Origin: Tunturibacter gelidoferens
Lineage (GTDB): Bacteria; Acidobacteriota; Terriglobia; Terriglobales; Acidobacteriaceae
Length of the DNA: 64,000 nucleotides
Direction of reading: 5' to 3'
NCBI RefSeq assembly: GCF_040358255.1
Contig: NZ_CP132938.1
Span: forward strand, 682,001 to 746,000
Each line of letters starts with the position of its first letter. The first letter of the stretch is position 1. The position numbers and the translations under genes were made by a program. Under the pieces are notes generated by a model that saw nothing but the letters and a program-made list of their open reading frames with translations, was not told the origin of the DNA and did no database searches. Shown piece by piece: positions 1 to 64,000 of this stretch.

Positions 1-1
1 C

Positions 2-1758
2 CCCGGTTCCTTCACCTACACTCCCGCCGTTGGCAGCACACCAGCCGCCGGCACCGACACTCTCTCGGTCACCTTCACCCCCACCGACTCATCCAACTAC
101 ACCACCGCAACAAAGTCCGTCCAGATCGTCGTCACACAAGCCACTCCGGTGATCACCTGGGCTAACCCAGCCAGCATCACCTACGGCACAACTCTCTCCA
201 ACATCCAACTCGACGCCTCCACTCCCGTCGCTGGTAACTTCACCTACACACCTGCCGCTGGCAGCACCCCCCTCGCCGGCACCGATACGCTCTCGGTCGT
301 ATTCACCCCGACTGACACCTCCAACTACACCACCGCAACCAAGTCTGTACAGATCGTCGTCACCCAAGCCACTCCCGTCATCACCTGGGCCACTCCCGCC
401 GCAATCACCTACGGCACCGCGCTCTCCGCGACACAACTCGACGCCACCGCGTCCGTTCCGGGAACTTTCGTCTACAACCCAGCCGCTGGTACCGTGTTGA
501 CCGCCGGCACGGACGCCCTCTCGGTCACCTTCACCCCAACCGACACCGCCAACTACACCACCGTCACCAAGACAATCTCACTCACCGTAAACCAGGCCAC
601 ACCAATTATCACCTGGGCCAACCCCGCAACCATCACCTACGGCACAGCACTCTCGGCCACACAGCTTGATGCGACAGCCTCGGTCCCCGGCTCCTTCGCC
701 TATACCCCGGCAGCTGGCAGCATCCCGACCGCAGGCACTGACACCCTCTCAGTCACCTTCACCCCGAGCGACACCACCAACTACGCCACCGTCACCAAGA
801 CGGTTCAGCTCACCGTCAACCAGGCCACACCAACCATCACCTGGACCAACCCTGCAACCATCACCTACGGCACTGCGCTCTCCAGCACACAACTGAACGC
901 AACCGCCTCGGTCCCCGGCTCCTTCACCTACTCCCCGGCAGCGGGCGGCATCATCACCGCAGGCACTGACACCCTCTCGGTCACCTTCACCCCAACCGAC
1001 ACCACGGACTACACCACCGCCTCCGCCTCGGTTCAGATCATCGTCAATCAGGCCACTCCAACCATCGCGTGGACAAATCCGGCGCCCATCACCTACGGCA
1101 CCGCGCTCTCTAACGCCCAGCTCAACGCCACCCCGTCGGTCCCCGGAGAACTCACCTACTCCCCGGCAGCGGGCGCCATCCTCACCGCCGGAACCGATAC
1201 CCTCTCGGTCTCCTTTGTCCCAACCGACACCACCGACTACACCTCGGCCACCAAGACCGTCCAGATCGTCGTCAACCAGGCCACTCCCGTCATCTCATGG
1301 CCGACCCCATCCCTCATCGTCTACGGCACCGCGCTCTCTAACGCCCAGCTCGACGCCACCTCTTCCGTCCCCGGCAAGCTCGTCTACACTCCGGCAGCCG
1401 GCAGCATCCCACCCGCCGGAACCGACACCCTCTCGGTCACCTTCACCCCCACCGACACCACCGACTACACCTCGACCACCCAGACCACGCAGCTCACCGT
1501 CAGCCAGTACACCCCCATCGTCACCTGGGCCACGCCGGCATCAATCGTCTACGGAACCCCGCTAAGCACCACCCAGCTGAACGCCGCCGTCTATCAACCC
1601 AACAGCACCAACCCGATCCCCGGCACCTACGTCTACAGCCCGGCAATTGGAACCAACCTCATGGTCGGCAACCAGCCCCTGTCCGTCACCTTCACCCCAA
1701 CCGACACCTCCGACTACACCACCGCCACCAAGACCATCTCCCTCGTCGTCACCCAGGC
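2..1758 (+). repeat. Tandem 225-bp coding repeats
   Basis: The DNA encoding the MBG modules is itself repeated with a period near 225 bp. The phrase encoding TWxxPAxITYGT recurs near positions 153, 378, 606, 831, 1056, 1281 and 1515. Neighbouring units are close enough at the DNA level that recombination could change copy number. This is a gene-internal repeat, not a CRISPR or mobile element. Confidence 0.85.
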
Positions 1759-2809
1759 CGGCCTCACCATCGAAGCCGACAGCTTCACCCGACTCTACGG
1801 CACGCAGAACCCAGCCTTCACTGGCACCGTTACCGGCCAGCAGGATGGAGACACCTTCGTAGAGACCTTCTCCAACTCCGCGACGATCCAGTCCAACCCC
1901 GGTCAGTATCCGATCATCCCGTCGGTCAACGGAGCCAACCTCTCCGACTACACCCAGACCATCCAGGCCGGAAACCTCTCCATCACCAAGGCGCCAGCCC
2001 TCACCACGCTGAGCCTCAGCACCACCGCCATCCACTACGCCCTGCCCGTAACCTTCACCGCCAACGTCGCCTCCACCACCACCGGAACACCCACCGGAAC
2101 CGTAATCTTCTTCGATAACGGCAACCCGCTCAACACCGCTACCCTCTCGAGCGGCGTCGCCACCTTCTCCACCACGTCCCTCTCCGTAGGCGTCCACACC
2201 ATCACCGCCGTATACAGCGGAGACATCGACTTCAGTTCCAGCACCGCCTCCGCCGCATCCGGAGCGAACACCATCACCATCGCGCCTCTCGACTTCACCA
2301 TCGTCCTCACCAGCGCCCAGACCGTCGAAGGCACCTACGGCAGCACCCGTCTGTATACCTTCCACGTCTCTCCCGTCGGCGGATACTACCCCGGAACCAT
2401 CAATCTCGTCGCCAGCCCGACCGGCCCCATCCTCGCCACCTATACCTTCTCGCCGTCAACCATCGCCCAGTTCGCCGGCCCAACCGACATCACCCTCACC
2501 GTCGCAACCCGCAAACTCGCCTCACTCGACTCCCCGCAGGATCGCTCGCGCCGCCTCTCTCACATCGCGCTTGGTCTCTTCCTCCTGCCTCTCCTCGGCC
2601 TCCGCTACTCGCGTCGTTCCAGCCGCAAACTCACACGCCTCATCATCCACTCGCTCCTCATCCTGTCCTCTCTCGGAGCCATCGGAACCATCACCGGTTG
2701 CGGCGCAGGTTACTTCGACCGCACCTACCCCATAGTTGTTACAGCCAACAGCAACGGAATCCAGCACACTGTGAACGTCGACTACCACATCGACCAGTCC
2801 CCACAGTAA
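2..2809 (+). CDS. Surface/exported MBG and Ig-like repeat protein (5' partial)
   Basis: The reading frame is open from the left edge, so the gene begins outside the window; about 935 residues are present. Seven full and one partial copies of a roughly 75-residue module follow each other, each carrying an ITYGTxLS motif and the end motif TDTSNYTTA, the signature of MBG-type bacterial Ig-like domains. They are followed by a divergent MBG domain (RLYGTQNPAFTG) and one Ig-like group 3 domain (GTPTGTVIFFDNG, then GVHTITAVYSGD). The C-terminus has two hydrophobic stretches separated by an Arg/Ser-rich loop, then a GCG motif and a short beta-rich tail; this ending is common in large acidobacterial surface proteins. 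The role is probably structural or adhesive. No catalytic motif is visible and nothing in the window shows a partner. Confidence 0.85.
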   Translation, partial: PGSFTYTPAVGSTPAAGTDTLSVTFTPTDSSNYTTATKSVQIVVTQATPVITWANPASITYGTTLSNIQLDASTPVAGNFTYTPAAGSTPLAGTDTLSVVFTPTDTSNYTTATKSVQIVVTQATPVITWATPAAITYGTALSATQLDATASVPGTFVYNPAAGTVLTAGTDALSVTFTPTDTANYTTVTKTISLTVNQATPIITWANPATITYGTALSATQLDATASVPGSFAYTPAAGSIPTAGTDTLSVTFTPSDTTNYATVTKTVQLTVNQATPTITWTNPATITYGTALSSTQLNATASVPGSFTYSPAAGGIITAGTDTLSVTFTPTDTTDYTTASASVQIIVNQATPTIAWTNPAPITYGTALSNAQLNATPSVPGELTYSPAAGAILTAGTDTLSVSFVPTDTTDYTSATKTVQIVVNQATPVISWPTPSLIVYGTALSNAQLDATSSVPGKLVYTPAAGSIPPAGTDTLSVTFTPTDTTDYTSTTQTTQLTVSQYTPIVTWATPASIVYGTPLSTTQLNAAVYQPNSTNPIPGTYVYSPAIGTNLMVGNQPLSVTFTPTDTSDYTTATKTISLVVTQAGLTIEADSFTRLYGTQNPAFTGTVTGQQDGDTFVETFSNSATIQSNPGQYPIIPSVNGANLSDYTQTIQAGNLSITKAPALTTLSLSTTAIHYALPVTFTANVASTTTGTPTGTVIFFDNGNPLNTATLSSGVATFSTTSLSVGVHTITAVYSGDIDFSSSTASAASGANTITIAPLDFTIVLTSAQTVEGTYGSTRLYTFHVSPVGGYYPGTINLVASPTGPILATYTFSPSTIAQFAGPTDITLTVATRKLASLDSPQDRSRRLSHIALGLFLLPLLGLRYSRRSSRKLTRLIIHSLLILSSLGAIGTITGCGAGYFDRTYPIVVTANSNGIQHTVNVDYHIDQSPQ

Positions 2810-2838
2810 AAATTGCAAGCTTCAAGAGAGACCTCCGC

Positions 2839-3459
2839 ATGAGTAACAAATCGACTTCAAACAGATTCGCAAAGCTTGCAAAGGATCTCATCCCGGGAAT
2901 CAAGATCTCTGCCCTGCTCTGCGTCGTGAGCTTCGCCGCCTCACACCTCCACGCCCAGGCACTTCCAACCGCCACCAGCGCCGGAGTCCTTCAGGCGGGC
3001 GGCGAGTTCAACTACGCCAACTCCGACTACGTGCCGCAAAAGATCAAAGGCGGAGGCGCATACGTAGGCTTTGACTTCAAATATCACTATGGAATCGAAG
3101 CCGAGTTCCATCAGATCAATGACCCCGACCCCACCACACAGATATACGAACGCACCTACGAGATCGGCCCGCGCTACGTCCTGCACTTTCACAGAATAGA
3201 ACCCTTCGCCAAGGTCATGTACGGCCGCGGCGTCTTCAACTATCCGGAGGTCCCGAGCCTCACCCCCGGCGGTCCCCCACAAGGCAACGCCGCCAACCTC
3301 GCCTACAACATCGCCGCCGCAGGCATCGGAGTCGACTACCGCCTGACACGCTCCATCAACGTGCGCGCAGAGTATGAGTTTCAAAAATGGTTCGGCTTCC
3401 CGCCAAACGGTCTTTCCCCGCAGGTCTTGGGAATCGGCGCAGCCTACCGCTTCCACTAA
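2839..3459 (+). CDS. Outer-membrane beta-barrel protein
   Basis: The predicted protein has 206 residues. A basic N-terminus is followed by a hydrophobic segment and a cleavage-like AHAQA (residues about 22-36), so it is exported. The rest alternates aromatic and polar residues (GAYVGFDFKYHYGIEAEF, YRLTRSINVRAEYEFQ) and ends in AAYRFH with an aromatic near the C-terminus, as in eight-stranded OmpA-like or opacity-type barrels. I chose the ATG at 2839 because AAGAGAGA lies just upstream and because this start begins at the signal peptide; an in-frame upstream extension would overlap the previous gene. The previous gene ends 29 bp upstream, so the two may be co-transcribed. Function beyond the barrel fold is unknown. 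Confidence 0.85.
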   Translation: MSNKSTSNRFAKLAKDLIPGIKISALLCVVSFAASHLHAQALPTATSAGVLQAGGEFNYANSDYVPQKIKGGGAYVGFDFKYHYGIEAEFHQINDPDPTTQIYERTYEIGPRYVLHFHRIEPFAKVMYGRGVFNYPEVPSLTPGGPPQGNAANLAYNIAAAGIGVDYRLTRSINVRAEYEFQKWFGFPPNGLSPQVLGIGAAYRFH

Positions 3460-3468
3460 AGTAAATAA

Positions 3469-3523
3469 GGTATACAAGTCACGAAGTGACCGCGCCACGC
3501 GCAGTGGGCCCGTCCGGCAGGAC
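3469..3523 (+). repeat. Three-hairpin intergenic repeat, copy 1
   Basis: The element reads GGTATACAAG, then GTCACGAAGTGAC (hairpin), a second stem CCAC/GTGG around a GCGCA loop, and GTCCGGCAGGAC (third hairpin). It fills the gap between two convergent genes. The third hairpin ends 14 bp before the stop codon of the minus-strand GH31 gene. Seven further copies lie in the window (near 31.1, 38.5, 56.8, 59.3, 59.4, 62.7 and 62.8 kb). Confidence 0.85.
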
Positions 3524-3537
3524 CTACAGAATCGAAC

Positions 3538-6087
3538 CTACCTCCCGGCAACCTCCAACTCCCCGCCCTCAGGCCTCTCCGGCAACAGAATCGTCAGCGA
3601 GTGCATCGCCTCATCGAATCTAGAGTTCGCAATCGCTTCGCCGCCGTATGTAATCTTCCCCGGCGCAACGTTCCAACCGAAGATGGTCACCTCTACCCGA
3701 TTCCACCAGGGCTGAAAACTCCCCTCTCGCGCCCCAACGTGAAGGCGCAAACCATCGCCAGTCGATTCGCAGCTATACTTCACGCGCAGAAAATCCTTCT
3801 CCTTATATGCGAAGCTGATTCCGTCATCCTGATACAGTGAGCCCGCGCATCCCTCGCCCGGATAGACCTTCAGCGTCAGCGGACCATCCGGCTTCTCCTG
3901 CGTACTCTCGACCAGCGGCGCAAACGGCAGGATCGACCCCGCCCGAACAAACACGGGCAACACATTCACCTCAGGCTTAATCTTCACCGACTGAAGCGCA
4001 CCCACTCCCAGCGCCGCACCCGTACTCACCACCACCGCCTCACGAGCACTAGCCGCAACTTTCGCTCCCGTCCAGTAGTCATACCAACCCACCGGAGGAA
4101 ACGTTACCGCATAGCTATCCGGCGCCTCAGGATAAGGCGCAGGCGCGATCAACAGATCCGGTCCAAGCATAAACTCATTGGCAGCATCAAGATCAAGCGG
4201 ATGCTTGTCTGCAGTCGCATCAGGAAACTCCAGAAACAGAGGCCGCATCATCGGAACACCTGTGCGGGAGTTCTCCTCCGCCAACGTATAAAGGTACGGC
4301 ATCAACCGATACCGATCCTCAATGTACTTCCTCCGAACCGCCTCTACCTCAGGACCACCCACCCACGGCTCCTGATCCGCCGTGAACTTTTCGGTGTGGT
4401 CGCGATAGATTGGATTGAACTCCCCCACCTCAATCCACTTCGTCAGCAGATCCTGCGTGGACGAACCCGCATAGCCTCCAATATCGTCACCCGCCATCGA
4501 AAACCCGCTCAGGCCAAGGTTCAGAAGCATCGGCGTACTCATGCGAAGGTGATTCCAGCTGCTCGAGTTATCTCCCGTCCAAGTCGACGCATACCGCTGA
4601 CCGCCCGCGTAAGTAGCCCGAGTCAAAACAAAAGGCCGCTGGTTCGGCTTCAACGCGAGCAGGCCTTCATAGGTCCCCCGCGAGTTCTCCATGCCATACA
4701 CGTTGTGAATCTCCGCATGACGCGCAGTCCTCGGCACAAAGCCCGGCTCATCGATCCGATGCACCACATCCAGCGGCATCGTCTTCGATGGGGTCTCGAA
4801 CACCGAAGGTTCGTTCATGTCGTTCCAAAACCCCGCCGCTCCATCCTCATAGAAGTCTTTATAGAGAGTTCCCCACCACACCCGCGACTCTTTCCTTGTG
4901 AAATCAGGAAACACCGATGGCCCCGGCCACACCTTGCCCACAAACACCGACCCATCCGGATTTTTCACAAAATGATCGCCCGCTAACCCCGTGCCGTAAG
5001 GCGCGTATCCCTGATTCGCTCGATCCGCAATATGCAGATCCGTAATCAACACCAGGTTGAAGTGCTTCTCCTTCAACTCCTGAATAAACTCCGGAAACTT
5101 CGGAAACGCCTGCTGATTCACCGTGAACGGCGCGTTCCGATCCTGAAAGTCGATGTCCAGATAGAGTGCATCACAAGGAATCCGATCAACGCGCATACGG
5201 TCTGCCACCTCGCGCGCCCGCGCCTCCGTCATGTAGGAGTAGCGCGACTGCTGAAAGCCCAGTGACCACCGCGGAGGCAGCGGCGTAAGACCAGTCAACC
5301 AGGCATAACCCTCCATCACCTGCTTCGGCTTCGGGCCATAGATAAAGTAGTAGTCAATCGGTCCGCCATCGGCGCCAAACGAGTAAGCCTCCGAGTCTTC
5401 CTTCCCAAAATCAAAGCTCGTCCGCCACGTGTTATCCAGAAACAACCCGTACGATCTCCCCGCATTGTCCGCGACAAAAAACGGAATCGCCTTATAAAGC
5501 GGATCGCTGCTCTCCTGAAAGCGATATTGATCTGTATTCCACATCTCGTAGGCACCACCTCTGCGATCAAGCGGCCCCGTCTTATCTCCCAGGCCAAAGT
5601 AGTGCTCCTCTGCCGGCATCCTCTTGTAGACGCGGAAGTGATCGCCGTGAAACTCAACCGGTCGCGCATCCTGCAACAAAACTCCGCCGCTCCCATCGCT
5701 GATCGTGACGGCAAGCGTCGCGCGGTCCACAGAAACCTGCAGTGCCTTCGTACGAAAACCAGCCTTGCTCGCCTCCGCGCGATAGGCCGTGGCGACGGAG
5801 CTTGTTCGCGAGCCCGGAAGCACAGCCCACGACGCATCCTCCGGCATCTTCCCCGTCTTCGAGACTCGAATACGCAGAACATCCTCTCGCAGCGCGGTAA
5901 TCTGAACCCTCGCCTCGCCATCCCTCAGCTCTAAGCCATTCGGCAGCGCCGCAGCACTCGTCGCACGATTCAGCGAAATCAGATCGCCCTTTTCACCCGT
6001 TGCGCTCTGTGCCGACAGACCGGGAACACTCATCACGCAGCCCAAAACAAACAGGACAGCAACTCTTCCAAAACGCAATCCATTCAT
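3538..6087 (-). CDS. Glycoside hydrolase family 31 (alpha-glucosidase type)
   Basis: The protein has 849 residues with an N-terminal signal peptide ending near GLSAQ. Family GH31 enzymes release terminal alpha-glucose or alpha-xylose by a retaining mechanism. The nucleophile motif WNDMNE is present with Asp423, and the acid/base motif TWTGDN with Asp506, so the enzyme should be active. The order is N-terminal galactose-mutarotase-like domain, (beta/alpha)8 barrel with the motifs, and C-terminal beta domains including the DUF5110-like end. I chose the ATG at 6087 because GAAGGA precedes it by a good distance and it opens the signal peptide; a start 66 bp further up would add a non-signal tail. 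It probably acts in the periplasm on oligosaccharides. Substrate cannot be told from sequence. Confidence 0.92.
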   Translation of the reverse strand: MNGLRFGRVAVLFVLGCVMSVPGLSAQSATGEKGDLISLNRATSAAALPNGLELRDGEARVQITALREDVLRIRVSKTGKMPEDASWAVLPGSRTSSVATAYRAEASKAGFRTKALQVSVDRATLAVTISDGSGGVLLQDARPVEFHGDHFRVYKRMPAEEHYFGLGDKTGPLDRRGGAYEMWNTDQYRFQESSDPLYKAIPFFVADNAGRSYGLFLDNTWRTSFDFGKEDSEAYSFGADGGPIDYYFIYGPKPKQVMEGYAWLTGLTPLPPRWSLGFQQSRYSYMTEARAREVADRMRVDRIPCDALYLDIDFQDRNAPFTVNQQAFPKFPEFIQELKEKHFNLVLITDLHIADRANQGYAPYGTGLAGDHFVKNPDGSVFVGKVWPGPSVFPDFTRKESRVWWGTLYKDFYEDGAAGFWNDMNEPSVFETPSKTMPLDVVHRIDEPGFVPRTARHAEIHNVYGMENSRGTYEGLLALKPNQRPFVLTRATYAGGQRYASTWTGDNSSSWNHLRMSTPMLLNLGLSGFSMAGDDIGGYAGSSTQDLLTKWIEVGEFNPIYRDHTEKFTADQEPWVGGPEVEAVRRKYIEDRYRLMPYLYTLAEENSRTGVPMMRPLFLEFPDATADKHPLDLDAANEFMLGPDLLIAPAPYPEAPDSYAVTFPPVGWYDYWTGAKVAASAREAVVVSTGAALGVGALQSVKIKPEVNVLPVFVRAGSILPFAPLVESTQEKPDGPLTLKVYPGEGCAGSLYQDDGISFAYKEKDFLRVKYSCESTGDGLRLHVGAREGSFQPWWNRVEVTIFGWNVAPGKITYGGEAIANSRFDEAMHSLTILLPERPEGGELEVAGR

Positions 6088-6483
6088 ATTTCCTTCAACC
6101 TCATTCACACATAGAAAAGCGGGAGTCTGACTCCGAAGAAGCCTCCGAGTCACAAACCAACATTATGCACCTCCGCCCCCAAGTCTCCCCGCGCTCCCCT
6201 AAACTAAACTCCCAGATGGACTAAACAAGGCCCACCTCTGTCATTTCCGTGGCCTCCCTTTCGCTGGGCTGCCTCTGCATTAAGAGGGCCGCTGTCTTCT
6301 AGCGCCAACCGCCTGTTCAAAGATAGGATCTCTGACGGTGCCGCCCTAACTGCCGCCTGTCCGCTATGCCGACTATCCCTCCAAGTGACGAGAAGCGCGT
6401 TTGTGAGGACTCATCTCGCCTAGCTCGCGAAAAGACGAGAGCGCGCCTATTACAGTCATCGCGCTTTCACCACCTGTGCCGTT
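6088..6483. other. Intergenic region without a gene
   Basis: This 396-bp gap lies upstream of the GH31 gene and downstream of the TetR gene. I found no credible coding frame, RNA gene or strong terminator in it. It must hold the GH31 promoter, which I could not place. Confidence 0.5.
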
Positions 6484-7074
6484 TCATCTTGGGAAAGTGA
6501 AGAGCTCGACGAGCGCCCTCACGCGCTCTTTCTGACGGCTGCGCGGAAATCGCTTGGTTCTTGTTAGCTCGGCGATACCATGGAGGCTCGCCCAAAACAG
6601 TTCCGATATAACCTCTGACTTCGAGCTCTGCCCCGGAAACAACTCCAGGAGTTGGGAAAACGCGAAACGCAGCTCCGGAGGAGTAGCCGCGTCATCGAAT
6701 GGCACGCTCAGGCTGAGCGAAAACATCACTTCATACAGTGCGGGTGAAGACGCGGCGAACTCCAGATACGCGGCCGCGACCGATTCGACAGTACCTCCAC
6801 GCTTAACCCGTTTCCGTGCCTTCTCCAAAGCCAGGCCCATCTCCTGGAAACCCTCGATAGCAACCGCGGCGAGAATCCCTTCGCGGCTTCCAAAATGAGC
6901 GTACAAGACGGGTTGGCTGTATGAAATTTCGTCGGATAGCCGCCGAACGGTTACGTTGGACCACCCTTCAAGCTCCGCGATTCGTCGTGCGGCACTGATG
7001 ATCTGTGCCCGGCGGGCCTGCTTGTCACGCAGTTTTCGTTCCGCAATTCGGTTAGGTGTTAGCGTCGACGCCAT
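6484..7074 (-). CDS. TetR/AcrR family transcriptional regulator
   Basis: The protein has 196 residues. The N-terminal helix-turn-helix is typical: IISAARRIAELEGWSNVTVRRLSDEISYSQPVLYAHFGSR split across residues about 24-64, including the YxHFxSRE recognition-helix end. The C-terminal all-helical domain binds a ligand in this family; here it resembles the WHG/TetR_C types but I cannot assign a ligand. The gene is divergent from the DUF4267-NIPSNAP-DUF1772 operon with 107 bp between the start codons. Two TAGC-N3-GCTA palindromes in that gap are likely operators, one close to each start, so it probably represses both itself and the operon. Confidence 0.9.
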   Translation of the reverse strand: MASTLTPNRIAERKLRDKQARRAQIISAARRIAELEGWSNVTVRRLSDEISYSQPVLYAHFGSREGILAAVAIEGFQEMGLALEKARKRVKRGGTVESVAAAYLEFAASSPALYEVMFSLSLSVPFDDAATPPELRFAFSQLLELFPGQSSKSEVISELFWASLHGIAELTRTKRFPRSRQKERVRALVELFTFPR

Positions 7075-7084
7075 TGATAGAAAT

Positions 7085-7157
7085 TATAGCACCGCTAGAA
7101 TAATTTAGCGGACAGTGAAACTTTTCCAAATGCTTTGCATCTTATATAGCGTTGCTA
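7085..7157. promoter_or_regulatory. Divergent promoter with two putative TetR operators
   Basis: TATAGCACCGCTA (7085-7097) and TATAGCGTTGCTA (7145-7157) share the dyad TAGC-N3-GCTA and a following GA. They are 60 bp apart centre to centre in an AT-rich stretch between divergent start codons. Palindromic pairs in such a position are usual for TetR-family autoregulation. Binding by the adjacent regulator is inferred, not shown. Confidence 0.6.
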
Positions 7158-7181
7158 GATTTTATAACAAGGAGACATATT

Positions 7182-7562
7182 ATGCGTAACGCCATACCGC
7201 TTTCTCTAGCTGCTCTCATGGCTGTGGCGATCATTGTCATCGGTTGTTTCTACCTTATATCTCCTGAACGAATGACAGGATCATTTGGTCTTGAGCCGCC
7301 TGCATCCGATGCTGACACTCGTGCCTGGCTACGCCTTAAAGGAATTCGGGACATCGCATCTGGATTGGTCGTGCTGACGATGATGCTGACCATGGGTACG
7401 CGGTCGGTAGGCATAGCCCTACTCGTATTAGCCATCACCCCTCTTGGCGACATGTCAATCGTTCTGGGGTCGGGCGGGTCGAGGTCGAAAGCGCTCTCAA
7501 TTCATGGCGTAACCTGCGCGGTGATGCTGGTCGTTGGCCTCTTGTTGATCCATGCCATTTGA
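7182..7562 (+). CDS. DUF4267 small membrane protein
   Basis: The protein has 126 residues and four hydrophobic segments (about residues 5-25, 55-70, 75-95 and 105-125). The central LRLKGIRDIASGL motif is characteristic of DUF4267, a DoxX-like integral membrane family with no known reaction. AAGGAG lies 7 bp before the ATG at 7182, which supports this start over a longer reading. It is first of three genes reading the same way (NIPSNAP at 7617, DUF1772 at 7981) and divergent from a TetR regulator. A stress- or small-molecule-responsive role is suggested by the context only. Confidence 0.85.
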   Translation: MRNAIPLSLAALMAVAIIVIGCFYLISPERMTGSFGLEPPASDADTRAWLRLKGIRDIASGLVVLTMMLTMGTRSVGIALLVLAITPLGDMSIVLGSGGSRSKALSIHGVTCAVMLVVGLLLIHAI

Positions 7563-7616
7563 GAGAAATGCCTCAACCAGTATTGCTAACCCATGTCTAT
7601 GCAATAGGAGGCGACA

Positions 7617-7940
7617 ATGCGAACCTTTGAACTTCGCGTGTACAAACTGCGCACCAAAGACGCGCTCGATTTCTACATGGAGCAGATTTATCCCCGTCAT
7701 CTCAGCAGCTTTCCGCTGTTCGGGATTGAGGCCCACGGCTTCTGGACTGCCAAGGAGGATGTCGAGCCAAGGTTCTTCGTGCTGGCCTCCTATGCGGCGG
7801 GCGAAGAACCCGGCGAGGTCGTTCGGCGGTATATGCAAAGCACAGAATTCGCTGAGGACATCAGGAACTTTGATGTATCAGACATCGTTGGCGTTGAATC
7901 GACAATCCTTATACCTTCAACAAGCTCCCCTCTTAAATGA
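7617..7940 (+). CDS. NIPSNAP family protein
   Basis: The protein has 107 residues and the compact ferredoxin-like fold pattern of the NIPSNAP family: TFELRVYKLR at the start, HLSSFPLFGIEAHGFW in the middle, and RFFVLASY later. The biochemical role of bacterial NIPSNAP proteins is not settled. AGGAGG precedes the ATG by 5 bp. It is the middle gene of the TetR-divergent operon, 54 bp after DUF4267 and 40 bp before DUF1772. Confidence 0.87.
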   Translation: MRTFELRVYKLRTKDALDFYMEQIYPRHLSSFPLFGIEAHGFWTAKEDVEPRFFVLASYAAGEEPGEVVRRYMQSTEFAEDIRNFDVSDIVGVESTILIPSTSSPLK

Positions 7941-7980
7941 TGTAACTCATTCCAAGGTGTTGTTTATGGAGGAATTCATG

Positions 7981-8436
7981 ATGGAAGTCCTAAATGTCGT
8001 TGCAATTATCGTCGCTGGATTGATGGTTGGATCTGAACTGGCCATCGCCGCGTTTGTTCATCCAACGCTCGATAAACTTCCGGATGATGTTCATCTGCCA
8101 GCCGCAAGCGCCCTCGCTCGTGTGCAGGGGAGGTTCATGCCGTTTTGGTACATTCTTGTATTTTTGCTTACTTTAGCCGAGCTTGTAATCCAATGGCACC
8201 AATCTGGTCGCTTACCGATCTGGATCACTACATCGGCCGTTTTGTGGATTTTGGCGATTTTGTATACGGTCACCGCCCTCGTGCCGATCAACAACCGTAT
8301 CGCATCGTGGGAAAAGTCCACTCCGCCTGCCGATTGGAAGACTTACCGGAGCAGATGGGATCTGCTTCACCGCTGGCGTGTTGTTCTCCTCACGATAGCT
8401 TTCGCGTTTCTAATCGTGGGATTCGTTTGCAAGTAG
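7981..8436 (+). CDS. DUF1772 (anthrone-oxygenase-like) membrane protein
   Basis: The protein has 151 residues and four predicted transmembrane helices. It carries the DUF1772 hallmarks: the NxxxA/GSELAIAAFVHP start, VQGRFMPFWY, ALVPINNRIASW and WxxLHRWR. Some eukaryotic relatives are anthrone oxygenases; bacterial members are mostly uncharacterised. Two adjacent in-frame ATGs lie at 7978 and 7981; GGAGGA at 7969-7974 has the better spacing to 7981. It is the last gene of the operon with DUF4267 and NIPSNAP. Confidence 0.83.
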   Translation: MEVLNVVAIIVAGLMVGSELAIAAFVHPTLDKLPDDVHLPAASALARVQGRFMPFWYILVFLLTLAELVIQWHQSGRLPIWITTSAVLWILAILYTVTALVPINNRIASWEKSTPPADWKTYRSRWDLLHRWRVVLLTIAFAFLIVGFVCK

Positions 8437-8494
8437 TCATCTTTGGCCTCTTCCCCAAGGCAGCTATCGCCGGAGATCGGGAGTCGTGGCAGTC

Positions 8495-8530
8495 TGCGCC
8501 ATTCCGGCTCTTTCGCGTGGCCTATTACTT
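8495..8530 (+). repeat. Partial copy of a repeated intergenic box
   Basis: GCGCCATTCCGGCTCTTTCGCGTGGC is nearly the same as 10418-10443, and GTGGCCTATTACTT matches the GTGGCGYATTAGTT box seen at 10438 and 61995 at 12 of 14 positions. Unlike those two, no -10-like hexamer or terminator follows. ATTACTT/AAGTAAT right after it (8524-8542) forms a small hairpin next to the stop of the minus-strand gene. Confidence 0.5.
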
Positions 8531-8541
8531 ACCGCAAGTAA

Positions 8542-8958
8542 TCACCGAGCTTTGCGAGGCTTCGGCTCGCTTCGAGCCGCTTTGCCGCCGGCACCGGGGG
8601 CGGGCATTACCTGGCCATGTGCTACCTGACCCAACGCTACGGGAGGCTTTTGAGCGATTTGGCTCCGGGTAAGTGCGACGCGAATCGCTATGCCGTTGTT
8701 CTTGCCGGTATCGATGAGATAGTCGGCGGTGACGGGCAGATTGTTCACGAAGGCGTCGCGCAGGAGGCCGAACATTGCCTGGCGGGCCGGAAGGTTGTCG
8801 TCGTTTCGGAGTTGAAAGCCATAGGCACCATCGCCGATTGCGTTGAGGATGAATACGGCCTCAACATCCAGGGCATCGTTGGGAGGACCGTAGCCGGTGC
8901 CGAGGTCGTGGGCGCGGAGAAAAACGATTTTTCCTGTCTTTTCGAGCAAGTTGGACAT
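8542..8958 (-). CDS. Stand-alone copy of the metalloprotease C-terminal domain
   Basis: The protein has 138 residues. Residues about 3-100 match the last 95 residues of the preceding metalloprotease: FLRAHDLGTGYG against FLRAHELGSGYG, YGFQLRNDDNLPARQAMFG against FGFQLRADPNGPTRREMFD, then LRDAFVNNLPVTADY against LRSAFIAGRPIRLDY. It adds a Pro/Ala/Arg-rich tail of about 40 residues. There is no signal peptide. AGGAG lies 9 bp before the ATG at 8958, and only 10 bp separate it from the protease gene, so the two form an operon. I do not know a function for this domain. A binding partner, inhibitor or shared carbohydrate/surface module are possibilities. Confidence 0.75.
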   Translation of the reverse strand: MSNLLEKTGKIVFLRAHDLGTGYGPPNDALDVEAVFILNAIGDGAYGFQLRNDDNLPARQAMFGLLRDAFVNNLPVTADYLIDTGKNNGIAIRVALTRSQIAQKPPVALGQVAHGQVMPAPGAGGKAARSEPKPRKAR

Positions 8959-8968
8959 GGGTAGTCTC

Positions 8969-10042
8969 CTATGGGTTCGCGACGCGAATGATTTCACCTG
9001 CGCGGGGGCCGATGGTAACGTAATCGAGCCGGATTGGCCGCCCGGCGATGAAGGCGGATCGAAGCATGTCGAACATCTCTCTGCGCGTGGGTCCGTTCGG
9101 GTCGGCACGCAGTTGAAAGCCGAACGCACGCAGCGGTTCCTCAGCGAGCTGCACGACCACCTCACAGTCGAGAAAATTTGGCGATTTGCCGTATCCGCTG
9201 CCGAGTTCGTGAGCCCGCAGGAACGAGATCTGGCCCACCGTCTCGATCAGACTCCCGATCGGATCGACCCTGCCGTACCCGATTACATCCATAAGCTGCA
9301 AGTCGACAGCCGAGACGGGATTGACCACACCTGAGTCGGAAAACTGATTGAACGAGTCGTTGGTGCCTCCCGCCCAATCCCGGGTATCTAAATGATTTGC
9401 GGCAGAATCATTAAACTCCTTCAGCAGGGTGACCCCGTTGTCGATCGAGAAGAAGTTCCCGGCACCACCGCCGAGTGACTTCATTCCGGCACCAGTGTAG
9501 GAAAAACAGTCGATCAGACTGAACGAATTGTTTCCGCCGGAGAGGCCGGTGCGGCCCATCACTTCGGAGATCTCATGTGCAGCAACACCCTGAAAATCAA
9601 ATGTTCCCGGGGCGATTGGACCGGAGAACGTGAAAGAGTTTCCCACTCCGAAGGTCGTGCCTCCATCGTCAGTCATATCATCGGGAATATGGCCAAGCGC
9701 TTTGGCTTGCGCTCGCATCAGCTGCCAGGTTCCGGCGCCATTGGTGGGATCGGTTGCGGTCATCGAGCCGCCAGGGCCGATCGCGATGGCATCGTTTTGC
9801 GTCGATGCGTATGCAACGACCTGATCGTAAAGATCGGCATACGAGATAGACACGGTCGCCGGAAAGCTCTCTCCGAAAACTGTCGCCTTTGTTACCGCGT
9901 CAACCGTGATATTGACGTGAATGTCGTCAGAGAATGCGTCGGTGAAGACCTTGGCCGCCGCCGTCCATGCTGCCTTGGCCGCCGTTGCGTTGACTCCGAA
10001 ATTCGTGTCGAACCCGGACGTGAATGTGGGAGTGATAATCAA
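8969..10042 (-). CDS. NF038122-type metalloprotease
   Basis: The protein has 357 residues. The zinc-site motif HEISEVMGR (His156) is typical of a zincin family described as NF038122, in which the usual HExxH is replaced by HExxE followed by Gly. The N-terminus (MIITPTFTSGFDTN) is not a classical signal peptide, as is usual for this family, so export, if any, must use another route. A domain boundary falls near residue 262; the last 95 residues are a separate module that recurs as a stand-alone protein encoded just downstream. The catalytic domain probably cleaves proteins, but no substrate can be inferred. Confidence 0.78.
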   Translation of the reverse strand: MIITPTFTSGFDTNFGVNATAAKAAWTAAAKVFTDAFSDDIHVNITVDAVTKATVFGESFPATVSISYADLYDQVVAYASTQNDAIAIGPGGSMTATDPTNGAGTWQLMRAQAKALGHIPDDMTDDGGTTFGVGNSFTFSGPIAPGTFDFQGVAAHEISEVMGRTGLSGGNNSFSLIDCFSYTGAGMKSLGGGAGNFFSIDNGVTLLKEFNDSAANHLDTRDWAGGTNDSFNQFSDSGVVNPVSAVDLQLMDVIGYGRVDPIGSLIETVGQISFLRAHELGSGYGKSPNFLDCEVVVQLAEEPLRAFGFQLRADPNGPTRREMFDMLRSAFIAGRPIRLDYVTIGPRAGEIIRVANP

Positions 10043-10437
10043 TTCGACCTCCCCTGAAGTTCAGACTGCTTGCCCTAAAGTTAAGGACCGTCAAGTAGGA
10101 CCCGAATGGCTAGAACCCCGAATGGCTGGAACCCAATGGCCTATCGCGTCATTCGTCACCTCCCCAAAGGATGAACGATAGACGGATACGCACAGTAGGT
10201 GAACTGTGCACAATTGCCGAACGCTGAAAAGATAGCACGAAAAGTCGGCTTGTGTGTTTACCGATCCGCTCCATTTTGTGTGGAGGTACAACCGGTTTAC
10301 CGGAGAAGTGCCGTCGATTCAATTGCGGGGGTTCCGTAGCAATGGAAGAAGCCGTCCACAGCGCAAGGGGCTTTAGCCCCGGAAAATTCTGTCAAGCCCC
10401 AAAATCACAAAAAGCCGCGCCATCCCTGCTCTTTCGC

Positions 10438-10520
10438 GTGGCGTATTAGTTACTCTCAAACCGCTACAATAGAACTATGCATAAAGAGAGCCCCGGCGAA
10501 TACCGGGGCTCCTTGCTTTT
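10438..10520 (+). ncRNA. Putative very short RNA gene, cassette 1
   Basis: The box GTGGCGTATTAGTT (10438-10451) is followed 13 bp later by TACAAT (10465-10470), a good -10 hexamer, and then by an intrinsic terminator ending in a T-rich run at 10520. An RNA started here would be about 40-45 nt and mostly terminator. A cassette with the same box, a -10-like hexamer at exactly the same offset (27 bp from box start) and a different terminator lies at 61995-62080. Expression is inferred; the -35 spacing is not that of a normal housekeeping promoter. Confidence 0.4.
10488..10520 (+). terminator. Intrinsic terminator
   Basis: GAGCCCCGG (10488-10496) pairs with CCGGGGCTC (10503-10511) over a six-base loop, and CTTGCTTTT follows. 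This is a strong rho-independent terminator for a plus-strand transcript. Confidence 0.8.
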
Positions 10521-10652
10521 AATCCCATAACCCTTTTGTTTGAACGAATCTGCACGCAACCCGTTTCTTATGAATATTTTGCCGGCCAAGACTATGCGCA
10601 AATCCATGATAATACTCAGCTTACGCGCAGGTAATAGGAGGGGGGTACCCAT

Positions 10653-11228
10653 CTATCTTTGCGCAGGAGCCGCCTGATCGAGATCCAGATTCAGCATCAA
10701 CACATTCACCCGCGACTCTCCGAGAAACCCAAGCTGACGCCCCTCGGTATGTTGTGCCACCAGACGTCGCACAGCATCTTCGCTCAAACGTCGCTCCCGC
10801 GCAACGCGAGCCACCTGAAACTCCGCAGCCGCTGGCGTAATGTGAGGATCCAGTCCCGATCCCGAAGCCGTGACCAGATCAATCGGCACGTTCGCTCCAG
10901 GATGATCGACCTGCAACGCCGCCACATCCCCCGCTACCCGGTCGATCAGCTTCTTGTTCGTCGGACCAAGATTCGACCCACTCGAGTTCGCAGCATCGTA
11001 TCCAATGCCCGCCTCCGAAGGCCGCGAATGAAAGTACTGCGGAGCCGTAAACGACTGACCGATAAGACGCGAGCCAACGAGCTGCCCACCCGCATAAAGA
11101 AGCTGCCCGTTAGCCTTGTCATGAAACAGCACCTGCGCCAGTCCGGTCACAACAAACGGATAGACCAAGCCGAACAAAACAGTCGTAACAACGGTATAAA
11201 GCACAGCGGTGATCAGATTGCGACGCAT
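10653..11228 (-). CDS. kdpC: Potassium-transporting ATPase subunit KdpC
   Basis: The protein has 191 residues, the usual size for KdpC. It has one N-terminal membrane helix (TAVLYTVVTTVLFGLVYPFVVTGLAQVLF) and then a periplasmic domain with the family motifs QYFHSRPS, SNLGPTNKKL and SGLDPHITPAAA. KdpC stabilises the KdpFABC complex and supports high-affinity potassium uptake. It is the last gene of kdpF-kdpA-kdpB-kdpC, 8 bp after kdpB. The order matches the classical operon but no kdpD or kdpE follows it. Confidence 0.96.
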   Translation of the reverse strand: MRRNLITAVLYTVVTTVLFGLVYPFVVTGLAQVLFHDKANGQLLYAGGQLVGSRLIGQSFTAPQYFHSRPSEAGIGYDAANSSGSNLGPTNKKLIDRVAGDVAALQVDHPGANVPIDLVTASGSGLDPHITPAAAEFQVARVARERRLSEDAVRRLVAQHTEGRQLGFLGESRVNVLMLNLDLDQAAPAQR

Positions 11229-11236
11229 AAAATTCC

Positions 11237-13276
11237 TTAGGCCAGATGAATGGCAGTGATGATGATGTCGATGAGCTTGATACCAAGAAAAGGAGCAACA
11301 AGTCCGCCGAATCCGTAGATAAACAGATTGCGCTGCAACAACGCCTCCGCCGACATCGCCTTATAACCAACGCCCCTCAGCGCCAGCGGAATCAGCCCAA
11401 CAATGATCAACGCGTTGAAGATCACCGCCGAGAGAATCGCCGACTGCGGTGTCTTCAGATGCATGATATTCAACGCACTCAACACCGGAAACGTAGCAGC
11501 GAACATCGCCGGAATAATCGCAAAGTACTTCGCAACATCATTTGCGATCGAGAACGTCGTCAGCGCACCACGAGTCATCAGCAACTGCTTTCCGATCTCC
11601 ACAATCTCGATCAGCTTCGTCGGGTTCGAGTCGAGGTCGACCATATTCCCCGCCTCCTTCGCCGCCTGCGTGCCTGTGTTCATCGCAACGCCCACATCAG
11701 CCTGCGCCAGCGCAGGAGCGTCATTGGTTCCATCGCCCGTCATCGCAACCAGCTTGCCCTCAGCCTGCTCGCGGCGAATCAGGTCCATCTTGTCCTTGGG
11801 CTTCGCCTCCGCGAGAAAGTCGTCGACACCGGCCTCACGCGCAATCGCCGCCGCAGTCAGCGGATTATCTCCGGTAATCATGATCGTCCGAATCCCCATC
11901 GACCGAAGCTGCGCGAACCGCTCCTTCATTCCACCCTTCACAATGTCCTTCAGATGGATCACGCCCAGTGCCTGCCGATTCTCCGCCACCACCAGCGGCG
12001 TACCCCCACTACGGGCAACCGTCTCAACCGCTGCGCGCACCTCATCCGGTAAACTTCCGCCATTCTCCTTCAAAAATGCGGCAATCGCGTCGGTCGAACC
12101 CTTCCGAATAATCCGCCCATCAAGGTTAACGCCCGACATTCTCGTTACCGCGCTGAACGGCACAAACTCCGCCTGCAACTCGCTCAACTCGCGCCCGCGA
12201 AGACCGTACAACTCCTTGGCCAACACCACAATGCTGCGCCCCTCCGGCGTCTCATCCGGAAGCGACGACAACTGCGCCGCATCCGCAAGCTGATCCTTGC
12301 TCACTCCAGGCGCAGGAATAAACTCCGCAGCCTGACGGTTGCCCAGCGTAATTGTTCCCGTCTTATCCAGCAGAAGCGTATTCACATCACCCGCCGCTTC
12401 AACCGCGCGCCCCGACATCGCCAGCACATTATGCTGCACCAGCCGATCCATCCCAGCAATCCCAATCGCCGAAAGCAGCCCGCCAATCGTCGTCGGAATC
12501 AGACACACCAGCAACGAGATCAGCACAAACACCGTCTGCGGCGCAGTCGAATAGATCGCGATCGGCTGCAACGTCACCACAGCTAGCAAGAAGATGATCG
12601 TCAAGCCCGCAAGGAGGATGTTCAGAGCGATCTCATTCGGAGTCTTCTGTCGCTCCGCGCCTTCAACCAGCGCAATCATGCGATCCAGAAATGTCTCACC
12701 GGGGTTAGATGTAATCTTCACCTTGATCTGGTCCGATAAACACCGCGTTCCACCAGTAACCGCGGACCGATCTCCACCAGCTTCGCGAATCACTGGCGCA
12801 GACTCACCCGTGATCGCCGACTCATCCACCGAAGCCACGCCTTCGATTACTTCGCCATCGCCGGGGATCATATTACCAGCAATAACAATGACATGATCCC
12901 CCGCCCGCAGATCCGAGCTGGGAACCTCCTCCGTGCTCCCGTCTATGCGAAGCCGCACTGCAGTCGTCTCCGACTTCGCACGCCGCAGCGCGTCCGCCTG
13001 CGCCTTGCCGCGGCCTTCCGCCATCGCTTCCGCAAAGTTCGCGAATAGTACGGTGAACCAGAGCCACAACGTAATCTGCAGATCGAATTGAAACGACCCG
13101 CGATGCGAGAGACTATCGCGAAGCAGATAGATAGTGGTAATCACGCTGCCGATCTCAACAACGAACATCACCGGATTCTTCATCATCGTGCGCGGACTCA
13201 GCTTGACTAACGCGTCGACCAGCGCGCGGCGTACTATTTTGCTGTCCCATAAGGAGCGTTTGCGGGTATTTGCCAT
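11237..13276 (-). CDS. kdpB: Potassium-transporting P-type ATPase KdpB
   Basis: The protein has 679 residues, close to the E. coli subunit. It is the catalytic subunit of the KdpFABC pump and couples ATP hydrolysis to potassium import. The phosphorylation motif DKTGT is present with Asp304, as are the actuator motif TGES, the nucleotide-binding region KGxxxAI and the [12 protein letters not shown] hinge. Seven membrane segments are apparent. It lies between kdpA (20-bp gap) and kdpC (8-bp gap). Confidence 0.97.
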
Positions 13277-13296
13277 GGTTATCTGTTTTCTCTGGA

Positions 13297-15072
13297 CTAG
13301 AAGCTTTTGCCAGCGTGCATCATTAGGTGCTCAAGAATTGGACCGAGCGAGATAGCGGGAAAGAAAGTAAGCGCGCCAACGATAAGAACAACGCCCACCA
13401 AAAGCACCGTGAATAGCGGCGTATGAACAGGAAAAGTTCCCGGCGATGGAGGAACCAGCTTCTTCTTCGCCAGACTACCGGCGATAGCCAGCATCGGAAC
13501 GATCATCAGGAATCGGCCGATCAGCATCGCTGCCGCCAGCGATAAGTTGTACCAATGCGTATTCGCACTAAGGCCCGCGAAAGCGGATCCGTTATTTCCA
13601 GTCGCTGACGTGTAGGCGTAGAGAATCTCCGATAGACCATGAGGTCCCGTGTTCGCCAGCGACGAGAGGCCAAGTTGCGGCATCATCAGGGTCACCGCCG
13701 AAAATCCCAGAATCGACAAAGGAAAGATCAGCACATAAAGCATGGCCATCTTCACGTCATACGATTCGATCTTCTTGCCCAGATACTCAGGCGTCCGCCC
13801 AACCATCAAACCGGCTATAAAGACAGCCAGTACGACGAAGATCAACATCCCATAGAGCCCCGCTCCCACCCCACCGAAGATCACCTCGCCCAGCATGATG
13901 TTGACCATCGGGACCAAACCTCCGAGCGGCATAAACGAATCGTGCATGGCGTTCACCGCACCGCAGCTTGCATCCGTTGTCACTGTCGCAAACAATGCGG
14001 AGTTGGCGATGCCGAACCGTACTTCCTTGCCTTCCATATTGCCGCCGGCCTGCATCGTCGAAACATGCTGATCCACCGAGTGAAGAAGCGGATTTGTCTG
14101 AGCCTCCGCGTAGTACGCCACAAAAACACCAACAAAAAAGAGCGCAGACATCGCAGCAAAGACTGCCCAGCCATGCTTCGGCGCTCGCGTCATTCGACCC
14201 AGCGTGACTGTCAGCCCGGCGGGTATCAGGAAGATCGAGAACATCTGCATCAAATTAGAGAGAGGCGTTGGGTTCTCGAACGGGTGTGCGCTGTTTGTAT
14301 TAAAGAACCCTCCACCATTTGTCCCTAGCATCTTGATCGCTTCCTGAGAAGCAACCGGGCCCTGCGCAATGCTCTGCGTCGTCACAGTTTGTGTCGTCGT
14401 CTTACCGTCAGAGCCTGTGGCAGTTGTCGTCTGCGCCTGCACGAGCTTTGCCTGATCGTAGGGGCGAAAGTTCTGCACTACGCCTTGCGAGACCAACAAG
14501 AGCGCATAGATCAAACAACCTGGAAGTAGAACCCACAACGAGGCGCGCGTCGCATCAACCCAAAAATTTCCCAGGGTCTTCGACTCTCGCCGCGAAATAC
14601 CACGGATCAGCGCAACCGCCAAAGCCATTCCGACAGCCGCCGAGAAGAAGTTATGGTAAGCAAGGGTGAGCATCTGAGTTAAATAGCTCATCGTCGTCTC
14701 AGGCACATAGGACTGCCAGTTGGTATTCGTCGTAAAAGACGCCGCCGTGTTCAATGCAAGATCAGGAGTTACAGATGTGAGATGCTGAGGATTGAGGGGC
14801 AGCCACTGCTGCAGCCGCTCTACCGCATACGTTGCCAACATTGAGACCAGGCTGAAGAGCAACATGACAACCGCATATTCGCTCCAGGTCATCTCATGCG
14901 TTTCGTCGATGCCCGTCAGGCGATAGACGAGTCGCTCCAGCGGACGAAAGATAACATCTACCCAGGTCTGTTCGCGCTCGAAGACGCGAGCCATGTACAG
15001 ACCCAGTGGCTTTGCACATACCAATATCAATGCAAAAAAGACGAAAACCTGAAACCAGCCGTTCGCGGTCAT
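13297..15072 (-). CDS. kdpA: Potassium-transporting ATPase channel subunit KdpA
   Basis: The protein has 591 residues, slightly longer than the E. coli subunit of 557. KdpA is the potassium-selective channel-like subunit. It has about ten membrane segments and the selectivity-loop sequences [30 protein letters not shown] (partly), and GNNGSAFAG that line the filter in this family. GAGGAAG precedes the ATG at 15072. It follows kdpF by 15 bp and precedes kdpB by 20 bp. Confidence 0.97.
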
Positions 15073-15087
15073 GATAACTACTTCCTC

Positions 15088-15174
15088 TTAAAACTTTTCA
15101 GGGCGCAGCAGCGCATAAACCAGATAGATCAGTAACAGTACGGTTACCAGGCCAAGCAGCAATGTCTCGATCAT
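15088..15174 (-). CDS. kdpF: KdpF peptide of the potassium pump
   Basis: This 28-residue peptide starts MIETLLLGLVTVLLLIYLVY and ends ALLRPEKF. A single membrane helix with the terminal LRPEKF is diagnostic of KdpF, which sits between KdpA and KdpB lipid-side and stabilises the complex. The gene is 15 bp upstream of kdpA. Its ATG overlaps the TGA of the upstream 34-residue gene in an ATGA arrangement, so the two are probably translationally coupled. Confidence 0.92.
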   Translation of the reverse strand: MIETLLLGLVTVLLLIYLVYALLRPEKF

Positions 15175-15275
15175 CCCTGCTTCTCCTTCATCCCCAACCG
15201 CTCACATCCTGTCGTGTAGCCAATCGCGATCACAAAAAAAAACACACTGGCACCGACGCATCCTAAATCCCACAT
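15171..15275 (-). CDS. Small membrane peptide upstream of kdpF
   Basis: The frame encodes 34 residues: MWDLGCVGASVFFFVIAIGY followed by TTGCERLGMKEKQG. It has one membrane helix and a C-E-R-L motif directly after it. I recall similar one-helix peptides ending in C-(D/E/Q)-R-L in front of kdpF in other bacteria, but that is from memory. GGAGG precedes the ATG by 7 bp, and the stop overlaps the kdpF start by ATGA. It may be an extra pump subunit or a leader peptide. No function is established. Confidence 0.72.
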   Translation of the reverse strand: MWDLGCVGASVFFFVIAIGYTTGCERLGMKEKQG

Positions 15276-15396
15276 AATCCTGCCTCCGAACGAAGCCTTC
15301 CCATCCGAGCCTCCACAGCCACTCAACCCTAAGGTCACCGGCTGCGCATGACGAAATCTCACGCTTCCGCGCGTATTCTTCATTCAAACAGTGGAT

Positions 15397-15429
15397 CCAT
15401 AAAGAAGGTGTAGAAAGGTCGTAAAGAAG
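15397..15429 (-). promoter_or_regulatory. Putative KdpE-type binding site: three 11-bp direct repeats
   Basis: CCATAAAGAAG, GTGTAGAAAGG and TCGTAAAGAAG follow each other head to tail with an exact 11-bp period (shown on the plus strand; the regulated genes read leftwards). Response regulators of the OmpR/PhoB family, to which KdpE belongs, bind such 11-bp direct repeats. The site lies about 120 bp upstream of the first kdp-operon start codon, a suitable place for activation. No kdpD or kdpE is in the window. Confidence 0.55.
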
Positions 15430-15511
15430 TCGTATGTGCCGTGAGGCAACCTAACAATAACGACACGCTCCGGCACGAGCTGCAAGCCTGTTGTTCTCTT
15501 TCTCTCCGTCA

Positions 15512-16369
15512 CTACCTTCCAGGCAACTGTTCTTTCATCTTTAAATGTTCCCGCAAAAGATCATCAACGTCGCCGATCTTTTCCGACAGCATATTCAGCT
15601 TGCCCGACAGGTTTTGAATTTCGGATTCAGCACGAAGATTCACATCATAGTCCAACTCACCACGCACCCGGTCTTTCGTGTCCTGACGATTCTGGCTCAT
15701 CATAATCACTGGAGCCTGGATGGCAGCCAGCATCGACAGAAACAGATTCAGCAAAATAAACGGATAGGGGTCCCAGGCTCTCCCCTTCAGAGCAATATTT
15801 GCCGAAGCGTAAACCACAAGTACAGATCCGAATAAGATGATAAAAATCCACGACCCACCGAATCGTGCGACCGAATCCGCGAGGCGGTCTCCAAAGCTCA
15901 TCTCCTCTTCGATCACGTCATTTGAGTTGCGACTGGCTCGAAGCCGCACCAGCTCCTGTGACGCATGAAACTGACGGCTCACGACGGTCAACATGTCCAT
16001 CCCCGCCATCGGTTTTTGCTGTAGCAGAGCCGCAATATCGTCACGGCTCACTTCAACACAGGTCGTCTCTTCCATCGCCAGTGCCGTGGTTTGGTGAGGT
16101 GTGTCCTCCAGCATCGAAGCAAAGCCAAAGAACTCACCATCGTGGGGTTCATCCACGAGCACCTCCTGGTGATCTCGGTCCACTGTCGTCACCCGCACCG
16201 TACCCGAAACCATCACGTAGGCGTGTTTCCCCGGTTCGCCCAGCTTGTAGATGCGTTGGCGTGCAGCAAACTTCTTGATCTCAACCTGTGCTGCCAGCAC
16301 CCCTATCTCTTCATCGTCGAGCAGCGCAAACAGAGGAATCTGTCTCAGCTCTTCCGCCTTACAAGCCAT
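15512..16369 (-). CDS. Cyclic-nucleotide-binding domain and DUF1003 membrane protein
   Basis: The protein has 285 residues. Residues about 10-125 form a cNMP-binding beta-barrel (LGEPGKHAYVMVSGTVRV, DGEFFGFASML), although I cannot confirm that the phosphate-binding cassette is intact. Residues about 155-265 are DUF1003, with two membrane helices (SWIFIILFGSVLVVYASANI; YPFILLNLFLSMLAAIQAPV) and the conserved MMSQNRQ(D) that follows. The end is a predicted coiled coil. There is no helix-turn-helix, so it is not a CRP-type regulator. It may sense a nucleotide or other ligand at the membrane. It is transcribed with the kdp genes' direction but 236 bp upstream of them. Confidence 0.85.
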   Translation of the reverse strand: MACKAEELRQIPLFALLDDEEIGVLAAQVEIKKFAARQRIYKLGEPGKHAYVMVSGTVRVTTVDRDHQEVLVDEPHDGEFFGFASMLEDTPHQTTALAMEETTCVEVSRDDIAALLQQKPMAGMDMLTVVSRQFHASQELVRLRASRNSNDVIEEEMSFGDRLADSVARFGGSWIFIILFGSVLVVYASANIALKGRAWDPYPFILLNLFLSMLAAIQAPVIMMSQNRQDTKDRVRGELDYDVNLRAESEIQNLSGKLNMLSEKIGDVDDLLREHLKMKEQLPGR

Positions 16370-16532
16370 AGTTCACCTCGTTCTGATCCTGTGCTATTTT
16401 GCACGGCGAACGAGCACTTGGCACACTCTCTTTCCTTCCACATTGCTAAAAGAAGCAATCCAGACCCACCAAAAGCAGGGATTACACGAAATCGACGCCT
16501 CTGTAATATCAGGAATCGACCATCACCCCTAG

Positions 16533-17948
16533 TCATCCGGCAATCGGCAATCGGAGATCAGCTCTACACCCAATCTGACCATCCGCACGATTAGCCAGTT
16601 GCACCGAACCTCGATGTGCCTGCGCAATCTGCTGCGCGAGAACCAAACCAATCCCCGTTCCACCCGGCTTGGTCGTATAAAACGGAACAAACAGATTGCT
16701 CGCGTTGGTCAAGCCAGGACCGTTGTCCAGCACACCGATAACAACCTCTAACCCGGCGGTCCTCCAAACGATCTCTACGTGAGGACCACCTTTACCGACA
16801 TCGTCCGGACTAAGCGCAGCATCGGCTGCATTGCGCACCAGATTAATCAGTGCCTGTTCAATATGGTCAGCATCCACCTGCACAACGACGTCTGGCGCCC
16901 CCTCTACAGTCACCGCGACCCGTCTCTCCAGCAGTGCGACCCTTTGCGCCAAAGTCGCCACCGATACCGAAGCCAGCCGCGGTGCCGGCAGACCCATCAG
17001 CTGCCGGTATGCCTGCAGAAACCGGTTCAGCGATTCTGATCGATTCTCGATAACCTCGAGGCCTCTTTCAAAGTCAGCGATCTCGCCTGATGCATTACTC
17101 ATACCCGCAAGTCGACCACGCAGACTCCCTGCAATCGATTTGATAGGCGTCAGCGAATTGTTAATCTCGTGTCCCAGAACGCGAATCAACCTCTCCCACG
17201 CAAGCCGCTCCTCCTCCCTCAACGCGGCACTCACATCCGACAGCACAAACAGCGTATGCGGAACGCCGCGAAGTCGGAAGCTTGTTCTCTTCACCACCCA
17301 CCGTACCGACTGCTGCCCGCTACCCAGCGACATGACTTCCTCATCCGCTACATCAAGCAGCTGCTCAAGCTTCAACCCTACAGCCGAGTGACCGAGCGCC
17401 GTCTGAACTTGCAACCCAAATGCCCGCTCCCCCGCCGCATTGAGCAACTTCAATCGACCCTCAGGATCAAACGCCAGCACCGGAGACTGCATCGACCCCA
17501 TCACGCGTTCCACCAACGCCATTGCTTCTAACGCGCTTGCACGTTGCCCCTGTAGCATTCCCGCGAGTCGATTGATCTCAAGAGCAAGATCGCCCATGGC
17601 GTCATTTCTCCGCCCTCCTCGTGCTCTGAAAGAAAAGTCATCCTCCCGCAACGCAGCCACGACGTTCGCCAGCGTCTGCAGCGGTCGAATGATCTGCTCC
17701 ATCAAAACCGAGACCGCAAAGATCCATCCCAGCGCCAGACCCAGCAGAACAATACTCTGCAGAAGAGCGTCAACCGAATGACGCCGTAACAGAAGCCAGC
17801 ACATCACCAGCATCGGCAGCCCGGGAAGGCAAAGCCACAGTCGCAGCCTTTTTTCGAAACTCAGGCGCCGCGCCGATCTCCCCAGCGGCATACGGGTCCG
17901 CGGCCGGCTATTGCTGGATATCTCGCCGTCTGGATCTTCAGAGACCAT
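16533..17948 (-). CDS. NtrY-like sensor histidine kinase
   Basis: The protein has 471 residues. Two membrane helices (about 33-50 and 60-85) are followed by a HAMP-like segment (QIIRPLQTLANVV), a PAS-like domain, the dimerisation box HEINNSLTP with the phosphorylated His260, and a C-terminal ATPase with N box (NLVRNAADA), G1 (DNGPGL) and G2 (GGTGIGLVL). There is little periplasmic sequence, so the signal is probably in the membrane or cytoplasm. Its start overlaps the end of the sigma-54 activator gene by 11 bp, which makes the two a cognate pair. It closes the export operon that begins near 27.1 kb. Confidence 0.92.
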   Translation of the reverse strand: MVSEDPDGEISSNSRPRTRMPLGRSARRLSFEKRLRLWLCLPGLPMLVMCWLLLRRHSVDALLQSIVLLGLALGWIFAVSVLMEQIIRPLQTLANVVAALREDDFSFRARGGRRNDAMGDLALEINRLAGMLQGQRASALEAMALVERVMGSMQSPVLAFDPEGRLKLLNAAGERAFGLQVQTALGHSAVGLKLEQLLDVADEEVMSLGSGQQSVRWVVKRTSFRLRGVPHTLFVLSDVSAALREEERLAWERLIRVLGHEINNSLTPIKSIAGSLRGRLAGMSNASGEIADFERGLEVIENRSESLNRFLQAYRQLMGLPAPRLASVSVATLAQRVALLERRVAVTVEGAPDVVVQVDADHIEQALINLVRNAADAALSPDDVGKGGPHVEIVWRTAGLEVVIGVLDNGPGLTNASNLFVPFYTTKPGGTGIGLVLAQQIAQAHRGSVQLANRADGQIGCRADLRLPIAG

Positions 17949-19344
17949 ATTTTTCGATGCGGCGGTAAAGCGCTCCTCTGCTCAATCCAAGCGCATCTGC
18001 CGCATGGCTCACATTACCACCTGTACGGGCGAGCGCCTTGCGAATCAGAATTGCCTCCACCGCCTCAAGGCTCATCTCGTCCATGCTCTGCGCCGAGCCC
18101 CTCTGCTGCGTATTCAACCCCAGGTCCGCAGGTTCAATGAGCGCTCCTCGAGCCATCAGGACCGCGCGTTCGATAGTGTGATCCAGCTCGCGCACGTTTC
18201 CCGGCCAGCCATACTGCAACATCATCTGAAGCGCCGTCGGCTCCAATCCCTGAATCGGCCTGCGATACCGTGCAGCGTATCGCGCCATGAAGTGACCCGC
18301 CAGCGCCGGAATATCTTCACGCCGCTCCCGCAGCGGGGGAAGACTAATCTCGACCGTGTTCAGCCGAAACAACAGATCTTCCCGAAAGCGTCCCGCCGCG
18401 CACTCCGCTCGCAAATCCGCATTGGTCGCCGAAAGCATCCGTACATCCACCTTCTGCGTCTTCGAAGAGCCTACGCGCTCCAACTCGCCTGTCTCCAGGA
18501 CCCGCAGCAACTTCGCCTGCTGCCGCACCGGAATATTCGCAATCTCATCAAGAAAGAGCGTTCCGCCGCTCGCCAGTTCGAATCGCCCGATGCGGTCAGA
18601 ACGAGCATCGGTAAAAGCTCCCTTCACGTGACCGAACAACTCGCTCTCGAAGGTCCCCTCCGGCAGAGCGCCTGTATTGACGGCCACCAGTGTTCGCTCT
18701 GCGCGCGAAGACAAGCGATGCAGCGTCTGCGCCACAATCTCCTTGCCCGTGCCATGCTCACCTGTAATCAGCACGTTCGCATCCGACGGACCCACCCGAG
18801 CCATCGTCTCCAGCACAGGCCGCATCGAAGCCGCAGCAGCAATGAAATCCGGAGCGCCTGTAGCCCGCAGGATCCGATTCTCCGCCTCCAGCCATCGCAT
18901 TTTCTTCTGACTGCGGTGCAGTTCCATCTGCGTCCGCAAAATACTCAGCAGACGTGCGTTCTCCCACGGCTTCTGAATAAAGTCTCCCGCACCCCGGCGC
19001 ATCGCCTCCACCGCAAGATCGATATTGCCCCACGCCGTCATCACCACCACCGGCAGCTGCGCGTCGATCTCCTTGACTCGAGTCACGAGATCCAGTCCTT
19101 CCTGACCGGAGGTAGTATCCCGCGTGTAGTTGAGATCGATCAGCACTCCATCGAAGCTCTCATGTGCCAAAGCCTCCAGCACCAGCGCCGGCGTTCGCAC
19201 CATCTCCAGCTGGTAGCCTTCCGGCTTCAATAACAGTCGCAGCGCCTCCAAAATATGTGGCTGGTCATCTGCAATCAGCAGTCTGCACGACGCCTCAGCA
19301 TCTTCCGCACCCGACTCCTTCTTGTCAATCCGCTCCGCCAGCAT
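17938..19344 (-). CDS. NtrC-family sigma-54 response regulator
   Basis: The protein has 468 residues. A receiver domain with the acidic pair ADD and phospho-acceptor Asp70 (LIDLN) is followed by an AAA+ domain with Walker A GEHGTGKE, Walker B GTLFLDEI and arginine finger region, and a Fis-type helix-turn-helix at the end (NVSHAADALGLSRGALYRRI). The sigma-54 contact loop reads GAFTDA rather than GAFTGA. I chose the ATG at 19344, with AGGAG 9 bp upstream; a TTG 39 bp further up would overlap tolC. It is expected to activate the sigma-54 promoter at 27.13 kb in front of the operon it belongs to. Confidence 0.93.
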   Translation of the reverse strand: MLAERIDKKESGAEDAEASCRLLIADDQPHILEALRLLLKPEGYQLEMVRTPALVLEALAHESFDGVLIDLNYTRDTTSGQEGLDLVTRVKEIDAQLPVVVMTAWGNIDLAVEAMRRGAGDFIQKPWENARLLSILRTQMELHRSQKKMRWLEAENRILRATGAPDFIAAAASMRPVLETMARVGPSDANVLITGEHGTGKEIVAQTLHRLSSRAERTLVAVNTGALPEGTFESELFGHVKGAFTDARSDRIGRFELASGGTLFLDEIANIPVRQQAKLLRVLETGELERVGSSKTQKVDVRMLSATNADLRAECAAGRFREDLLFRLNTVEISLPPLRERREDIPALAGHFMARYAARYRRPIQGLEPTALQMMLQYGWPGNVRELDHTIERAVLMARGALIEPADLGLNTQQRGSAQSMDEMSLEAVEAILIRKALARTGGNVSHAADALGLSRGALYRRIEKYGL

Positions 19345-19363
19345 GGTAACCTGCTCCTGCGCG

Positions 19364-21277
19364 CTACTGCCCACTTGGGGCAATACCCGTCTTCGCCGAT
19401 TCTATCGAAATCTTGTTTGCTTCCAGCGTAGAGCCGACCGCGCGATCCACTTCAATCTTAGCCTTTTGATACGCCGTCATCGCGGCAACCAGCGTTGACT
19501 CAGCTGCCGCAAGATCCCGTCGCGCCGTCAGGGTCTGATAGTTCGATCCCGCGCCCAGCTCCTGCTCCTTCGCCGTAATGTCGAAGGTCTTCTGCGCCAG
19601 GTCCCGTCCTTTGCGTGCGGAAACCACACGCGCTTCACTCTGCTCCAGCGCATATTGAGCGTTCCGAACCTCGATACGAATTTGCTTCTTCAACTGCTCC
19701 AACCGCAGCTCCGACTGTCTCGTCTCCAGCTCCGCGCGATACTGGTCCGACTTCGCCACTCGATTTCGCAGTGGCACGTTCACCGTCAGACCGACATAGT
19801 AATCAGGAGCACTATTGTTGAACGCCGTCTTCAACGCTCCGCCAAAATCCTGCGGCTTGGTCGAGATCGTGCCCGACTCAGGATTTTGCAACCCAGCCAG
19901 ACCCGAGCCTCCATAGTATGCAGTCAACGCAACCGTAGGCAGCAAGGCATTACGAGCCGCATCCCGGCTCAGGCGTCTATTTTCAAGGTCAATATCCGAC
20001 TCGCCCAACTCCAGCCGGTCCTTCAGTGCGTGCGCCGTCATATCCTCAGTCGGACCCTGCGGGGTCGCGTCGGTCATTGCGCTCTGATCGGTCGGCCGCA
20101 CCGGCATCGCCTCCAGAATCGGATCGTCTAGATTTTTCGTCAGCGCATTCTTGATCAACAACTCCTGAAACTGCAACGTCGTCTTCGCAATCGTCAGATC
20201 CTGTTCACGGCTCGCCTCTTCCGCCTCGTCCTTCATCACATCCATCGCAGGAATCGCTTGCAACGCGAGCTGCTTGCGCCCACTCTCCAGCGCCTGACGG
20301 GCAAACTCGAGCGAGCGATTTTTGACACCTTCATCCTCGTAGGCAGCCACCAGATCCCAGTACATATTCGCAATCTGGGTCACCGTCGTCACCACCTGTA
20401 GCTTGAACGCTTCATCCGAAATGCGCTGATTGTTCTTGGCGATCCGCAGAAACCGCAGATTTGGTCCAAGACCGAAGCCTGCAAGCAGTTGCTGCTGTAT
20501 TGCGAAGTGATAGTACGAGTTCAGCGTCGGGACGAGAAAGCTCTCAGGACTGTTTGTGGTTCCGCGATTGTTATCGAAGACCGCCGAAATCGAAGTTCCC
20601 GTCGGAAACGCCTGCGCATAACCAATGTCTCCCGTCGTCGTATTCTGCTGCAACTGCGGAACTCCATAGACGATCGTATTCGACAACGGCTGCGCATAGT
20701 GCTCGATACTGAACGTCCCCGTAATTGCAGGATCGTACGAGGAAACGATCGTCCCTGTACCAAGAGTCGACGAAACGAGGCCCGACGCGCCGGAGCCCGC
20801 ACCACCTGCGCCACCCGATGTCCCGCCAGCACCAGCCCCACTCGATCCTGAGCCAAAGCCGCCTACACCGCCTCCCGGCGTATTCTGCACCACACCAGTA
20901 TTGACTCCGCGAAACGAGCCGCCCGCCTGCGTACGCAGAACGTCCGCGGCAGCAATCGGAATGTTGTATCGAGCGATCGCAATGTCCAGATTGTTTTCCA
21001 AAGCCAGAGAGATCGCGTCTTTCAGACTAAGTTCCAGAACACCGTCTTTCACTAGAGCGTCAATTCGTGGCGAGTTCGCCAGATTCGGTCGCGGCACCAG
21101 CGAAGCACGATACGTATCAAGCGGATTGCTGGAATGCGGAATATCCAGGCGCAACGCAGGCGACTCCGCTGCTGGTGTGGCCTGGGTCACAGTAGCCTGC
21201 TGCACCTGCGCCAGCAAAGGCATCTCCAATAACGCCATCACGCCGAAGCAGCGAAGCAGCGAAGAACTTCCTTTCAC
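19364..21277 (-). CDS. TolC-family outer-membrane efflux protein
   Basis: The protein has 637 residues, well above the usual 430-490. It has a signal peptide ending near MPLLAQ and two outer-membrane-efflux (OEP) repeats with long heptad regions (RVVSARKGRDLAQKTF, TLTARRDLAAAESTLVAAM). The extra length includes a Gly/Ser-rich insert near residues 130-165, likely in a surface loop. It forms the outer-membrane channel for the ABC exporter encoded just upstream. It starts with GTG in a GTGA overlap with the ATPase gene, so the two are translationally coupled. A conventional RND export role is less likely because no RND pump is nearby. Confidence 0.88.
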   Translation of the reverse strand: MKGSSSLLRCFGVMALLEMPLLAQVQQATVTQATPAAESPALRLDIPHSSNPLDTYRASLVPRPNLANSPRIDALVKDGVLELSLKDAISLALENNLDIAIARYNIPIAAADVLRTQAGGSFRGVNTGVVQNTPGGGVGGFGSGSSGAGAGGTSGGAGGAGSGASGLVSSTLGTGTIVSSYDPAITGTFSIEHYAQPLSNTIVYGVPQLQQNTTTGDIGYAQAFPTGTSISAVFDNNRGTTNSPESFLVPTLNSYYHFAIQQQLLAGFGLGPNLRFLRIAKNNQRISDEAFKLQVVTTVTQIANMYWDLVAAYEDEGVKNRSLEFARQALESGRKQLALQAIPAMDVMKDEAEEASREQDLTIAKTTLQFQELLIKNALTKNLDDPILEAMPVRPTDQSAMTDATPQGPTEDMTAHALKDRLELGESDIDLENRRLSRDAARNALLPTVALTAYYGGSGLAGLQNPESGTISTKPQDFGGALKTAFNNSAPDYYVGLTVNVPLRNRVAKSDQYRAELETRQSELRLEQLKKQIRIEVRNAQYALEQSEARVVSARKGRDLAQKTFDITAKEQELGAGSNYQTLTARRDLAAAESTLVAAMTAYQKAKIEVDRAVGSTLEANKISIESAKTGIAPSGQ

Positions 21278-21981
21278 GCCCGCACCCCCGCTCCTTCAGT
21301 CGCTGCAAGACCCGCCGTATCCCGAGATAGCCATCCGTCCCGCAGTTCAATCGTACGCGTGCCATACTCTGCGTTCGTCTCCGAATGCGTCACCTGCACC
21401 ACCGTCGTACCCTCTTCATTCAACCTGCGAAACAGCTGCATAATCTCCTTCGCCTGCTCCGAGTGCAGGTTCCCCGTCGGCTCATCGGCCAGTAGTAGAT
21501 CCGGTTTGTGGATGACGGCCCGTGCAATTCCAACCAACTGCTGTTGCCCACCAGAGAGCTGGTTCGGGAAAAGGTCCTTCTTGCCGACAATGTTGAAGCG
21601 ATCCAACGTATCGGCAACGAGAGCCTGCCGTTCCGGCTTTGGAATGTCTTTGTACGACAAGGGAAGATCGATATTCTCCGCCACCGTCAGATCGTCAAGG
21701 AGGTGATAGCTCTGAAACACCATCCCAATCCTTCGCCGCGCTAGTTCAGCCCTCTGTTTGCGATTCATCGCATGGACGGCATCGCCTGCAAAGTAAAACT
21801 CTCCCCTCCATTGATCGTCCAGCATCGCCAGCACGTTTAACAGCGAAGACTTCCCCGCTCCAGACGGACCCATTACGGTTACGAATTCACCTTCACGGAT
21901 CGTGAGATTGATTCGTCGCAGCACCCATGTCTCCGTGTGGCCCGTCTTATAACTCCGCTCCAGCTGTTTCAACTCAATCAT
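21274..21981 (-). CDS. ABC exporter ATPase, MacB/LolD type (second copy)
   Basis: From the chosen start the protein has 235 residues. Walker A GPSGAGKSS, Q-loop FQSYHLL, signature LSGGQQQLVGIARA, Walker B LLLADEPTGNL and the H-loop VTHSE are all present. It belongs to the MacB/LolD/FtsE-like ATPases that pair with FtsX-type permeases such as the ADOP protein encoded just upstream. The ATG at 21981 has GGAG 6 bp before it; in-frame starts at 21993 and 22008 would add 4 or 9 residues. The stop overlaps the tolC GTG. Confidence 0.92.
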   Translation of the reverse strand: MIELKQLERSYKTGHTETWVLRRINLTIREGEFVTVMGPSGAGKSSLLNVLAMLDDQWRGEFYFAGDAVHAMNRKQRAELARRRIGMVFQSYHLLDDLTVAENIDLPLSYKDIPKPERQALVADTLDRFNIVGKKDLFPNQLSGGQQQLVGIARAVIHKPDLLLADEPTGNLHSEQAKEIMQLFRRLNEEGTTVVQVTHSETNAEYGTRTIELRDGWLSRDTAGLAATEGAGVRA

Positions 21982-22053
21982 GCTCTGCTCCATCTTCAAA
22001 ACTTCCATCTATTCGAATGGCGATATCCTTAGCCTATGATTCGCCGGCCTGCG

Positions 22054-24597
22054 TTACTCAGTCCTCAACGCCTTGACCGGATCAGTCGAAGCCGCGCGCC
22101 GCGCCGGGATCAACCCCGCAACACACGCAGAAACGATCAGCACCACAACTGCTCCAGCAAGGACAATAGGATCCTGTCCACCAGTTCCATACAGTTGAGC
22201 CTTCAAAAATCGCACGCACAATAACGCAACAGGCAAGCCGATCGCCAGCCCCACTCCGGCCTGCAGCATGGCCTCGCGCAGCACCATACTCACCACGCTG
22301 CCACGTCCAGCACCGAGCGCCATCCGTATCCCAATCTCCGGTGTTCGTCGAGCTACGGTATAAGCCGTCACGCCATATAAACCAACCGAAGCCAGCACCA
22401 GCGCCAACAAGCCAAACATCAACGTCAACCGCGCAATCAACTTCTCCTGGCTGAACTGACCCTCAATCTGACCGCCGAAGGTGTTGTAGTTGATCACGGT
22501 CAAGTTCGGATTGATATTCGCAAGTGTCCGCCGCACCTGCGCCTCCAGTCCCTCCGAAGGTCCTCTCATCTGCAGCATGATCGCCCCCGCAAAGAGCGAC
22601 CTCACATCGACGTTGTCCGACAGTGGAGCGTGCTGCAGAAATGGCCGGAAGTACATCGGCCGCACAGCCTCACGCGGTTCGACATACTTCACATCCGACA
22701 CCACGCCGACGATCTCGATCTCACCCGCGCTCTTCACGCCATCCAACCCGAAGTGAGCGCCAATCGGGTCTTCGCCCTTCGAAAAGAATCGCTTCACGAA
22801 AGCCTCATTCACGACTGCCACCATCGGCGAAGTATCCGTATCCTGATCGGTAATTCCACGACCACGCAAAACCTGTTGCCCGATCAAATGAAAGAAGTCC
22901 GGGGTCACACGATCCCACGATGCACCGATATGATCTTTCGGCCCAGGCTCAGGTTGCCCCTGGATCGTAACGCCCTCACCCCAATTGTTGCCTTCGAGCG
23001 GAGTGTAAAGCGACAAACCCACTCGTTCGACTCCCGGTAATGCCCTGAAGCGTTCCAGCATCTCTCCATAGAGAGCCTGCAACTGATCCGGCTTATAACC
23101 CGCATTGTCCGGACTGATATGGATCACTACGCGATTCTCTGTCTGCAATCCAAAATCTTGATGCTCGAGCTTATTCAAACTTCTCGTTAGTAGACCGGCC
23201 CCCACCAACAACACCAGCGACAATGCAGCCTGCGTCACCACCAACGATCGCTGCAGCAAAGAAGCGCTGTCCCGAGTCGATCGATTCGCGCCGCGAAGAG
23301 ACTCCGCAGACTCCGAGTGAGATGTGATCCAGGCCGGCGCGATTCCGAAGATCAGCCCTGTCAACAGCGACAAGCCAAACGCAAACCCCAGAACCGGCAG
23401 CGAAGGGCTAGCATGTATCGGTAGGCCCGGAGAATCAGGAAACGCGAGCGTAAGCAGCATCCGCGTTCCCGCGTACGCCACCGCAAGTCCAGCGATACCT
23501 CCAAGGCACGCCAGCAACACACTTTCAGTTAACATCTGACGAATGATTCTCTTCCGCGCCGCACCGAGAGCCATTCGAATCGAGGTCTCAGCCCGTCGCG
23601 CCATCCCACGCACCAAAATCAGGTTCGCAATATTCGCACATGCAATCAGCAGCACCAGCGCGGAGATCCCCATCAGCAGCAGCAGTCCGCTTCTGTATTG
23701 GGTCTGCATATTCGCAATCCCAACGCCACCTGGCGTCAAAATCAAGTGAGTCTTTGGCAGCGCCTTCTTTCCCTCCGCGCTCTGATATGACTTGATCGGG
23801 ACCAGCCAGTCCCGCAACAAACCGCTCATCTTCTCTTGCAACGGACCAATCTGCGTGCCCGGCTTCACGCGGCCAAGCACATAAAGCCAGTTCGACTCCG
23901 GACGATTCAGCAACGCACCAGGATCGAGAATCGGCTCCATCGTCACCGGAAGGAAGAAATCCGGCGGCGTATCGGTCATCCGGTCCCCATAAAAAGAAGG
24001 CGGTGCGATTCCCACCACCGTCACCGGATGTGTATTCAATTGGAACGTGCTGCCCACCACAGAGGGGTCCATGGCGTAATCGCGCTGCCACGCCCTGTAG
24101 CTCAACACCGCAGCCATCGGAGCTCCCGCCGCGTCATCAGACGGCACCAGAAGTCGTCCTGCGAACGGCTGCAAACCAAAAGTTTGAAAGTAATTCCCGG
24201 AGACAAACTCCCCGGATGAGGCCTTAGACAGACTGTTGCTTGATCCACGCCGTGCCGTCAGCGTTCCTGGGTTGACACCCGCCTGCATCGCCGCCAGCTG
24301 CTCAAACTCAGGACTGCTATCGCGCAGATGCTTATACAAATCATAAGAAAACAGGGAGTAGTCCTCATCTTCGGGCCGTCCCCCCATCACGCAGCAATCA
24401 TCTTTATCGCCTAGACGTATCAGCGTCTTCGGATCGCTCACAGGCAGGTTCTGCAGCAGCACCGCATGCACCAGCGTGAAGATCGCCGCATTCGCGCCAA
24501 TGCCAAGCGCAAGCGTCAGGACAGCCGTTAGGGTAAATCCCGGCGCCTTCCGCAACTGTCGCAGCGCATACTTCACATCCTGTATCAACCCGTCCAT
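22054..24597 (-). CDS. ADOP-type ABC permease (FtsX/MacB fold)
   Basis: The protein has 847 residues. ADOP (acidobacterial duplicated orphan permease) proteins carry two MacB-like halves, each with periplasmic and FtsX membrane parts. The N-terminal signature [20 protein letters not shown] then [14 protein letters not shown] is present, and the protein ends with the family's [17 protein letters not shown]. About eight membrane helices are apparent. GGAG lies 6 bp before the ATG at 24597; alternative starts at 24609 and 24648 cannot be excluded. Most ADOP genes lie alone, whereas this one sits between two ATPase genes in an exporter operon, so it probably works with an adaptor, ATPase and TolC. 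Confidence 0.92.
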
Positions 24598-24790
24598 CCC
24601 TCGCTCCATTCCATTCTCTTGCGCCACGTCAAGTTGGCAACTTCGCAATCGGTGCGTCGCCCTTGGACGACAAAATCAAACTCTGCCTTTCCCCGAAGCC
24701 GCGAAACGACTCATTGCGTTGGAGCACTGCGCTTCACAGCAGCGGTACGGTACACATTCCGTCCGGCCTCGCCGCTCCCGAACTCTCTCG

Positions 24791-25093
24791 CTAAAGGCCC
24801 TCAACCCACTCGCTCGCCGCACACAATCTGCGCTGCGCTTGGCCGATCGCCTTCATCGTTGAAACCACCGTTCGCACAACCTTCCACTCCGTCTGCGCCG
24901 CGGCCCGCAGCGTAGTCCTCTGACATACCGGTTGTTTCCCAGTCCGCACGCTCGCCACCAAGCCGAGAGCAGCGACGTTCAACGCAACGCCGAGCACAAC
25001 CACCGGCACCACATTCACCGCCGTTCCTGACATTCCAATCGCTCCGCACATCTGCCTGAGAAACAGACGCATGTCCTCGATCAGTGCCATCAT
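24791..25093 (-). CDS. Short permease-like fragment, translationally coupled
   Basis: The frame encodes 100 residues. Its first 48 (MALIEDMRLFLRQM, then a hydrophobic helix VVPVVVLGVALNVAALGLVA) resemble the N-terminus of ADOP permeases (loop, RxxLRQL and first helix). The rest shows no family likeness. Its ATG overlaps the TGA of the upstream ATPase gene, so ribosomes finishing that gene would start it. It may be the stub of a lost permease or a small one-helix accessory protein. The 193 bp between it and the full ADOP gene hold nothing I can assign. Confidence 0.5.
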   Translation of the reverse strand: MMALIEDMRLFLRQMCGAIGMSGTAVNVVPVVVLGVALNVAALGLVASVRTGKQPVCQRTTLRAAAQTEWKVVRTVVSTMKAIGQAQRRLCAASEWVEGL

Positions 25094-25809
25094 CCCTCTA
25101 CCTCCGCTAACAGCCGATTCAGCTCACCTTCAGCCACCACCTTGCCGTCAAACAGATGCACCTGCCGCTCCGCATGTGCCGCAAACCGCGGATCGTGCGT
25201 CACCATACAGATCGTCGCGCCCTCTGCATGCAGCTCCTGCAGCAGCTTCATCACAGCCTCACCATTCTTCGAGTCCAGATTTCCCGTCGGCTCATCAGCC
25301 AGCAGAATCGATGGCGACCCTGCAAGCGCTCTCGCCACCGCTACCCTCTGCTGCTGACCGCCCGAGAGCTGCGCAGGATAGTGCCGCATCCGGTGAGCCA
25401 TATTCACGCGCTCCAGCGACTCCTGCACTCTCTTCTTCCGCTCCGTCGCCGGCATTCCAGCTCGATAGGTCAACGGCAGCTCCACATTCTCAGCAACCGT
25501 CAGATCGCCAATCAAATTAAAGCTCTGGAAGATAAACCCAATCTCCTGGTTCCGAATCCGCGAGCGATCCGCGAAGTTCAGATTTGCGACTTCCTTGCCG
25601 TTCAGCGTGTACCGTCCGCCCGTAGGCGTATCCAGCAACCCGATGATCGACAGCAGCGTGGATTTCCCACACCCCGACGGCCCGGACATCGCCACATACT
25701 CCCCGCGATTAATGTTCAGATGAACGCCCGACAGCGCATGCGTCTCAATCTCGTCCGTATAAAAGATCTTCTTCAAGTCCTCAATCTGAATCATCGTCTC
25801 CGTCGCCAT
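25090..25809 (-). CDS. ABC exporter ATPase, MacB/LolD type (first copy)
   Basis: The protein has 239 residues. Walker A GPSGCGKST, Q-loop FQSFNLIGD, signature LSGGQQQRVAVARA, Walker B LLADEPTGNLDS and H-loop MVTHD are intact. It belongs to the lipoprotein/macrolide exporter type of ATPases. It lies 37 bp after the adaptor gene and ends in an ATGA overlap with a short permease-like frame. Together with the second ATPase at 21.3 kb it serves the same exporter. Whether the two ATPases form a heterodimer or work with different permeases is open. Confidence 0.93.
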   Translation of the reverse strand: MATETMIQIEDLKKIFYTDEIETHALSGVHLNINRGEYVAMSGPSGCGKSTLLSIIGLLDTPTGGRYTLNGKEVANLNFADRSRIRNQEIGFIFQSFNLIGDLTVAENVELPLTYRAGMPATERKKRVQESLERVNMAHRMRHYPAQLSGGQQQRVAVARALAGSPSILLADEPTGNLDSKNGEAVMKLLQELHAEGATICMVTHDPRFAAHAERQVHLFDGKVVAEGELNRLLAEVEG

Positions 25810-25846
25810 TCCTGCTCTCCTTTATCCCGGCCGTCGCCTGGGCTCT

Positions 25847-27106
25847 CTAATTCAAGCGAATCCGATCCGTGTTATCCCACCGGCTCATGTCCGACAGAAT
25901 CACCGTATCGCCTTCCTGCAATCCTTCCAGCACCTGGATACTATTTACCGAAGCCCGTCCGACCTTCACCGGAACTCTCACCGCCGTCTTGCCGTCAGAC
26001 GCAGCCTTGAACAGGCTGATCGTACTGTTCTCATTCCCGAACGCCGGACGGCCCACATACAGCACATCCGTCATCCGATCCAGATCGATCGTTCCGTCAA
26101 CACTCAAGTCCGGCCGAGCACCCTGCGGCAGAGCTCCAGCGAGTTCTACGTCAACCGTCACCGTTCCGTTCAATACCGCCGGATCAATTCGCATCACCTT
26201 ACCGTTGATCACGCCGTTATGTGTATCAATCTCCGCTGGCTGTCCAATCTGAATATCACGCGCCTGCGTCTCTGCAATCTTCAAACTCGCCTTCAACTGG
26301 TCCGGCTGTACCACTTTTGCCAGCGTCGTTCCTGGAGCCACATGCTCTCCCACCTGGTGCGGCAACTCAACCAGCACTCCGCTGATCCCTGCCCGCACGC
26401 TCAACGCATCCAGCTGCTTCTGCTTCAACCCAAGCAGCGCCTTCGCCTGATCCACCTTGGTCTGCTGCACTGCAAGCTGTGTCTCGATCGCTTTCTCGTT
26501 CAGCGTAAGCCGCTGCTTCTCCAGATCGTTCCGCGTCGTCAACTCATCGGCCTTGCCCTTCGAAGCGCTATAGGTCAACCCACTGATCACGCCCAGATCA
26601 AACAACGACTTATCCGTCTGCGCCTGCAACTGAGCCTGATTATGATCCGCCCCTACCGTAGCCGCCGCAGCCTTCTGATCCATCAGATCGCTCTGCACCT
26701 TCGCGCGCGTATTGATGTAGTCCGCCTCTGCGCCCTTCATCTGCAGCTGCGCATCCAGCAACTCCTGCTGCAGCTGCGGATCAACAAGGTCCATCAAAAT
26801 AGTGTCCGGCTCAACCTTCGCACCCGGCAGCACACGAATCCGCACAACCGTCGCCTCAGTCTCAGAAGGAATCAGCCGAATCTTGTCTTCCCGCGGAACC
26901 AGCGAACCCGGTCCACGCACCTGCCGCAGCAGCGGCCCCCGCTTCACTGCGTCCGTCCACACGGTAGCCCGATCGACTTCAGGCGCTGCAGGCTTTAACC
27001 GGGTCACGAAAAACGCAATCACCGCAAGCACCACCACAGCGCAGCCACCTGCGATCCATTGCCGACGCATCTTCTTTTGCTTTATATCTGGTCTGGAGAT
27101 ATCCAT
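25847..27106 (-). CDS. HlyD/MacA-family periplasmic adaptor
   Basis: The protein has 419 residues. One N-terminal membrane helix (AGGCAVVVLAVIAFFV) is followed by a lipoyl-like half, a long alpha-helical hairpin (residues about 110-240, rich in Gln/Ala), the second lipoyl half with LPHQVGEHVAPGT, and beta-barrel and membrane-proximal domains. Such adaptors bridge inner-membrane exporters and TolC. It is the first gene of the exporter operon. I chose the ATG at 27106 because a GTG 39 bp upstream would lie within a good sigma-54 promoter. No clear ribosome site precedes this ATG, so the leader may be very short. Confidence 0.88.
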   Translation of the reverse strand: MDISRPDIKQKKMRRQWIAGGCAVVVLAVIAFFVTRLKPAAPEVDRATVWTDAVKRGPLLRQVRGPGSLVPREDKIRLIPSETEATVVRIRVLPGAKVEPDTILMDLVDPQLQQELLDAQLQMKGAEADYINTRAKVQSDLMDQKAAAATVGADHNQAQLQAQTDKSLFDLGVISGLTYSASKGKADELTTRNDLEKQRLTLNEKAIETQLAVQQTKVDQAKALLGLKQKQLDALSVRAGISGVLVELPHQVGEHVAPGTTLAKVVQPDQLKASLKIAETQARDIQIGQPAEIDTHNGVINGKVMRIDPAVLNGTVTVDVELAGALPQGARPDLSVDGTIDLDRMTDVLYVGRPAFGNENSTISLFKAASDGKTAVRVPVKVGRASVNSIQVLEGLQEGDTVILSDMSRWDNTDRIRLN

Positions 27107-27121
27107 TGCGGTGGGTCTAAG

Positions 27122-27137
27122 TGCAAGCGCAAGGCCA
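27122..27137 (-). promoter_or_regulatory. Sigma-54 (-24/-12) promoter of the exporter operon
   Basis: Read on the minus strand the site is TGGCCTTGCGCTTGCA. It has the invariant GG and GC exactly 10 bp apart and keeps TGGC and TTGCA of the consensus TGGCAC-N5-TTGCA. The predicted start point is near 27111, just before the adaptor ATG at 27106. The last two genes of this operon encode an NtrC-type activator and its kinase, which fits an autoregulated sigma-54 unit. Confidence 0.7.
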
Positions 27138-27188
27138 TTCTCCACCGAATGGTTTCAATCACTTAGAACGAGCCAGACAACACCCCTC

Positions 27189-27221
27189 GTCCGCAATCGA
27201 AACAGACTGTCCATTATCGAA
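27189..27221 (-). promoter_or_regulatory. Putative upstream activator sites
   Basis: GTCCGCAATCGAA (27189-27201) and GTCCATTATCGAA (27209-27221), shown on the plus strand, are direct repeats of GTCC-N3-ATCGAA spaced 20 bp apart, about two helical turns. They lie roughly 50-85 bp upstream of the -24 element, where NtrC-type activators bind. The assignment rests on position and repetition only. Confidence 0.4.
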
Positions 27222-27236
27222 CACGCTAAATTGCCG

Positions 27237-30077
27237 CTAAGCAGCCGTAGATATCTTCAGAGTTTCCAACATCTTCGGTGTAATTTGCTGCCGCAACTTG
27301 AAGAACTGTTTCCACGGATCGCGACTCAACCGCCCCTTCCACCCTTCGAACTCCGCAACTCGAACGACAATTCGTTCCGGCGACTTCAGCTCGTCCCAAT
27401 CAAGCGGAAGCGAAACCGCAGCCCCCGCACGCGCCCGCGGAGAGAAAGCCGCCACTGCCGTTGCGCCACGTTCGTTTCGCAGGTAATCCAAAAAGATTCT
27501 GTCTTTGCGTGCGGCCTTACTCATCTTCGTCAGATACAAGCCCGGCTGATCCTTCTCCATCTTCAACACAAACGCGTGGGTAAACTGCTTGATCACTGCC
27601 CAGTCGTACTCCGGCACAAACGGAATCACAACATGCAGTCCCTTGCCCCCTGTGTTCTTCAGGAAGCTCTCCAACCCAAGCTCCTTAAGCTCTCTACGAA
27701 CCTCTCCGGCGCTCTCGGCCAACCTCGGCCACGCAATCGAAGCATCCGGGTCAAGGTCGATGATGATCCGGTCTGGATGCTCAAGATCCTCATTCCTCGA
27801 TCCCCACGGATGAACCTCCAGCACGCCCATCTGCGCAAGCCCGGCCAGCGCCTCCGCGGTCGAAAGCGTAATGTACGGCTCAATCTTCCCCGTCTTCTTA
27901 TCAGGTACATCCACCGCGGTGATCCCCGGCGGCAGCGTAGCGTTCACATGCTTCTGATAGAAACACGGCTTCTCGCTCCCATCAGGACAACGTACCAGAG
28001 ACACCGGGCGGCCCTCGATATGCGGCAGCATATGCGATGCAATCGCCCAGTAGTAGTCGGCCAGTTGCTGCTTCGTAAGCTGCGTCTCCACATCCAGAAC
28101 CTTCTCAGGATGCGTCAACCGCACCGGTACATTCTCCGAAGCAGATTTCTTCGATACTTTTCCAACAACTTTCTTTGCAGCGACAGCCTCTACAGGAACG
28201 TCCTTCGCGGTATCCGCCTTTACACCACCAGCCTTCGCCGCAATCCCGGTCGACGCCGAATGCGAAGCGCTTTTCGTCCCGCGAACCCGGGCCGCAACGG
28301 TCAGCTCCTCTCGCCGAACCTCGTTCGCAGGCTTATCCTCTCGCAGTCCTTTAAACGAAGCCTGGCGCACCAGATCATCCGCGGTCCAGGTTGCAAAGTT
28401 GACCTGAGCCACCAGCTCTGGCTTCACCCAGTTCGCTCCCCGACGCGCCTCAGCCGGAGGATTCTCAAACGGATTCTCCTTCTCACGCAGCTCTTCCAAC
28501 TGATTGCGCAGCACACGGTGTGTCTTCTGCGTAAATCCTGTACCCGTCCGCCCCGCATAGATCAGCTTCCCGCCGTCGTAGTACCCCAACAGCAAAGCCC
28601 CAACTCCGTGGCTCCCATTCGACGGCAAAGTAAACCCGCCAATCACGAACTCCTGCTCGTGGACGCACTTTACCTTCAGCCAGCTCCCACCTCTCCCACT
28701 CGAATACCTGCTTGCAGCGCGCTTGGAGACGATTCCCTCGACATGCATCTCGCAAGCTTTCTGAAAGATGACCCCGCCGTCCGACTCCAGGTGTTCGCTA
28801 AGCCGCACAAACTCACCATCGCCTTCGAGAAGTGTGGCCAGCAAACTCTTTCGCTCAATCAGCGGCAGATCCCGCATGTTGTGTCCGTTCAAATGAAGCA
28901 GATCAAACACAAAATAACTAAGCGGCTTCTTCACGCCCTCCTGAAACGCAGCCTGCAAATCGGCAAAGCTGGTGGTGCCGTTCTCTGCCAGCACCACAAC
29001 CTCGCCGTCAAGAATCGCCCGCTCCACCGGCAACTCTCCCACCAGAGCCGCAATCGTCTTCATCCGGTGCGTCCAGTCCAGCCCCGTCCGCGTCAGCAGT
29101 TGAACTCTATCCCCATCCTTGCGAGCCTGAACGCGATAGCCATCCAGCTTCAACTCATGCAGCCATCCAGTACCACTAGGCGGAGTCGTCGCCTGTAACG
29201 CCAGCTCCGGCGTAATAAACTCAGGCATTTTTTCCTTCGGCGCACCCGCCGGCACCGTCAACTTCCCGGCAACCCTCTTCGACTTGCGAGACTTCGCGCC
29301 TTTATCCGTAGAGACGGTCTCACTCGAAGCGTTCTCCGCAACCACCCCTTTCGCAGCCGCATCCCCCGCATCCTTTCGATACCAGGCATTCCCCCTCGCA
29401 GTCTCCTTCGAGTTCCACACATGATCTTCATTCCGCGCAATCTCCTCGAGACCTCGCCCCGTCACGACACTGTTCGGTTCCTCATCGGTTACTGCGGCTT
29501 CATCCTTCGTCCGCTCAAAATCATCATGCTCTTTGATCAGCAGCCAATTCGGCTTGCTCTCATTCGCAGCCTTGCCACCCATGCGAATCAGAGCCCACTT
29601 CCCCTTCATCTTCGTCCCATGCAGGATGAACTTCAGTGAGCCCGTACGCAGTCCCTCATCCACATCGGTGTGTCCAGCCTGCGGCTCCCACGTCCCTTGA
29701 TCCCACACCATCACCGTGCCGCCGCCATACTGGCCCTTCGGAATAATCCCCTCAAAGCCCCCATAGTCGATCGGATGATCTTCCACCTGCACCGCCAGCC
29801 GCTTATCTGCCGTGACGTAGCTCGGTCCCTTCGCCACAGCCCAGCTCTTCAGCACCCCATTCCACCCAAGCCGAAAATCATAGTGAAGCCGCGTAGCCGC
29901 ATGCTTCTGAATCACAAAAGGCAGAGGCTGATCGTTAAAGAACTTCTTTTTCGCCGACCCGCTAGGCTCCCCGGTGACCTCGAAGTCCCGCATCGAGCGA
30001 TAGAGTCCAAGCTGCTCATCCACAGCGTCCGCCGCAGACACCATGGACTTCGGCTTGGCTCTCTTCTTCGTAGCCAT
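27237..30077 (-). CDS. ligD: DNA ligase D (NHEJ ligase-polymerase-phosphoesterase)
   Basis: The protein has 946 residues and all three LigD modules. The 3'-phosphoesterase module comes first (residues about 45-185: HYDFRLGWNG, DHPIDYGGFEG, GTVMVWDQGTW). The ATP-dependent ligase follows (about 285-600) with Lys310 in ELKLDGYRV. The primase/polymerase is last (about 645-940) with the metal-binding DLDPDASIAW. Together with Ku it repairs double-strand breaks by non-homologous end joining. A Lys/Ala-rich linker (about 595-640) separates ligase and polymerase. It lies 8 bp after ku in the same direction. Confidence 0.96.
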   Translation of the reverse strand: MATKKRAKPKSMVSAADAVDEQLGLYRSMRDFEVTGEPSGSAKKKFFNDQPLPFVIQKHAATRLHYDFRLGWNGVLKSWAVAKGPSYVTADKRLAVQVEDHPIDYGGFEGIIPKGQYGGGTVMVWDQGTWEPQAGHTDVDEGLRTGSLKFILHGTKMKGKWALIRMGGKAANESKPNWLLIKEHDDFERTKDEAAVTDEEPNSVVTGRGLEEIARNEDHVWNSKETARGNAWYRKDAGDAAAKGVVAENASSETVSTDKGAKSRKSKRVAGKLTVPAGAPKEKMPEFITPELALQATTPPSGTGWLHELKLDGYRVQARKDGDRVQLLTRTGLDWTHRMKTIAALVGELPVERAILDGEVVVLAENGTTSFADLQAAFQEGVKKPLSYFVFDLLHLNGHNMRDLPLIERKSLLATLLEGDGEFVRLSEHLESDGGVIFQKACEMHVEGIVSKRAASRYSSGRGGSWLKVKCVHEQEFVIGGFTLPSNGSHGVGALLLGYYDGGKLIYAGRTGTGFTQKTHRVLRNQLEELREKENPFENPPAEARRGANWVKPELVAQVNFATWTADDLVRQASFKGLREDKPANEVRREELTVAARVRGTKSASHSASTGIAAKAGGVKADTAKDVPVEAVAAKKVVGKVSKKSASENVPVRLTHPEKVLDVETQLTKQQLADYYWAIASHMLPHIEGRPVSLVRCPDGSEKPCFYQKHVNATLPPGITAVDVPDKKTGKIEPYITLSTAEALAGLAQMGVLEVHPWGSRNEDLEHPDRIIIDLDPDASIAWPRLAESAGEVRRELKELGLESFLKNTGGKGLHVVIPFVPEYDWAVIKQFTHAFVLKMEKDQPGLYLTKMSKAARKDRIFLDYLRNERGATAVAAFSPRARAGAAVSLPLDWDELKSPERIVVRVAEFEGWKGRLSRDPWKQFFKLRQQITPKMLETLKISTAA

Positions 30078-30085
30078 AGCGAACT

Positions 30086-30982
30086 CTACGCCGACTTACG
30101 CGGTTTGGTCGCCTTTGCAGGCTTCACCAGCTCGATACCCTTTTGCGCTTCCGCCGCCGTGGCCCTTGCCGGAGCCTTCTTCTTACCCGCAGCCGCCTCG
30201 TCGCCCTGCACACTCTTCCGCAGCGCGTCCATCAAGTTAATAACCTTGCCCGATGCAGGTGCAGGCTCATCCTTCGGAATCGGCGCATGCTTTACCTTCG
30301 CCTCAACCATCTCGCGCAACGCAGCCTCGTACTCGTCCTTGAACTTCTCCGGGTCAAACTTCGACGCTTTGCGCTTGATCAGCTCCTTCGCCAGCGAGAG
30401 CTGATCTTCATCCACCGCGACCTTCTTGATGTCTTCGAAAAACTCCTTGGGATCGCGAAGCTCCTCCGCATAACGCATCGTGTACGCCATCATGCCCGGC
30501 AGCTTGTCGTCAGTGGCAGCCGACACCGCCACCAGGTGCTCGCGCCCACTGAAAGCAATCTTCCCCAGCGCAATCTTCTTCGTCGTCTGCAGAGCCTTGC
30601 GAACAACCGCGAACGCCTCTGCCTGAACATCGTTCTCCGGCACTACAAAATACGGCTTCTCGAAGAACTCAGGATCAAGCTCGCCCTCATCGACGAACTG
30701 CGTCACCTCAATCGTGTGCTTCGAAGGAATTCGAATCTGCTCGATCTCCTCCGGCTCGACCATGATGTACTCGCCCTTGCGATACTCATAGCCCTTCACG
30801 ATATCGGAGCTCTCCACCTTGCCCTCATCGCCCGAGACCTTCTGGTGCTTGATCCGCTCACCCGTCTTGCGACTCAATTGATGAAAGCGAATCTCGCTCT
30901 TCGATTCGGTCGCCGTAAACAGCTTGACTCCAAACGAAACAAGCGAGATCTGTATCTGACCTGACCAGTAAGGACGCGGCAT
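30086..30982 (-). CDS. ku: Ku DNA end-binding protein
   Basis: The protein has 298 residues, typical for bacterial Ku. It begins MPRPYWSGQIQISLVSFGVKL, the family N-terminus, and keeps the core ring domain with KGYEYRKGEYI and YTMRYAEEL. The end is a basic Lys/Ala-rich tail that recruits LigD and binds DNA in other species. GGAG precedes the ATG at 30982 by 8 bp; a start 30 bp upstream is less likely. Ku dimers ring broken ends and recruit LigD, encoded 8 bp downstream, so the two genes form a minimal NHEJ operon. Confidence 0.96.
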   Translation of the reverse strand: MPRPYWSGQIQISLVSFGVKLFTATESKSEIRFHQLSRKTGERIKHQKVSGDEGKVESSDIVKGYEYRKGEYIMVEPEEIEQIRIPSKHTIEVTQFVDEGELDPEFFEKPYFVVPENDVQAEAFAVVRKALQTTKKIALGKIAFSGREHLVAVSAATDDKLPGMMAYTMRYAEELRDPKEFFEDIKKVAVDEDQLSLAKELIKRKASKFDPEKFKDEYEAALREMVEAKVKHAPIPKDEPAPASGKVINLMDALRKSVQGDEAAAGKKKAPARATAAEAQKGIELVKPAKATKPRKSA

Positions 30983-31100
30983 GAAGGGTTCTCCAAAGTA
31001 AGTTGGAAGCAAACAAAGGCCCGGAAGATGCTTTTATCACCATAAAGCCCACAAATTCAAGCCTTAAAAGCGCAACGCCCCTGGTTTACAACCTCTTACC

Positions 31101-31205
31101 CTCCTCTCCGACCACCGGGAGGACGGGTGAAATCAATCCCATCGAGACAAGGTACACAAGTCACGAAGTGACCGCCCCGCGCGCAGCGGGCCCGTCCGGC
31201 AGGAC
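31101..31205 (+). repeat. Three-hairpin intergenic repeat, copy 2 (full form)
   Basis: The short dyad CTCCGACCACCGGGAGGAC (near 31106-31124) is followed 26 bp later by GGTACACAAG, GTCACGAAGTGAC, a GC-rich stem and GTCCGGCAGGAC ending at 31205. It lies between the divergent ku and CPBP genes, so it is the exception to the rule that the element follows a stop codon. Confidence 0.8.
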
Positions 31206-31263
31206 CTGGTTCGCGGAGAATCTACCTGAGCCACCATCTCCTCCCTATACTGAATCCCAGCAG

Positions 31264-32139
31264 ATGTTCACGCCCGTCAACGTATTCGCTGCCATCCTCA
31301 CCCTCATCCCTTACCTGTCCTTCGCCTTCTGTAGCGACACGACTCGCCAACGAATTCAAGCTCTCCCCGCACCACTCAGGCTACTTCTTCCCTCGGCGCT
31401 AAGCCTTCCCTACCTCCTCATCACCCTCGCCGCCTCCAGCTTTCATTGGTACTGGTTCTGCCTCTACACTCTCCTCCCCATCGCCATCGCACTCCTCCTC
31501 CAACAAGCCCGACAGCTTGATCCTGGCCAGACCGGCAACTGGCGAGACTATCTCGTCCTTCTCACCCTCGGCCTTGCCGTCGACCTGCGCTGGTTCGAGC
31601 CCGCGTGGCCACCGCACCTGGCCGTCTTCAACAAGATCATTCTGCTCAACGCCGGAATCTATGGCTTCCTGTTTATCCGAGAGTTAAACGGAGTCGGCTT
31701 CAATCTCCGTCTCAACCTGCGCGACCTTCGCATCGGCCTGCGCGAATGGGCCTTGTACACGCCTATAGTCATCGCTCTCGGCCTCAGCCTCAGCTTTCTC
31801 CACTTCCACCCGCACTGGCCGCGCCTCTCGCAACTCGCCGGAGCCTACCTCTTCACCTTCCTCTTCATCGCTGTCCCCGAAGAACTCTTCTTCCGCGGCT
31901 GGCTGCAAAACCTCCTCGAACGGCGCATAGGCCGCACTCAGGCATTGCTTCTAACCAGCGCCCTCTTCGGTCTCTCCCACTTCAACAAGCGCGCCCTTCA
32001 CTTCAACTGGCGCTATGTTCTGCTAGCCGCCATCGCCGGCATCTTCTACGGCAGAGCCTGGCGTCAGGATCGCCGTGTCGGCGCCTCAGCCATCACCCAC
32101 ACCATGGTCGACACCTTGTGGTCCATCTGGTTCAGGTGA
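31264..32139 (+). CDS. CPBP-family intramembrane protease (Abi type)
   Basis: The protein has 291 residues and about eight membrane helices. The three family motifs are intact: EELFFRGWLQ with the Glu pair and Arg, SALFGLSHF with its His, and ITHTMVDTLW. Members include Rce1-like proteases and many uncharacterised bacterial proteins. I chose the ATG at 31264, which begins the first hydrophobic region; the upstream frame runs through a repeat element. No strong ribosome site is visible. Its last 76 bp overlap the end of the convergent gene on the other strand. Confidence 0.85.
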   Translation: MFTPVNVFAAILTLIPYLSFAFCSDTTRQRIQALPAPLRLLLPSALSLPYLLITLAASSFHWYWFCLYTLLPIAIALLLQQARQLDPGQTGNWRDYLVLLTLGLAVDLRWFEPAWPPHLAVFNKIILLNAGIYGFLFIRELNGVGFNLRLNLRDLRIGLREWALYTPIVIALGLSLSFLHFHPHWPRLSQLAGAYLFTFLFIAVPEELFFRGWLQNLLERRIGRTQALLLTSALFGLSHFNKRALHFNWRYVLLAAIAGIFYGRAWRQDRRVGASAITHTMVDTLWSIWFR

Positions 32140-32834
32140 TGCTGCCCATGCGGCCGATACCTCAGGTAACCAAGCCCGACCCGCATATTGTGCTGCACCG
32201 ACGCCGGCAGAGTAACCGCAACACAGATCCCGAGAACCGCATGCGCCATCCCCAGCGTAAACAGGTTCCGATACCGCAGAAAGATCAGACAAGCCGCCAG
32301 TCCCCACACCAGCGTCATCACCGTCAGAACTGGATTCGGCAGGTGCGCTAATGCAAAAAGTCCAGCCGCCCCCGCAACCGCAATCCGCCGGTCATTCGTC
32401 AGCTTCAACAACCGTCTCATCACAAAATCATTCAACAAAAACTGTTGAAAGAAGGACCAAACCGTATATCCCCAGAACCCTTGGATCAGCCGCACCGCGC
32501 TATGCGGCCCATGCAGCGTCTGCTCTCGCATCGCAAAGATCACCGCTCCCGCCGCCAGACAAAGAGCAATCCCCACAACCCAGAGGGAACGGAAAAACCC
32601 CGCGACCCTCACTCCCATCGCGTCCCAACCGCTAAAAGAGCTCCACGTCGCGTACCCAATCCAACCAAGCGTAACGAAGTAAAGGACAGTCCGCAGTGGC
32701 GCAGGAGTCCAGATCACAATCAGGATCAGCCCATACCCCACCGCCAGATCAAGCAGCGTCCGTCTCTTCCACCCCGCAGCCCCCAGCCGTTCTGGCCCCG
32801 AGAAGTCCAACGCGCTGGCAGCACTCGCACTCAT
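32064..32834 (-). CDS. CPBP-like membrane protein with altered active site
   Basis: The protein has 256 residues and about seven membrane helices. It has the second and third CPBP motifs (AGLFALAHLPNP and LGMAHAVLGI) but where the Glu pair is expected it reads FFQQFLLNDF. Relatives from acidobacteria that I recall also carry QQ here, so this may be a subfamily rather than a recent loss. The family part ends around HNMRVGLGYLRY; the following 25 or so residues are encoded by DNA that is also the end of the convergent CPBP gene. The product may be catalytically inactive or use another chemistry. Confidence 0.75.
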   Translation of the reverse strand: MSASAASALDFSGPERLGAAGWKRRTLLDLAVGYGLILIVIWTPAPLRTVLYFVTLGWIGYATWSSFSGWDAMGVRVAGFFRSLWVVGIALCLAAGAVIFAMREQTLHGPHSAVRLIQGFWGYTVWSFFQQFLLNDFVMRRLLKLTNDRRIAVAGAAGLFALAHLPNPVLTVMTLVWGLAACLIFLRYRNLFTLGMAHAVLGICVAVTLPASVQHNMRVGLGYLRYRPHGQHHLNQMDHKVSTMVWVMAEAPTRRS

Positions 32835-32899
32835 AGCACCCGATCCGACAAATTCATCGAATCTTTATATTAGCGCCAGGCACCATCCGAGGTCAGCTT

Positions 32900-35053
32900 C
32901 TACTCCTCTGCCTCGTCGTGGACCGGCTGCTTCGCGTTCGCCAGAATCTTCTGCGCCAGCAACGCCGGCACCACCTCGTAGTGATCCATCTCCATCCGAA
33001 AACTCCCCCGCCCCTGCGTAATCGAGGTCAGCGTCGTCCCATAGCTCAGCATCTCCGCCATCGGAACTTCAGCCCGCACCGTCGTTCCCGCGCCGCCGCT
33101 CTCCATCCCCTGCACTCGCCCCCGTCGCCCATTCAGATCGCCAAGCAACGCCCCGGCAAAGTCGTCCGGAGCCTCGATCTCCACCCGCATCACCGGCTCC
33201 AGCAACACCGGCCTCGCCTGCTCCATGCACTTACGAAACGCCAGGCGCGCCGCCATCTTGAACGACATCTCGCTCGAGTCCACATCGTGGTAGCTGCCGT
33301 CGAATACCGTCACCTTCAAATCCACCACCGGATACCCCGCCAGAAACCCACGCGCCGCCGACTCTCGAACACCCTTCTCTACCGCCGGAACATACTGCCG
33401 CGGAATCGCCCCGCCAAATATCTCATTCCCAAACACCACTCCGCTTCCCCGCGGCATCGCCTCCATGCGAACCTTGCAGTCCCCATATTGTCCATGCCCG
33501 CCAGTCTGCTTCTTGTACCGTCCCTGCGCCTCCGCGCGGCCGAGCACAGTCTCCCGATAAGGTATCTTCGGCGCCTTCAGCGTGACATCCGTGTGGTATC
33601 GCCGCTTCAGCTTCGAAACCACCGCCTCAATATGCTGCTGTCCCGCCCCGGCCACCAGAAACTCATTCGTCTGCGGATCACGGAAGAACTTCACCATCGG
33701 ATCTTCTTCCATCACCTTATGCAGAGCCGGCCCAAGCTTATCCTCGTCCGCCCGCGACTTCGGTTCAATTGCATAGGTCATCGCCGGTTCCGGCATCGGC
33801 ACCGGCTCCAGATAGACCTCATGAGCCTTATCGCCCAACGTGTCTCCCGTCAAAGTCACCCGCAGCTTCGCCACCGCCCCAATATCTCCCGCATGCAGCT
33901 CCGAAACCTCAACCGCCTTCCGCCCCTGCATGATCGACAGATGCGCCAGCCTCTCCGGCTCATGCCGGGTAAAGTTCTGCACCGTCTTATCGGTCGTCAT
34001 CATTCCACTGACAACCTTGAAGAACGAGATCCTCCCCGCAAACGGATCGGTCATCGTCTTGTACACATAAAGCGCCAGCGGCTCCTTATCATCCACCTTG
34101 CGCATCACAATCTCGTCCTGATCGCCCCCCGCACCGCTCCCGTTCACGCCGTTCGAGGCCGAATGCAAGATCCCCCGCGTAGCCACCGGCTCCCTCTCCG
34201 TGGGCGCTGGCGCATACACCTTCAAAAAATCCAACAGATGATCTGTCCCAACATTCCGCAAACCGCTCACATACAGCACAGGAAAGATCCTATCCTCGCG
34301 AATCGCCTCGTGCAGCGCGACGATCAGATGCTCCTCCGGAATTGTGCCCTCGCGAAAGAACTCCTCCATCAACTCGTCCTTCCCCTCAGCGACAAGCTCC
34401 ACCAGCGCCTCATGCGCCGCCTTGGCATCGGCCTTCAACACCTCCGGAATCACCCCAACCTCACCGCGCCCATCTCCATCCGGCTTGTACAGATAAGCCT
34501 TCATCGTCACCAGGTCCACCACCCCATGGAACCCATGCTGATCCACAATCGGCAGTTGCACCGGCACCACCTGCCGCCCCCACTTCTCCTGCAACTGCTC
34601 AATCATTTTTTGCCGGCCCATCCTGCTATCAGCCTTCGGATGATCCACCTGGTTGATCGCGATCACGCGCGGCAGCGTCACTTCGGCTGCGTACTTCCAC
34701 ACACGATCAGAGACCGCCTCCGCCCCGCACTGCGCGTTCACCACCACCAGCGCAACCTCCACCGGCAGCATCGCCGCACGCGTCTCATGCACAAACATAT
34801 GAAATCCCGGCGTATCGATCAGGTTGATCTTAATCCCGCTCCACTCCGCAAACGCAACCGCGTTCGACATCGTCGTCCGCCGCGCCACCTCTTCCTCGTC
34901 ATACGCCGTCACCGCCGATCCGTCCTCAATCCGTCCGCGTGTCGCCGTCATCTTCGCCGCATGCAACATCGCGCAGATCAACGTCGTCTTCCCACTGTGT
35001 GCATGGCCCACCACAGCCACATTGCGAATGTCGTTTCCCAGATAGACCTTCAT
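32900..35053 (-). CDS. Elongation factor G-like translational GTPase (EF-G2 type)
   Basis: The protein has 717 residues. The GTPase domain has P-loop GHAHSGKT, switch II DTPGF, and NQVD in place of the usual NKxD. Domains II-V follow, ending with an EF-G C-terminal domain (SYGTTLTSITQGRGSFRME). The sequence is of the divergent EF-G-like (FusA2/EF-G2) type that lies outside the str operon, and it lacks the rpsL/rpsG/tuf neighbours of the true fusA. The role of these proteins is poorly known; translocation under stress or ribosome recycling are suggested. The ATG is at 35053. Confidence 0.88.
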   Translation of the reverse strand: MKVYLGNDIRNVAVVGHAHSGKTTLICAMLHAAKMTATRGRIEDGSAVTAYDEEEVARRTTMSNAVAFAEWSGIKINLIDTPGFHMFVHETRAAMLPVEVALVVVNAQCGAEAVSDRVWKYAAEVTLPRVIAINQVDHPKADSRMGRQKMIEQLQEKWGRQVVPVQLPIVDQHGFHGVVDLVTMKAYLYKPDGDGRGEVGVIPEVLKADAKAAHEALVELVAEGKDELMEEFFREGTIPEEHLIVALHEAIREDRIFPVLYVSGLRNVGTDHLLDFLKVYAPAPTEREPVATRGILHSASNGVNGSGAGGDQDEIVMRKVDDKEPLALYVYKTMTDPFAGRISFFKVVSGMMTTDKTVQNFTRHEPERLAHLSIMQGRKAVEVSELHAGDIGAVAKLRVTLTGDTLGDKAHEVYLEPVPMPEPAMTYAIEPKSRADEDKLGPALHKVMEEDPMVKFFRDPQTNEFLVAGAGQQHIEAVVSKLKRRYHTDVTLKAPKIPYRETVLGRAEAQGRYKKQTGGHGQYGDCKVRMEAMPRGSGVVFGNEIFGGAIPRQYVPAVEKGVRESAARGFLAGYPVVDLKVTVFDGSYHDVDSSEMSFKMAARLAFRKCMEQARPVLLEPVMRVEIEAPDDFAGALLGDLNGRRGRVQGMESGGAGTTVRAEVPMAEMLSYGTTLTSITQGRGSFRMEMDHYEVVPALLAQKILANAKQPVHDEAEE

Positions 35054-35443
35054 GTCAGACTCTCCTTCACATCAGAGCTGATAAATCTCCATCGGTTACA
35101 AATGAAATCTCACGAAAGGGGAGCGATCCGCACCATCTCCAGCCAACGGCGGACGCCTTCACTCGCCATCGAGTTCAGCCCCCGCAAGGACCGCTATCTC
35201 GAGGAGCAGGGATGCTATCACAAACAGGGATTCAGCTTCCCCCTCTAATTTGCGTCTCACTTGCGCGAGACACGACCGAACCAAACAGCTTTGAAATAAA
35301 AAATCTTAGAGACGCTTCCAGCTGTTTCGAAGCATCGACAGCGTCGCAAAGATCAACCCCTCGAAACGCTTTTCAACAAGCCAGCCCATCACCAGGGACC
35401 AGCCGGAGCGGCTCCGCAAGTGGCATAAGCTCTCCACCCGAAG
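35054..35443. other. Intergenic region without a clear gene
   Basis: This 390-bp gap lies between the start of the EF-G-like gene and the end of the LacI gene. A 48-codon plus-strand frame (35102-35248) has no supporting ribosome site or family likeness and I do not call it. No terminator is obvious after the LacI gene. Confidence 0.45.
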
Positions 35444-36517
35444 CTATCTCTTCCCCGTCCCAGGAGGGCACGTCGACTCCCGCACCACCAGTTCGGGATC
35501 GACGACGATCTCCTGCGCGTGGTTCCCGCCAGCTGCCGTCCCGATCTGCAGCAACACCGTCTGCGCCGCCAGCATTCCCATCGTCCGTAGCGGCTGCCGC
35601 ACCGTCGTCAGCGCGGGATTCTGAAACGCTGCCGATTGCACATCGTCAAACCCCACGACCGAAACATCCTGCGGCACGCGCAGCCCAGCCTCCCGCAGCG
35701 CCTTGATCGCACCAATCGCCGACACGTCATTGAACGCAAACAACGCGGTAAACGTCTCGCCACACGCCATCAGCTTCTGCGTCGCCAGATAGCCCGGCTC
35801 GTGCGTCGGCTGATCTCCCTCAAGCTGCGTCACCAGCTGCGGAAGAATCGTCAACCCTCTCCTCTCCATCGCGTGCCGAATTCCCCGCCACCGCGACTCC
35901 GTATCGGAGCTGAACTTCTGCCCTTTGATAAATGCCAGCCGTTTATGCCCCAGCCCACTCAGGTGATCGATGGCAAGCTCCGCCGCCAGCCGGTGGTTCA
36001 GGACAATGTTGGTCACACCCTTCGGTTCATGATGGCCCGAAACCGTCACCGTCGGAATCGCCCATCGATCCCGCAGCAGTGTGTCCACCGCGATCACGCC
36101 CTCCACGGCCCGATCGCGAAACAGCCGTTCGCTCCTCTGAATCATCTCTTCGCGATGATGATGGCTGATCAAAAAGTAAAAATAGTCCGCCTGCATCAGC
36201 TCATGCTCGATCCCACTTAGCACCAAGGTCGCGTAGCCTTCGCTTACCTCAGGCACAAGTACTCCAACTGTCTGACTACGCCGGTTGCGCAGCGAACGGG
36301 CAAACAGATTCGGCCGGTAGTTCAGCTCCTCGGCCGCCTTCAAGATCCGATCCTGCGTCGCCTTCGGTATCGAACGAGCAGCTGGCGCTCCACTTAGAAC
36401 CCGAGAAATTGCAGCCATCGACAATCCGAGATGATCCGACAAGACCTTCAGGCTTGCAGGCTTGTGTTCTTGCGTCTTCAGTTCTTGCGTCGCAGTATTT
36501 TTCGCGCGTCCACGCAT
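35444..36517 (-). CDS. LacI-family transcriptional regulator
   Basis: The protein has 357 residues. The N-terminal helix-turn-helix (SLKVLSDHLGLSMAAISRVL) and hinge helix (NYRPNLFARSLR) are followed by a periplasmic-binding-protein-like sensor domain, with family motifs VVGFDDVQSAAFQNPALTTV and RQPLRTMG. These regulators bind sugars or sugar phosphates. It is divergent from a glucoamylase-family hydrolase gene, 442 bp away, which is a likely target. The N-terminus has about 20 extra residues before the DNA-binding domain; an internal start is possible. Confidence 0.93.
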   Translation of the reverse strand: MRGRAKNTATQELKTQEHKPASLKVLSDHLGLSMAAISRVLSGAPAARSIPKATQDRILKAAEELNYRPNLFARSLRNRRSQTVGVLVPEVSEGYATLVLSGIEHELMQADYFYFLISHHHREEMIQRSERLFRDRAVEGVIAVDTLLRDRWAIPTVTVSGHHEPKGVTNIVLNHRLAAELAIDHLSGLGHKRLAFIKGQKFSSDTESRWRGIRHAMERRGLTILPQLVTQLEGDQPTHEPGYLATQKLMACGETFTALFAFNDVSAIGAIKALREAGLRVPQDVSVVGFDDVQSAAFQNPALTTVRQPLRTMGMLAAQTVLLQIGTAAGGNHAQEIVVDPELVVRESTCPPGTGKR

Positions 36518-36959
36518 TCATGCAGTCTGTCACAAGTACGGCTCTTTGTGAGCGTTCCTTAATCCTTGACGGATTACCTCCGGCGGCTCCGACAGGATCC
36601 TCGGTACTCTGTCGGAACCCCGACTTGACGCGATCCTCACGCGGATTCTTGACACTTATTTTCCGAAGTGGGCAATATCCACGTAGGCAAACCTTTGCCC
36701 AACCAGCCGACAATGCAATCGCCGTCCCACAACTCAACTCCACATGCGAGTTCCAGCCACTCGACTCGAAGTCTCTGGCAAAGCCTCTGCCCGGGGAAAA
36801 ATCGCACAGCATCGACCTGCCCACCCGCAGCATCCAAGTAGCAAGTCTGTTCCAGCTCCTCACCAGACCGGGACATGCTCTACAACGTCCGCGTTACTTT
36901 TACACGATTCACAGCGTCAGACACGTCTGCAGTCCTGGCAGGAACGTACGATAGAGAGA
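36518..36959. other. Divergent regulatory region between lacI-type and GH genes
   Basis: The region is 442 bp. TCCGACAG (36588-36595) and CTGTCGGA (36609-36616) form a perfect 8-bp inverted repeat, and AATCC/GGATT flank TTGAC near 36561-36575. TTGACA at 36649-36654 with CAATAT 18 bp further is a moderate sigma-70-like promoter for the plus-strand gene. The dyads could be operators for the LacI protein, though they do not resemble the usual centre-CG LacI site. Confidence 0.4.
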
Positions 36960-38411
36960 ATGAGTTTCAGCACCTCGACTCCGCCTAAAATCACGCGACG
37001 CAGCGCGACTAAACTCCTCGGCGGAGCCATTCTGTCTGGTTTTGCATCATTCCCTCTCGAGGCGCAAGAGGCAACCTCGCCCCAACCGTCATACACACGG
37101 CTGCTAAGCGACGAAGACATCGCCTTTCTCGAAGAGATGGAACGTGCGGGCTGCCTCTACTTCACCGAACAGGCCGACCCGGCCACCGGACAGGTCCTAG
37201 ACCGCGCCACCAACAAGACCGCCACCGGCGAGTTCGACCAGCACTTCGCCGCCAGCATCGCCGCCACCGGCTTCGGGCTCACCTCACTCTGCATCTCCGA
37301 CAGGCGCGGCTACCTCGACACCAATCGCATCAAAAAGCAAGTCATCACCACGCTCGACTTCCATCTCAACAAGATGCCGAACGAGCACGGCTTCTTCTAC
37401 CACTTCAGCGACGTTAAAACCGGCAAGCCCCTCATCAACGTCGAAGTGTCCTCCATCGACACGGCTATCTTCCTCTGCGGCGTCCTCACCGTCCGCGCCT
37501 ACTTCGCCGATCCCCAAATTACCTCCCTCGCCACTCAGCTCTACAACCGCGTTGACTGGCCCTGGATGCTCAACGGCGGCAAAACCTTCTCCATGGGCTG
37601 GCGCCCCGAGACCGGCTTCATCTCCACTCGGTGGGACCACTACAGCGAACTGATGATGCTCTATCTCCTCGCCATCGGTTCGCCCACCAATCCCATCCCC
37701 CCAGACTCCTGGAGCGCCTTCACCCGGCCTCCCATGACCTTCGGCCCCTACTCCTACATCAGCGGACGCGACCCTCTCTTCATCCACCAGTTCTCCCACG
37801 CCTGGTTCGACTTCGCCGGCAAGCGCGACGCCTACGCCAACTACTTCTCGAACTCCATCACCGCCACTCGAGCCCACAAGTCTTTCTGCCTCGGCCTCAA
37901 ACGCGGCTACACCGAAGACTACTGGGGCGTCTCCGCCTCCGACTGGGAGCACGGCTACTCCGCCTGGGGAGGCCCTCCCCTCATGGGTCCAGTTGACGGG
38001 TCCGTCGTCCCCAGCGCCGCCGCCGGTTCGCTCCCCTTCCTACCCCACGACTGCGTCCACGTCCTTCGCGCCTTGCGTGACAACTTCGGCAAAGACGCCT
38101 GGGGACGCTACGGCTTCTGTGACGCCTTCCACCCCGATCTCCACTGGTACGACCCCGACGTCCTCGGAATCGACCTCGGAATCAGCGTCCTCATGGCAGA
38201 AAATCTTCGAAGCGCCTTCGTATGGGACACCTTCATGCAGAACCCCGAGCCCATCGCCGCGATGAAGGCCTGCGGCTTCCACAGCGCTCGTCAAACCACC
38301 AATCCCTCCGAGCCAAAACCCACACCAATCCCGAGCCCCAGTCAACCCGTAGCTCCAAGCACCGTCCGCCCTCCGCACCTCGTCTCCCCGAAGCTCGTAG
38401 ACCAGCCCTAG
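36960..38411 (+). CDS. Exported glucoamylase-family (PF10091, GH144-like) hydrolase
   Basis: The protein has 483 residues. A twin-arginine-type leader (ITRRSATKLLGGAILSGFA, ending near LEAQ) suggests Tat export. The body matches the glucoamylase-like family PF10091, some members of which are endo-beta-1,2-glucanases (GH144): motifs TSLCISDRRGYLD, GMRWPETG-like GWRPETGFIS, RWDHYSELMMLYLLAIG and FIHQFSHAWFDF are visible. A Pro/Ser-rich tail of about 40 residues ends the protein. The ATG at 36960 follows GAGAGA and begins at the leader. A beta-1,2-glucan or related glucan is the likely substrate, but this is inferred from the family only. The divergent LacI gene is its likely regulator. Confidence 0.82.
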   Translation: MSFSTSTPPKITRRSATKLLGGAILSGFASFPLEAQEATSPQPSYTRLLSDEDIAFLEEMERAGCLYFTEQADPATGQVLDRATNKTATGEFDQHFAASIAATGFGLTSLCISDRRGYLDTNRIKKQVITTLDFHLNKMPNEHGFFYHFSDVKTGKPLINVEVSSIDTAIFLCGVLTVRAYFADPQITSLATQLYNRVDWPWMLNGGKTFSMGWRPETGFISTRWDHYSELMMLYLLAIGSPTNPIPPDSWSAFTRPPMTFGPYSYISGRDPLFIHQFSHAWFDFAGKRDAYANYFSNSITATRAHKSFCLGLKRGYTEDYWGVSASDWEHGYSAWGGPPLMGPVDGSVVPSAAAGSLPFLPHDCVHVLRALRDNFGKDAWGRYGFCDAFHPDLHWYDPDVLGIDLGISVLMAENLRSAFVWDTFMQNPEPIAAMKACGFHSARQTTNPSEPKPTPIPSPSQPVAPSTVRPPHLVSPKLVDQP

Positions 38412-38433
38412 CCCTGCGCGATGCACCCTAGAT

Positions 38434-38535
38434 CCCTTCCGACCAAAGGGAGGACCCATGCAGCCCGTCACGCCCAGACCGGTACACAAGTCACGAAGTG
38501 ACCGCCCCACGCGGAGTGGGCCCGCCCGGCAGGAC
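38434..38535 (+). repeat. Three-hairpin intergenic repeat, copy 3 (full form)
   Basis: It starts with CCTTCCGACCAAAGGGAGGA and ends with GCCCGGCAGGAC at 38535, with GTCACGAAGTGAC and a CCCCAC/GTGGGC stem between. It sits between convergent genes, and its end is 14 bp from the stop codon of ligA. Confidence 0.85.
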
Positions 38536-38549
38536 ACGCTCCCTTGCAA

Positions 38550-40745
<2,196 letters not shown>

Positions 40746-40773
40746 TCAACCTGTTCCTGCATCTCACTCTTAT

Positions 40774-41679
40774 ATGCCCTACCGCCTTCGCCGCTACCCA
40801 CCGCCGCCTCCGGCCAACCAGGACGCGCAGAAAAATCTCGAGCGCCCCAGCGCCCAGGACATCTACGAGCAGGTCGCCAACAACGCCCGCCAGGAGCTCG
40901 GCCGATCCAGCGTCTCCCTCGCCATCTCCGGTCTCGCCGGCGGCATCTTCATGGGCCTCTCCGCTCTTGGCAACGCCATCGCCATCGCGCTCCTCACCAC
41001 CCCCGGCACCGTCCCCTCCCACACCATCTTCTTCGTCGGCAAGATGTTCTACCCCCTCGGCTTCATCGTCGTCATCCTTGGCCGCTCCCAGCTCTTCACT
41101 GAAAACACCCTCTACCCCGTAGCCCTCGTCCTCGCCGAAAAGAAGCACTTCTGGAAGACCCTTCGCCTCTGGGCCACCGTCCTTCCCGCCAACGTCCTCG
41201 GCGCTCTCACCTTCGCCGCCCTCGCCGCCCTCACCAACGCCGTCAACCCAAGCGTAGTGCAAGCCCTCGCAGGCCTTGGCCTCGAAGCCATCCACAACCC
41301 CGCCGCCACCATCTTCTGGAGCGGCGTCATGGGCGGCTGGATCATCGCCACCGTCGCCTGGCTCGTCTCCGGATCACACTCCATCACCGGCTCCGTCATG
41401 ATCATCTGGATGTTGACCTTCGTCGTCGGCCTCGGCAACTTCGCCCACTGCATCGCCACCAGCGGCGAAATCCTCACCGCCGTCCTCATCGGCAAAGCCG
41501 CATGGACCAGCTATCTCACCTGGCTCCTCTTTGCCGTAGCCGGCAACATCTGCGGCGGCGTTGGCATGGTCACCCTCCTCGAATACGGTCAGGTCATCTA
41601 CGGTGGCGACGCCGACGCCGAAGCCATCGCCCCCCATCAGAAGGAAGAGTCAAAGACCGAAGAGTCTGCAAGAGCCTAA
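40774..41679 (+). CDS. Formate/nitrite transporter (FNT) family channel
   Basis: The protein has 301 residues with six membrane helices. FNT hallmarks include the re-entrant loops around LGRSQLFTENTL and GLGNFAHCIATSGEIL. FNT proteins move formate, nitrite, hydrosulfide or lactate. The N-terminus has a long cytoplasmic Pro/Gln-rich segment before the first helix, and the C-terminal tail is acidic. No nitrite reductase or formate enzyme lies nearby, so the substrate is unknown. It is divergent from ligA with 73 bp between the starts and no strong ribosome site. Confidence 0.9.
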   Translation: MPYRLRRYPPPPPANQDAQKNLERPSAQDIYEQVANNARQELGRSSVSLAISGLAGGIFMGLSALGNAIAIALLTTPGTVPSHTIFFVGKMFYPLGFIVVILGRSQLFTENTLYPVALVLAEKKHFWKTLRLWATVLPANVLGALTFAALAALTNAVNPSVVQALAGLGLEAIHNPAATIFWSGVMGGWIIATVAWLVSGSHSITGSVMIIWMLTFVVGLGNFAHCIATSGEILTAVLIGKAAWTSYLTWLLFAVAGNICGGVGMVTLLEYGQVIYGGDADAEAIAPHQKEESKTEESARA

Positions 41680-41760
41680 GCCCTTCCCTCCGAAATTCGC
41701 GCCCTTTCGCCGGCGCAATCATCCAAAACGTACGCGTAAGACCGCAGGAGCGTACTCAAC

Positions 41761-42759
41761 ATGCCCGACACAGTAAAGATGGTCCGCTTTCACAAAATCG
41801 GCGGCCCCGAAGTCCTCCAGTTCGACGACCTCCCCCTCCCCGAACCAGGCAAGGGCGAGGTTCGCCTCCGCGTCAGAGCCATCGGCCTCAACCGCGCCGA
41901 GAGCATGTTCTTCCACGACCGCTACCTGGAAACGCCCGTTCTCCCGTCCACAAACGGCTACGAAGCCTCCGGCATCGTCGAAGCTGTCGGTCCCGGCGTG
42001 GACACCAGTTGGATAGGCAAAAAGGCCAGTACCACCCCAGCCTTCTCTCTCAACCACTACGGCGTCTACGGAGAGGTCGCCATCGTCCCCATCCACGCAG
42101 TCGCCGAGTACCCCTCCAACCTCTCCTACGAAGAAGGCACCAGCATCTGGATGCAGTACATCACCGCCTACGGCGCCCTCATCTTCTACGGCCACCTCAG
42201 TAAGGGCGACTACGTCATCATCACCGCCGCCAGCAGCAGCGTCGGACTAGCCGCTATCGAGATCGCCAAAGCCGAAGGCGCCATCAGCATCGCCACCACG
42301 CGCACGTCAGTCAAAAAAGCCGAACTCCTCGCCTTCGGGGCCGATCACGTCATCGTCACCGACGAAGAGAACCTCGTAGCCCGCGTCAATCAAATCACTT
42401 CCAATCAAGGTGCACGTCTCGTCTTCGATCCCATCGGGGGCAAAGGTCTCGAAGCGCTCGCCAACGCCACCGCAGTCCAGGGCACCATCTTCGAATATGG
42501 CGCGCTGGCCATGGAGCCAACTCCCTACCCCCTCTTCACCGCACTGAACAAGCGCCTGATCATCCAGGGCTATACCCTGCGAGACATCCTCGCCGACCCA
42601 ATCAAGTCACAAAATGCGAGAAAGTACGTCTTCGACAACCTCGTCGCCGGCAACTTCAAACCCCGCATCGACAAGACCTTCCCCTTCGCACAGATCGTCG
42701 AAGCCCACCGCTACATGGAGTCGAACGCGCAGATAGGAAAAATCGTAGTCACACTCTAG
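41761..42759 (+). CDS. Medium-chain dehydrogenase/reductase (quinone oxidoreductase-like)
   Basis: The protein has 332 residues. The N-terminal GroES-like domain (VRFHKIGGPEVLQFDDLPLP) and the Rossmann domain with AASSSVGLAAIEIAKAEG place it in the zeta-crystallin/quinone reductase part of the MDR superfamily, which uses NADPH. There are no structural or catalytic zinc-binding Cys clusters, so it is probably zinc-independent. Substrate could be a quinone, enone or aldehyde. It lies 81 bp after the FNT gene on the same strand and may share its transcript. Confidence 0.88.
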   Translation: MPDTVKMVRFHKIGGPEVLQFDDLPLPEPGKGEVRLRVRAIGLNRAESMFFHDRYLETPVLPSTNGYEASGIVEAVGPGVDTSWIGKKASTTPAFSLNHYGVYGEVAIVPIHAVAEYPSNLSYEEGTSIWMQYITAYGALIFYGHLSKGDYVIITAASSSVGLAAIEIAKAEGAISIATTRTSVKKAELLAFGADHVIVTDEENLVARVNQITSNQGARLVFDPIGGKGLEALANATAVQGTIFEYGALAMEPTPYPLFTALNKRLIIQGYTLRDILADPIKSQNARKYVFDNLVAGNFKPRIDKTFPFAQIVEAHRYMESNAQIGKIVVTL

Positions 42760-42807
42760 AGCCGATAGCTGTAGAGGAAATCTCTAACGCCGCTGGATTG
42801 TGTGATC

Positions 42808-42873
42808 CGTCATCTCAACCATAGTCGCGCAGTCGTATCGCGCGACGCAGTGGAGAGATCCCTGTATTTCGTC
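42808..42873 (+). repeat. Second intergenic repeat family, copy 1
   Basis: CGTCATCTCAACCATAGTCG starts the element and CGCAGTGGAGAGATCCCTGT comes near its end. Between them GTCGCG pairs with CGCGAC across CAGTCGTAT. Two other copies (56061, 61007) keep the flanks but have different stem sequences that still pair. Confidence 0.75.
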
Positions 42874-42903
42874 TTTACACTCGCAGCTGCTGCATCTCCG
42901 CTG

Positions 42904-43896
42904 CTACGGCGTCTTATCTTCACCGATATTCAGCATCCTATCCACGTTGTTTTTATCGATCAACGAAACGCCCGTATCGATAAAGGTAGGAACCGGCGCA
43001 AACGAATCCAGCGAATAGTCCTGCACCAGCGGCTTCAAGGGATAGTGATGGATGTCGTCCAGTGCCTTCAGCCCCACCAGTGCCATCGTAAAGGGCTTCT
43101 GCGAGATGGTCGAATCGATCGTTCCATCCTTCACCCCCTGCAACACCGTCTGGTCCGTGTCCATCCCCACCAGCAACCGGTCCTTCACACCCGCCCGCCG
43201 AAACGCCTCGGCCACATCTCTACCCGACGCCGCCTCCAGGCACACGATCGCATCAACCCGGTTCGCTCCCGTTCGCGACAGATAATCCCGCGTCTGATCC
43301 ATCGCCAGACCCGAGTCTCCCTTCATATCGAAGACGTCGACGATCTTGATCCCCGGATAGTGTGAGAGCGCATCTTTATAGCCCTTCAACCGCTCATCAA
43401 TGTTTGGCTGTCCCGGAATCGAAAAGAAAGCCACGTTCCCCTTGCCATTCAGCTTCGCCGCAACCCGTTGTCCGCCCAGCCGCCCCGCCTGCAGGTTGTT
43501 CGTCCCGATGAAGTACAGCCGGCCACTCCCCGGAGCATCGGAGTCCATCGTGATCACCGGAATCCCCGCCCCCAGAGCAGCTCTAATCTCCGGAGCCATC
43601 AACTCCGCGCTCGCCACCGACACCAAAATCCCCGCAGGCTTTCGCGCCACCACCGTACGAAACTCCGCAACCTCGCCCTGCGGATCGAACGTCGTCGTCC
43701 CGCGCATCTCGGCCGAAACCCCATACTGAACCGCCGCCTTCTGAAACCCGGCGTTCGCCGCCTTCCAGTAGGGCAGGTTGATGTTGGTAGCAATCAGGTA
43801 ATAATGCTCGTCTTTGCTGTGTCGGGTGCATCCCGCAAGCACTGGAAGGAACATAGCCAAGAGCACAAAAAGAGGTCGTCTCATAAAAGAGTTCAT
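42904..43896 (-). CDS. Orphan sugar-binding lipoprotein (Peripla_BP_4), copy 2
   Basis: The protein has 330 residues. The signal peptide ends in a lipobox LAGC with Cys23, so it is membrane-anchored. The remainder is a type I periplasmic binding protein of the ribose/galactose kind (YLIATNINLPYWKAANAGF, GIPVITMDSDAPGSGRLYF, IGTNNLQAGRLGG). I chose the ATG at 43896, with AGAGG 6 bp upstream. A paralogue with the same start, length and Cys position is encoded upstream (44103-45095). No ABC permease or ATPase is adjacent, so the two may serve a remote transporter or a sensor. Confidence 0.9.
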   Translation of the reverse strand: MNSFMRRPLFVLLAMFLPVLAGCTRHSKDEHYYLIATNINLPYWKAANAGFQKAAVQYGVSAEMRGTTTFDPQGEVAEFRTVVARKPAGILVSVASAELMAPEIRAALGAGIPVITMDSDAPGSGRLYFIGTNNLQAGRLGGQRVAAKLNGKGNVAFFSIPGQPNIDERLKGYKDALSHYPGIKIVDVFDMKGDSGLAMDQTRDYLSRTGANRVDAIVCLEAASGRDVAEAFRRAGVKDRLLVGMDTDQTVLQGVKDGTIDSTISQKPFTMALVGLKALDDIHHYPLKPLVQDYSLDSFAPVPTFIDTGVSLIDKNNVDRMLNIGEDKTP

Positions 43897-44102
43897 CGTC
43901 ATCCTCTGGCAAAAACTTCTGTCCGAAGCCAAAGACGTTGAATCAGGCATCGGCTCAGATCACATCTCGCGGGCCCAGATACAAAATCCAAACCACGGAA
44001 CGAAGGAACCGTCCCGAAATCTCCGCGGCCGCCGAAAGAGTCCATCTCTTTGCGGCAACCGGAAGACTCTCAGACAAATCGCCAGATACCAAACAGCAAA
44101 AT

Positions 44103-45095
44103 CTACTGATTTACCGATCTCTGCTTCTTCATCACAGCGTCCAGATTCGTCTTATCCACCAGCGCAACTCCCGTATTGACGAAGGTCGGGAACGGAGAAT
44201 AAGGATCCAGCCCGAAGTCCTGGTCCAGCGGCTTCACAGGATAGTGATGAATATCGTCCAGCGCCTTCAATCCCAGAAACGCCATCGCGTACGGCTTTTG
44301 AGAGATCGTCGAATCGATCGTTCCATCACCCACCAGCTTCAGTGTGTCAGAGTCCACATCCATCGCTATCAACAAGCGGTCGGTGACATTTCTCCGTTTG
44401 AAGGCCTCCGCTACGTTCGCACCCGACCGGGAGTCCAGGCAGATGAACGCGTCGATCTTCGCCGGCCCCTTCCGCTCAAGGTACTCACCCGCCTTATCCA
44501 TCGCCGTCCCCGCATCCGTCTTGATATCGAACACCTCTACGATCTTGATCCCGTGATAATCCTCTAAGATGTCCTGATAGCCCTTCAACCGCTCATCCAG
44601 GTTCGGCTGCCCCGGATTCGTGAAGAACACAACATTTCCTTTCCCGTTCAGTTGCGCCGCCGCGCGCCTCCCGCCCAGCTTACCCGCCTCGAAGTTGTTT
44701 GTCCCGATAAAGTACAACCGCTTGCTCTCCGGCGAATCCGAGTCGATCGTAATCACCGGAATGCCCGCCGCAATCGCCGCATCGATCTCCGGCTGCATCA
44801 GCTGGGAGTTCACAACCTGGACCAGAATCCCTGCAGGCTTCCTCGCCACCATCGCCTTGAACTCATCCACCTCTGCCTGCGCGTTCAACCCCGCCGGTCC
44901 GCGCGTGTCCACAGACACCCCATACTCCGCACCCGCCGCCTCAAATCCGCTCGCAGCCACCTTCCAATAGGGCAGCGCCGTATTTGTGGCGATCAGATAG
45001 TACTGCTCGCTCTTGCTGTGACGGGTGCACCCCGCAATCAGTGGGAGCACCACCGCTAAAAGCGCAAAAAGATACCGCTTCCTCAAAGTATTCAT
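44103..45095 (-). CDS. Orphan sugar-binding lipoprotein (Peripla_BP_4), copy 1
   Basis: The protein has 330 residues and lipobox IAGC with Cys23. It matches its downstream neighbour throughout (YLIATNTALPYWKVAASGF, GIPVITIDSDSPESKRLYF, TISQKPYAMAFLGLKALDDI), so the pair arose by tandem duplication. GGAGG lies 6 bp before the ATG at 45095, which I chose over the one 6 bp further up. It is divergent from mfd. Ligand is probably a sugar, by family; neither copy has transporter genes nearby. Confidence 0.9.
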   Translation of the reverse strand: MNTLRKRYLFALLAVVLPLIAGCTRHSKSEQYYLIATNTALPYWKVAASGFEAAGAEYGVSVDTRGPAGLNAQAEVDEFKAMVARKPAGILVQVVNSQLMQPEIDAAIAAGIPVITIDSDSPESKRLYFIGTNNFEAGKLGGRRAAAQLNGKGNVVFFTNPGQPNLDERLKGYQDILEDYHGIKIVEVFDIKTDAGTAMDKAGEYLERKGPAKIDAFICLDSRSGANVAEAFKRRNVTDRLLIAMDVDSDTLKLVGDGTIDSTISQKPYAMAFLGLKALDDIHHYPVKPLDQDFGLDPYSPFPTFVNTGVALVDKTNLDAVMKKQRSVNQ

Positions 45096-45248
45096 GTCCA
45101 TCCTCCGGCAGTATCTCTGTCCGAAGCCGAAAAAATGTCGAAATCGGGCAGCAGCGCAGGCTCTATTTCCCTGCGGGAGCCAGATACTACTCCAAATCAC
45201 TCTGCGGAGTAAACCCGTGCAGACTCCGCTTGATAAACTCCATACAGC

Positions 45249-48200
45249 ATGGTTCTTCCCTTCGTCCGCGAGCTCCTCGCAGACTTGGAGCATTCTGAAG
45301 CTTTTGAGCGTGTACGCCGCCACCTCAGCGGAGGCACGGGGCGCAGACGTGTCTCCGGACTCACCTTCACCGCACGCGCCCTCTACCTTCCCTTCTTCGT
45401 CCGCGCCGCGCAAGCCCCCTGCGTCATCATCGTCGCCGACAACAAAGCCGCTGAAGCCCTCCAGGCCGCCGTCATCAGCGCCTGCGAGCTCACCGGCGCC
45501 CTGCCGCCCGAATCCGTCCTCAGCCTCCCTGCGCACGACGTCCTCCCCTTCGAAAATCTCTCCCCCCACCCCGAGATCCAGGAGACCCGCGCCGCCACCC
45601 TCTGGAAAATCAGCCAGCACGCGACCAACCAGGCCCGCCTCGTCATCGCACCCGTCGAAGCCGCCTGCATGCGTCTCTTCCCCCGCGACTACTACCGCGC
45701 CCTCACCCTCCATCTCAAGATTGGCGAAGAGTACATGCCCGACATGCTCGTCGAGCACCTCCTCTCCGTCGGCTACGCCAAAGTCGACGTCGTCGAGATG
45801 CCCGGTCAGGTCACCCTCCGCGGCGGCATCCTCGACGTCTACTCCCCCGAGATCGACCGCCCCGTCCGCATCGACTTCTTCGGCGACGAGATCGAATCCA
45901 TCCGCCGCTTCGACCCCGACACCCAGCGCTCCGCCTCCACCCTCGACAGCGCACTCCTCCTCCCTCTCACCGAAACTCCCGTCACCGACAAGCTCCTCAC
46001 GGCCATCAACGCCCGCCTCACCCGCGCAGGCAAAGCCGGAGCCGTCCTCGAAGGCGGCGAAGAGCCCGCCGAACTCCTAACCCACGTCAGCACCCGCACC
46101 GGAGAGGCCACCATCTTCCCCGGCTGGGAGTTCTTCGCCCCCGTAGCCGGCGCCAACCTCACCCTCCTCGACCTCCTCAGCGCCTCCAGCCCCACCGCCC
46201 CCCGCGTCTTCCTCGAAGAGCCCGCCATGATCAAAAATCAGGGCGAACGCTGGTGGAACAAGATCGAACAGCGACACGAGCGCTCCGGCATCGGCAACCT
46301 CGTCCGTCCCGAAGACATCTACCTCTCTCCCTGGGACCTCGACGACCGCCTCCACAAGTTCCCCGGCATCGAACTCGACCAGCTAGGCGCAGTCGACATC
46401 CTCGACGCCGACCGCAGCGACCTCTCCGAAGTCGACTTCGCCACCCGCCCCACCATGCGCTTTCACGGCTCCATCCCAGCCATGATCGACGCCATCAACG
46501 CCCTCATCAAACAGGAAGCCCGCATCCTCCTCACCGCCCCCAATCAAGGCGAAGTCGAGCGCCTCGCCGGCCTCCTGCAGGAGTACCAGCTCCCCTACCG
46601 CCTCGGCTCCCGCAACGAGAGCCCCGGCAGCTCCACCGTCTACACCGAGTCCAGCTACCTCGGCGGAAACACCATCGACCTTCGCATCCCTGTCATCGTC
46701 AAAACCCCCATCGCCGCTGGCGTCCAGATCCTTGATCTAGATAAAGCCACCGCCCGCCAGATCGTCATCTTCGGCGCACAAGACCTCACCGACGATGCGG
46801 ACGTCACCACCCGCCCCGTCCGTCGCGGCAAATCCAAGGCCGCCGCCTTCATCTCCGACTTCCGCGACCTCGCCGTCGGCGACTACGTCGTCCACGTAGA
46901 ACACGGCATCGCCCGCTACTGCGGCCTGCGCGTCATCGAAGAGAACGACGCCCCGCCACTCGAGCTCATGATCCTCGAGTTCGCCGACGAAGCCAAGCTC
47001 TACGTCCCCCTCACGCGCCTCGACTTAATCCAGAAGTACCGCTCCAGCGAGACCGGCCCACCGCCGGAGTTAAACAAACTAGGCACGCAAGCCTGGCAGA
47101 AGACCAAAGCCCGCGTAAAGAAGGCGATGGCCGACATGACCGCCGAGCTGCTCAAGCTCTACGCGCAGCGTCAGGCCGCCGTTGGCACGCCCTTCTCCCC
47201 CGACACCAACATGCAGCACGAGTTCGAAGACGCCTTCGACTTCAACGAGACCGACGACCAACTGACCGCCATCGCCGACATCAAGGCTGACATGGAGTCC
47301 ACTCGCCCCATGGACCGCCTCCTCTGCGGCGACGTAGGCTACGGCAAAACCGAAGTAGCCATGCGCGCCGCCTTCAAAGCCGTGCAGGACTCCAAACAAG
47401 TAGCAGTCCTCACCCCCACCACCGTGCTCAGCTTCCAGCACTTCGAGTCCTTCAAAAAACGCTTCGCCAACTTCCCCGTCAACATCGAGATGATCTCCCG
47501 CTTCCGAACCGCCAAAGAGAAAAAGATCATCCTCGAAAAAGCCGAAGCCGGCAAGATCGACATCCTCATCGGCACCCATGCCGTCCTCTCCAAAGACTTA
47601 AAGTTCCAGGACCTCGGCCTCCTCGTAGTCGATGAAGAACAGCGCTTCGGCGTCCGCCACAAAGAACGCCTCAAGCAGATGCGTGCCGCCATCGACGTCC
47701 TCTCCATGTCCGCGACGCCCATCCCACGCACCCTGCATATGTCACTGATCGGGTTACGTGATATGTCCGTCATCGAAACCCCACCCAAAGACCGCATGGC
47801 CATCCAGACCATCGTCGCCAAGTTCGACGAAAAGCTCATCCGCACCGCAATCGAGATGGAGCTCGAGCGCGGCGGCCAGATCTACTTCGTCCACAACCGT
47901 GTAGAAACCATCTACGACCTTGCCTCAAAGATTCGCGAATTAGTCCCGCAAGCCCGCATCGTCATCGGCCACGGCCAGCTCCCCGAAGCCGAACTCGAGC
48001 GCGTCATGCTCGCCTTCATGAACCACGAGTACGACGTCCTCGTCGCCACCAGCATCATCGAAAACGGCCTCGACATCCCCCTCGCCAACACCATCATCAT
48101 CAACCGCGCCGACCGCCACGGCCTCTCCGAGCTCTACCAGCTGCGCGGCCGCGTAGGCCGAAGCAACCGCCGCGCCTATTCCTACTTACTCATTCCACCC

Positions 48201-48989
48201 GAAACTGAGCTAACCGAAATCGCCCGCCGCCGCCTCGCCGCACTCAAAGAGTTCTCCGACCTCGGCGCAGGCTTCAAAATAGCCGCCCTCGACCTCGAGC
48301 TACGCGGTGCAGGCAATATGCTCGGCGGCGAGCAATCCGGTCACATCGAAGCCATCGGCTTCGAGATGTACACCACCATGCTCGAAGAGGCCGTCCGCAA
48401 GATGAAGGGCGAAGAAGAAAAACCCGCCCACGCCAACACCGTCATCAACCTCGGCATCTCCGTCCGCATCGACAGCGACTACATCCCCGAAGAGAACCAG
48501 CGCCTCCGCATGTATAAGCGCATCGCCGGCGCGCAAACGCAAGCCGACCTCGCCGACGTCCGCGCCGAACTGCAGGACCGCTACGGCACACCACCCGAGA
48601 CCGTCCTCAACCTCTTAGCCGCAGGCGAGATCCGCCTCCACTGCGAACAACTCGGCATCTCTCAACTCGACCGCAAGCGCACGCAAGTCGAACTCCCCAA
48701 CCCCAAAGGCAACAGCGCCCGCGGCTCAGCAAAAGCCCAGCCCATCAAAACCTTCGTAGAGATGCTCCACGTCAAATTCGCCGCCGTCAACGCCGACCCC
48801 TCGCACTTCACCAACGGCAACAACAAAACCGTAGACCCTGCCACGCTGATGAAACTCGTAAGTCGCAACACCAAACGTGGAGCCCAGTTCACCCCACAAG
48901 GCACCTTACGCTGGCCCCTCCCCTCCGCGAAATCCGAGGAAGTCCTCAGCGAAACCCGCGCCCTCCTCGACTCTCTCACCACCACCTAG
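45249..48989 (+). CDS. mfd: Transcription-repair coupling factor
   Basis: The protein has 1246 residues, the full length for Mfd. The N-terminal UvrB-like domains (HDVLPFENLSPHPEIQETR) are followed by the RNA-polymerase-interacting domain (GDYVVHVEHGIARYCGLRVI), then the RecG-like helicase with Walker A GDVGYGKTE (residues about 694-702) and DEEQ box at 795, and the C-terminal TRCF domain (EENQRLRMYKRIA). Mfd removes RNA polymerase stalled at lesions and recruits UvrA. It is the first gene on the plus strand here; a 153-bp gap separates it from the divergent lipoprotein gene. Confidence 0.97.
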   Translation: MVLPFVRELLADLEHSEAFERVRRHLSGGTGRRRVSGLTFTARALYLPFFVRAAQAPCVIIVADNKAAEALQAAVISACELTGALPPESVLSLPAHDVLPFENLSPHPEIQETRAATLWKISQHATNQARLVIAPVEAACMRLFPRDYYRALTLHLKIGEEYMPDMLVEHLLSVGYAKVDVVEMPGQVTLRGGILDVYSPEIDRPVRIDFFGDEIESIRRFDPDTQRSASTLDSALLLPLTETPVTDKLLTAINARLTRAGKAGAVLEGGEEPAELLTHVSTRTGEATIFPGWEFFAPVAGANLTLLDLLSASSPTAPRVFLEEPAMIKNQGERWWNKIEQRHERSGIGNLVRPEDIYLSPWDLDDRLHKFPGIELDQLGAVDILDADRSDLSEVDFATRPTMRFHGSIPAMIDAINALIKQEARILLTAPNQGEVERLAGLLQEYQLPYRLGSRNESPGSSTVYTESSYLGGNTIDLRIPVIVKTPIAAGVQILDLDKATARQIVIFGAQDLTDDADVTTRPVRRGKSKAAAFISDFRDLAVGDYVVHVEHGIARYCGLRVIEENDAPPLELMILEFADEAKLYVPLTRLDLIQKYRSSETGPPPELNKLGTQAWQKTKARVKKAMADMTAELLKLYAQRQAAVGTPFSPDTNMQHEFEDAFDFNETDDQLTAIADIKADMESTRPMDRLLCGDVGYGKTEVAMRAAFKAVQDSKQVAVLTPTTVLSFQHFESFKKRFANFPVNIEMISRFRTAKEKKIILEKAEAGKIDILIGTHAVLSKDLKFQDLGLLVVDEEQRFGVRHKERLKQMRAAIDVLSMSATPIPRTLHMSLIGLRDMSVIETPPKDRMAIQTIVAKFDEKLIRTAIEMELERGGQIYFVHNRVETIYDLASKIRELVPQARIVIGHGQLPEAELERVMLAFMNHEYDVLVATSIIENGLDIPLANTIIINRADRHGLSELYQLRGRVGRSNRRAYSYLLIPPETELTEIARRRLAALKEFSDLGAGFKIAALDLELRGAGNMLGGEQSGHIEAIGFEMYTTMLEEAVRKMKGEEEKPAHANTVINLGISVRIDSDYIPEENQRLRMYKRIAGAQTQADLADVRAELQDRYGTPPETVLNLLAAGEIRLHCEQLGISQLDRKRTQVELPNPKGNSARGSAKAQPIKTFVEMLHVKFAAVNADPSHFTNGNNKTVDPATLMKLVSRNTKRGAQFTPQGTLRWPLPSAKSEEVLSETRALLDSLTTT

Positions 48990-49003
48990 CCGGCAGCCGC
49001 CCT

Positions 49004-49936
49004 TCAGCGCGCAAGCTTCCACGAGCTATCCGGGTCATACATCGTCATCGCCTTCACAGCCGCCTCCGTCCCGTCTCCCAGATCCTTCTGATACACAGCC
49101 CCGCTTCTTCCAATAACAAAGGTCATCACGCCACTGGCCCCATACTCCGCCGGCCACGCAACGATAGCGAAACCGCCCGTCATCTTCCCGTCCCTCACAT
49201 AGTCCTTCGCGCCGCCGACCGCATGCGCTCCCTGCGCCTTCAACACCCGGTAGTAGTAGCCATGAAACGGTGTACGCTTCCCGCCCTGCTGTATGTCGTA
49301 CCCCTCACTAGTCGCTGCAGCCACCAGGCTGCCAGCCGGACTCTCCTCCTCGCCCTCCTTCGTCTCCCAGTAAAGACCATTCTCCTTGCCCGGCGCACTC
49401 ACAACGTGCTCCGCATACGCGCCCCTGGGGTTCCCGTCATGGCCTGACTCGGCATACACCTTCTGCGCATCACGTAAGGCCCGGCACACCTTGATAGCGT
49501 CCAGTTCGTTTTGCCCAATCCGCCGATAAGCCAACTCCTGCGCGCCTTTTACCGCGTCGAAGTGCCATGCACCATCGGCCTTCACAATTGGGAACGGCAG
49601 CGGCCACGCACTCGTTCCCACGGTCAGGGTGACCATGTCCGGCCCGTTGTGAACAAACGCATGCGCCTTTTCGTAGCCCTTCAGGAAACCCACCCGCCCA
49701 TTCTCATCGGCCGTCGCATCACCCGACGACAGCAGGTCCTGCGCCTGTGTCCCCAGGATCTCTTTCAATGCGGCATCATCCTTCGCCTTGACCGCCAACA
49801 CAAACGCGCCCGCCGCCGCCCGATAGGTCGGAAATGTCTTCACCTGCGAGTCCTGCGCCAACGCAGACGCCGCACCGAAGGTCAGCAGTGTCGCAACAAG
49901 GGATCGAGACCACCAATCACGCCTGTAAAGTTTCAT
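49004..49936 (-). CDS. DUF2950 exported protein
   Basis: The protein has 310 residues and a signal peptide ending near ALAQ. The body carries DUF2950 features: FPTYRAAAGAFVLAVKAKDDAALKEILG, then WHFDAVKGAQELAYRRIGQNE, HGYYYRVLKAQG and GGFAIVAWPAEYGASGVMTFVI. Function is unknown. The ATG overlaps the stop of the DUF3300 gene by ATGA, so the two are co-translated, a pairing common in Proteobacteria and Acidobacteria. Confidence 0.9.
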   Translation of the reverse strand: MKLYRRDWWSRSLVATLLTFGAASALAQDSQVKTFPTYRAAAGAFVLAVKAKDDAALKEILGTQAQDLLSSGDATADENGRVGFLKGYEKAHAFVHNGPDMVTLTVGTSAWPLPFPIVKADGAWHFDAVKGAQELAYRRIGQNELDAIKVCRALRDAQKVYAESGHDGNPRGAYAEHVVSAPGKENGLYWETKEGEEESPAGSLVAAATSEGYDIQQGGKRTPFHGYYYRVLKAQGAHAVGGAKDYVRDGKMTGGFAIVAWPAEYGASGVMTFVIGRSGAVYQKDLGDGTEAAVKAMTMYDPDSSWKLAR

Positions 49937-51354
49937 CTCGATCTACCTCCCGGACGTCCACCGGCACTGGCTTGGCCGCGACTGCTGGCCTGACGCGTTG
50001 CCGCGCCATTGTTGTTGCCACCAAACCCGCCCGGCCGCGAACCAGTCTGCGGCTGAGGCCGTTGCGCCGGCTTCGCACCACCCTGTGGATGCCCGGAATA
50101 AGACCCTCCCGGCGCAGGACGACTTGGTGCAGGCCGCGTAGTAGGCGTAGGGCGAGCCGTTGGCGCGGGCCGAGTAGTAGGAGTAGGAGTAGGACGAGGG
50201 GCTGGTGCCGGCCGAGTGGTAGGAGTCGGCCTGCCACCTCCACCATTCCCAGGAGGTCGAGTCCCTCCCCCATTCCCAGGATTTCCGCCATTACCCGGCG
50301 GTCGAGTCCCGCCTCCATTTCCATTCCCAGGAGGCCGAGTCCCGTTACCATTCCCCGGACGATTCCCGCCGTTGCCGTTGCCAGGCGGCCGCGTCCCGAC
50401 ATTGCCCCCCGGTGGCCTTCCACCATTCCCATTATTCGGCGGACGTCCACCATTGTTCGGCGGCGGTCGATAACCCGGCTTGTTCGGTCCATTCGGTCGA
50501 TACCCCGGCGGCGGCGGACGATACCCAGGACGGTTATTCCAATTATTCGGCGGTCGCGCATAAATAGGCCGGCCATACATCGGCGGCCGCGGCCGATACG
50601 GTGGATAAGGACTGTGGTAGTGGTTGTTGTACACCCAAACATTGTTATGGACGATCACACCGCGACCACCCCAACCCCAACCCCATCCGCCCCACCCGTA
50701 CGGCTGGTTGTTGTTGATCAGCGCCCCAATCGCGATCCCAGCCCCAAAGCTCAGCAAGGACGCCGCGACCACATCCCCCGTGCTCGGTCCGCTGACATAA
50801 ACCTGCTGCGGCTGGTACTGCGGAACGTAAACCACCTGCGGATTCGCCGGCTGCACCACCACCACCTTCGTCCCACCGTCCTGCTGCACCGAAACCGTCT
50901 GGTACTCATTGCTGTCCAGCGCACCCGAGGCATACGCCTGCTGCCTCAACGTCTGTATCGCCGACATCACCGTCTGCTGGTTCGCCTTGAACGCCGCCCC
51001 CAGCGCCGCATAGTCGTCAATATGCGTCGCCATCGCGTCCAGCACCTGCGGAAAAGTCACCAGCGAGACAAAAGCCGGATCAAACCCACCCTTCAAAGCC
51101 GCATCCTGCAACGCCTGCCCCTGCAGCCCGGAGTTCTGTTTCACCCAGTTGTTCGCATCGATGATCTGCTGAGGATCCGTCGATGCCGCGCAGATCTGCG
51201 CCAGCAGAGTATCCGGATACAACGCGATCGGTGCTACCAGTTGGGTCAACTGGTCTCCCGTAGGAATAGCCTGGGCATGACTTACGCTGCCGGAAACCCA
51301 GTGGCACGCGATCAAAGCGGCCAGGACAATCACCATAACCCTGCGAAGGCACAT
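49933..51354 (-). CDS. DUF3300 exported protein with Pro/Gly/Asn-rich tail
   Basis: The protein has 473 residues. After a signal peptide (ending SVSHAQA) the DUF3300 domain spans about residues 32-230 (LVAPIALYPDTLLAQICAAS, VVYVPQYQPQQVYV, IAIGALINNN). The rest is low-complexity: RPPGNGNGG repeats, then PTPTTRPAP repeats, about 230 residues long. Function is unknown; the tail could be a cell-envelope spacer. It overlaps the DUF2950 gene by 4 bp. The ATG is at 51354. Confidence 0.9.
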   Translation of the reverse strand: MCLRRVMVIVLAALIACHWVSGSVSHAQAIPTGDQLTQLVAPIALYPDTLLAQICAASTDPQQIIDANNWVKQNSGLQGQALQDAALKGGFDPAFVSLVTFPQVLDAMATHIDDYAALGAAFKANQQTVMSAIQTLRQQAYASGALDSNEYQTVSVQQDGGTKVVVVQPANPQVVYVPQYQPQQVYVSGPSTGDVVAASLLSFGAGIAIGALINNNQPYGWGGWGWGWGGRGVIVHNNVWVYNNHYHSPYPPYRPRPPMYGRPIYARPPNNWNNRPGYRPPPPGYRPNGPNKPGYRPPPNNGGRPPNNGNGGRPPGGNVGTRPPGNGNGGNRPGNGNGTRPPGNGNGGGTRPPGNGGNPGNGGGTRPPGNGGGGRPTPTTRPAPAPRPTPTPTTRPAPTARPTPTTRPAPSRPAPGGSYSGHPQGGAKPAQRPQPQTGSRPGGFGGNNNGAATRQASSRGQASAGGRPGGRSR

Positions 51355-51520
51355 CGAGTATCACCTCGAAACTGTCATCATGAAACCATGTACAACAACC
51401 CGCGAGTTAACGAATTATCGGAGTGAAGGCACTCTAAGCCTGCCAATTATATGTCAATCTCCTCATCGTCCACCTCATACGCTTTCAACAACCCGGTCGC
51501 GATCTTCGAAGGAATCAAAC

Positions 51521-51925
51521 CTGCAGACCCATGCCAACGGAACGTTTGAAGTGAAGACCACCCCTCAGCCCGCTGACTCCGATGCTGGAAGCGAGGCCCT
51601 GGGCCGTCTCCTCCTCGACAAGCAGTTCCACGGCGACCTCGAAGGCACCAGCAAAGGCACGATGCTTGCTGCCGGAACAGCCGTCAAAGGCTCCGCCGGC
51701 CACGTCGCCATCGAGATCGTCACCGGAACCCTCAACGGCCGCACCGACACCTTCGCCCTCCAACACACCGGCACCATGACGCGCGGCACCCCACGCCTCA
51801 GCGTCACCGTCGTACCCGACTCCGGCACCGGCCAGCTCACAGGCCTCTAAGGAAAGATGTCCATCAACATCGCCGACGGCAAGCACTCCTATGACTTTGA
51901 GTACACCCTCCCCGAAACCCAATAA
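51521..51925 (+). pseudogene. DUF3224 gene with a premature stop
   Basis: The frame from 51521 encodes TFEVKTTPQPADSDAGSE and on to TVVPDSGTGQLTGL, then TAA at 51848-51850, and continues in frame with GKMSINIADGKHSYDFEYTL to PETQ and a second stop at 51923. This matches a full DUF3224 protein of about 134 residues apart from one internal stop. A single C to A change would turn a Ser codon TCA into TAA. The start looks odd too: the expected first codon reads CTG, although GAAGGA lies 7 bp before it. The frame is otherwise intact, so the decay is recent. Confidence 0.75.
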
Positions 51926-52027
51926 CTATCATTTGTCTCCGGCATGCAAACTTTCCGTCTTTTTTCGGGTTACAACTATCGGAGCTTGGACCCTCTCCCG
52001 TCTCATGGATAACAGAAAGGGGTAACC

Positions 52028-52459
52028 ATGCATTACCCAATTCAAATCGGCAGAATCAGCGTCACCTTCCTCCAAAGCCGCCACGAAACCGGAGGCGCCT
52101 TCGATCTCTTCGAACTCATCGTCCCGCCTAACTTCTACCTCAGCGTCCCGCACCTGCACCGCGACTACGACGAGACCATCCTCGGCCTTAACGGCATCGC
52201 CACCTGGACCATCAACGGCGAAGAGATTCAGGTCAAACCAGGCCAACTACTCACCATCCCCCGCGGCACCGTGCACTCCCAGAACAATCTGCATAACGAC
52301 ACCGCCCGCATGATGTGCCTCCTAACCCCCGGACTCCTCGGCCCCGAGTACTTCCGCGAACTAGCCGCCACCCTCAACACCGACGGCCCACCCGACATCG
52401 CCAGCATCGGCAACATCATGGTCCGCTACGGCGTCATCCCCATCTCAGCCGAGCGATAG
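52028..52459 (+). CDS. Cupin-domain protein
   Basis: The protein has 143 residues. The cupin metal-binding motif 1 is recognisable (VPHLHRDYDETILGLNG, with His, His and Glu), followed by motif 2 (PRGTVHSQNN). GAAAGGGG lies near the ATG at 52028. It resembles quercetin-2,3-dioxygenase-like small cupins, but these have many functions and the substrate cannot be told. The next gene starts 36 bp downstream. Confidence 0.88.
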   Translation: MHYPIQIGRISVTFLQSRHETGGAFDLFELIVPPNFYLSVPHLHRDYDETILGLNGIATWTINGEEIQVKPGQLLTIPRGTVHSQNNLHNDTARMMCLLTPGLLGPEYFRELAATLNTDGPPDIASIGNIMVRYGVIPISAER

Positions 52460-52495
52460 CAGCCGAACAGTCAGTCATGCCGTAAACTCATTGCA

Positions 52496-54271
52496 ATGTC
52501 AATGAACCGCACTCTCCTGGCAACCCTCGTGCTCACGCCAATCCTGCTCGCATCGGCTCCCCAGGCCCACGCCCAGCACCTCTCCGCCGACGGCGGTGTC
52601 CAGACGTTCAACTACCTCGCCGACCAGTACTTCTCCGACGTCTACTTTCACTTCGGCCCCACCGCCGGCACCTCCGCCGGTCTACACCAGTACGACGACA
52701 AGCTCGAGGACTACTCCGCCGCCAACATCCAAAAACAAATTGCCGCCCTCCACGCCTACGAGAAGAAAGTTGAAGCCGTCGACCCCGCCACACTCGACGC
52801 CTCCGTAGCCGGCGACCGCGCCATCCTCCTCAACAGCATCCGCAGCACCCTCCTCACCCTCGAGGTCATCCGCCCCTGGGAGAAGAACCCCGACAACTAC
52901 TCCTCCGGCATCACCAACTCCGCCTTCGTCATCATGGAGCGCCCCTACGCCTCCGCCGACATCCGACTCAAAGCCCTCGTGTCCCGCGAAAACCAGATGC
53001 CGCAAGCCCTCCTCGAAGCCCGCAAGAACCTCAAAAATCCCCCGCACATCTACACCGAGATCGCCCTCGAGCAGATCGACGACATCATCGGCTTCTTCCA
53101 GACCGACGTCCCCTCCGCCTTTACCGACGCCACCGACGCCGACACCAAAGCAGCCTTCGCAAAATCCAACGCCGCCGTCATCGACGCCCTCAAGTCCTAC
53201 GCCGCCTGGCTCAAGTCCGATCTCCTGCCCCGCTCCAACGGCGACTTCAAGTTCGGCGCCGACACCTTCGCCAAAAAACTCAGCTACGACGAGATGGTCG
53301 ACATCCCCCTTGACCACCTCCTCGAAATCGCCTTCGCCGACCTGCACAAAAACCAGGCCGAGTTCGCCCGTGTAGCCAAAGAGGTCGACCCCACCAAGAC
53401 CCCGCAGCAGGTCCTCGCCGAACTAGCCACCATCCACCCCGCGCCCGACAATCTCCTCAGCACCTTCAACCAAACCTTCGCCAGCCTCATCGACTTCATC
53501 AACACCCACCACATCATCACCATTCCCTCCAAGGTCGAACCCACCTTAGAGGAGACTCCACCCTTCATGCGCGCCACCACGCAAGCATCGATGGACCCTC
53601 CTGGCCCCTTCGAAACCCACTCCACCAAGGCCTACTTCAACGTCACCCTGCCCGAGAAAAACTGGACGCCCGAGCACATCGCCGAGCACATGGCCGCCTT
53701 CAACGTAGGCACCGTCATCTCCACCAGCGTCCACGAGGCCTACCCCGGCCACTACGTCCAGTTCCTCTGGACCCCGCAGTTCCCCTCCACCGTCCGCAAG
53801 ATCCTCGGCGCCAACACCAACATCGAAGGCTGGGCCCACTACACCGAACAGATGATGCTCGACCAGGGATACGGCCAACCCGGAACCGGAGCCCAAAACG
53901 AGCGCGAAGCCAAACTCATCCGCCTCGGCCAGATCCAGGACGCCCTCCTTCGCGATGCCCGCTTCGTCAACTCCATCAAGCTCCACACTGGCCAGTTCAC
54001 CTTCGACCAAGCCGTCAACTTCTTCGTCACCGACGGCTACCAGTCCCACTCCGTCGGCCTCGTCGAAACCAAGCGTGGCACCGCCGACGCCACCTACCTC
54101 TACTACACCCTCGGCAAGCTCCAGATCATGAAGCTCCGCGCCGACATGATGCAAAAACAAGGCGCAGCCTTCAACCTCCAGACCTTCCACGACAACTTCA
54201 TGCGCCAGGGCTTCGCCCCCATCAAAATCATCCGCAAAGCCATGCTCCACGACGACTCCCCCGTCTTATAG
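52496..54271 (+). CDS. DUF885-family exported zinc peptidase-like protein
   Basis: The protein has 591 residues with a signal peptide ending near APQAHAQ. The family's zinc motif HEAYPGHYVQ and the following EGWAHYTEQ are both present, which are the gluzincin-like residues of DUF885 proteins. Some members are dipeptidases. It lies 36 bp after the cupin gene on the same strand. Two in-frame ATGs are 6 bp apart at the start; either could be used. Confidence 0.9.
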   Translation: MSMNRTLLATLVLTPILLASAPQAHAQHLSADGGVQTFNYLADQYFSDVYFHFGPTAGTSAGLHQYDDKLEDYSAANIQKQIAALHAYEKKVEAVDPATLDASVAGDRAILLNSIRSTLLTLEVIRPWEKNPDNYSSGITNSAFVIMERPYASADIRLKALVSRENQMPQALLEARKNLKNPPHIYTEIALEQIDDIIGFFQTDVPSAFTDATDADTKAAFAKSNAAVIDALKSYAAWLKSDLLPRSNGDFKFGADTFAKKLSYDEMVDIPLDHLLEIAFADLHKNQAEFARVAKEVDPTKTPQQVLAELATIHPAPDNLLSTFNQTFASLIDFINTHHIITIPSKVEPTLEETPPFMRATTQASMDPPGPFETHSTKAYFNVTLPEKNWTPEHIAEHMAAFNVGTVISTSVHEAYPGHYVQFLWTPQFPSTVRKILGANTNIEGWAHYTEQMMLDQGYGQPGTGAQNEREAKLIRLGQIQDALLRDARFVNSIKLHTGQFTFDQAVNFFVTDGYQSHSVGLVETKRGTADATYLYYTLGKLQIMKLRADMMQKQGAAFNLQTFHDNFMRQGFAPIKIIRKAMLHDDSPVL

Positions 54272-54317
54272 GAAATTCACCGCGCAGGAAATTCACCGCG
54301 CAGGAAATTCACCGCGC
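54270..54317 (+). repeat. Three tandem 16-bp repeats
   Basis: AGGAAATTCACCGCGC is repeated exactly three times at 54270, 54286 and 54302. It begins inside the TAG stop codon of the DUF885 gene and ends just before the operator-like region of the toxin-antitoxin genes. Such short arrays can arise by slippage. Confidence 0.95.
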
Positions 54318-54359
54318 AATGGCATTCAAAATGGTAAAATGGCAATCATGAATGCCATT
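54318..54359. promoter_or_regulatory. Putative antitoxin operator
   Basis: AATGGCATT (54318-54326) and AATGCCATT (54351-54359) are exact reverse complements, with a further AATGGCAAT at 54338. They flank TAAAAT (54335-54340), a -10-like hexamer, and overlap the antitoxin start. AbrB-type antitoxins bind their own promoters, so this is the likely autoregulatory site. Confidence 0.5.
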
Positions 54360-54626
54360 ACCGAAATAGACAAAGCTGGCCGTGTCGTCGTACCCAAGAA
54401 ACTTCGAGATGCCCTCCATCTCGTGCCGGGTACCCGGCTTACTCTTCATCAAGAGGGCGACCGGCTCGTGATTCAACCAGAAGCCAGGCCTCGCGGCCTC
54501 TACATGAAAAAAGGGACGCTGGTTTATGACGCAGGTCCACTCCCGCAGCTCGATATCGCTGACTGGATCGAGACAGACCGCAACGACCGCATAGATTCCC
54601 TCATGGGCGACCTGAAAAAACGATGA
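54339..54626 (+). CDS. vapB: AbrB/MazE/SpoVT-type antitoxin (VapB)
   Basis: The protein has 95 residues or, from the ATG at 54348, 92. The N-terminal swapped-hairpin DNA-binding domain is clear: ITEIDKAGRVVVPKKLRDAL then LVPGTRLTLHQEGDRLVIQP. The C-terminal part (LDIADWIETDRNDRID) would bind the toxin. Its stop overlaps the PIN-domain gene start by ATGA, the standard antitoxin-first layout. No ribosome-binding site is obvious; the message may be leaderless, since a -10-like TAAAAT overlaps the first ATG. The choice between the two ATGs is open. Confidence 0.85.
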   Translation: MAIMNAITEIDKAGRVVVPKKLRDALHLVPGTRLTLHQEGDRLVIQPEARPRGLYMKKGTLVYDAGPLPQLDIADWIETDRNDRIDSLMGDLKKR

Positions 54627-55045
54627 ATTTTGTCGATACCTCTGTCATCGTTGCGGCCTCCCAACCCTACGATCCACGGCAGCCCGCATGCCTCGATCGG
54701 CTTGCCGTCGCCGACGCCCGTGGCGGCGCGTGCGCCATTCACACCCTGTCCGAAATCTTTGCCGTCCTCACCCGGCTTCCACTTCCATACCGCCTCCCAG
54801 CCGATGCAGCTCTCCAGATCGTCAAACATACAAGCAAACGTTTTAACGTGATCGCTCTGACCCCCGCGGAACAGATGGCAACAATCGAAAGATTCGTAGC
54901 CGAGGGACTCACTGGCGCAATGATCTACGACGCCTTAATCCTTTCCTGCGCGCGCAAGGCGAACGCAACCCGCATCTACACCCTTAATCCCAGACACTTC
55001 AAGCAAGTCGCCCCCGATCTCGCCGCCCGCATTCACGAACCATGA
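54623..55045 (+). CDS. vapC: PIN-domain toxin (VapC)
   Basis: The protein has 140 residues. PIN-domain acidic residues are in place: Asp5 (FVDTSVIV), Glu near residue 44 (LSEIFAV), and Asp in YDALIL, with a further Asn/Arg-rich end (YTLNPRHF). VapC toxins are Mg-dependent RNases that usually cut tRNA or rRNA. It is translated with the AbrB-type antitoxin through a 4-bp overlap. Confidence 0.88.
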   Translation: MNFVDTSVIVAASQPYDPRQPACLDRLAVADARGGACAIHTLSEIFAVLTRLPLPYRLPADAALQIVKHTSKRFNVIALTPAEQMATIERFVAEGLTGAMIYDALILSCARKANATRIYTLNPRHFKQVAPDLAARIHEP

Positions 55046-55151
55046 ACGGCTGCAAATACCATCCAACTTTCTTCCCAACCCGATCGGACTATCCCACTCT
55101 TCCGCCAGCCCTGTTAGCATTTTCAAAGTCAGACCTGCATCCAAGGAATTG

Positions 55152-56042
55152 ATGACTCCAACCATGGCTCCCCAGAAAATCCGCAAAGCCGTCTTCCCCG
55201 CCGCAGGCATGGGCACCCGCTTCCTCCCCGCCACCAAGGCCATGCCCAAAGAGATGCTCTGCCTCGTCGACAAGCCCCTCATCCAGTACGGCGTCGAAGA
55301 GGCAGTAGCCGCCGGCTGCACCGAGATCATCATCGTCACCGGACGCGGCAAGTCCACCATGGAAGATCACTTCGACCGCAGCCCCGAGCTTGAAGCCTCC
55401 CTCGCCGCAAAGAATAAAACCGCCCTCCTCGAGGTCGCCCGCTCCGTCTCCAAGCTCGCCAAGATCACCTACACTCGCCAGCCCGAACCCCTCGGCCTCG
55501 GCCACGCCGTCCTCATGGCCAAAGAGCTCGTCGGCGACGAACCCTTCGCCGTCCTCCTCCCCGACGACATCGTCGACGCCACCATCCCCTGCATGAAGCA
55601 GATGGTCGAAGCCTTCAACGAAACCCAATCCAGCATCCTCGGCTCCGAGATCGTCGAAGGCGCAGCCATCCAGAACTACGGCTGCCTCGACTGCACCCCC
55701 GACCCCAAAAACCCGCGCCTGCTCGCCGTCAAAAACCTCGTTGAAAAACCCAAACCCGAAGACGCGCCCTCGCAGAATGCGATCATCGGCCGTTACATTC
55801 TCACCCCGCGCATCTTCGAGATGCTCGAGCACATCACCCCCGGCGCAGGCGGAGAGCTCCAGCTCACGGACGGCATCAAAGCCCTCCTGCAACACGAGAA
55901 AGTCTACGGCTTCGTCTACGAAGGCAAGCGCCACGACGGAGGCGACAAGCAAGGCTTTCTCCGCGCCACCGTAGAGCTCGCCCTCAAGCACAAAGACCTC
56001 GGTCCCGCCTTCCGCGAATGGCTAAAATCCCTTCCGCTGTAG
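55152..56042 (+). CDS. galU: UTP-glucose-1-phosphate uridylyltransferase
   Basis: The protein has 296 residues, the normal size for GalU. The nucleotide-binding motif AAGMGTRFLPATKAMPKEML is present, with VDKPLIQYGVEEA, PLGLGHAVL, LLPDDI and GRYILTP following. The enzyme makes UDP-glucose for polysaccharides and glycolipids. AAGGA lies 4 bp before the ATG at 55152; a TTG directly before it and an ATG at 55164 are alternatives. Confidence 0.96.
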   Translation: MTPTMAPQKIRKAVFPAAGMGTRFLPATKAMPKEMLCLVDKPLIQYGVEEAVAAGCTEIIIVTGRGKSTMEDHFDRSPELEASLAAKNKTALLEVARSVSKLAKITYTRQPEPLGLGHAVLMAKELVGDEPFAVLLPDDIVDATIPCMKQMVEAFNETQSSILGSEIVEGAAIQNYGCLDCTPDPKNPRLLAVKNLVEKPKPEDAPSQNAIIGRYILTPRIFEMLEHITPGAGGELQLTDGIKALLQHEKVYGFVYEGKRHDGGDKQGFLRATVELALKHKDLGPAFREWLKSLPL

Positions 56043-56060
56043 GCATACCCTCCTGATCAC

Positions 56061-56130
56061 CGTCATCTCGACCGAAGCGGCTCGCAGTCTCATCGCGAGC
56101 CGCGCAGTGGAGAGATCCCCGCATTCTGTC
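56061..56130 (+). repeat. Second intergenic repeat family, copy 2
   Basis: CGTCATCTCGACCGAAGCG, then GGCTCGC pairing with GCGAGCC across AGTCTCATC, then GCGCAGTGGAGAGATCCCCG. The flanks match copies at 42808 and 61007 while the stem sequence differs yet still pairs. Confidence 0.8.
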
Positions 56131-56155
56131 CTTGCTTCGTCCTCGCCTTCTTGTT

Positions 56156-56186
56156 TGTCATTCCGCAGCGTAGCGGAGGAATCTGC
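56156..56186 (+). repeat. Short intergenic dyad (CATTCC...GGAAT type)
   Basis: TGTCATTCCGCAGCGTAGCG then GAGGAATCTGC. ATTCC/GGAAT and CCGC/GCGG form a hairpin. A related copy is at 61861-61909. Confidence 0.6.
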
Positions 56187-56284
56187 TTTTCGCTTCACAC
56201 CGGCAATCCCTCCTTCACAAACTCCACCTGTAGTTTCTGCATCTCACACCAAAGACCACGCACCGTAGAACGATTGGAGAACAC

Positions 56285-56758
56285 ATGCCTGATAAAGCAA
56301 CCGCACCCTCGGTCATCACCCGCGAAAAACTAGTCGATCTCCTTAACGAAGATCTCTCCCGCGAATATCAGGCCATCATCGCCTATGTCGTCTACTCGCA
56401 GGTCCTCAAAGGCGCTCAATATATGAATATCGCCGACGAGCTCGCCATCCACGCCACCGAAGAGCTCGCCCATGCCATCGCCCTCTCCAATCACATCGAC
56501 TATCTCGGCGGCATGCCATCCGTCACCCCCAAGCCAGTCAAGACCTCCGAGAAGGCCGAGGATATGCTGCGCTTCGACCTCGAAAACGAGAAGAAGACCA
56601 TCGCCAACTACCGCCGCCGCATCCGCCAGTGCGACGAGCTCAACGAGTTCGCCATCGGCGAGTCCATCCGCGAGATCCTCATGCAGGAGCAGGACCACCT
56701 CATCGCCCTGGCCACCGCCCTCGGCGTAGACCCACCCAACCCAGGCATCGCCGACTAG
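56285..56758 (+). CDS. Ferritin-like/bacterioferritin-type protein
   Basis: The protein has 157 residues and four helices. Diiron ligands are visible: Glu in SREYQAIIAY, EExxH in ATEELAHAI, Glu in DLENEKKT and ExxH in MQEQDHLIAL. Such proteins oxidise and store ferrous iron or serve as Dps/Bfr-like oxidases; the heme-binding Met of bacterioferritin cannot be confirmed here. GGAG lies 5 bp before the ATG at 56285. Confidence 0.88.
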   Translation: MPDKATAPSVITREKLVDLLNEDLSREYQAIIAYVVYSQVLKGAQYMNIADELAIHATEELAHAIALSNHIDYLGGMPSVTPKPVKTSEKAEDMLRFDLENEKKTIANYRRRIRQCDELNEFAIGESIREILMQEQDHLIALATALGVDPPNPGIAD

Positions 56759-56783
56759 AGCCGTTCCAGCAATCGTCCTGAAG

Positions 56784-56885
56784 TCCTCCTCCGACCAACG
56801 GGAGGACCAGGCATTTCATTCCTTCACGACCGGTATACGCGTCACGAAGTGACCGCCCCACGCGTAGTGGGCCCGTCCGGCAGGA
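56784..56885 (+). repeat. Three-hairpin intergenic repeat, copy 4 (full form)
   Basis: The element runs from TCCTCCTCCGACCAACGGGA to GTCCGGCAGGAC, with GTCACGAAGTGAC and CCCCAC/GTGGGC stems between. It lies between convergent genes, 7 bp from the stop codon of the minus-strand gene. Confidence 0.87.
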
Positions 56886-56892
56886 CCAGCAG

Positions 56893-57279
56893 TTACTTGC
56901 CGATCTTCAAATCGATATAAAACTGATTTTTATTGTCGAAAGAGCTGATCGTCTTCACGCCGCTCTTCTTCCCGTTACTCTCAGCCCAGATCTCATAATC
57001 CGTATTCTGCACCAGCTGCCCGAAACGGTAGCCGCCCGCATCGTCTGAAAAGTAGCTCTTCACCGCGAGGCTATGATCGTCCTTCAAGTAGACCACCGCG
57101 CCCTTCACGGCCGTCCCTTCGGCATCGACAACTTTACCCTGGACAACCCGTTGCACAGGACCCCGCTGCTCCGCAACCGCGGAAATCGACTGCACAGCAC
57201 CAAAGACAGTCATCAGCGAGCAAGACGCGAGAATCACCTTACCGGCAAACGAACGGAGCAAGAGATCAGTACGCTTCAT
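56893..57279 (-). CDS. Small exported carboxypeptidase-regulatory-like domain protein
   Basis: The protein has 128 residues. A signal-type N-terminus (FAGKVILASCSLMTVFGAVQ) is followed by a carboxypeptidase-regulatory-like beta-sandwich (QGKVVDAEGTAVKGAVVYLKD, YRFGQLVQNTDYEIWA). This fold is common as a module in outer-membrane proteins of this phylum. Stand-alone versions have no known role. It is 38 bp downstream of the LysW-like gene on the same strand, so the two may be co-transcribed. Confidence 0.8.
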   Translation of the reverse strand: MKRTDLLLRSFAGKVILASCSLMTVFGAVQSISAVAEQRGPVQRVVQGKVVDAEGTAVKGAVVYLKDDHSLAVKSYFSDDAGGYRFGQLVQNTDYEIWAESNGKKSGVKTISSFDNKNQFYIDLKIGK

Positions 57280-57317
57280 GTCTTCCAGTATACGGCTATC
57301 ACCATCCAGATCAGCCG

Positions 57318-57518
57318 TTACTCCTCTTCCTCCTCGTCGGTATGCGTTACATCTTCATCGTCATAACCCGCATCGTCGACAGCCGCCAACTCCAGTGGAT
57401 CAACAGAAACAACCTCGAGATCGACGCCGCACTCATCGCACTGCACCGTCTCTCCCTCTTCCACTTCATCGACGTCAACAACAATCGGGTTATCGCATTC
57501 CGGACAAACAACAGCCAT
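57318..57518 (-). CDS. LysW/ArgW-like amino-group carrier protein (orphan)
   Basis: The protein has 66 residues. Two zinc-knuckle pairs CPEC (Cys5, Cys8) and CDEC (Cys27, Cys30) and the stretch [20 protein letters not shown] followed by LELA match LysW, the carrier to which alpha-aminoadipate is linked during lysine or arginine biosynthesis in Thermus and archaea. The end is a run of acidic residues with a C-terminal Glu, the residue modified in LysW, although the usual EDWGE motif is not kept. GGAGG lies 7 bp before the ATG at 57518. No lysX, lysZ, lysY or lysJ neighbour is present, so the pathway is either elsewhere or the carrier has another role. Confidence 0.75.
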
Positions 57519-57675
57519 GGTCGTGCCTCCAGGGTCTTTGGGCCCACTCGCCCGTCTATAGGATTACAGGAACATCCCGACGGACGCCCTTGCTATTTAT
57601 TTAGCGGCCATCCCGTTCCCACGTCAAGCATACGATTCACCCGGCATCTCGGTTTTGCACAAGGAGAAAAACTTC

Positions 57676-59232
57676 GTGATCGCTGCATCCGTCCCGCCCG
57701 CACGCCCGGCCCGCTCTCGCTTCCTCGGAACCACCGCCCTCCTCGCCTGCACCCTTCTCCACGCCCAACAAGCCCAACAGCCCCTCACCACCGGCCTCCC
57801 CATCACCACCGCACCAGCCGACCCCGCCATCACCGCCGCCCTCGCACAGGTCTCTCCCGACCACATCAAAGCCACCATCACCAAACTCATCTCCTTCAAC
57901 AACCGCAGCACCCTCTCCAGCATGGACACTGACCTCGCCCCCAACACCGGCGTCAACGCCGCCGCCGACTGGATCGAGTCCGAGTTCAAATCCATCTCCA
58001 CCGCCTGCAACAACTGCCTCGAAGTAAAGCGCGACACCTTCACCGAGCCCGCCAGCACCGCGCCCAACTCCCGCATCACCAAACCAACCAAAATCTCCAA
58101 CGTCTACGCCGTCCTCCGCGGCACCGACCCCGCCCAGGCCGCCCGCATGGTCCTCGTCACCGGCCACTACGACTCCCGCAACTCGAAGAACGAAAACACC
58201 CACGACCCTGCCCCCGGAGCCAACGACGACGCCAGCGGAGTAGCCGTCTCCCTCGAATCCGCCCGGATCTTGAGCAAACTCAAGTTCCCCGGCACCATCG
58301 TCTTCGTAGCCGTAGCCGGAGAAGAACAAGGCCTAAACGGCAGCGCCCACCTCGCCAAACTCGCCCGCGAAGAAAACTGGCAGCTCGAAGCCGTCCTCAA
58401 CAACGACATCGTCGGCGGCGACACCACCCCCGGCAGCACCACACCCCCCAACATCCAGGACAAGACCACCGTCCGCGTCTTCTCCGAGGGCGTCCCCGCC
58501 AACGCCACCCCCGACCAGCTCCGCACCATCGAAAATCTCGGCGCCGAAGGCGACTCCCCCTCCCGCGAACTCGCCCGCGCCATCGTCGACGTCTCCTCCA
58601 CCTACTTCCACCCCACCTCGCAGCGCCTCTCCGCCGGAACCCCCGCCAACCGCCCCCACAGCACGGCCATGCACATGATCCCCGCCTTCCACCCCGTCCT
58701 CATCTTCCGTCGCGACCGCTTCCTCCGCGGCGGCGACCACACCAGCTTCAACCAGGAGGGCTTCGCCGCCGTCCGCTTCACCGAGTGGACCGAAAACTTC
58801 AACCACCAGCACCAGGACGTCCGCACCGAAAACGGCACTCAGTTCGGCGACCTCCTCCAGTTCGTCGACTTCAACTACGTCGCCAACGTAGCCCGCCTCA
58901 ACGCCGCCACCCTCGCCACCCTCGCCTCCGCCCCCGGCGAGCCGCAGAATGTCCGCATCCTCACCACCGCCCTCGACAACAACACCGAACTCACCTGGCA
59001 GCCCCCCACCGGCGCTCCCGCCAACACCACCTACGAGGTCGTCTTTCGCGAGACCGACCAGCCCGTCTGGACCGACTCCGAGACCGCAGGCTCCTCCCTC
59101 AACCTCAAGCTAGCCATCTCCAAAGACAACGTAGTCTTCGCCGTCCGCTCCGTCGACCCCGCCGGCCACCGCAGCATAGCCGTCCTCCCCACACCCGAAC
59201 GCGGCCAGCGCCCCCCAACCCCGGCAAAATAG
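57676..59232 (+). CDS. Exported M28-family metallopeptidase
   Basis: The protein has 518 residues. A signal-type N-terminus ([16 protein letters not shown]) is followed by an M28 zinc aminopeptidase domain: [32 protein letters not shown] and [13 protein letters not shown] supply the His, Asp and Glu ligands, and [12 protein letters not shown] supplies a later His. The last 100 residues are a fibronectin-III-like domain. I chose the GTG at 57676, which has AGGAG 9 bp upstream; an upstream TTG would not leave a signal start. It should trim peptides outside the cytoplasm. Confidence 0.9.
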
Positions 59233-59236
59233 TAAT

Positions 59237-59429
59237 GTCCTGCCGGACGGTCCTCCTGCGCGGAGGGCGGTCACTTCGTGACGCGTATACCGGTCTTGCC
59301 GGAATGAGCGGCACGGGTCCTCCCGCTGGTCGGAAACATCTTCCTTCGCGACCAACGGAAGCGCCGAGCAAAGCCCTACACAAGTCACGAAGTGACCGCT
59401 CCACGCGTAGTGGGCCCGTCCGGCAGGAC
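59237..59429. repeat. Three-hairpin intergenic repeat, copies 5 and 6 as an inverted pair
   Basis: Copy 5 is in reverse orientation (59237-59333), beginning GTCCTGCCGGAC 4 bp after the M28 gene stop and holding GTCACTTCGTGAC. Copy 6 is forward (about 59340-59429), with GTCACGAAGTGAC and ending GTCCGGCAGGAC. Together they form a head-to-head inverted repeat of about 190 bp, like a BIME or REPIN. Confidence 0.85.
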
Positions 59430-59504
59430 ACAGCGCTCGAAAACAGCTTATATTGCTTCCAGGCAAAACGGAGTTCCTGGCCGGATGACAGGAGGTCACA
59501 CCCA

Positions 59505-59774
59505 ATGCTGAACAAAACTTTCACCGCCACCCTGCAAAAGAGCCCTGCCAAAGGTGGTTGGACCTACGTCGTCTGGCCCGACTCAGTAAAATTCTTCGGC
59601 ACGCGAGGACTCGTCAAAGTCACCGGAAAGATCGATGGCCACCCCTTCCGCAGTTCTTTCATGGCCCTCGGCGACGGCACCCATAAACTGCCCGTCAAGG
59701 CAGACATCCGTAAAACCATCAACAAACAGCCAGGCGACATGGTAAAGGTGCTGCTCGAAGATCGCATCGACTAA
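59505..59774 (+). CDS. DUF1905-domain protein
   Basis: The protein has 89 residues. It matches DUF1905 throughout: [60 protein letters not shown] and GDMVKVLLE. The domain is small and beta-rich with no known reaction. AGGAGG lies 9 bp before the ATG at 59505. A double copy of the three-hairpin repeat separates it from the M28 gene. Confidence 0.88.
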
Positions 59775-59918
59775 ATCCGGAAACAACAGCGTGTAAATCC
59801 GCAGACCAACAGCAAGGCGTCCCGTTTTGATGAAAAAAGCAGCGCCGTCCGCGCAAATCGGCGCAAACTCTCCCCGCCACCGGACCGGAGAACCTATGAT
59901 GAAATAAGAAAAGCATCC

Positions 59919-60746
59919 ATGCCTCGCTCCGGCCCCATCTCGCTCGCACTCCCCGCCTTCGAAGGTACCACCCGCAAGCTCATCCTTCTGAACGTCGGAA
60001 CCTTCTTCGGCCTCCTCCTCCTCCGCTGGCTAGCCCCGCAGCTCCAGGCCGTCCTCCTCGCCCACCTCATCCTCGAACCCCTCGCCGTCCTCCACGGCGA
60101 AATCTGGCAACTCCTCACCTACTCCTTCGTCGAACAGGGCATCCTCGGCATCCTTTTCGGCATGCTCACCCTCTGGTTCACCGGCTCCCTCCTCGAACCC
60201 TCCTTCGGCGGCCGCTGGCTGGCCGAGCTCTACCTCACCTCCGTCATCGGCGGCGCCATCCTCGCCTCCGCCCTCTCCTTCACCCACGTCCTCGGCCTGC
60301 GTCCCGACATCGTCGCCGCCGGAGCCTGGTCCGGCATCTTCGGCCTCATGGTCGCCATCGCCATGATCTTCGGCGACCAGGAGTTTCTCCTCTGGTTTGT
60401 CCTTCGCATCAAGGCCAAGTACATGGTCGCGATCTACATCCTCATCGCCATCGCCATTCTGCTCAAGCAGGCCGACAGCTTCAACGCCCTCATCCAGCTC
60501 TCCGGAGCCCTCTGCGGCGCGCTCTTCGTCAAATTCGCTCCCCGCCGCGGTCTCGCCTTCGCCGTCTCCGAGCAGTACTTCAGCGTCCGCAACCGCTACT
60601 ACCGCTGGAAGCGCCGCCGCGCCGCCCGCAAGTTCGAGGTCTACATGAAGAAGCAGAACCGCGAAGTCCACTTCGACAAGGACGGTCGCTACGTTGACCC
60701 CGACGAACTCCGCAAGAACCCCAACGACAAGCGCTGGATGAACTAA
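59919..60746 (+). CDS. Rhomboid-family membrane protein lacking the catalytic His
   Basis: The protein has 275 residues with six membrane helices. The family WR motif region (LHGEIWQLLTYSFVEQGIL) and GAWSGIFGLM are present, so the nucleophile position is Ser138, although the usual GxSG reads AWSG. In the last core helix, where an active rhomboid has AHxxG with the catalytic His, this protein reads IQLSGALCG with Gln193. It is therefore probably an inactive rhomboid (pseudoprotease) that binds rather than cuts membrane proteins. The C-terminal cytoplasmic tail is basic (YRWKRRRAARKFEVYMKKQ), then a FDKDGRYVDPDE region. The start is the ATG at 59919. Confidence 0.82.
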   Translation: MPRSGPISLALPAFEGTTRKLILLNVGTFFGLLLLRWLAPQLQAVLLAHLILEPLAVLHGEIWQLLTYSFVEQGILGILFGMLTLWFTGSLLEPSFGGRWLAELYLTSVIGGAILASALSFTHVLGLRPDIVAAGAWSGIFGLMVAIAMIFGDQEFLLWFVLRIKAKYMVAIYILIAIAILLKQADSFNALIQLSGALCGALFVKFAPRRGLAFAVSEQYFSVRNRYYRWKRRRAARKFEVYMKKQNREVHFDKDGRYVDPDELRKNPNDKRWMN

Positions 60747-61108
60747 GACAACGCCGTATAGAAATACTCCATCTCTCCTTGGCAATCAAACTACTGCGTT
60801 TGCAGTTGTCCCTTTTTGCAGTTGTTTGTTCTTTTGTTGTCATCCCGTAAGGATCTGTTTTTGTATTCCCCAGCCCCAGCAAACACCCAGGGTGCCCCAT
60901 CCATCGCGCTCTATGCGATGGGTGGGAATGTAGAACTCTTCCCGACCAGCCGTGGCTTTTGTTCTTGCTCTTGCAGTTTCTCGATCTAATCCAAACCGCA
61001 AAGAATCGTCATCTCGACCGGAGCGGCGGACAGCCCATCGTCCGTCGCGCAGTGGAGAGACCCCCGTATTGGCCGTTGTCGTTGCCTGTTTCAATCAGCT
61101 TTTAGTTT
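60747..61108. other. Intergenic region holding a repeat
   Basis: This 362-bp gap lies between two convergent genes. A member of the second repeat family occupies 61007-61080. I see no other feature in the remainder and no clear intrinsic terminator. Confidence 0.5.
61007..61080 (+). repeat. Second intergenic repeat family, copy 3
   Basis: CGTCATCTCGACCGGAGCGG, then a stem CGGAC/GTCCG around AGCCCATC, then CGCGCAGTGGAGAGACCCCC. Flanks match 42808 and 56061. Confidence 0.8.
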
Positions 61109-61690
61109 TTAGATAGGTTCTACGGCATACTTCAAATCAGCCACCGTCAAGCTGCCAAACGCCTGCTGATAATTCGCGCTCCAAATCCCCTCCGCATCCT
61201 CGCTCTGCAGATAAACCCGCTTCTCCCCCGAAAACTCCGGCGCAAACTCCACCACAAGACTCACCGTCAGACTCTTCCCCGCAACCTGCGACGAAGCACC
61301 CGCCGCCATCACCGTGCACTGCGAGTTCTTCACCCTCGCCGAACTCCCCACCTTCGCCGGATGAGTCCCCCACACCCCACCCATATTCGGCACCAGTCCA
61401 ATCTCCTGCGCCCGCACGTCGTATCGCACCAGGCACTCCTTCGCCGACCACCCCCTCTGCTCTCCCGGCCGCACGTTACTCGACATCACCGACACCGTGA
61501 CCTCACGAATATGCCCGCCCCCTTTAGGATCCTGAAAGGTCGCCGCAATTCTCTGCTCGTATCCCTCGCCACGCGACACAACAACCGACACCGGAGTCGA
61601 CGAATCCATCCTCATAGGAGCCACCCGCCTGCATCCCGTCAGCAAAGACCCGCAGACAATCGCCACCGCAATGAGCCTCACATCCCGCAC
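61109..61690 (-). CDS. Hypothetical lipoprotein
   Basis: The protein has 193 residues. The leader MRDVRLIAVAIVCGSLLTGC ends in a lipobox with Cys20. The middle carries NSQCTVMAAGASSQVAGKSL and then VSLVVEFAPEFSGEKRVYLQ, a beta-rich stretch that I recall as a repeated module in extracellular acidobacterial proteins. No catalytic motif is visible. It is probably an outer- or inner-membrane-anchored envelope protein. It starts with ATG at 61690; no neighbour reads with it. Confidence 0.8.
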   Translation of the reverse strand: MRDVRLIAVAIVCGSLLTGCRRVAPMRMDSSTPVSVVVSRGEGYEQRIAATFQDPKGGGHIREVTVSVMSSNVRPGEQRGWSAKECLVRYDVRAQEIGLVPNMGGVWGTHPAKVGSSARVKNSQCTVMAAGASSQVAGKSLTVSLVVEFAPEFSGEKRVYLQSEDAEGIWSANYQQAFGSLTVADLKYAVEPI

Positions 61691-61860
61691 GCCAGCCCTC
61701 CCAGAACCAACCTGCCCTCTTCAGCCAGCCAGCCCTCAGATTCAAGAAACTTACCGAAGAAGGCTTCGCTCTGCCTAGACCTCAAGAACGAATTCCGGAG
61801 ATTTCTCACTGCCCTAAAATTCAACCGCCACACTTGTTGAACCACCGTTCCCGTAAACCG

Positions 61861-61909
61861 TGTCATTCCGACCGAAGCGCAGCGAAGTGAAGGAACCAGC
61901 ATCTCGCCA
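61861..61909 (+). repeat. CATTCCGACCGAAGCG-type intergenic repeat
   Basis: TGTCATTCCGACCGAAGCGC and then AGCGAAGTGAAGGAACCAGC. It resembles the dyad at 56156 and shares the GACCGAAGCG core with the second repeat family. Repeats of this kind are frequent in acidobacterial genomes. Confidence 0.6.
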
Positions 61910-61994
61910 GACCCCACAAAACCGAGCATTCCCCAGCAAAAACACCTGTCAACCCCACAAACCATCTAACCAAAACAAAATAAACAAGATCGAC

Positions 61995-62080
61995 GTGGCG
62001 CATTAGTTTCACTCAACTTGGTAAACTTGAAAGGTAGAGATCTCAAAAGCCCCGAGCCAAAGCTTGGGGCTTTTGTTTTT
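61995..62080 (+). ncRNA. Putative very short RNA gene, cassette 2
   Basis: The box GTGGCGCATTAGTT (61995-62008) is followed 13 bp later by TAAACT (62022-62027), the same offset as in the cassette at 10438. A strong terminator ends at 62080. The predicted RNA is about 45 nt. The two cassettes differ in their terminator sequence, so they share design rather than simple recent duplication. Transcription is inferred. Confidence 0.4.
62045..62080 (+). terminator. Intrinsic terminator
   Basis: AAAAGCCCC (62045-62053) pairs with GGGGCTTTT (62066-62074), with an additional AGC/GCT inner stem, and TTTTGTTTTT follows from 62071. The flanking A run makes it usable in both directions. Confidence 0.85.
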
Positions 62081-62221
62081 GAACCTAAACCCTTTAGAAA
62101 GAAGTATTTGCCGCTAACCCCAATGGTTGCACGAATTTAGCAAAACGACAATTTGTCATCTTGTTGCAAACATTCAACTTATACGGAAATACCCCCCAGG
62201 GGGTACCCCAGGAGAGGCACC

Positions 62222-62668
62222 ATGGAATATCCAATCTGCCGTCACATCAAGACCAACGGTCTGCAATGCCACGCGCCCGCCCTCACCGGCGGCGACTACT
62301 GCTACTTCCACAATCGCCTCCACGTCCGCCACGCGCAGTTCCGGCCCAACGACATCTCTCGCCCCTACTTCACTGCCGGCCGAGATCTGGAGCTGTGCGC
62401 TCTCGAAGACCGCGAGGCGGTTCAGTTTGCACTCTCCGTGGTCATCAACGCGCTCGCCACCAACCGCATCGACACCAAGCGCGCCACGGCGCTCCTCTAC
62501 GGACTCCAGCTGGCCTCGTCCAACGCCGTCCGTCTCAACAACACTCCGGAGACACCCGATGTGGTCCGCGCCGTCGAGTCCTCGAACGACGGCCTCGACC
62601 TCGCCGAACCCGGAGCCATCATGGAAGTCTTCACTCGCCTTGAGCTCGAGCAGAGCACAAGCTCATAG
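62222..62668 (+). CDS. Small protein with C-x9-C-x10-C-x2-H motif
   Basis: The protein has 148 residues. Cys6, Cys16, Cys27 and His30 (PICRHIKTNGLQC, then DYCYFHN) form a C-x9-C-x10-C-x2-H pattern that would bind zinc. The rest is helical (LCALEDREAVQFALSVVINA, ALLYGLQLASSNAVRL). I recall similar small proteins as a multi-copy acidobacterial family without known function. AGGAG lies 7 bp before the ATG at 62222. A DNA- or RNA-binding role is a guess from the motif. Confidence 0.75.
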   Translation: MEYPICRHIKTNGLQCHAPALTGGDYCYFHNRLHVRHAQFRPNDISRPYFTAGRDLELCALEDREAVQFALSVVINALATNRIDTKRATALLYGLQLASSNAVRLNNTPETPDVVRAVESSNDGLDLAEPGAIMEVFTRLELEQSTSS

Positions 62669-62673
62669 ATGCC

Positions 62674-62855
62674 TGTCCTGCCGGACGGGCCCGCTACGCG
62701 CGGCGCGGCCACTTCGTGGCGTGTATACCGGCTTCGCCCGGCGCTCCCGATGGTCGCGAACGAATCTCGATCCCGACCATCGGGAGGACCACCCGAAGGG
62801 ATATACAAGTCACGAAGTGACCGCGCCACGCTCAGTGGGCCCAAGCGGCAGCGCA
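62674..62855. repeat. Three-hairpin intergenic repeat, copies 7 and 8 as an inverted pair
   Basis: Copy 7 is reverse and begins GTCCTGCCGGAC 5 bp after the stop of the preceding gene; its arm reads GGCCACTTCGTGGC where other copies have GTCAC/GTGAC, so both sides of the stem changed together. Copy 8 is forward, with TCCCGACCATCGGGAGGA, GTCACGAAGTGAC and a degenerate last hairpin, ending about 6 bp before the aspS stop. Confidence 0.82.
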
Positions 62856-62861
62856 GTGTTT

Positions 62862-64000
62862 CTATGTTCTCGTCACCGTCTTCAAATGCAGCTCCCGCAT
62901 CTGCTGATCGCTCACCGGCGTAGGCGCATCGACCATCAGGTCGATCGCCTTCGCCGTCTTCGGAAACGCAATCACCTCACGGAGGCTAGTCGCACCAGCA
63001 AGTATCATCACAATCCGATCCAGCCCCAGCGCAATCCCGCCATGCGGAGGCGTGCCGTACTCCAACGCATCCAGGAAGAAGCCAAACCGCTCCTTCGCCT
63101 CTGCATCCGACATGCCCAGCGACCGGAAGATCTCCGCCTGCACATCCTGCCGGTGAATACGAATCGAGCCCGAACCAAGCTCCGTTCCATTCAGCACGAT
63201 GTCGTAAGCAAGCGCACGCACCGCGCCCTTATCTCTCGTCAACTTGCCCGCCTTGATGTCCTCTTCATGCGGCGAGGTGAACGGATGATGCGCCGCATTC
63301 CAAACCTTGGTCTCCTCATCCCACTCGTACATCGGGAAGTCGGTGACCCAGAGAAACTTGAAGTCAGCCTCGGTACCAGTCTTCACAAACCGTCCATGCT
63401 TGTCGGCAAACTTAGTGGCAAGCTGCAACCGCAAAGCACCAACCCGCTTATAGATCCACTGCGGATCGAAGTTCCACTTAGCCGGAGCACCAATCTTGGG
63501 AGTAACAACAATGATCAGATCGGCAGCATCAACCTGGCTCGCAGCACCTTCAAACCGAGTCTGCTCCTCCGACAGCTTCGCCTCAATCACAGAAGCTAAC
63601 GGAGCAAACGCATCATTCGTCTTCAACCGAGCCACATCCAGAAAGTCCAAGCCGCAGTCGCCAAACGTAGCGCGAATCTCCTCCACCAGCGCACGCTTCT
63701 GCGTCCCGCTCAGCATACCCGCCTTGGGAATTACAAACCCAAGCACCGGCAGCTCTTTCTCAATCTTCAACGTCTCCCTCAACTCAGGAGTCAACTCATC
63801 AGTCAGCGAAACCATCGCCGGCAGCCGCATATCCGGCTTGTCGATCCCGTAGTTCTTGATCGCATCGTCATAAGTCATCTGCACAAAAGGAGTCGTCAAC
63901 GAGATCGAAGCCGTCTTGAACGCAGCAGTCAGAAAACCCTCGACGACGCGAAACACCTTCTCCTGCTGGGGAAAGCTCATCTCAAGGTCGATCTGGGTAA
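62862..64000 (-). CDS. aspS: Aspartate-tRNA ligase (N-terminal part outside window)
   Basis: About 379 C-terminal residues are present; the frame is open to the right edge, so the start and the anticodon-binding domain are missing. The visible part begins within QIDLEMSF, then the catalytic core with the bacterial-type GAD insertion (residues about 60-200 of the fragment). Class II motifs include FLWVTDFPMYEWDEE, then HPFTSPHEED, and motif 3 GGIALGLDRIVMILAG. It charges tRNA-Asp; whether it also accepts tRNA-Asn cannot be judged here. It is convergent with the preceding small gene across the repeat pair. Confidence 0.95.
   Translation of the reverse strand, partial: TQIDLEMSFPQQEKVFRVVEGFLTAAFKTASISLTTPFVQMTYDDAIKNYGIDKPDMRLPAMVSLTDELTPELRETLKIEKELPVLGFVIPKAGMLSGTQKRALVEEIRATFGDCGLDFLDVARLKTNDAFAPLASVIEAKLSEEQTRFEGAASQVDAADLIIVVTPKIGAPAKWNFDPQWIYKRVGALRLQLATKFADKHGRFVKTGTEADFKFLWVTDFPMYEWDEETKVWNAAHHPFTSPHEEDIKAGKLTRDKGAVRALAYDIVLNGTELGSGSIRIHRQDVQAEIFRSLGMSDAEAKERFGFFLDALEYGTPPHGGIALGLDRIVMILAGATSLREVIAFPKTAKAIDLMVDAPTPVSDQQMRELHLKTVTRT

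What the first reader, a model, noticed from the sequence alone, without database searches (positions are those of the whole stretch)
8542..10042. Metalloprotease operon with a stand-alone copy of its own C-terminal domain
The last 95 residues of the protease and the whole core of the next protein are homologous (FLRAHxLGxGYG; FQLRxDxNxPxRxxMF; DYxxxxxxxGxxIRVA). A repeated accessory domain, once fused and once free, next to a peptidase suggests a competing inhibitor, a self-protection protein or a shared anchor. I do not know a named function for this domain.
Basis: partly seen in the sequence, partly recalled or inferred. Interest (0 to 1): 0.65.

Follow-up and report, generated by a model that had tools for sequence, protein, structure and literature searches.

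The report
Protease-like gene with free OB-type domain
A soil bacterium carries a two-gene unit in which an unnamed small domain occurs once as the tail of a protease-like protein and once as a separate protein made right after it, a rare arrangement that may build a mixed protein assembly, although nobody has tested it.

Summary
Confirmed: a 357-residue NF038122-family zincin (8969-10042, minus) ends in a 96-residue domain 46% identical to most of the next protein (8542-8958, 138 aa). The domain passes no Pfam, NCBIfam, PHROG or PADLOC model. The gene pair is kept under purifying selection in three species; fused copies group with fused, free with free, so the duplication is old. In a fourth species the free-type domain follows a PKD-like region, 75 bp upstream of an unrelated, sedolisin-like peptidase. 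Free-type copies thus lie beside a peptidase gene in 5 of 5 genomes found (two independent contexts).

Corrections: the motif is HExxE, a conserved subfamily feature, so protease activity is unproven. Two close relatives tested have leader-like N-termini and PEP-CTERM tails; this protein has neither and ends in the domain instead.

Low-confidence models suggest an OB barrel, perhaps of the AB5-B/CipA type, folds that self-associate. Best guess: free and fused copies co-assemble into a hetero-oligomer that displays the zincin. Rivals: antitoxin-like inhibitor; independent binding domain. No interaction or activity was tested.

The parts
8969..10042 (-). Gene 1: leaderless NF038122-family zincin with C-terminal OB-like domain, 357 aa, TTG start
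   Evidence: NCBIfam NF038122.1 146.7 bits against cut-off 80, residues 20-255; no hydrophobic leader and at most 6 in-frame codons before the start
9563..9577 (-). HEISE motif (residues 156-160), HExxE instead of HExxH
8972..9262 (-). Fused copy of the domain (residues 261-357 of gene 1)
8542..8958 (-). Gene 2: free domain protein, 138 aa, ATG start, with a fast-changing tail from about residue 98 (basic in the window and KBS 89)
8668..8958 (-). Free copy of the domain (residues 1-97 of gene 2)
10048..10055 (-). Shine-Dalgarno-like AGGGGAGG before the TTG start of gene 1
   Evidence: read by eye
8966..8969 (-). Shine-Dalgarno-like GGAG of gene 2, overlapping the stop codon of gene 1 (8969-8971), which suggests coupled translation
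   Evidence: read by eye
8496..8532 (+). 37-bp direct repeat, copy downstream of the operon
   Evidence: only these two copies in the window
10417..10453 (+). 37-bp direct repeat (89% identical), copy upstream of the operon
   Evidence: related, degenerate copies elsewhere in the genome

Best explanation
A two-gene module of an HExxE zincin and an OB-type assembly domain. SHOWN: the zincin lacks the leader and the PEP-CTERM sorting tail that two tested close relatives carry, and bears the domain at its C-terminus; a second copy of the domain is encoded right after it; both copies are old, distinct and kept by selection. SUGGESTED by low-confidence models: the domain is a small OB barrel with a helix between strands 3 and 4, as in AB5-toxin B subunits and the crystal-forming protein CipA, folds that self-associate with helices bundled together. 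INFERRED: the free copies co-assemble with the fused copy into a hetero-oligomer in which one or a few zincin heads sit on a ring or lattice of domains. The free protein sets stoichiometry, valency and placement of the zincin, in the cytosol or after export by a route that needs no Sec leader. In G852 a free-type domain may be used to position a sedolisin-like peptidase.
For: Same two-gene order in E. lichenicola, KBS 89 and the Kiruna MAG, with two domain copies per genome at significant E-values, both in the operon. dN/dS zincin 0.15-0.16, fused domain 0.18-0.25, free domain 0.08-0.21, tail 0.33-0.69. 22 columns fixed but different between the fused and the free set, 33 invariant in all six; tree split 100/99. 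Models: strands and one helix in the order b-b-b-a-b-b in both copies; Foldseek's top PDB match is CipA (7xhs, E 0.016), then AB5 B subunits; VIA Z 10.1 for pertussis toxin chain F and 8.4 for CipA with the free copy, 6.8 (7.2 for another pertussis entry) and 6.3 with the fused copy. CipA forms tetramers through its helices and resembles a B-pentamer subunit (PMC9530169, passages read). Zincin pI 4.5-5.3, free protein pI 8.1-10.1, compatible with binding.
Against: Mean pLDDT is only 50.7 and 37.3, no Foldseek match reaches E 0.001, and no match of the fused copy reaches Z 8. Other OB or OB-like proteins match about as well: SilF at Z 8.6-8.7 ranks above CipA, single-strand DNA-binding types occur. 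So the AB5/CipA subtype is weak. No oligomerisation or contact was computed. In G852 the peptidase has no fused copy, so domain-to-domain assembly cannot tether it. The opposite pI rests at least partly on a basic tail that the Kiruna copy lacks.
Confidence: 0.4

Rival explanations
1. Antitoxin-like self-protection: the free domain binds the zincin (through the fused copy or the active site) and keeps it off inside the cell, as the separately made C-terminal domain of Rpn nucleases blocks the full-length nuclease.
For: Rpn precedent for a free C-terminal domain that inhibits the full-length protein (PMC10327210, abstract and passages read). A leaderless, possibly proteolytic protein next to a small basic partner with probably coupled translation. 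Free-type copy beside a peptidase gene in 5 of 5 genomes.
Against: An inhibitor of both a zincin and a sedolisin-like peptidase would have to bind two unrelated folds. Rpn C-terminal domains are reported as highly variable, whereas here the free domain is about as constrained as the zincin. No PADLOC hit for either protein at E up to 1.
Confidence: 0.2
2. Independent ligand-binding or targeting domain: each copy binds the same ligand (a glycan, a nucleic acid or a surface component) on its own; fusion sends the zincin there, the free copy binds without it.
For: OB folds commonly bind sugars or nucleic acids (general knowledge). In G852 the domain sits behind a PKD-like region, as in binding proteins (PKD 12.2 bits, below its cut-off of 23.5). 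Many invariant charged residues in the six operon copies (E6, R15, H17, D31, E33, R51, D53, R59, R67, D79, R93).
Against: Does not explain why a free copy is encoded immediately after the fused one in all three operon-bearing species.
Confidence: 0.25
3. Non-Sec export or anchoring tag: the domain replaces signal peptide and PEP-CTERM tail as the localisation signal.
For: Two close relatives have leader-like N-termini and a PEP-CTERM tail above cut-off; 17 of 21 zincin rows outside the operon end in a PEP-CTERM-like tail by eye. The operon proteins and both G852 proteins lack a hydrophobic leader.
Against: I recognised no secretion genes beside the operon in the ORF lists of the three loci (by eye, no family search of the neighbours); the free copy would be a tag without cargo.
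Confidence: 0.12

Closest known systems
NF038122 family metalloprotease (metallo_LGF, NCBIfam)
   Same: Gene 1 scores 146.7 bits against a cut-off of 80 over residues 20-255; an Asp-x-aromatic region after the motif is shared.
   Different: HExxE instead of HExxH; no leader; extra C-terminal domain; two close relatives checked carry a PEP-CTERM tail.
CipA crystalline inclusion protein (PDB 7xhs)
   Same: Best Foldseek match of the free domain in the PDB (E 0.016, prob 1.00); Z 8.4 over 85 residues.
   Different: 12-15% identity, no sequence-level match; the passages read mention no link to a peptidase.
AB5-toxin B subunits (OB fold)
   Same: Strand and helix order; many of the next-best fold matches; the idea of an enzyme part on a ring.
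   Different: No sequence match; no leader; here one copy is fused to the enzyme-like part; nothing seen here suggests action on animals. A resemblance of fold only.
Rpn nucleases with intragenic C-terminal antitoxin (PMC10327210)
   Same: The C-terminal domain exists both fused and as a separate small protein.
   Different: There an internal start within one gene; here a separate paralogous gene that diverged long ago; different enzyme and domain.

Membership tests
NF038122 metalloprotease | Profile score over NCBI's curated cut-off | tested here: met
   146.7 bits against 80; 147.9 in the genome search, the only match in the own genome
NF038122 metalloprotease | HExxH zinc motif as in the high-scoring members | tested here: not met
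   HEISE. High-scoring members L023-L040 have HE[ILFV]GH. Of the 25 zincin rows, 23 have HExxE and two (L071, L072) HExxH
NF038122 metalloprotease | Peptidase activity | not testable with these tools
   no assay; 'metalloprotease' is a family name only
PEP-CTERM surface protein | PEP-CTERM sorting tail (TIGR02595) | tested here: not met
   No hit in gene 1 at E up to 1; relatives L059 and L018 hit above cut-off
AB5 B-subunit fold / CipA-like OB fold | OB barrel with a helix between strands 3 and 4 | tested here: inconclusive
   Right order of elements in both models, but mean pLDDT 50.7 and 37.3
AB5 toxin | Detectable sequence similarity to solved B subunits | tested here: not met
   phmmer with P0002 (E up to 5) and a profile (A3, E up to 10) list no B-subunit chain
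AB5 toxin | Secreted pentamer around a separate A subunit | not testable with these tools
   No hydrophobic leader on either protein; assembly not modelled
Rpn-type intragenic antitoxin | Small protein translated from within the gene of the full-length protein | tested here: not met
   The free domain is a separate gene, 46% identical to the fused one; whether gene 1 also has an internal start was not tested
Known defence system | Match to a PADLOC model | tested here: not met
   0 families for both proteins at E up to 1

The most novel reading that the evidence does not exclude
A bacterial 'protease on its own ring': an AB5/CipA-like OB domain, duplicated into a fused and a free form, self-assembles in a leaderless setting and displays a zincin with a new HExxE metal site; the same domain family has been recruited independently as a partner of a sedolisin-like peptidase, which would define a new peptidase-partner domain.
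Probability: 0.15. Interest if true: 0.75.

Novelty: new variant of a known kind. Interest (0 to 1): 0.45.

Why it matters
It gives an unnamed domain linked, in the few genomes that have it, to two unrelated peptidase types, and a natural fused-plus-free pair in which assembly, inhibition and targeting can be told apart with simple co-expression tests. It also draws attention to a conserved HExxE zincin subfamily that the database names 'metalloprotease' although the usual second zinc histidine is replaced by glutamate in 23 of the 25 rows examined.

Tried and rejected
Plasmid, phage and virus searches with the domain or whole proteins gave nothing: plasmids, phages (gene 2 only), viral contigs. 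A phage or plasmid origin is not supported by them. No solved structure is related by sequence to either protein; the few listed rows (RNA-binding proteins, epoxide hydrolases, a chemotaxis protein, glucuronidases, at E 0.87-1.8) were read as chance. Foldseek against viral models gave mixed OB proteins, none at E 0.001 or better.

Weak rows dropped as chance: domain hits in G169 at E 0.0096, over 44 positions of an unlike protein, in G443 at E 0.009, and three in the own genome at E 0.035-0.145; PHROG 37842 on residues 63-98 of gene 1 at E 0.22; Pfam Tad5 (Type I Thoeris inhibitor) on residues 136-165 of the G852 protein, which lie in its domain copy, at E 0.11 and 13.1 bits against a cut-off of 27.

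Recent horizontal transfer of the operon: without the tail of gene 2 its dS between window and KBS 89 (0.34-0.47) is like that of rpoB (0.35), so descent with loss in many congeners fits for that pair. Against Kiruna, 0.63-0.91 versus 1.00 does not decide. DNA similarity ends at the operon borders in both. The 37-bp repeat around the operon may hint at insertion, but related cores occur elsewhere.

The HEXXE motif given for M35 proteases in PMC7215534 (passages) was not used as support: the usual M35 motif, as I recall it, is HEXXH. The promoter scan found no sigma-70-like site in 8000-11000 and terminator-like sites at about the shuffled rate, so it says nothing.

A model of the complex could not be made: two structure jobs only, and the two genes are not in one frame. 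Models from six sequences were poor; most of the zincin core of gene 1 had block pLDDT of about 20-30 and says nothing. Loci L084-L089 were fetched but not analysed. No held paper contains NF038122, nor PEP-CTERM, metalloprotease and Acidobacteri together; the listings were looked at, and only PMC9530169, PMC7215534 and PMC10327210 were opened, for passages.

Full report
What is there. On the minus strand, two genes follow each other with 10 bases between stop and start. Gene 1 (8969-10042, TTG) encodes 357 residues; residues 20-255 match NCBIfam NF038122 with 146.7 bits against a cut-off of 80. Gene 2 (8542-8958, ATG) encodes 138 residues. Residues 262-356 of gene 1 match residues 1-95 of gene 2 (44/95 identical, E 3e-22; score 192 against at most 52 in 2000 shuffles). 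Gene 2 and the domain part of gene 1 match no Pfam, NCBIfam, PHROG or PADLOC model at E up to 1 (a PHROG row at E 0.22 lies in the zincin part). The copy in G852 overlaps a Pfam row far below its cut-off (Tad5, E 0.11).

How widespread it is. In 396 Acidobacteriota genomes the gene 2 protein finds 2 genomes at E up to 0.001, the window's own and another of the same species; a profile of six copies (A3) finds the same two plus one weak chance hit at E up to 0.01. A pattern scan of 84,980 species genomes, which reaches close relatives only, finds 3 loci: E. lichenicola M8UP30, Acidobacteriaceae bacterium KBS 89 and an uncultured Kiruna MAG. In a class-wide sample a profile of the whole gene 1 protein (A4) matches 18 of 399 genomes at E up to 1e-5, and 4 of them have the operon: own, same species, one of the same genus whose match coordinates equal those of KBS 89, and one in family f2 whose coordinates equal those of the Kiruna MAG. 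A sample of 200 genomes of family f2 has the domain in 2, the Kiruna MAG and a new one, G852; the genus of G852 (1 of 5) and that of the Kiruna MAG (1 of 19) add none. Plasmids, phages and viral contigs gave none. So the domain is rare in what could be searched: five genomes, four species. Of 36 other same-genus genomes, some of them incomplete, none has a NF038122 match at E up to 1e-5; KBS 89 was not among them. Other phyla were reached only through.

Conservation. In the three operon-bearing species the order is the same and each genome has two copies of the domain at significant E-values, both in the operon. DNA similarity to KBS 89 (85%) and Kiruna (79%) starts and ends near the operon borders. 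dN/dS is 0.15-0.16 for the zincin part, 0.18-0.25 for the fused domain, 0.08-0.21 for the free domain and 0.33-0.69 in the tail. Fused copies are 77-81% identical to each other, free copies 84-89%, fused to free 41-46%; 22 columns are fixed but different between the two sets and 33 are invariant in all six. The tree, seven rows, separates the fused set from free plus G852 with 100/99 support. Both copies are therefore old, different and maintained. With rpoB as yardstick (dS 0.35 to KBS 89, 1.00 to Kiruna) descent with loss is as good as transfer for KBS 89.

A second context. In G852 the domain forms the end of a 226-residue protein whose first part resembles PKD (below cut-off). It shares 59-62% identity with the free copies and 41-44% with the fused ones. 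The next gene, 75 bp downstream on the same strand, encodes a peptidase with a pro-kumamolisin activation domain (55 bits against 23.5) and a subtilase-like core (32.3 against 21.8), which I read as a sedolisin. It shows no copy of the domain. So in all five genomes a free-type copy lies beside a peptidase gene, and the peptidase is of two unrelated kinds. The four operon genomes share one origin, so the number of independent cases is two, and the second could be chance.

The enzyme-like part. NF038122 is itself not rare in the phylum: 39 of 396 genomes match at E up to 1e-8, 22 over the cut-off. High-scoring members have HE[ILFV]GH (L023-L040). The window protein has HEISEVMGR. Of the 25 zincin rows found with the whole-protein profile in the class, 23 have HExxE and two HExxH (row L082 re-read). 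The glutamate is thus a conserved subfamily feature, not decay. An Asp in D-[LACNY]-[FY]-x-[YF] follows in the 24 distinct frames printed; whether it binds metal is unknown. Outside the operon 17 of 21 such rows end by eye in a PEP-CTERM-like tail; in L069, L072, L078 and L079 I saw none, and at least some of these frames may be cut. Two (L059, L018) were tested and pass the PEP-CTERM cut-off. These two also have hydrophobic N-termini (maximal 15-residue hydropathy 2.04 and 1.79), whereas the three operon proteins reach 0.75-1.06, and the frame leaves room for at most six more codons in the window genome and KBS 89, 25 in Kiruna. The operon form thus lacks export and sorting signals and carries the domain at its end.

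Fold of the domain. AlphaFold2 on six sequences gave weak models (mean pLDDT 50.7 for gene 2, 37.3 for gene 1), but both copies show the order b-b-b-a-b-b. Foldseek's best PDB match for the free copy is CipA (E 0.016), followed by many AB5 B subunits; none reaches E 0.001. VIA gives Z 10.1 for pertussis toxin chain F, 8.6-8.7 for SilF and 8.4 for CipA; for the fused copy the best are 7.2 (pertussis toxin) and 6.3 (CipA), none at 8. The tool states that models without a clear match typically reach 7-8, and general OB proteins match too. An OB-type barrel is likely; the AB5/CipA subtype is a lead. In CipA, helices form a four-helix bundle in a tetramer, and the authors note similarity to a B subunit (PMC9530169, passages).

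How it may work. I favour co-assembly of fused and free copies, with the free protein fixing how many zincin heads are displayed and where. The precedent of Rpn proteins (PMC10327210, abstract and passages), where a separately made C-terminal domain blocks the full-length protein, makes an inhibitor role a real rival; a simple ligand-binding role is the other. G852, where no fused copy was found beside the free-type one, speaks against models that need contact between two copies of the domain, mine included. No step of mechanism was tested.

Verdict. A real, rare, conserved two-gene arrangement with an unnamed domain: a new variant of a known kind, moderately interesting, with cheap decisive tests.

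Noticed in passing
L093:4562-6874 (G852): Free-type domain behind a PKD-like region, 75 bp upstream of a sedolisin-like peptidase gene without a hydrophobic leader, on the same strand.
   Followed up: partly
L055-L083, L019: A conserved HExxE subfamily of NF038122 zincins, mostly with PEP-CTERM-like tails, in families f2 and f91 and in one f89 genome (L019); one genome (G682) has five matches.
   Followed up: partly
window 8496-8532 and 10417-10453: A 37-bp direct repeat (89%) brackets the operon; its core pattern has only these two matches in the window. Related cores with 2 and 3 substitutions occur in 2 of 20 sampled 20-kb stretches (L104, L106), perhaps a third in L107 with 4, so it may belong to a dispersed element.
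   Followed up: partly
L073 (G688): The Kiruna MAG also has a separate HExxE zincin with a leader-like N-terminus and PEP-CTERM-like tail, without the domain (by eye).
   Followed up: no
window 10653-15072: A kdpA, kdpB and kdpC-like gene run on the minus strand lies upstream of the operon, and a TetR-like gene (6484-7074) and a glycoside-hydrolase-like gene (3538-6153) lie downstream (named by eye).
   Followed up: no
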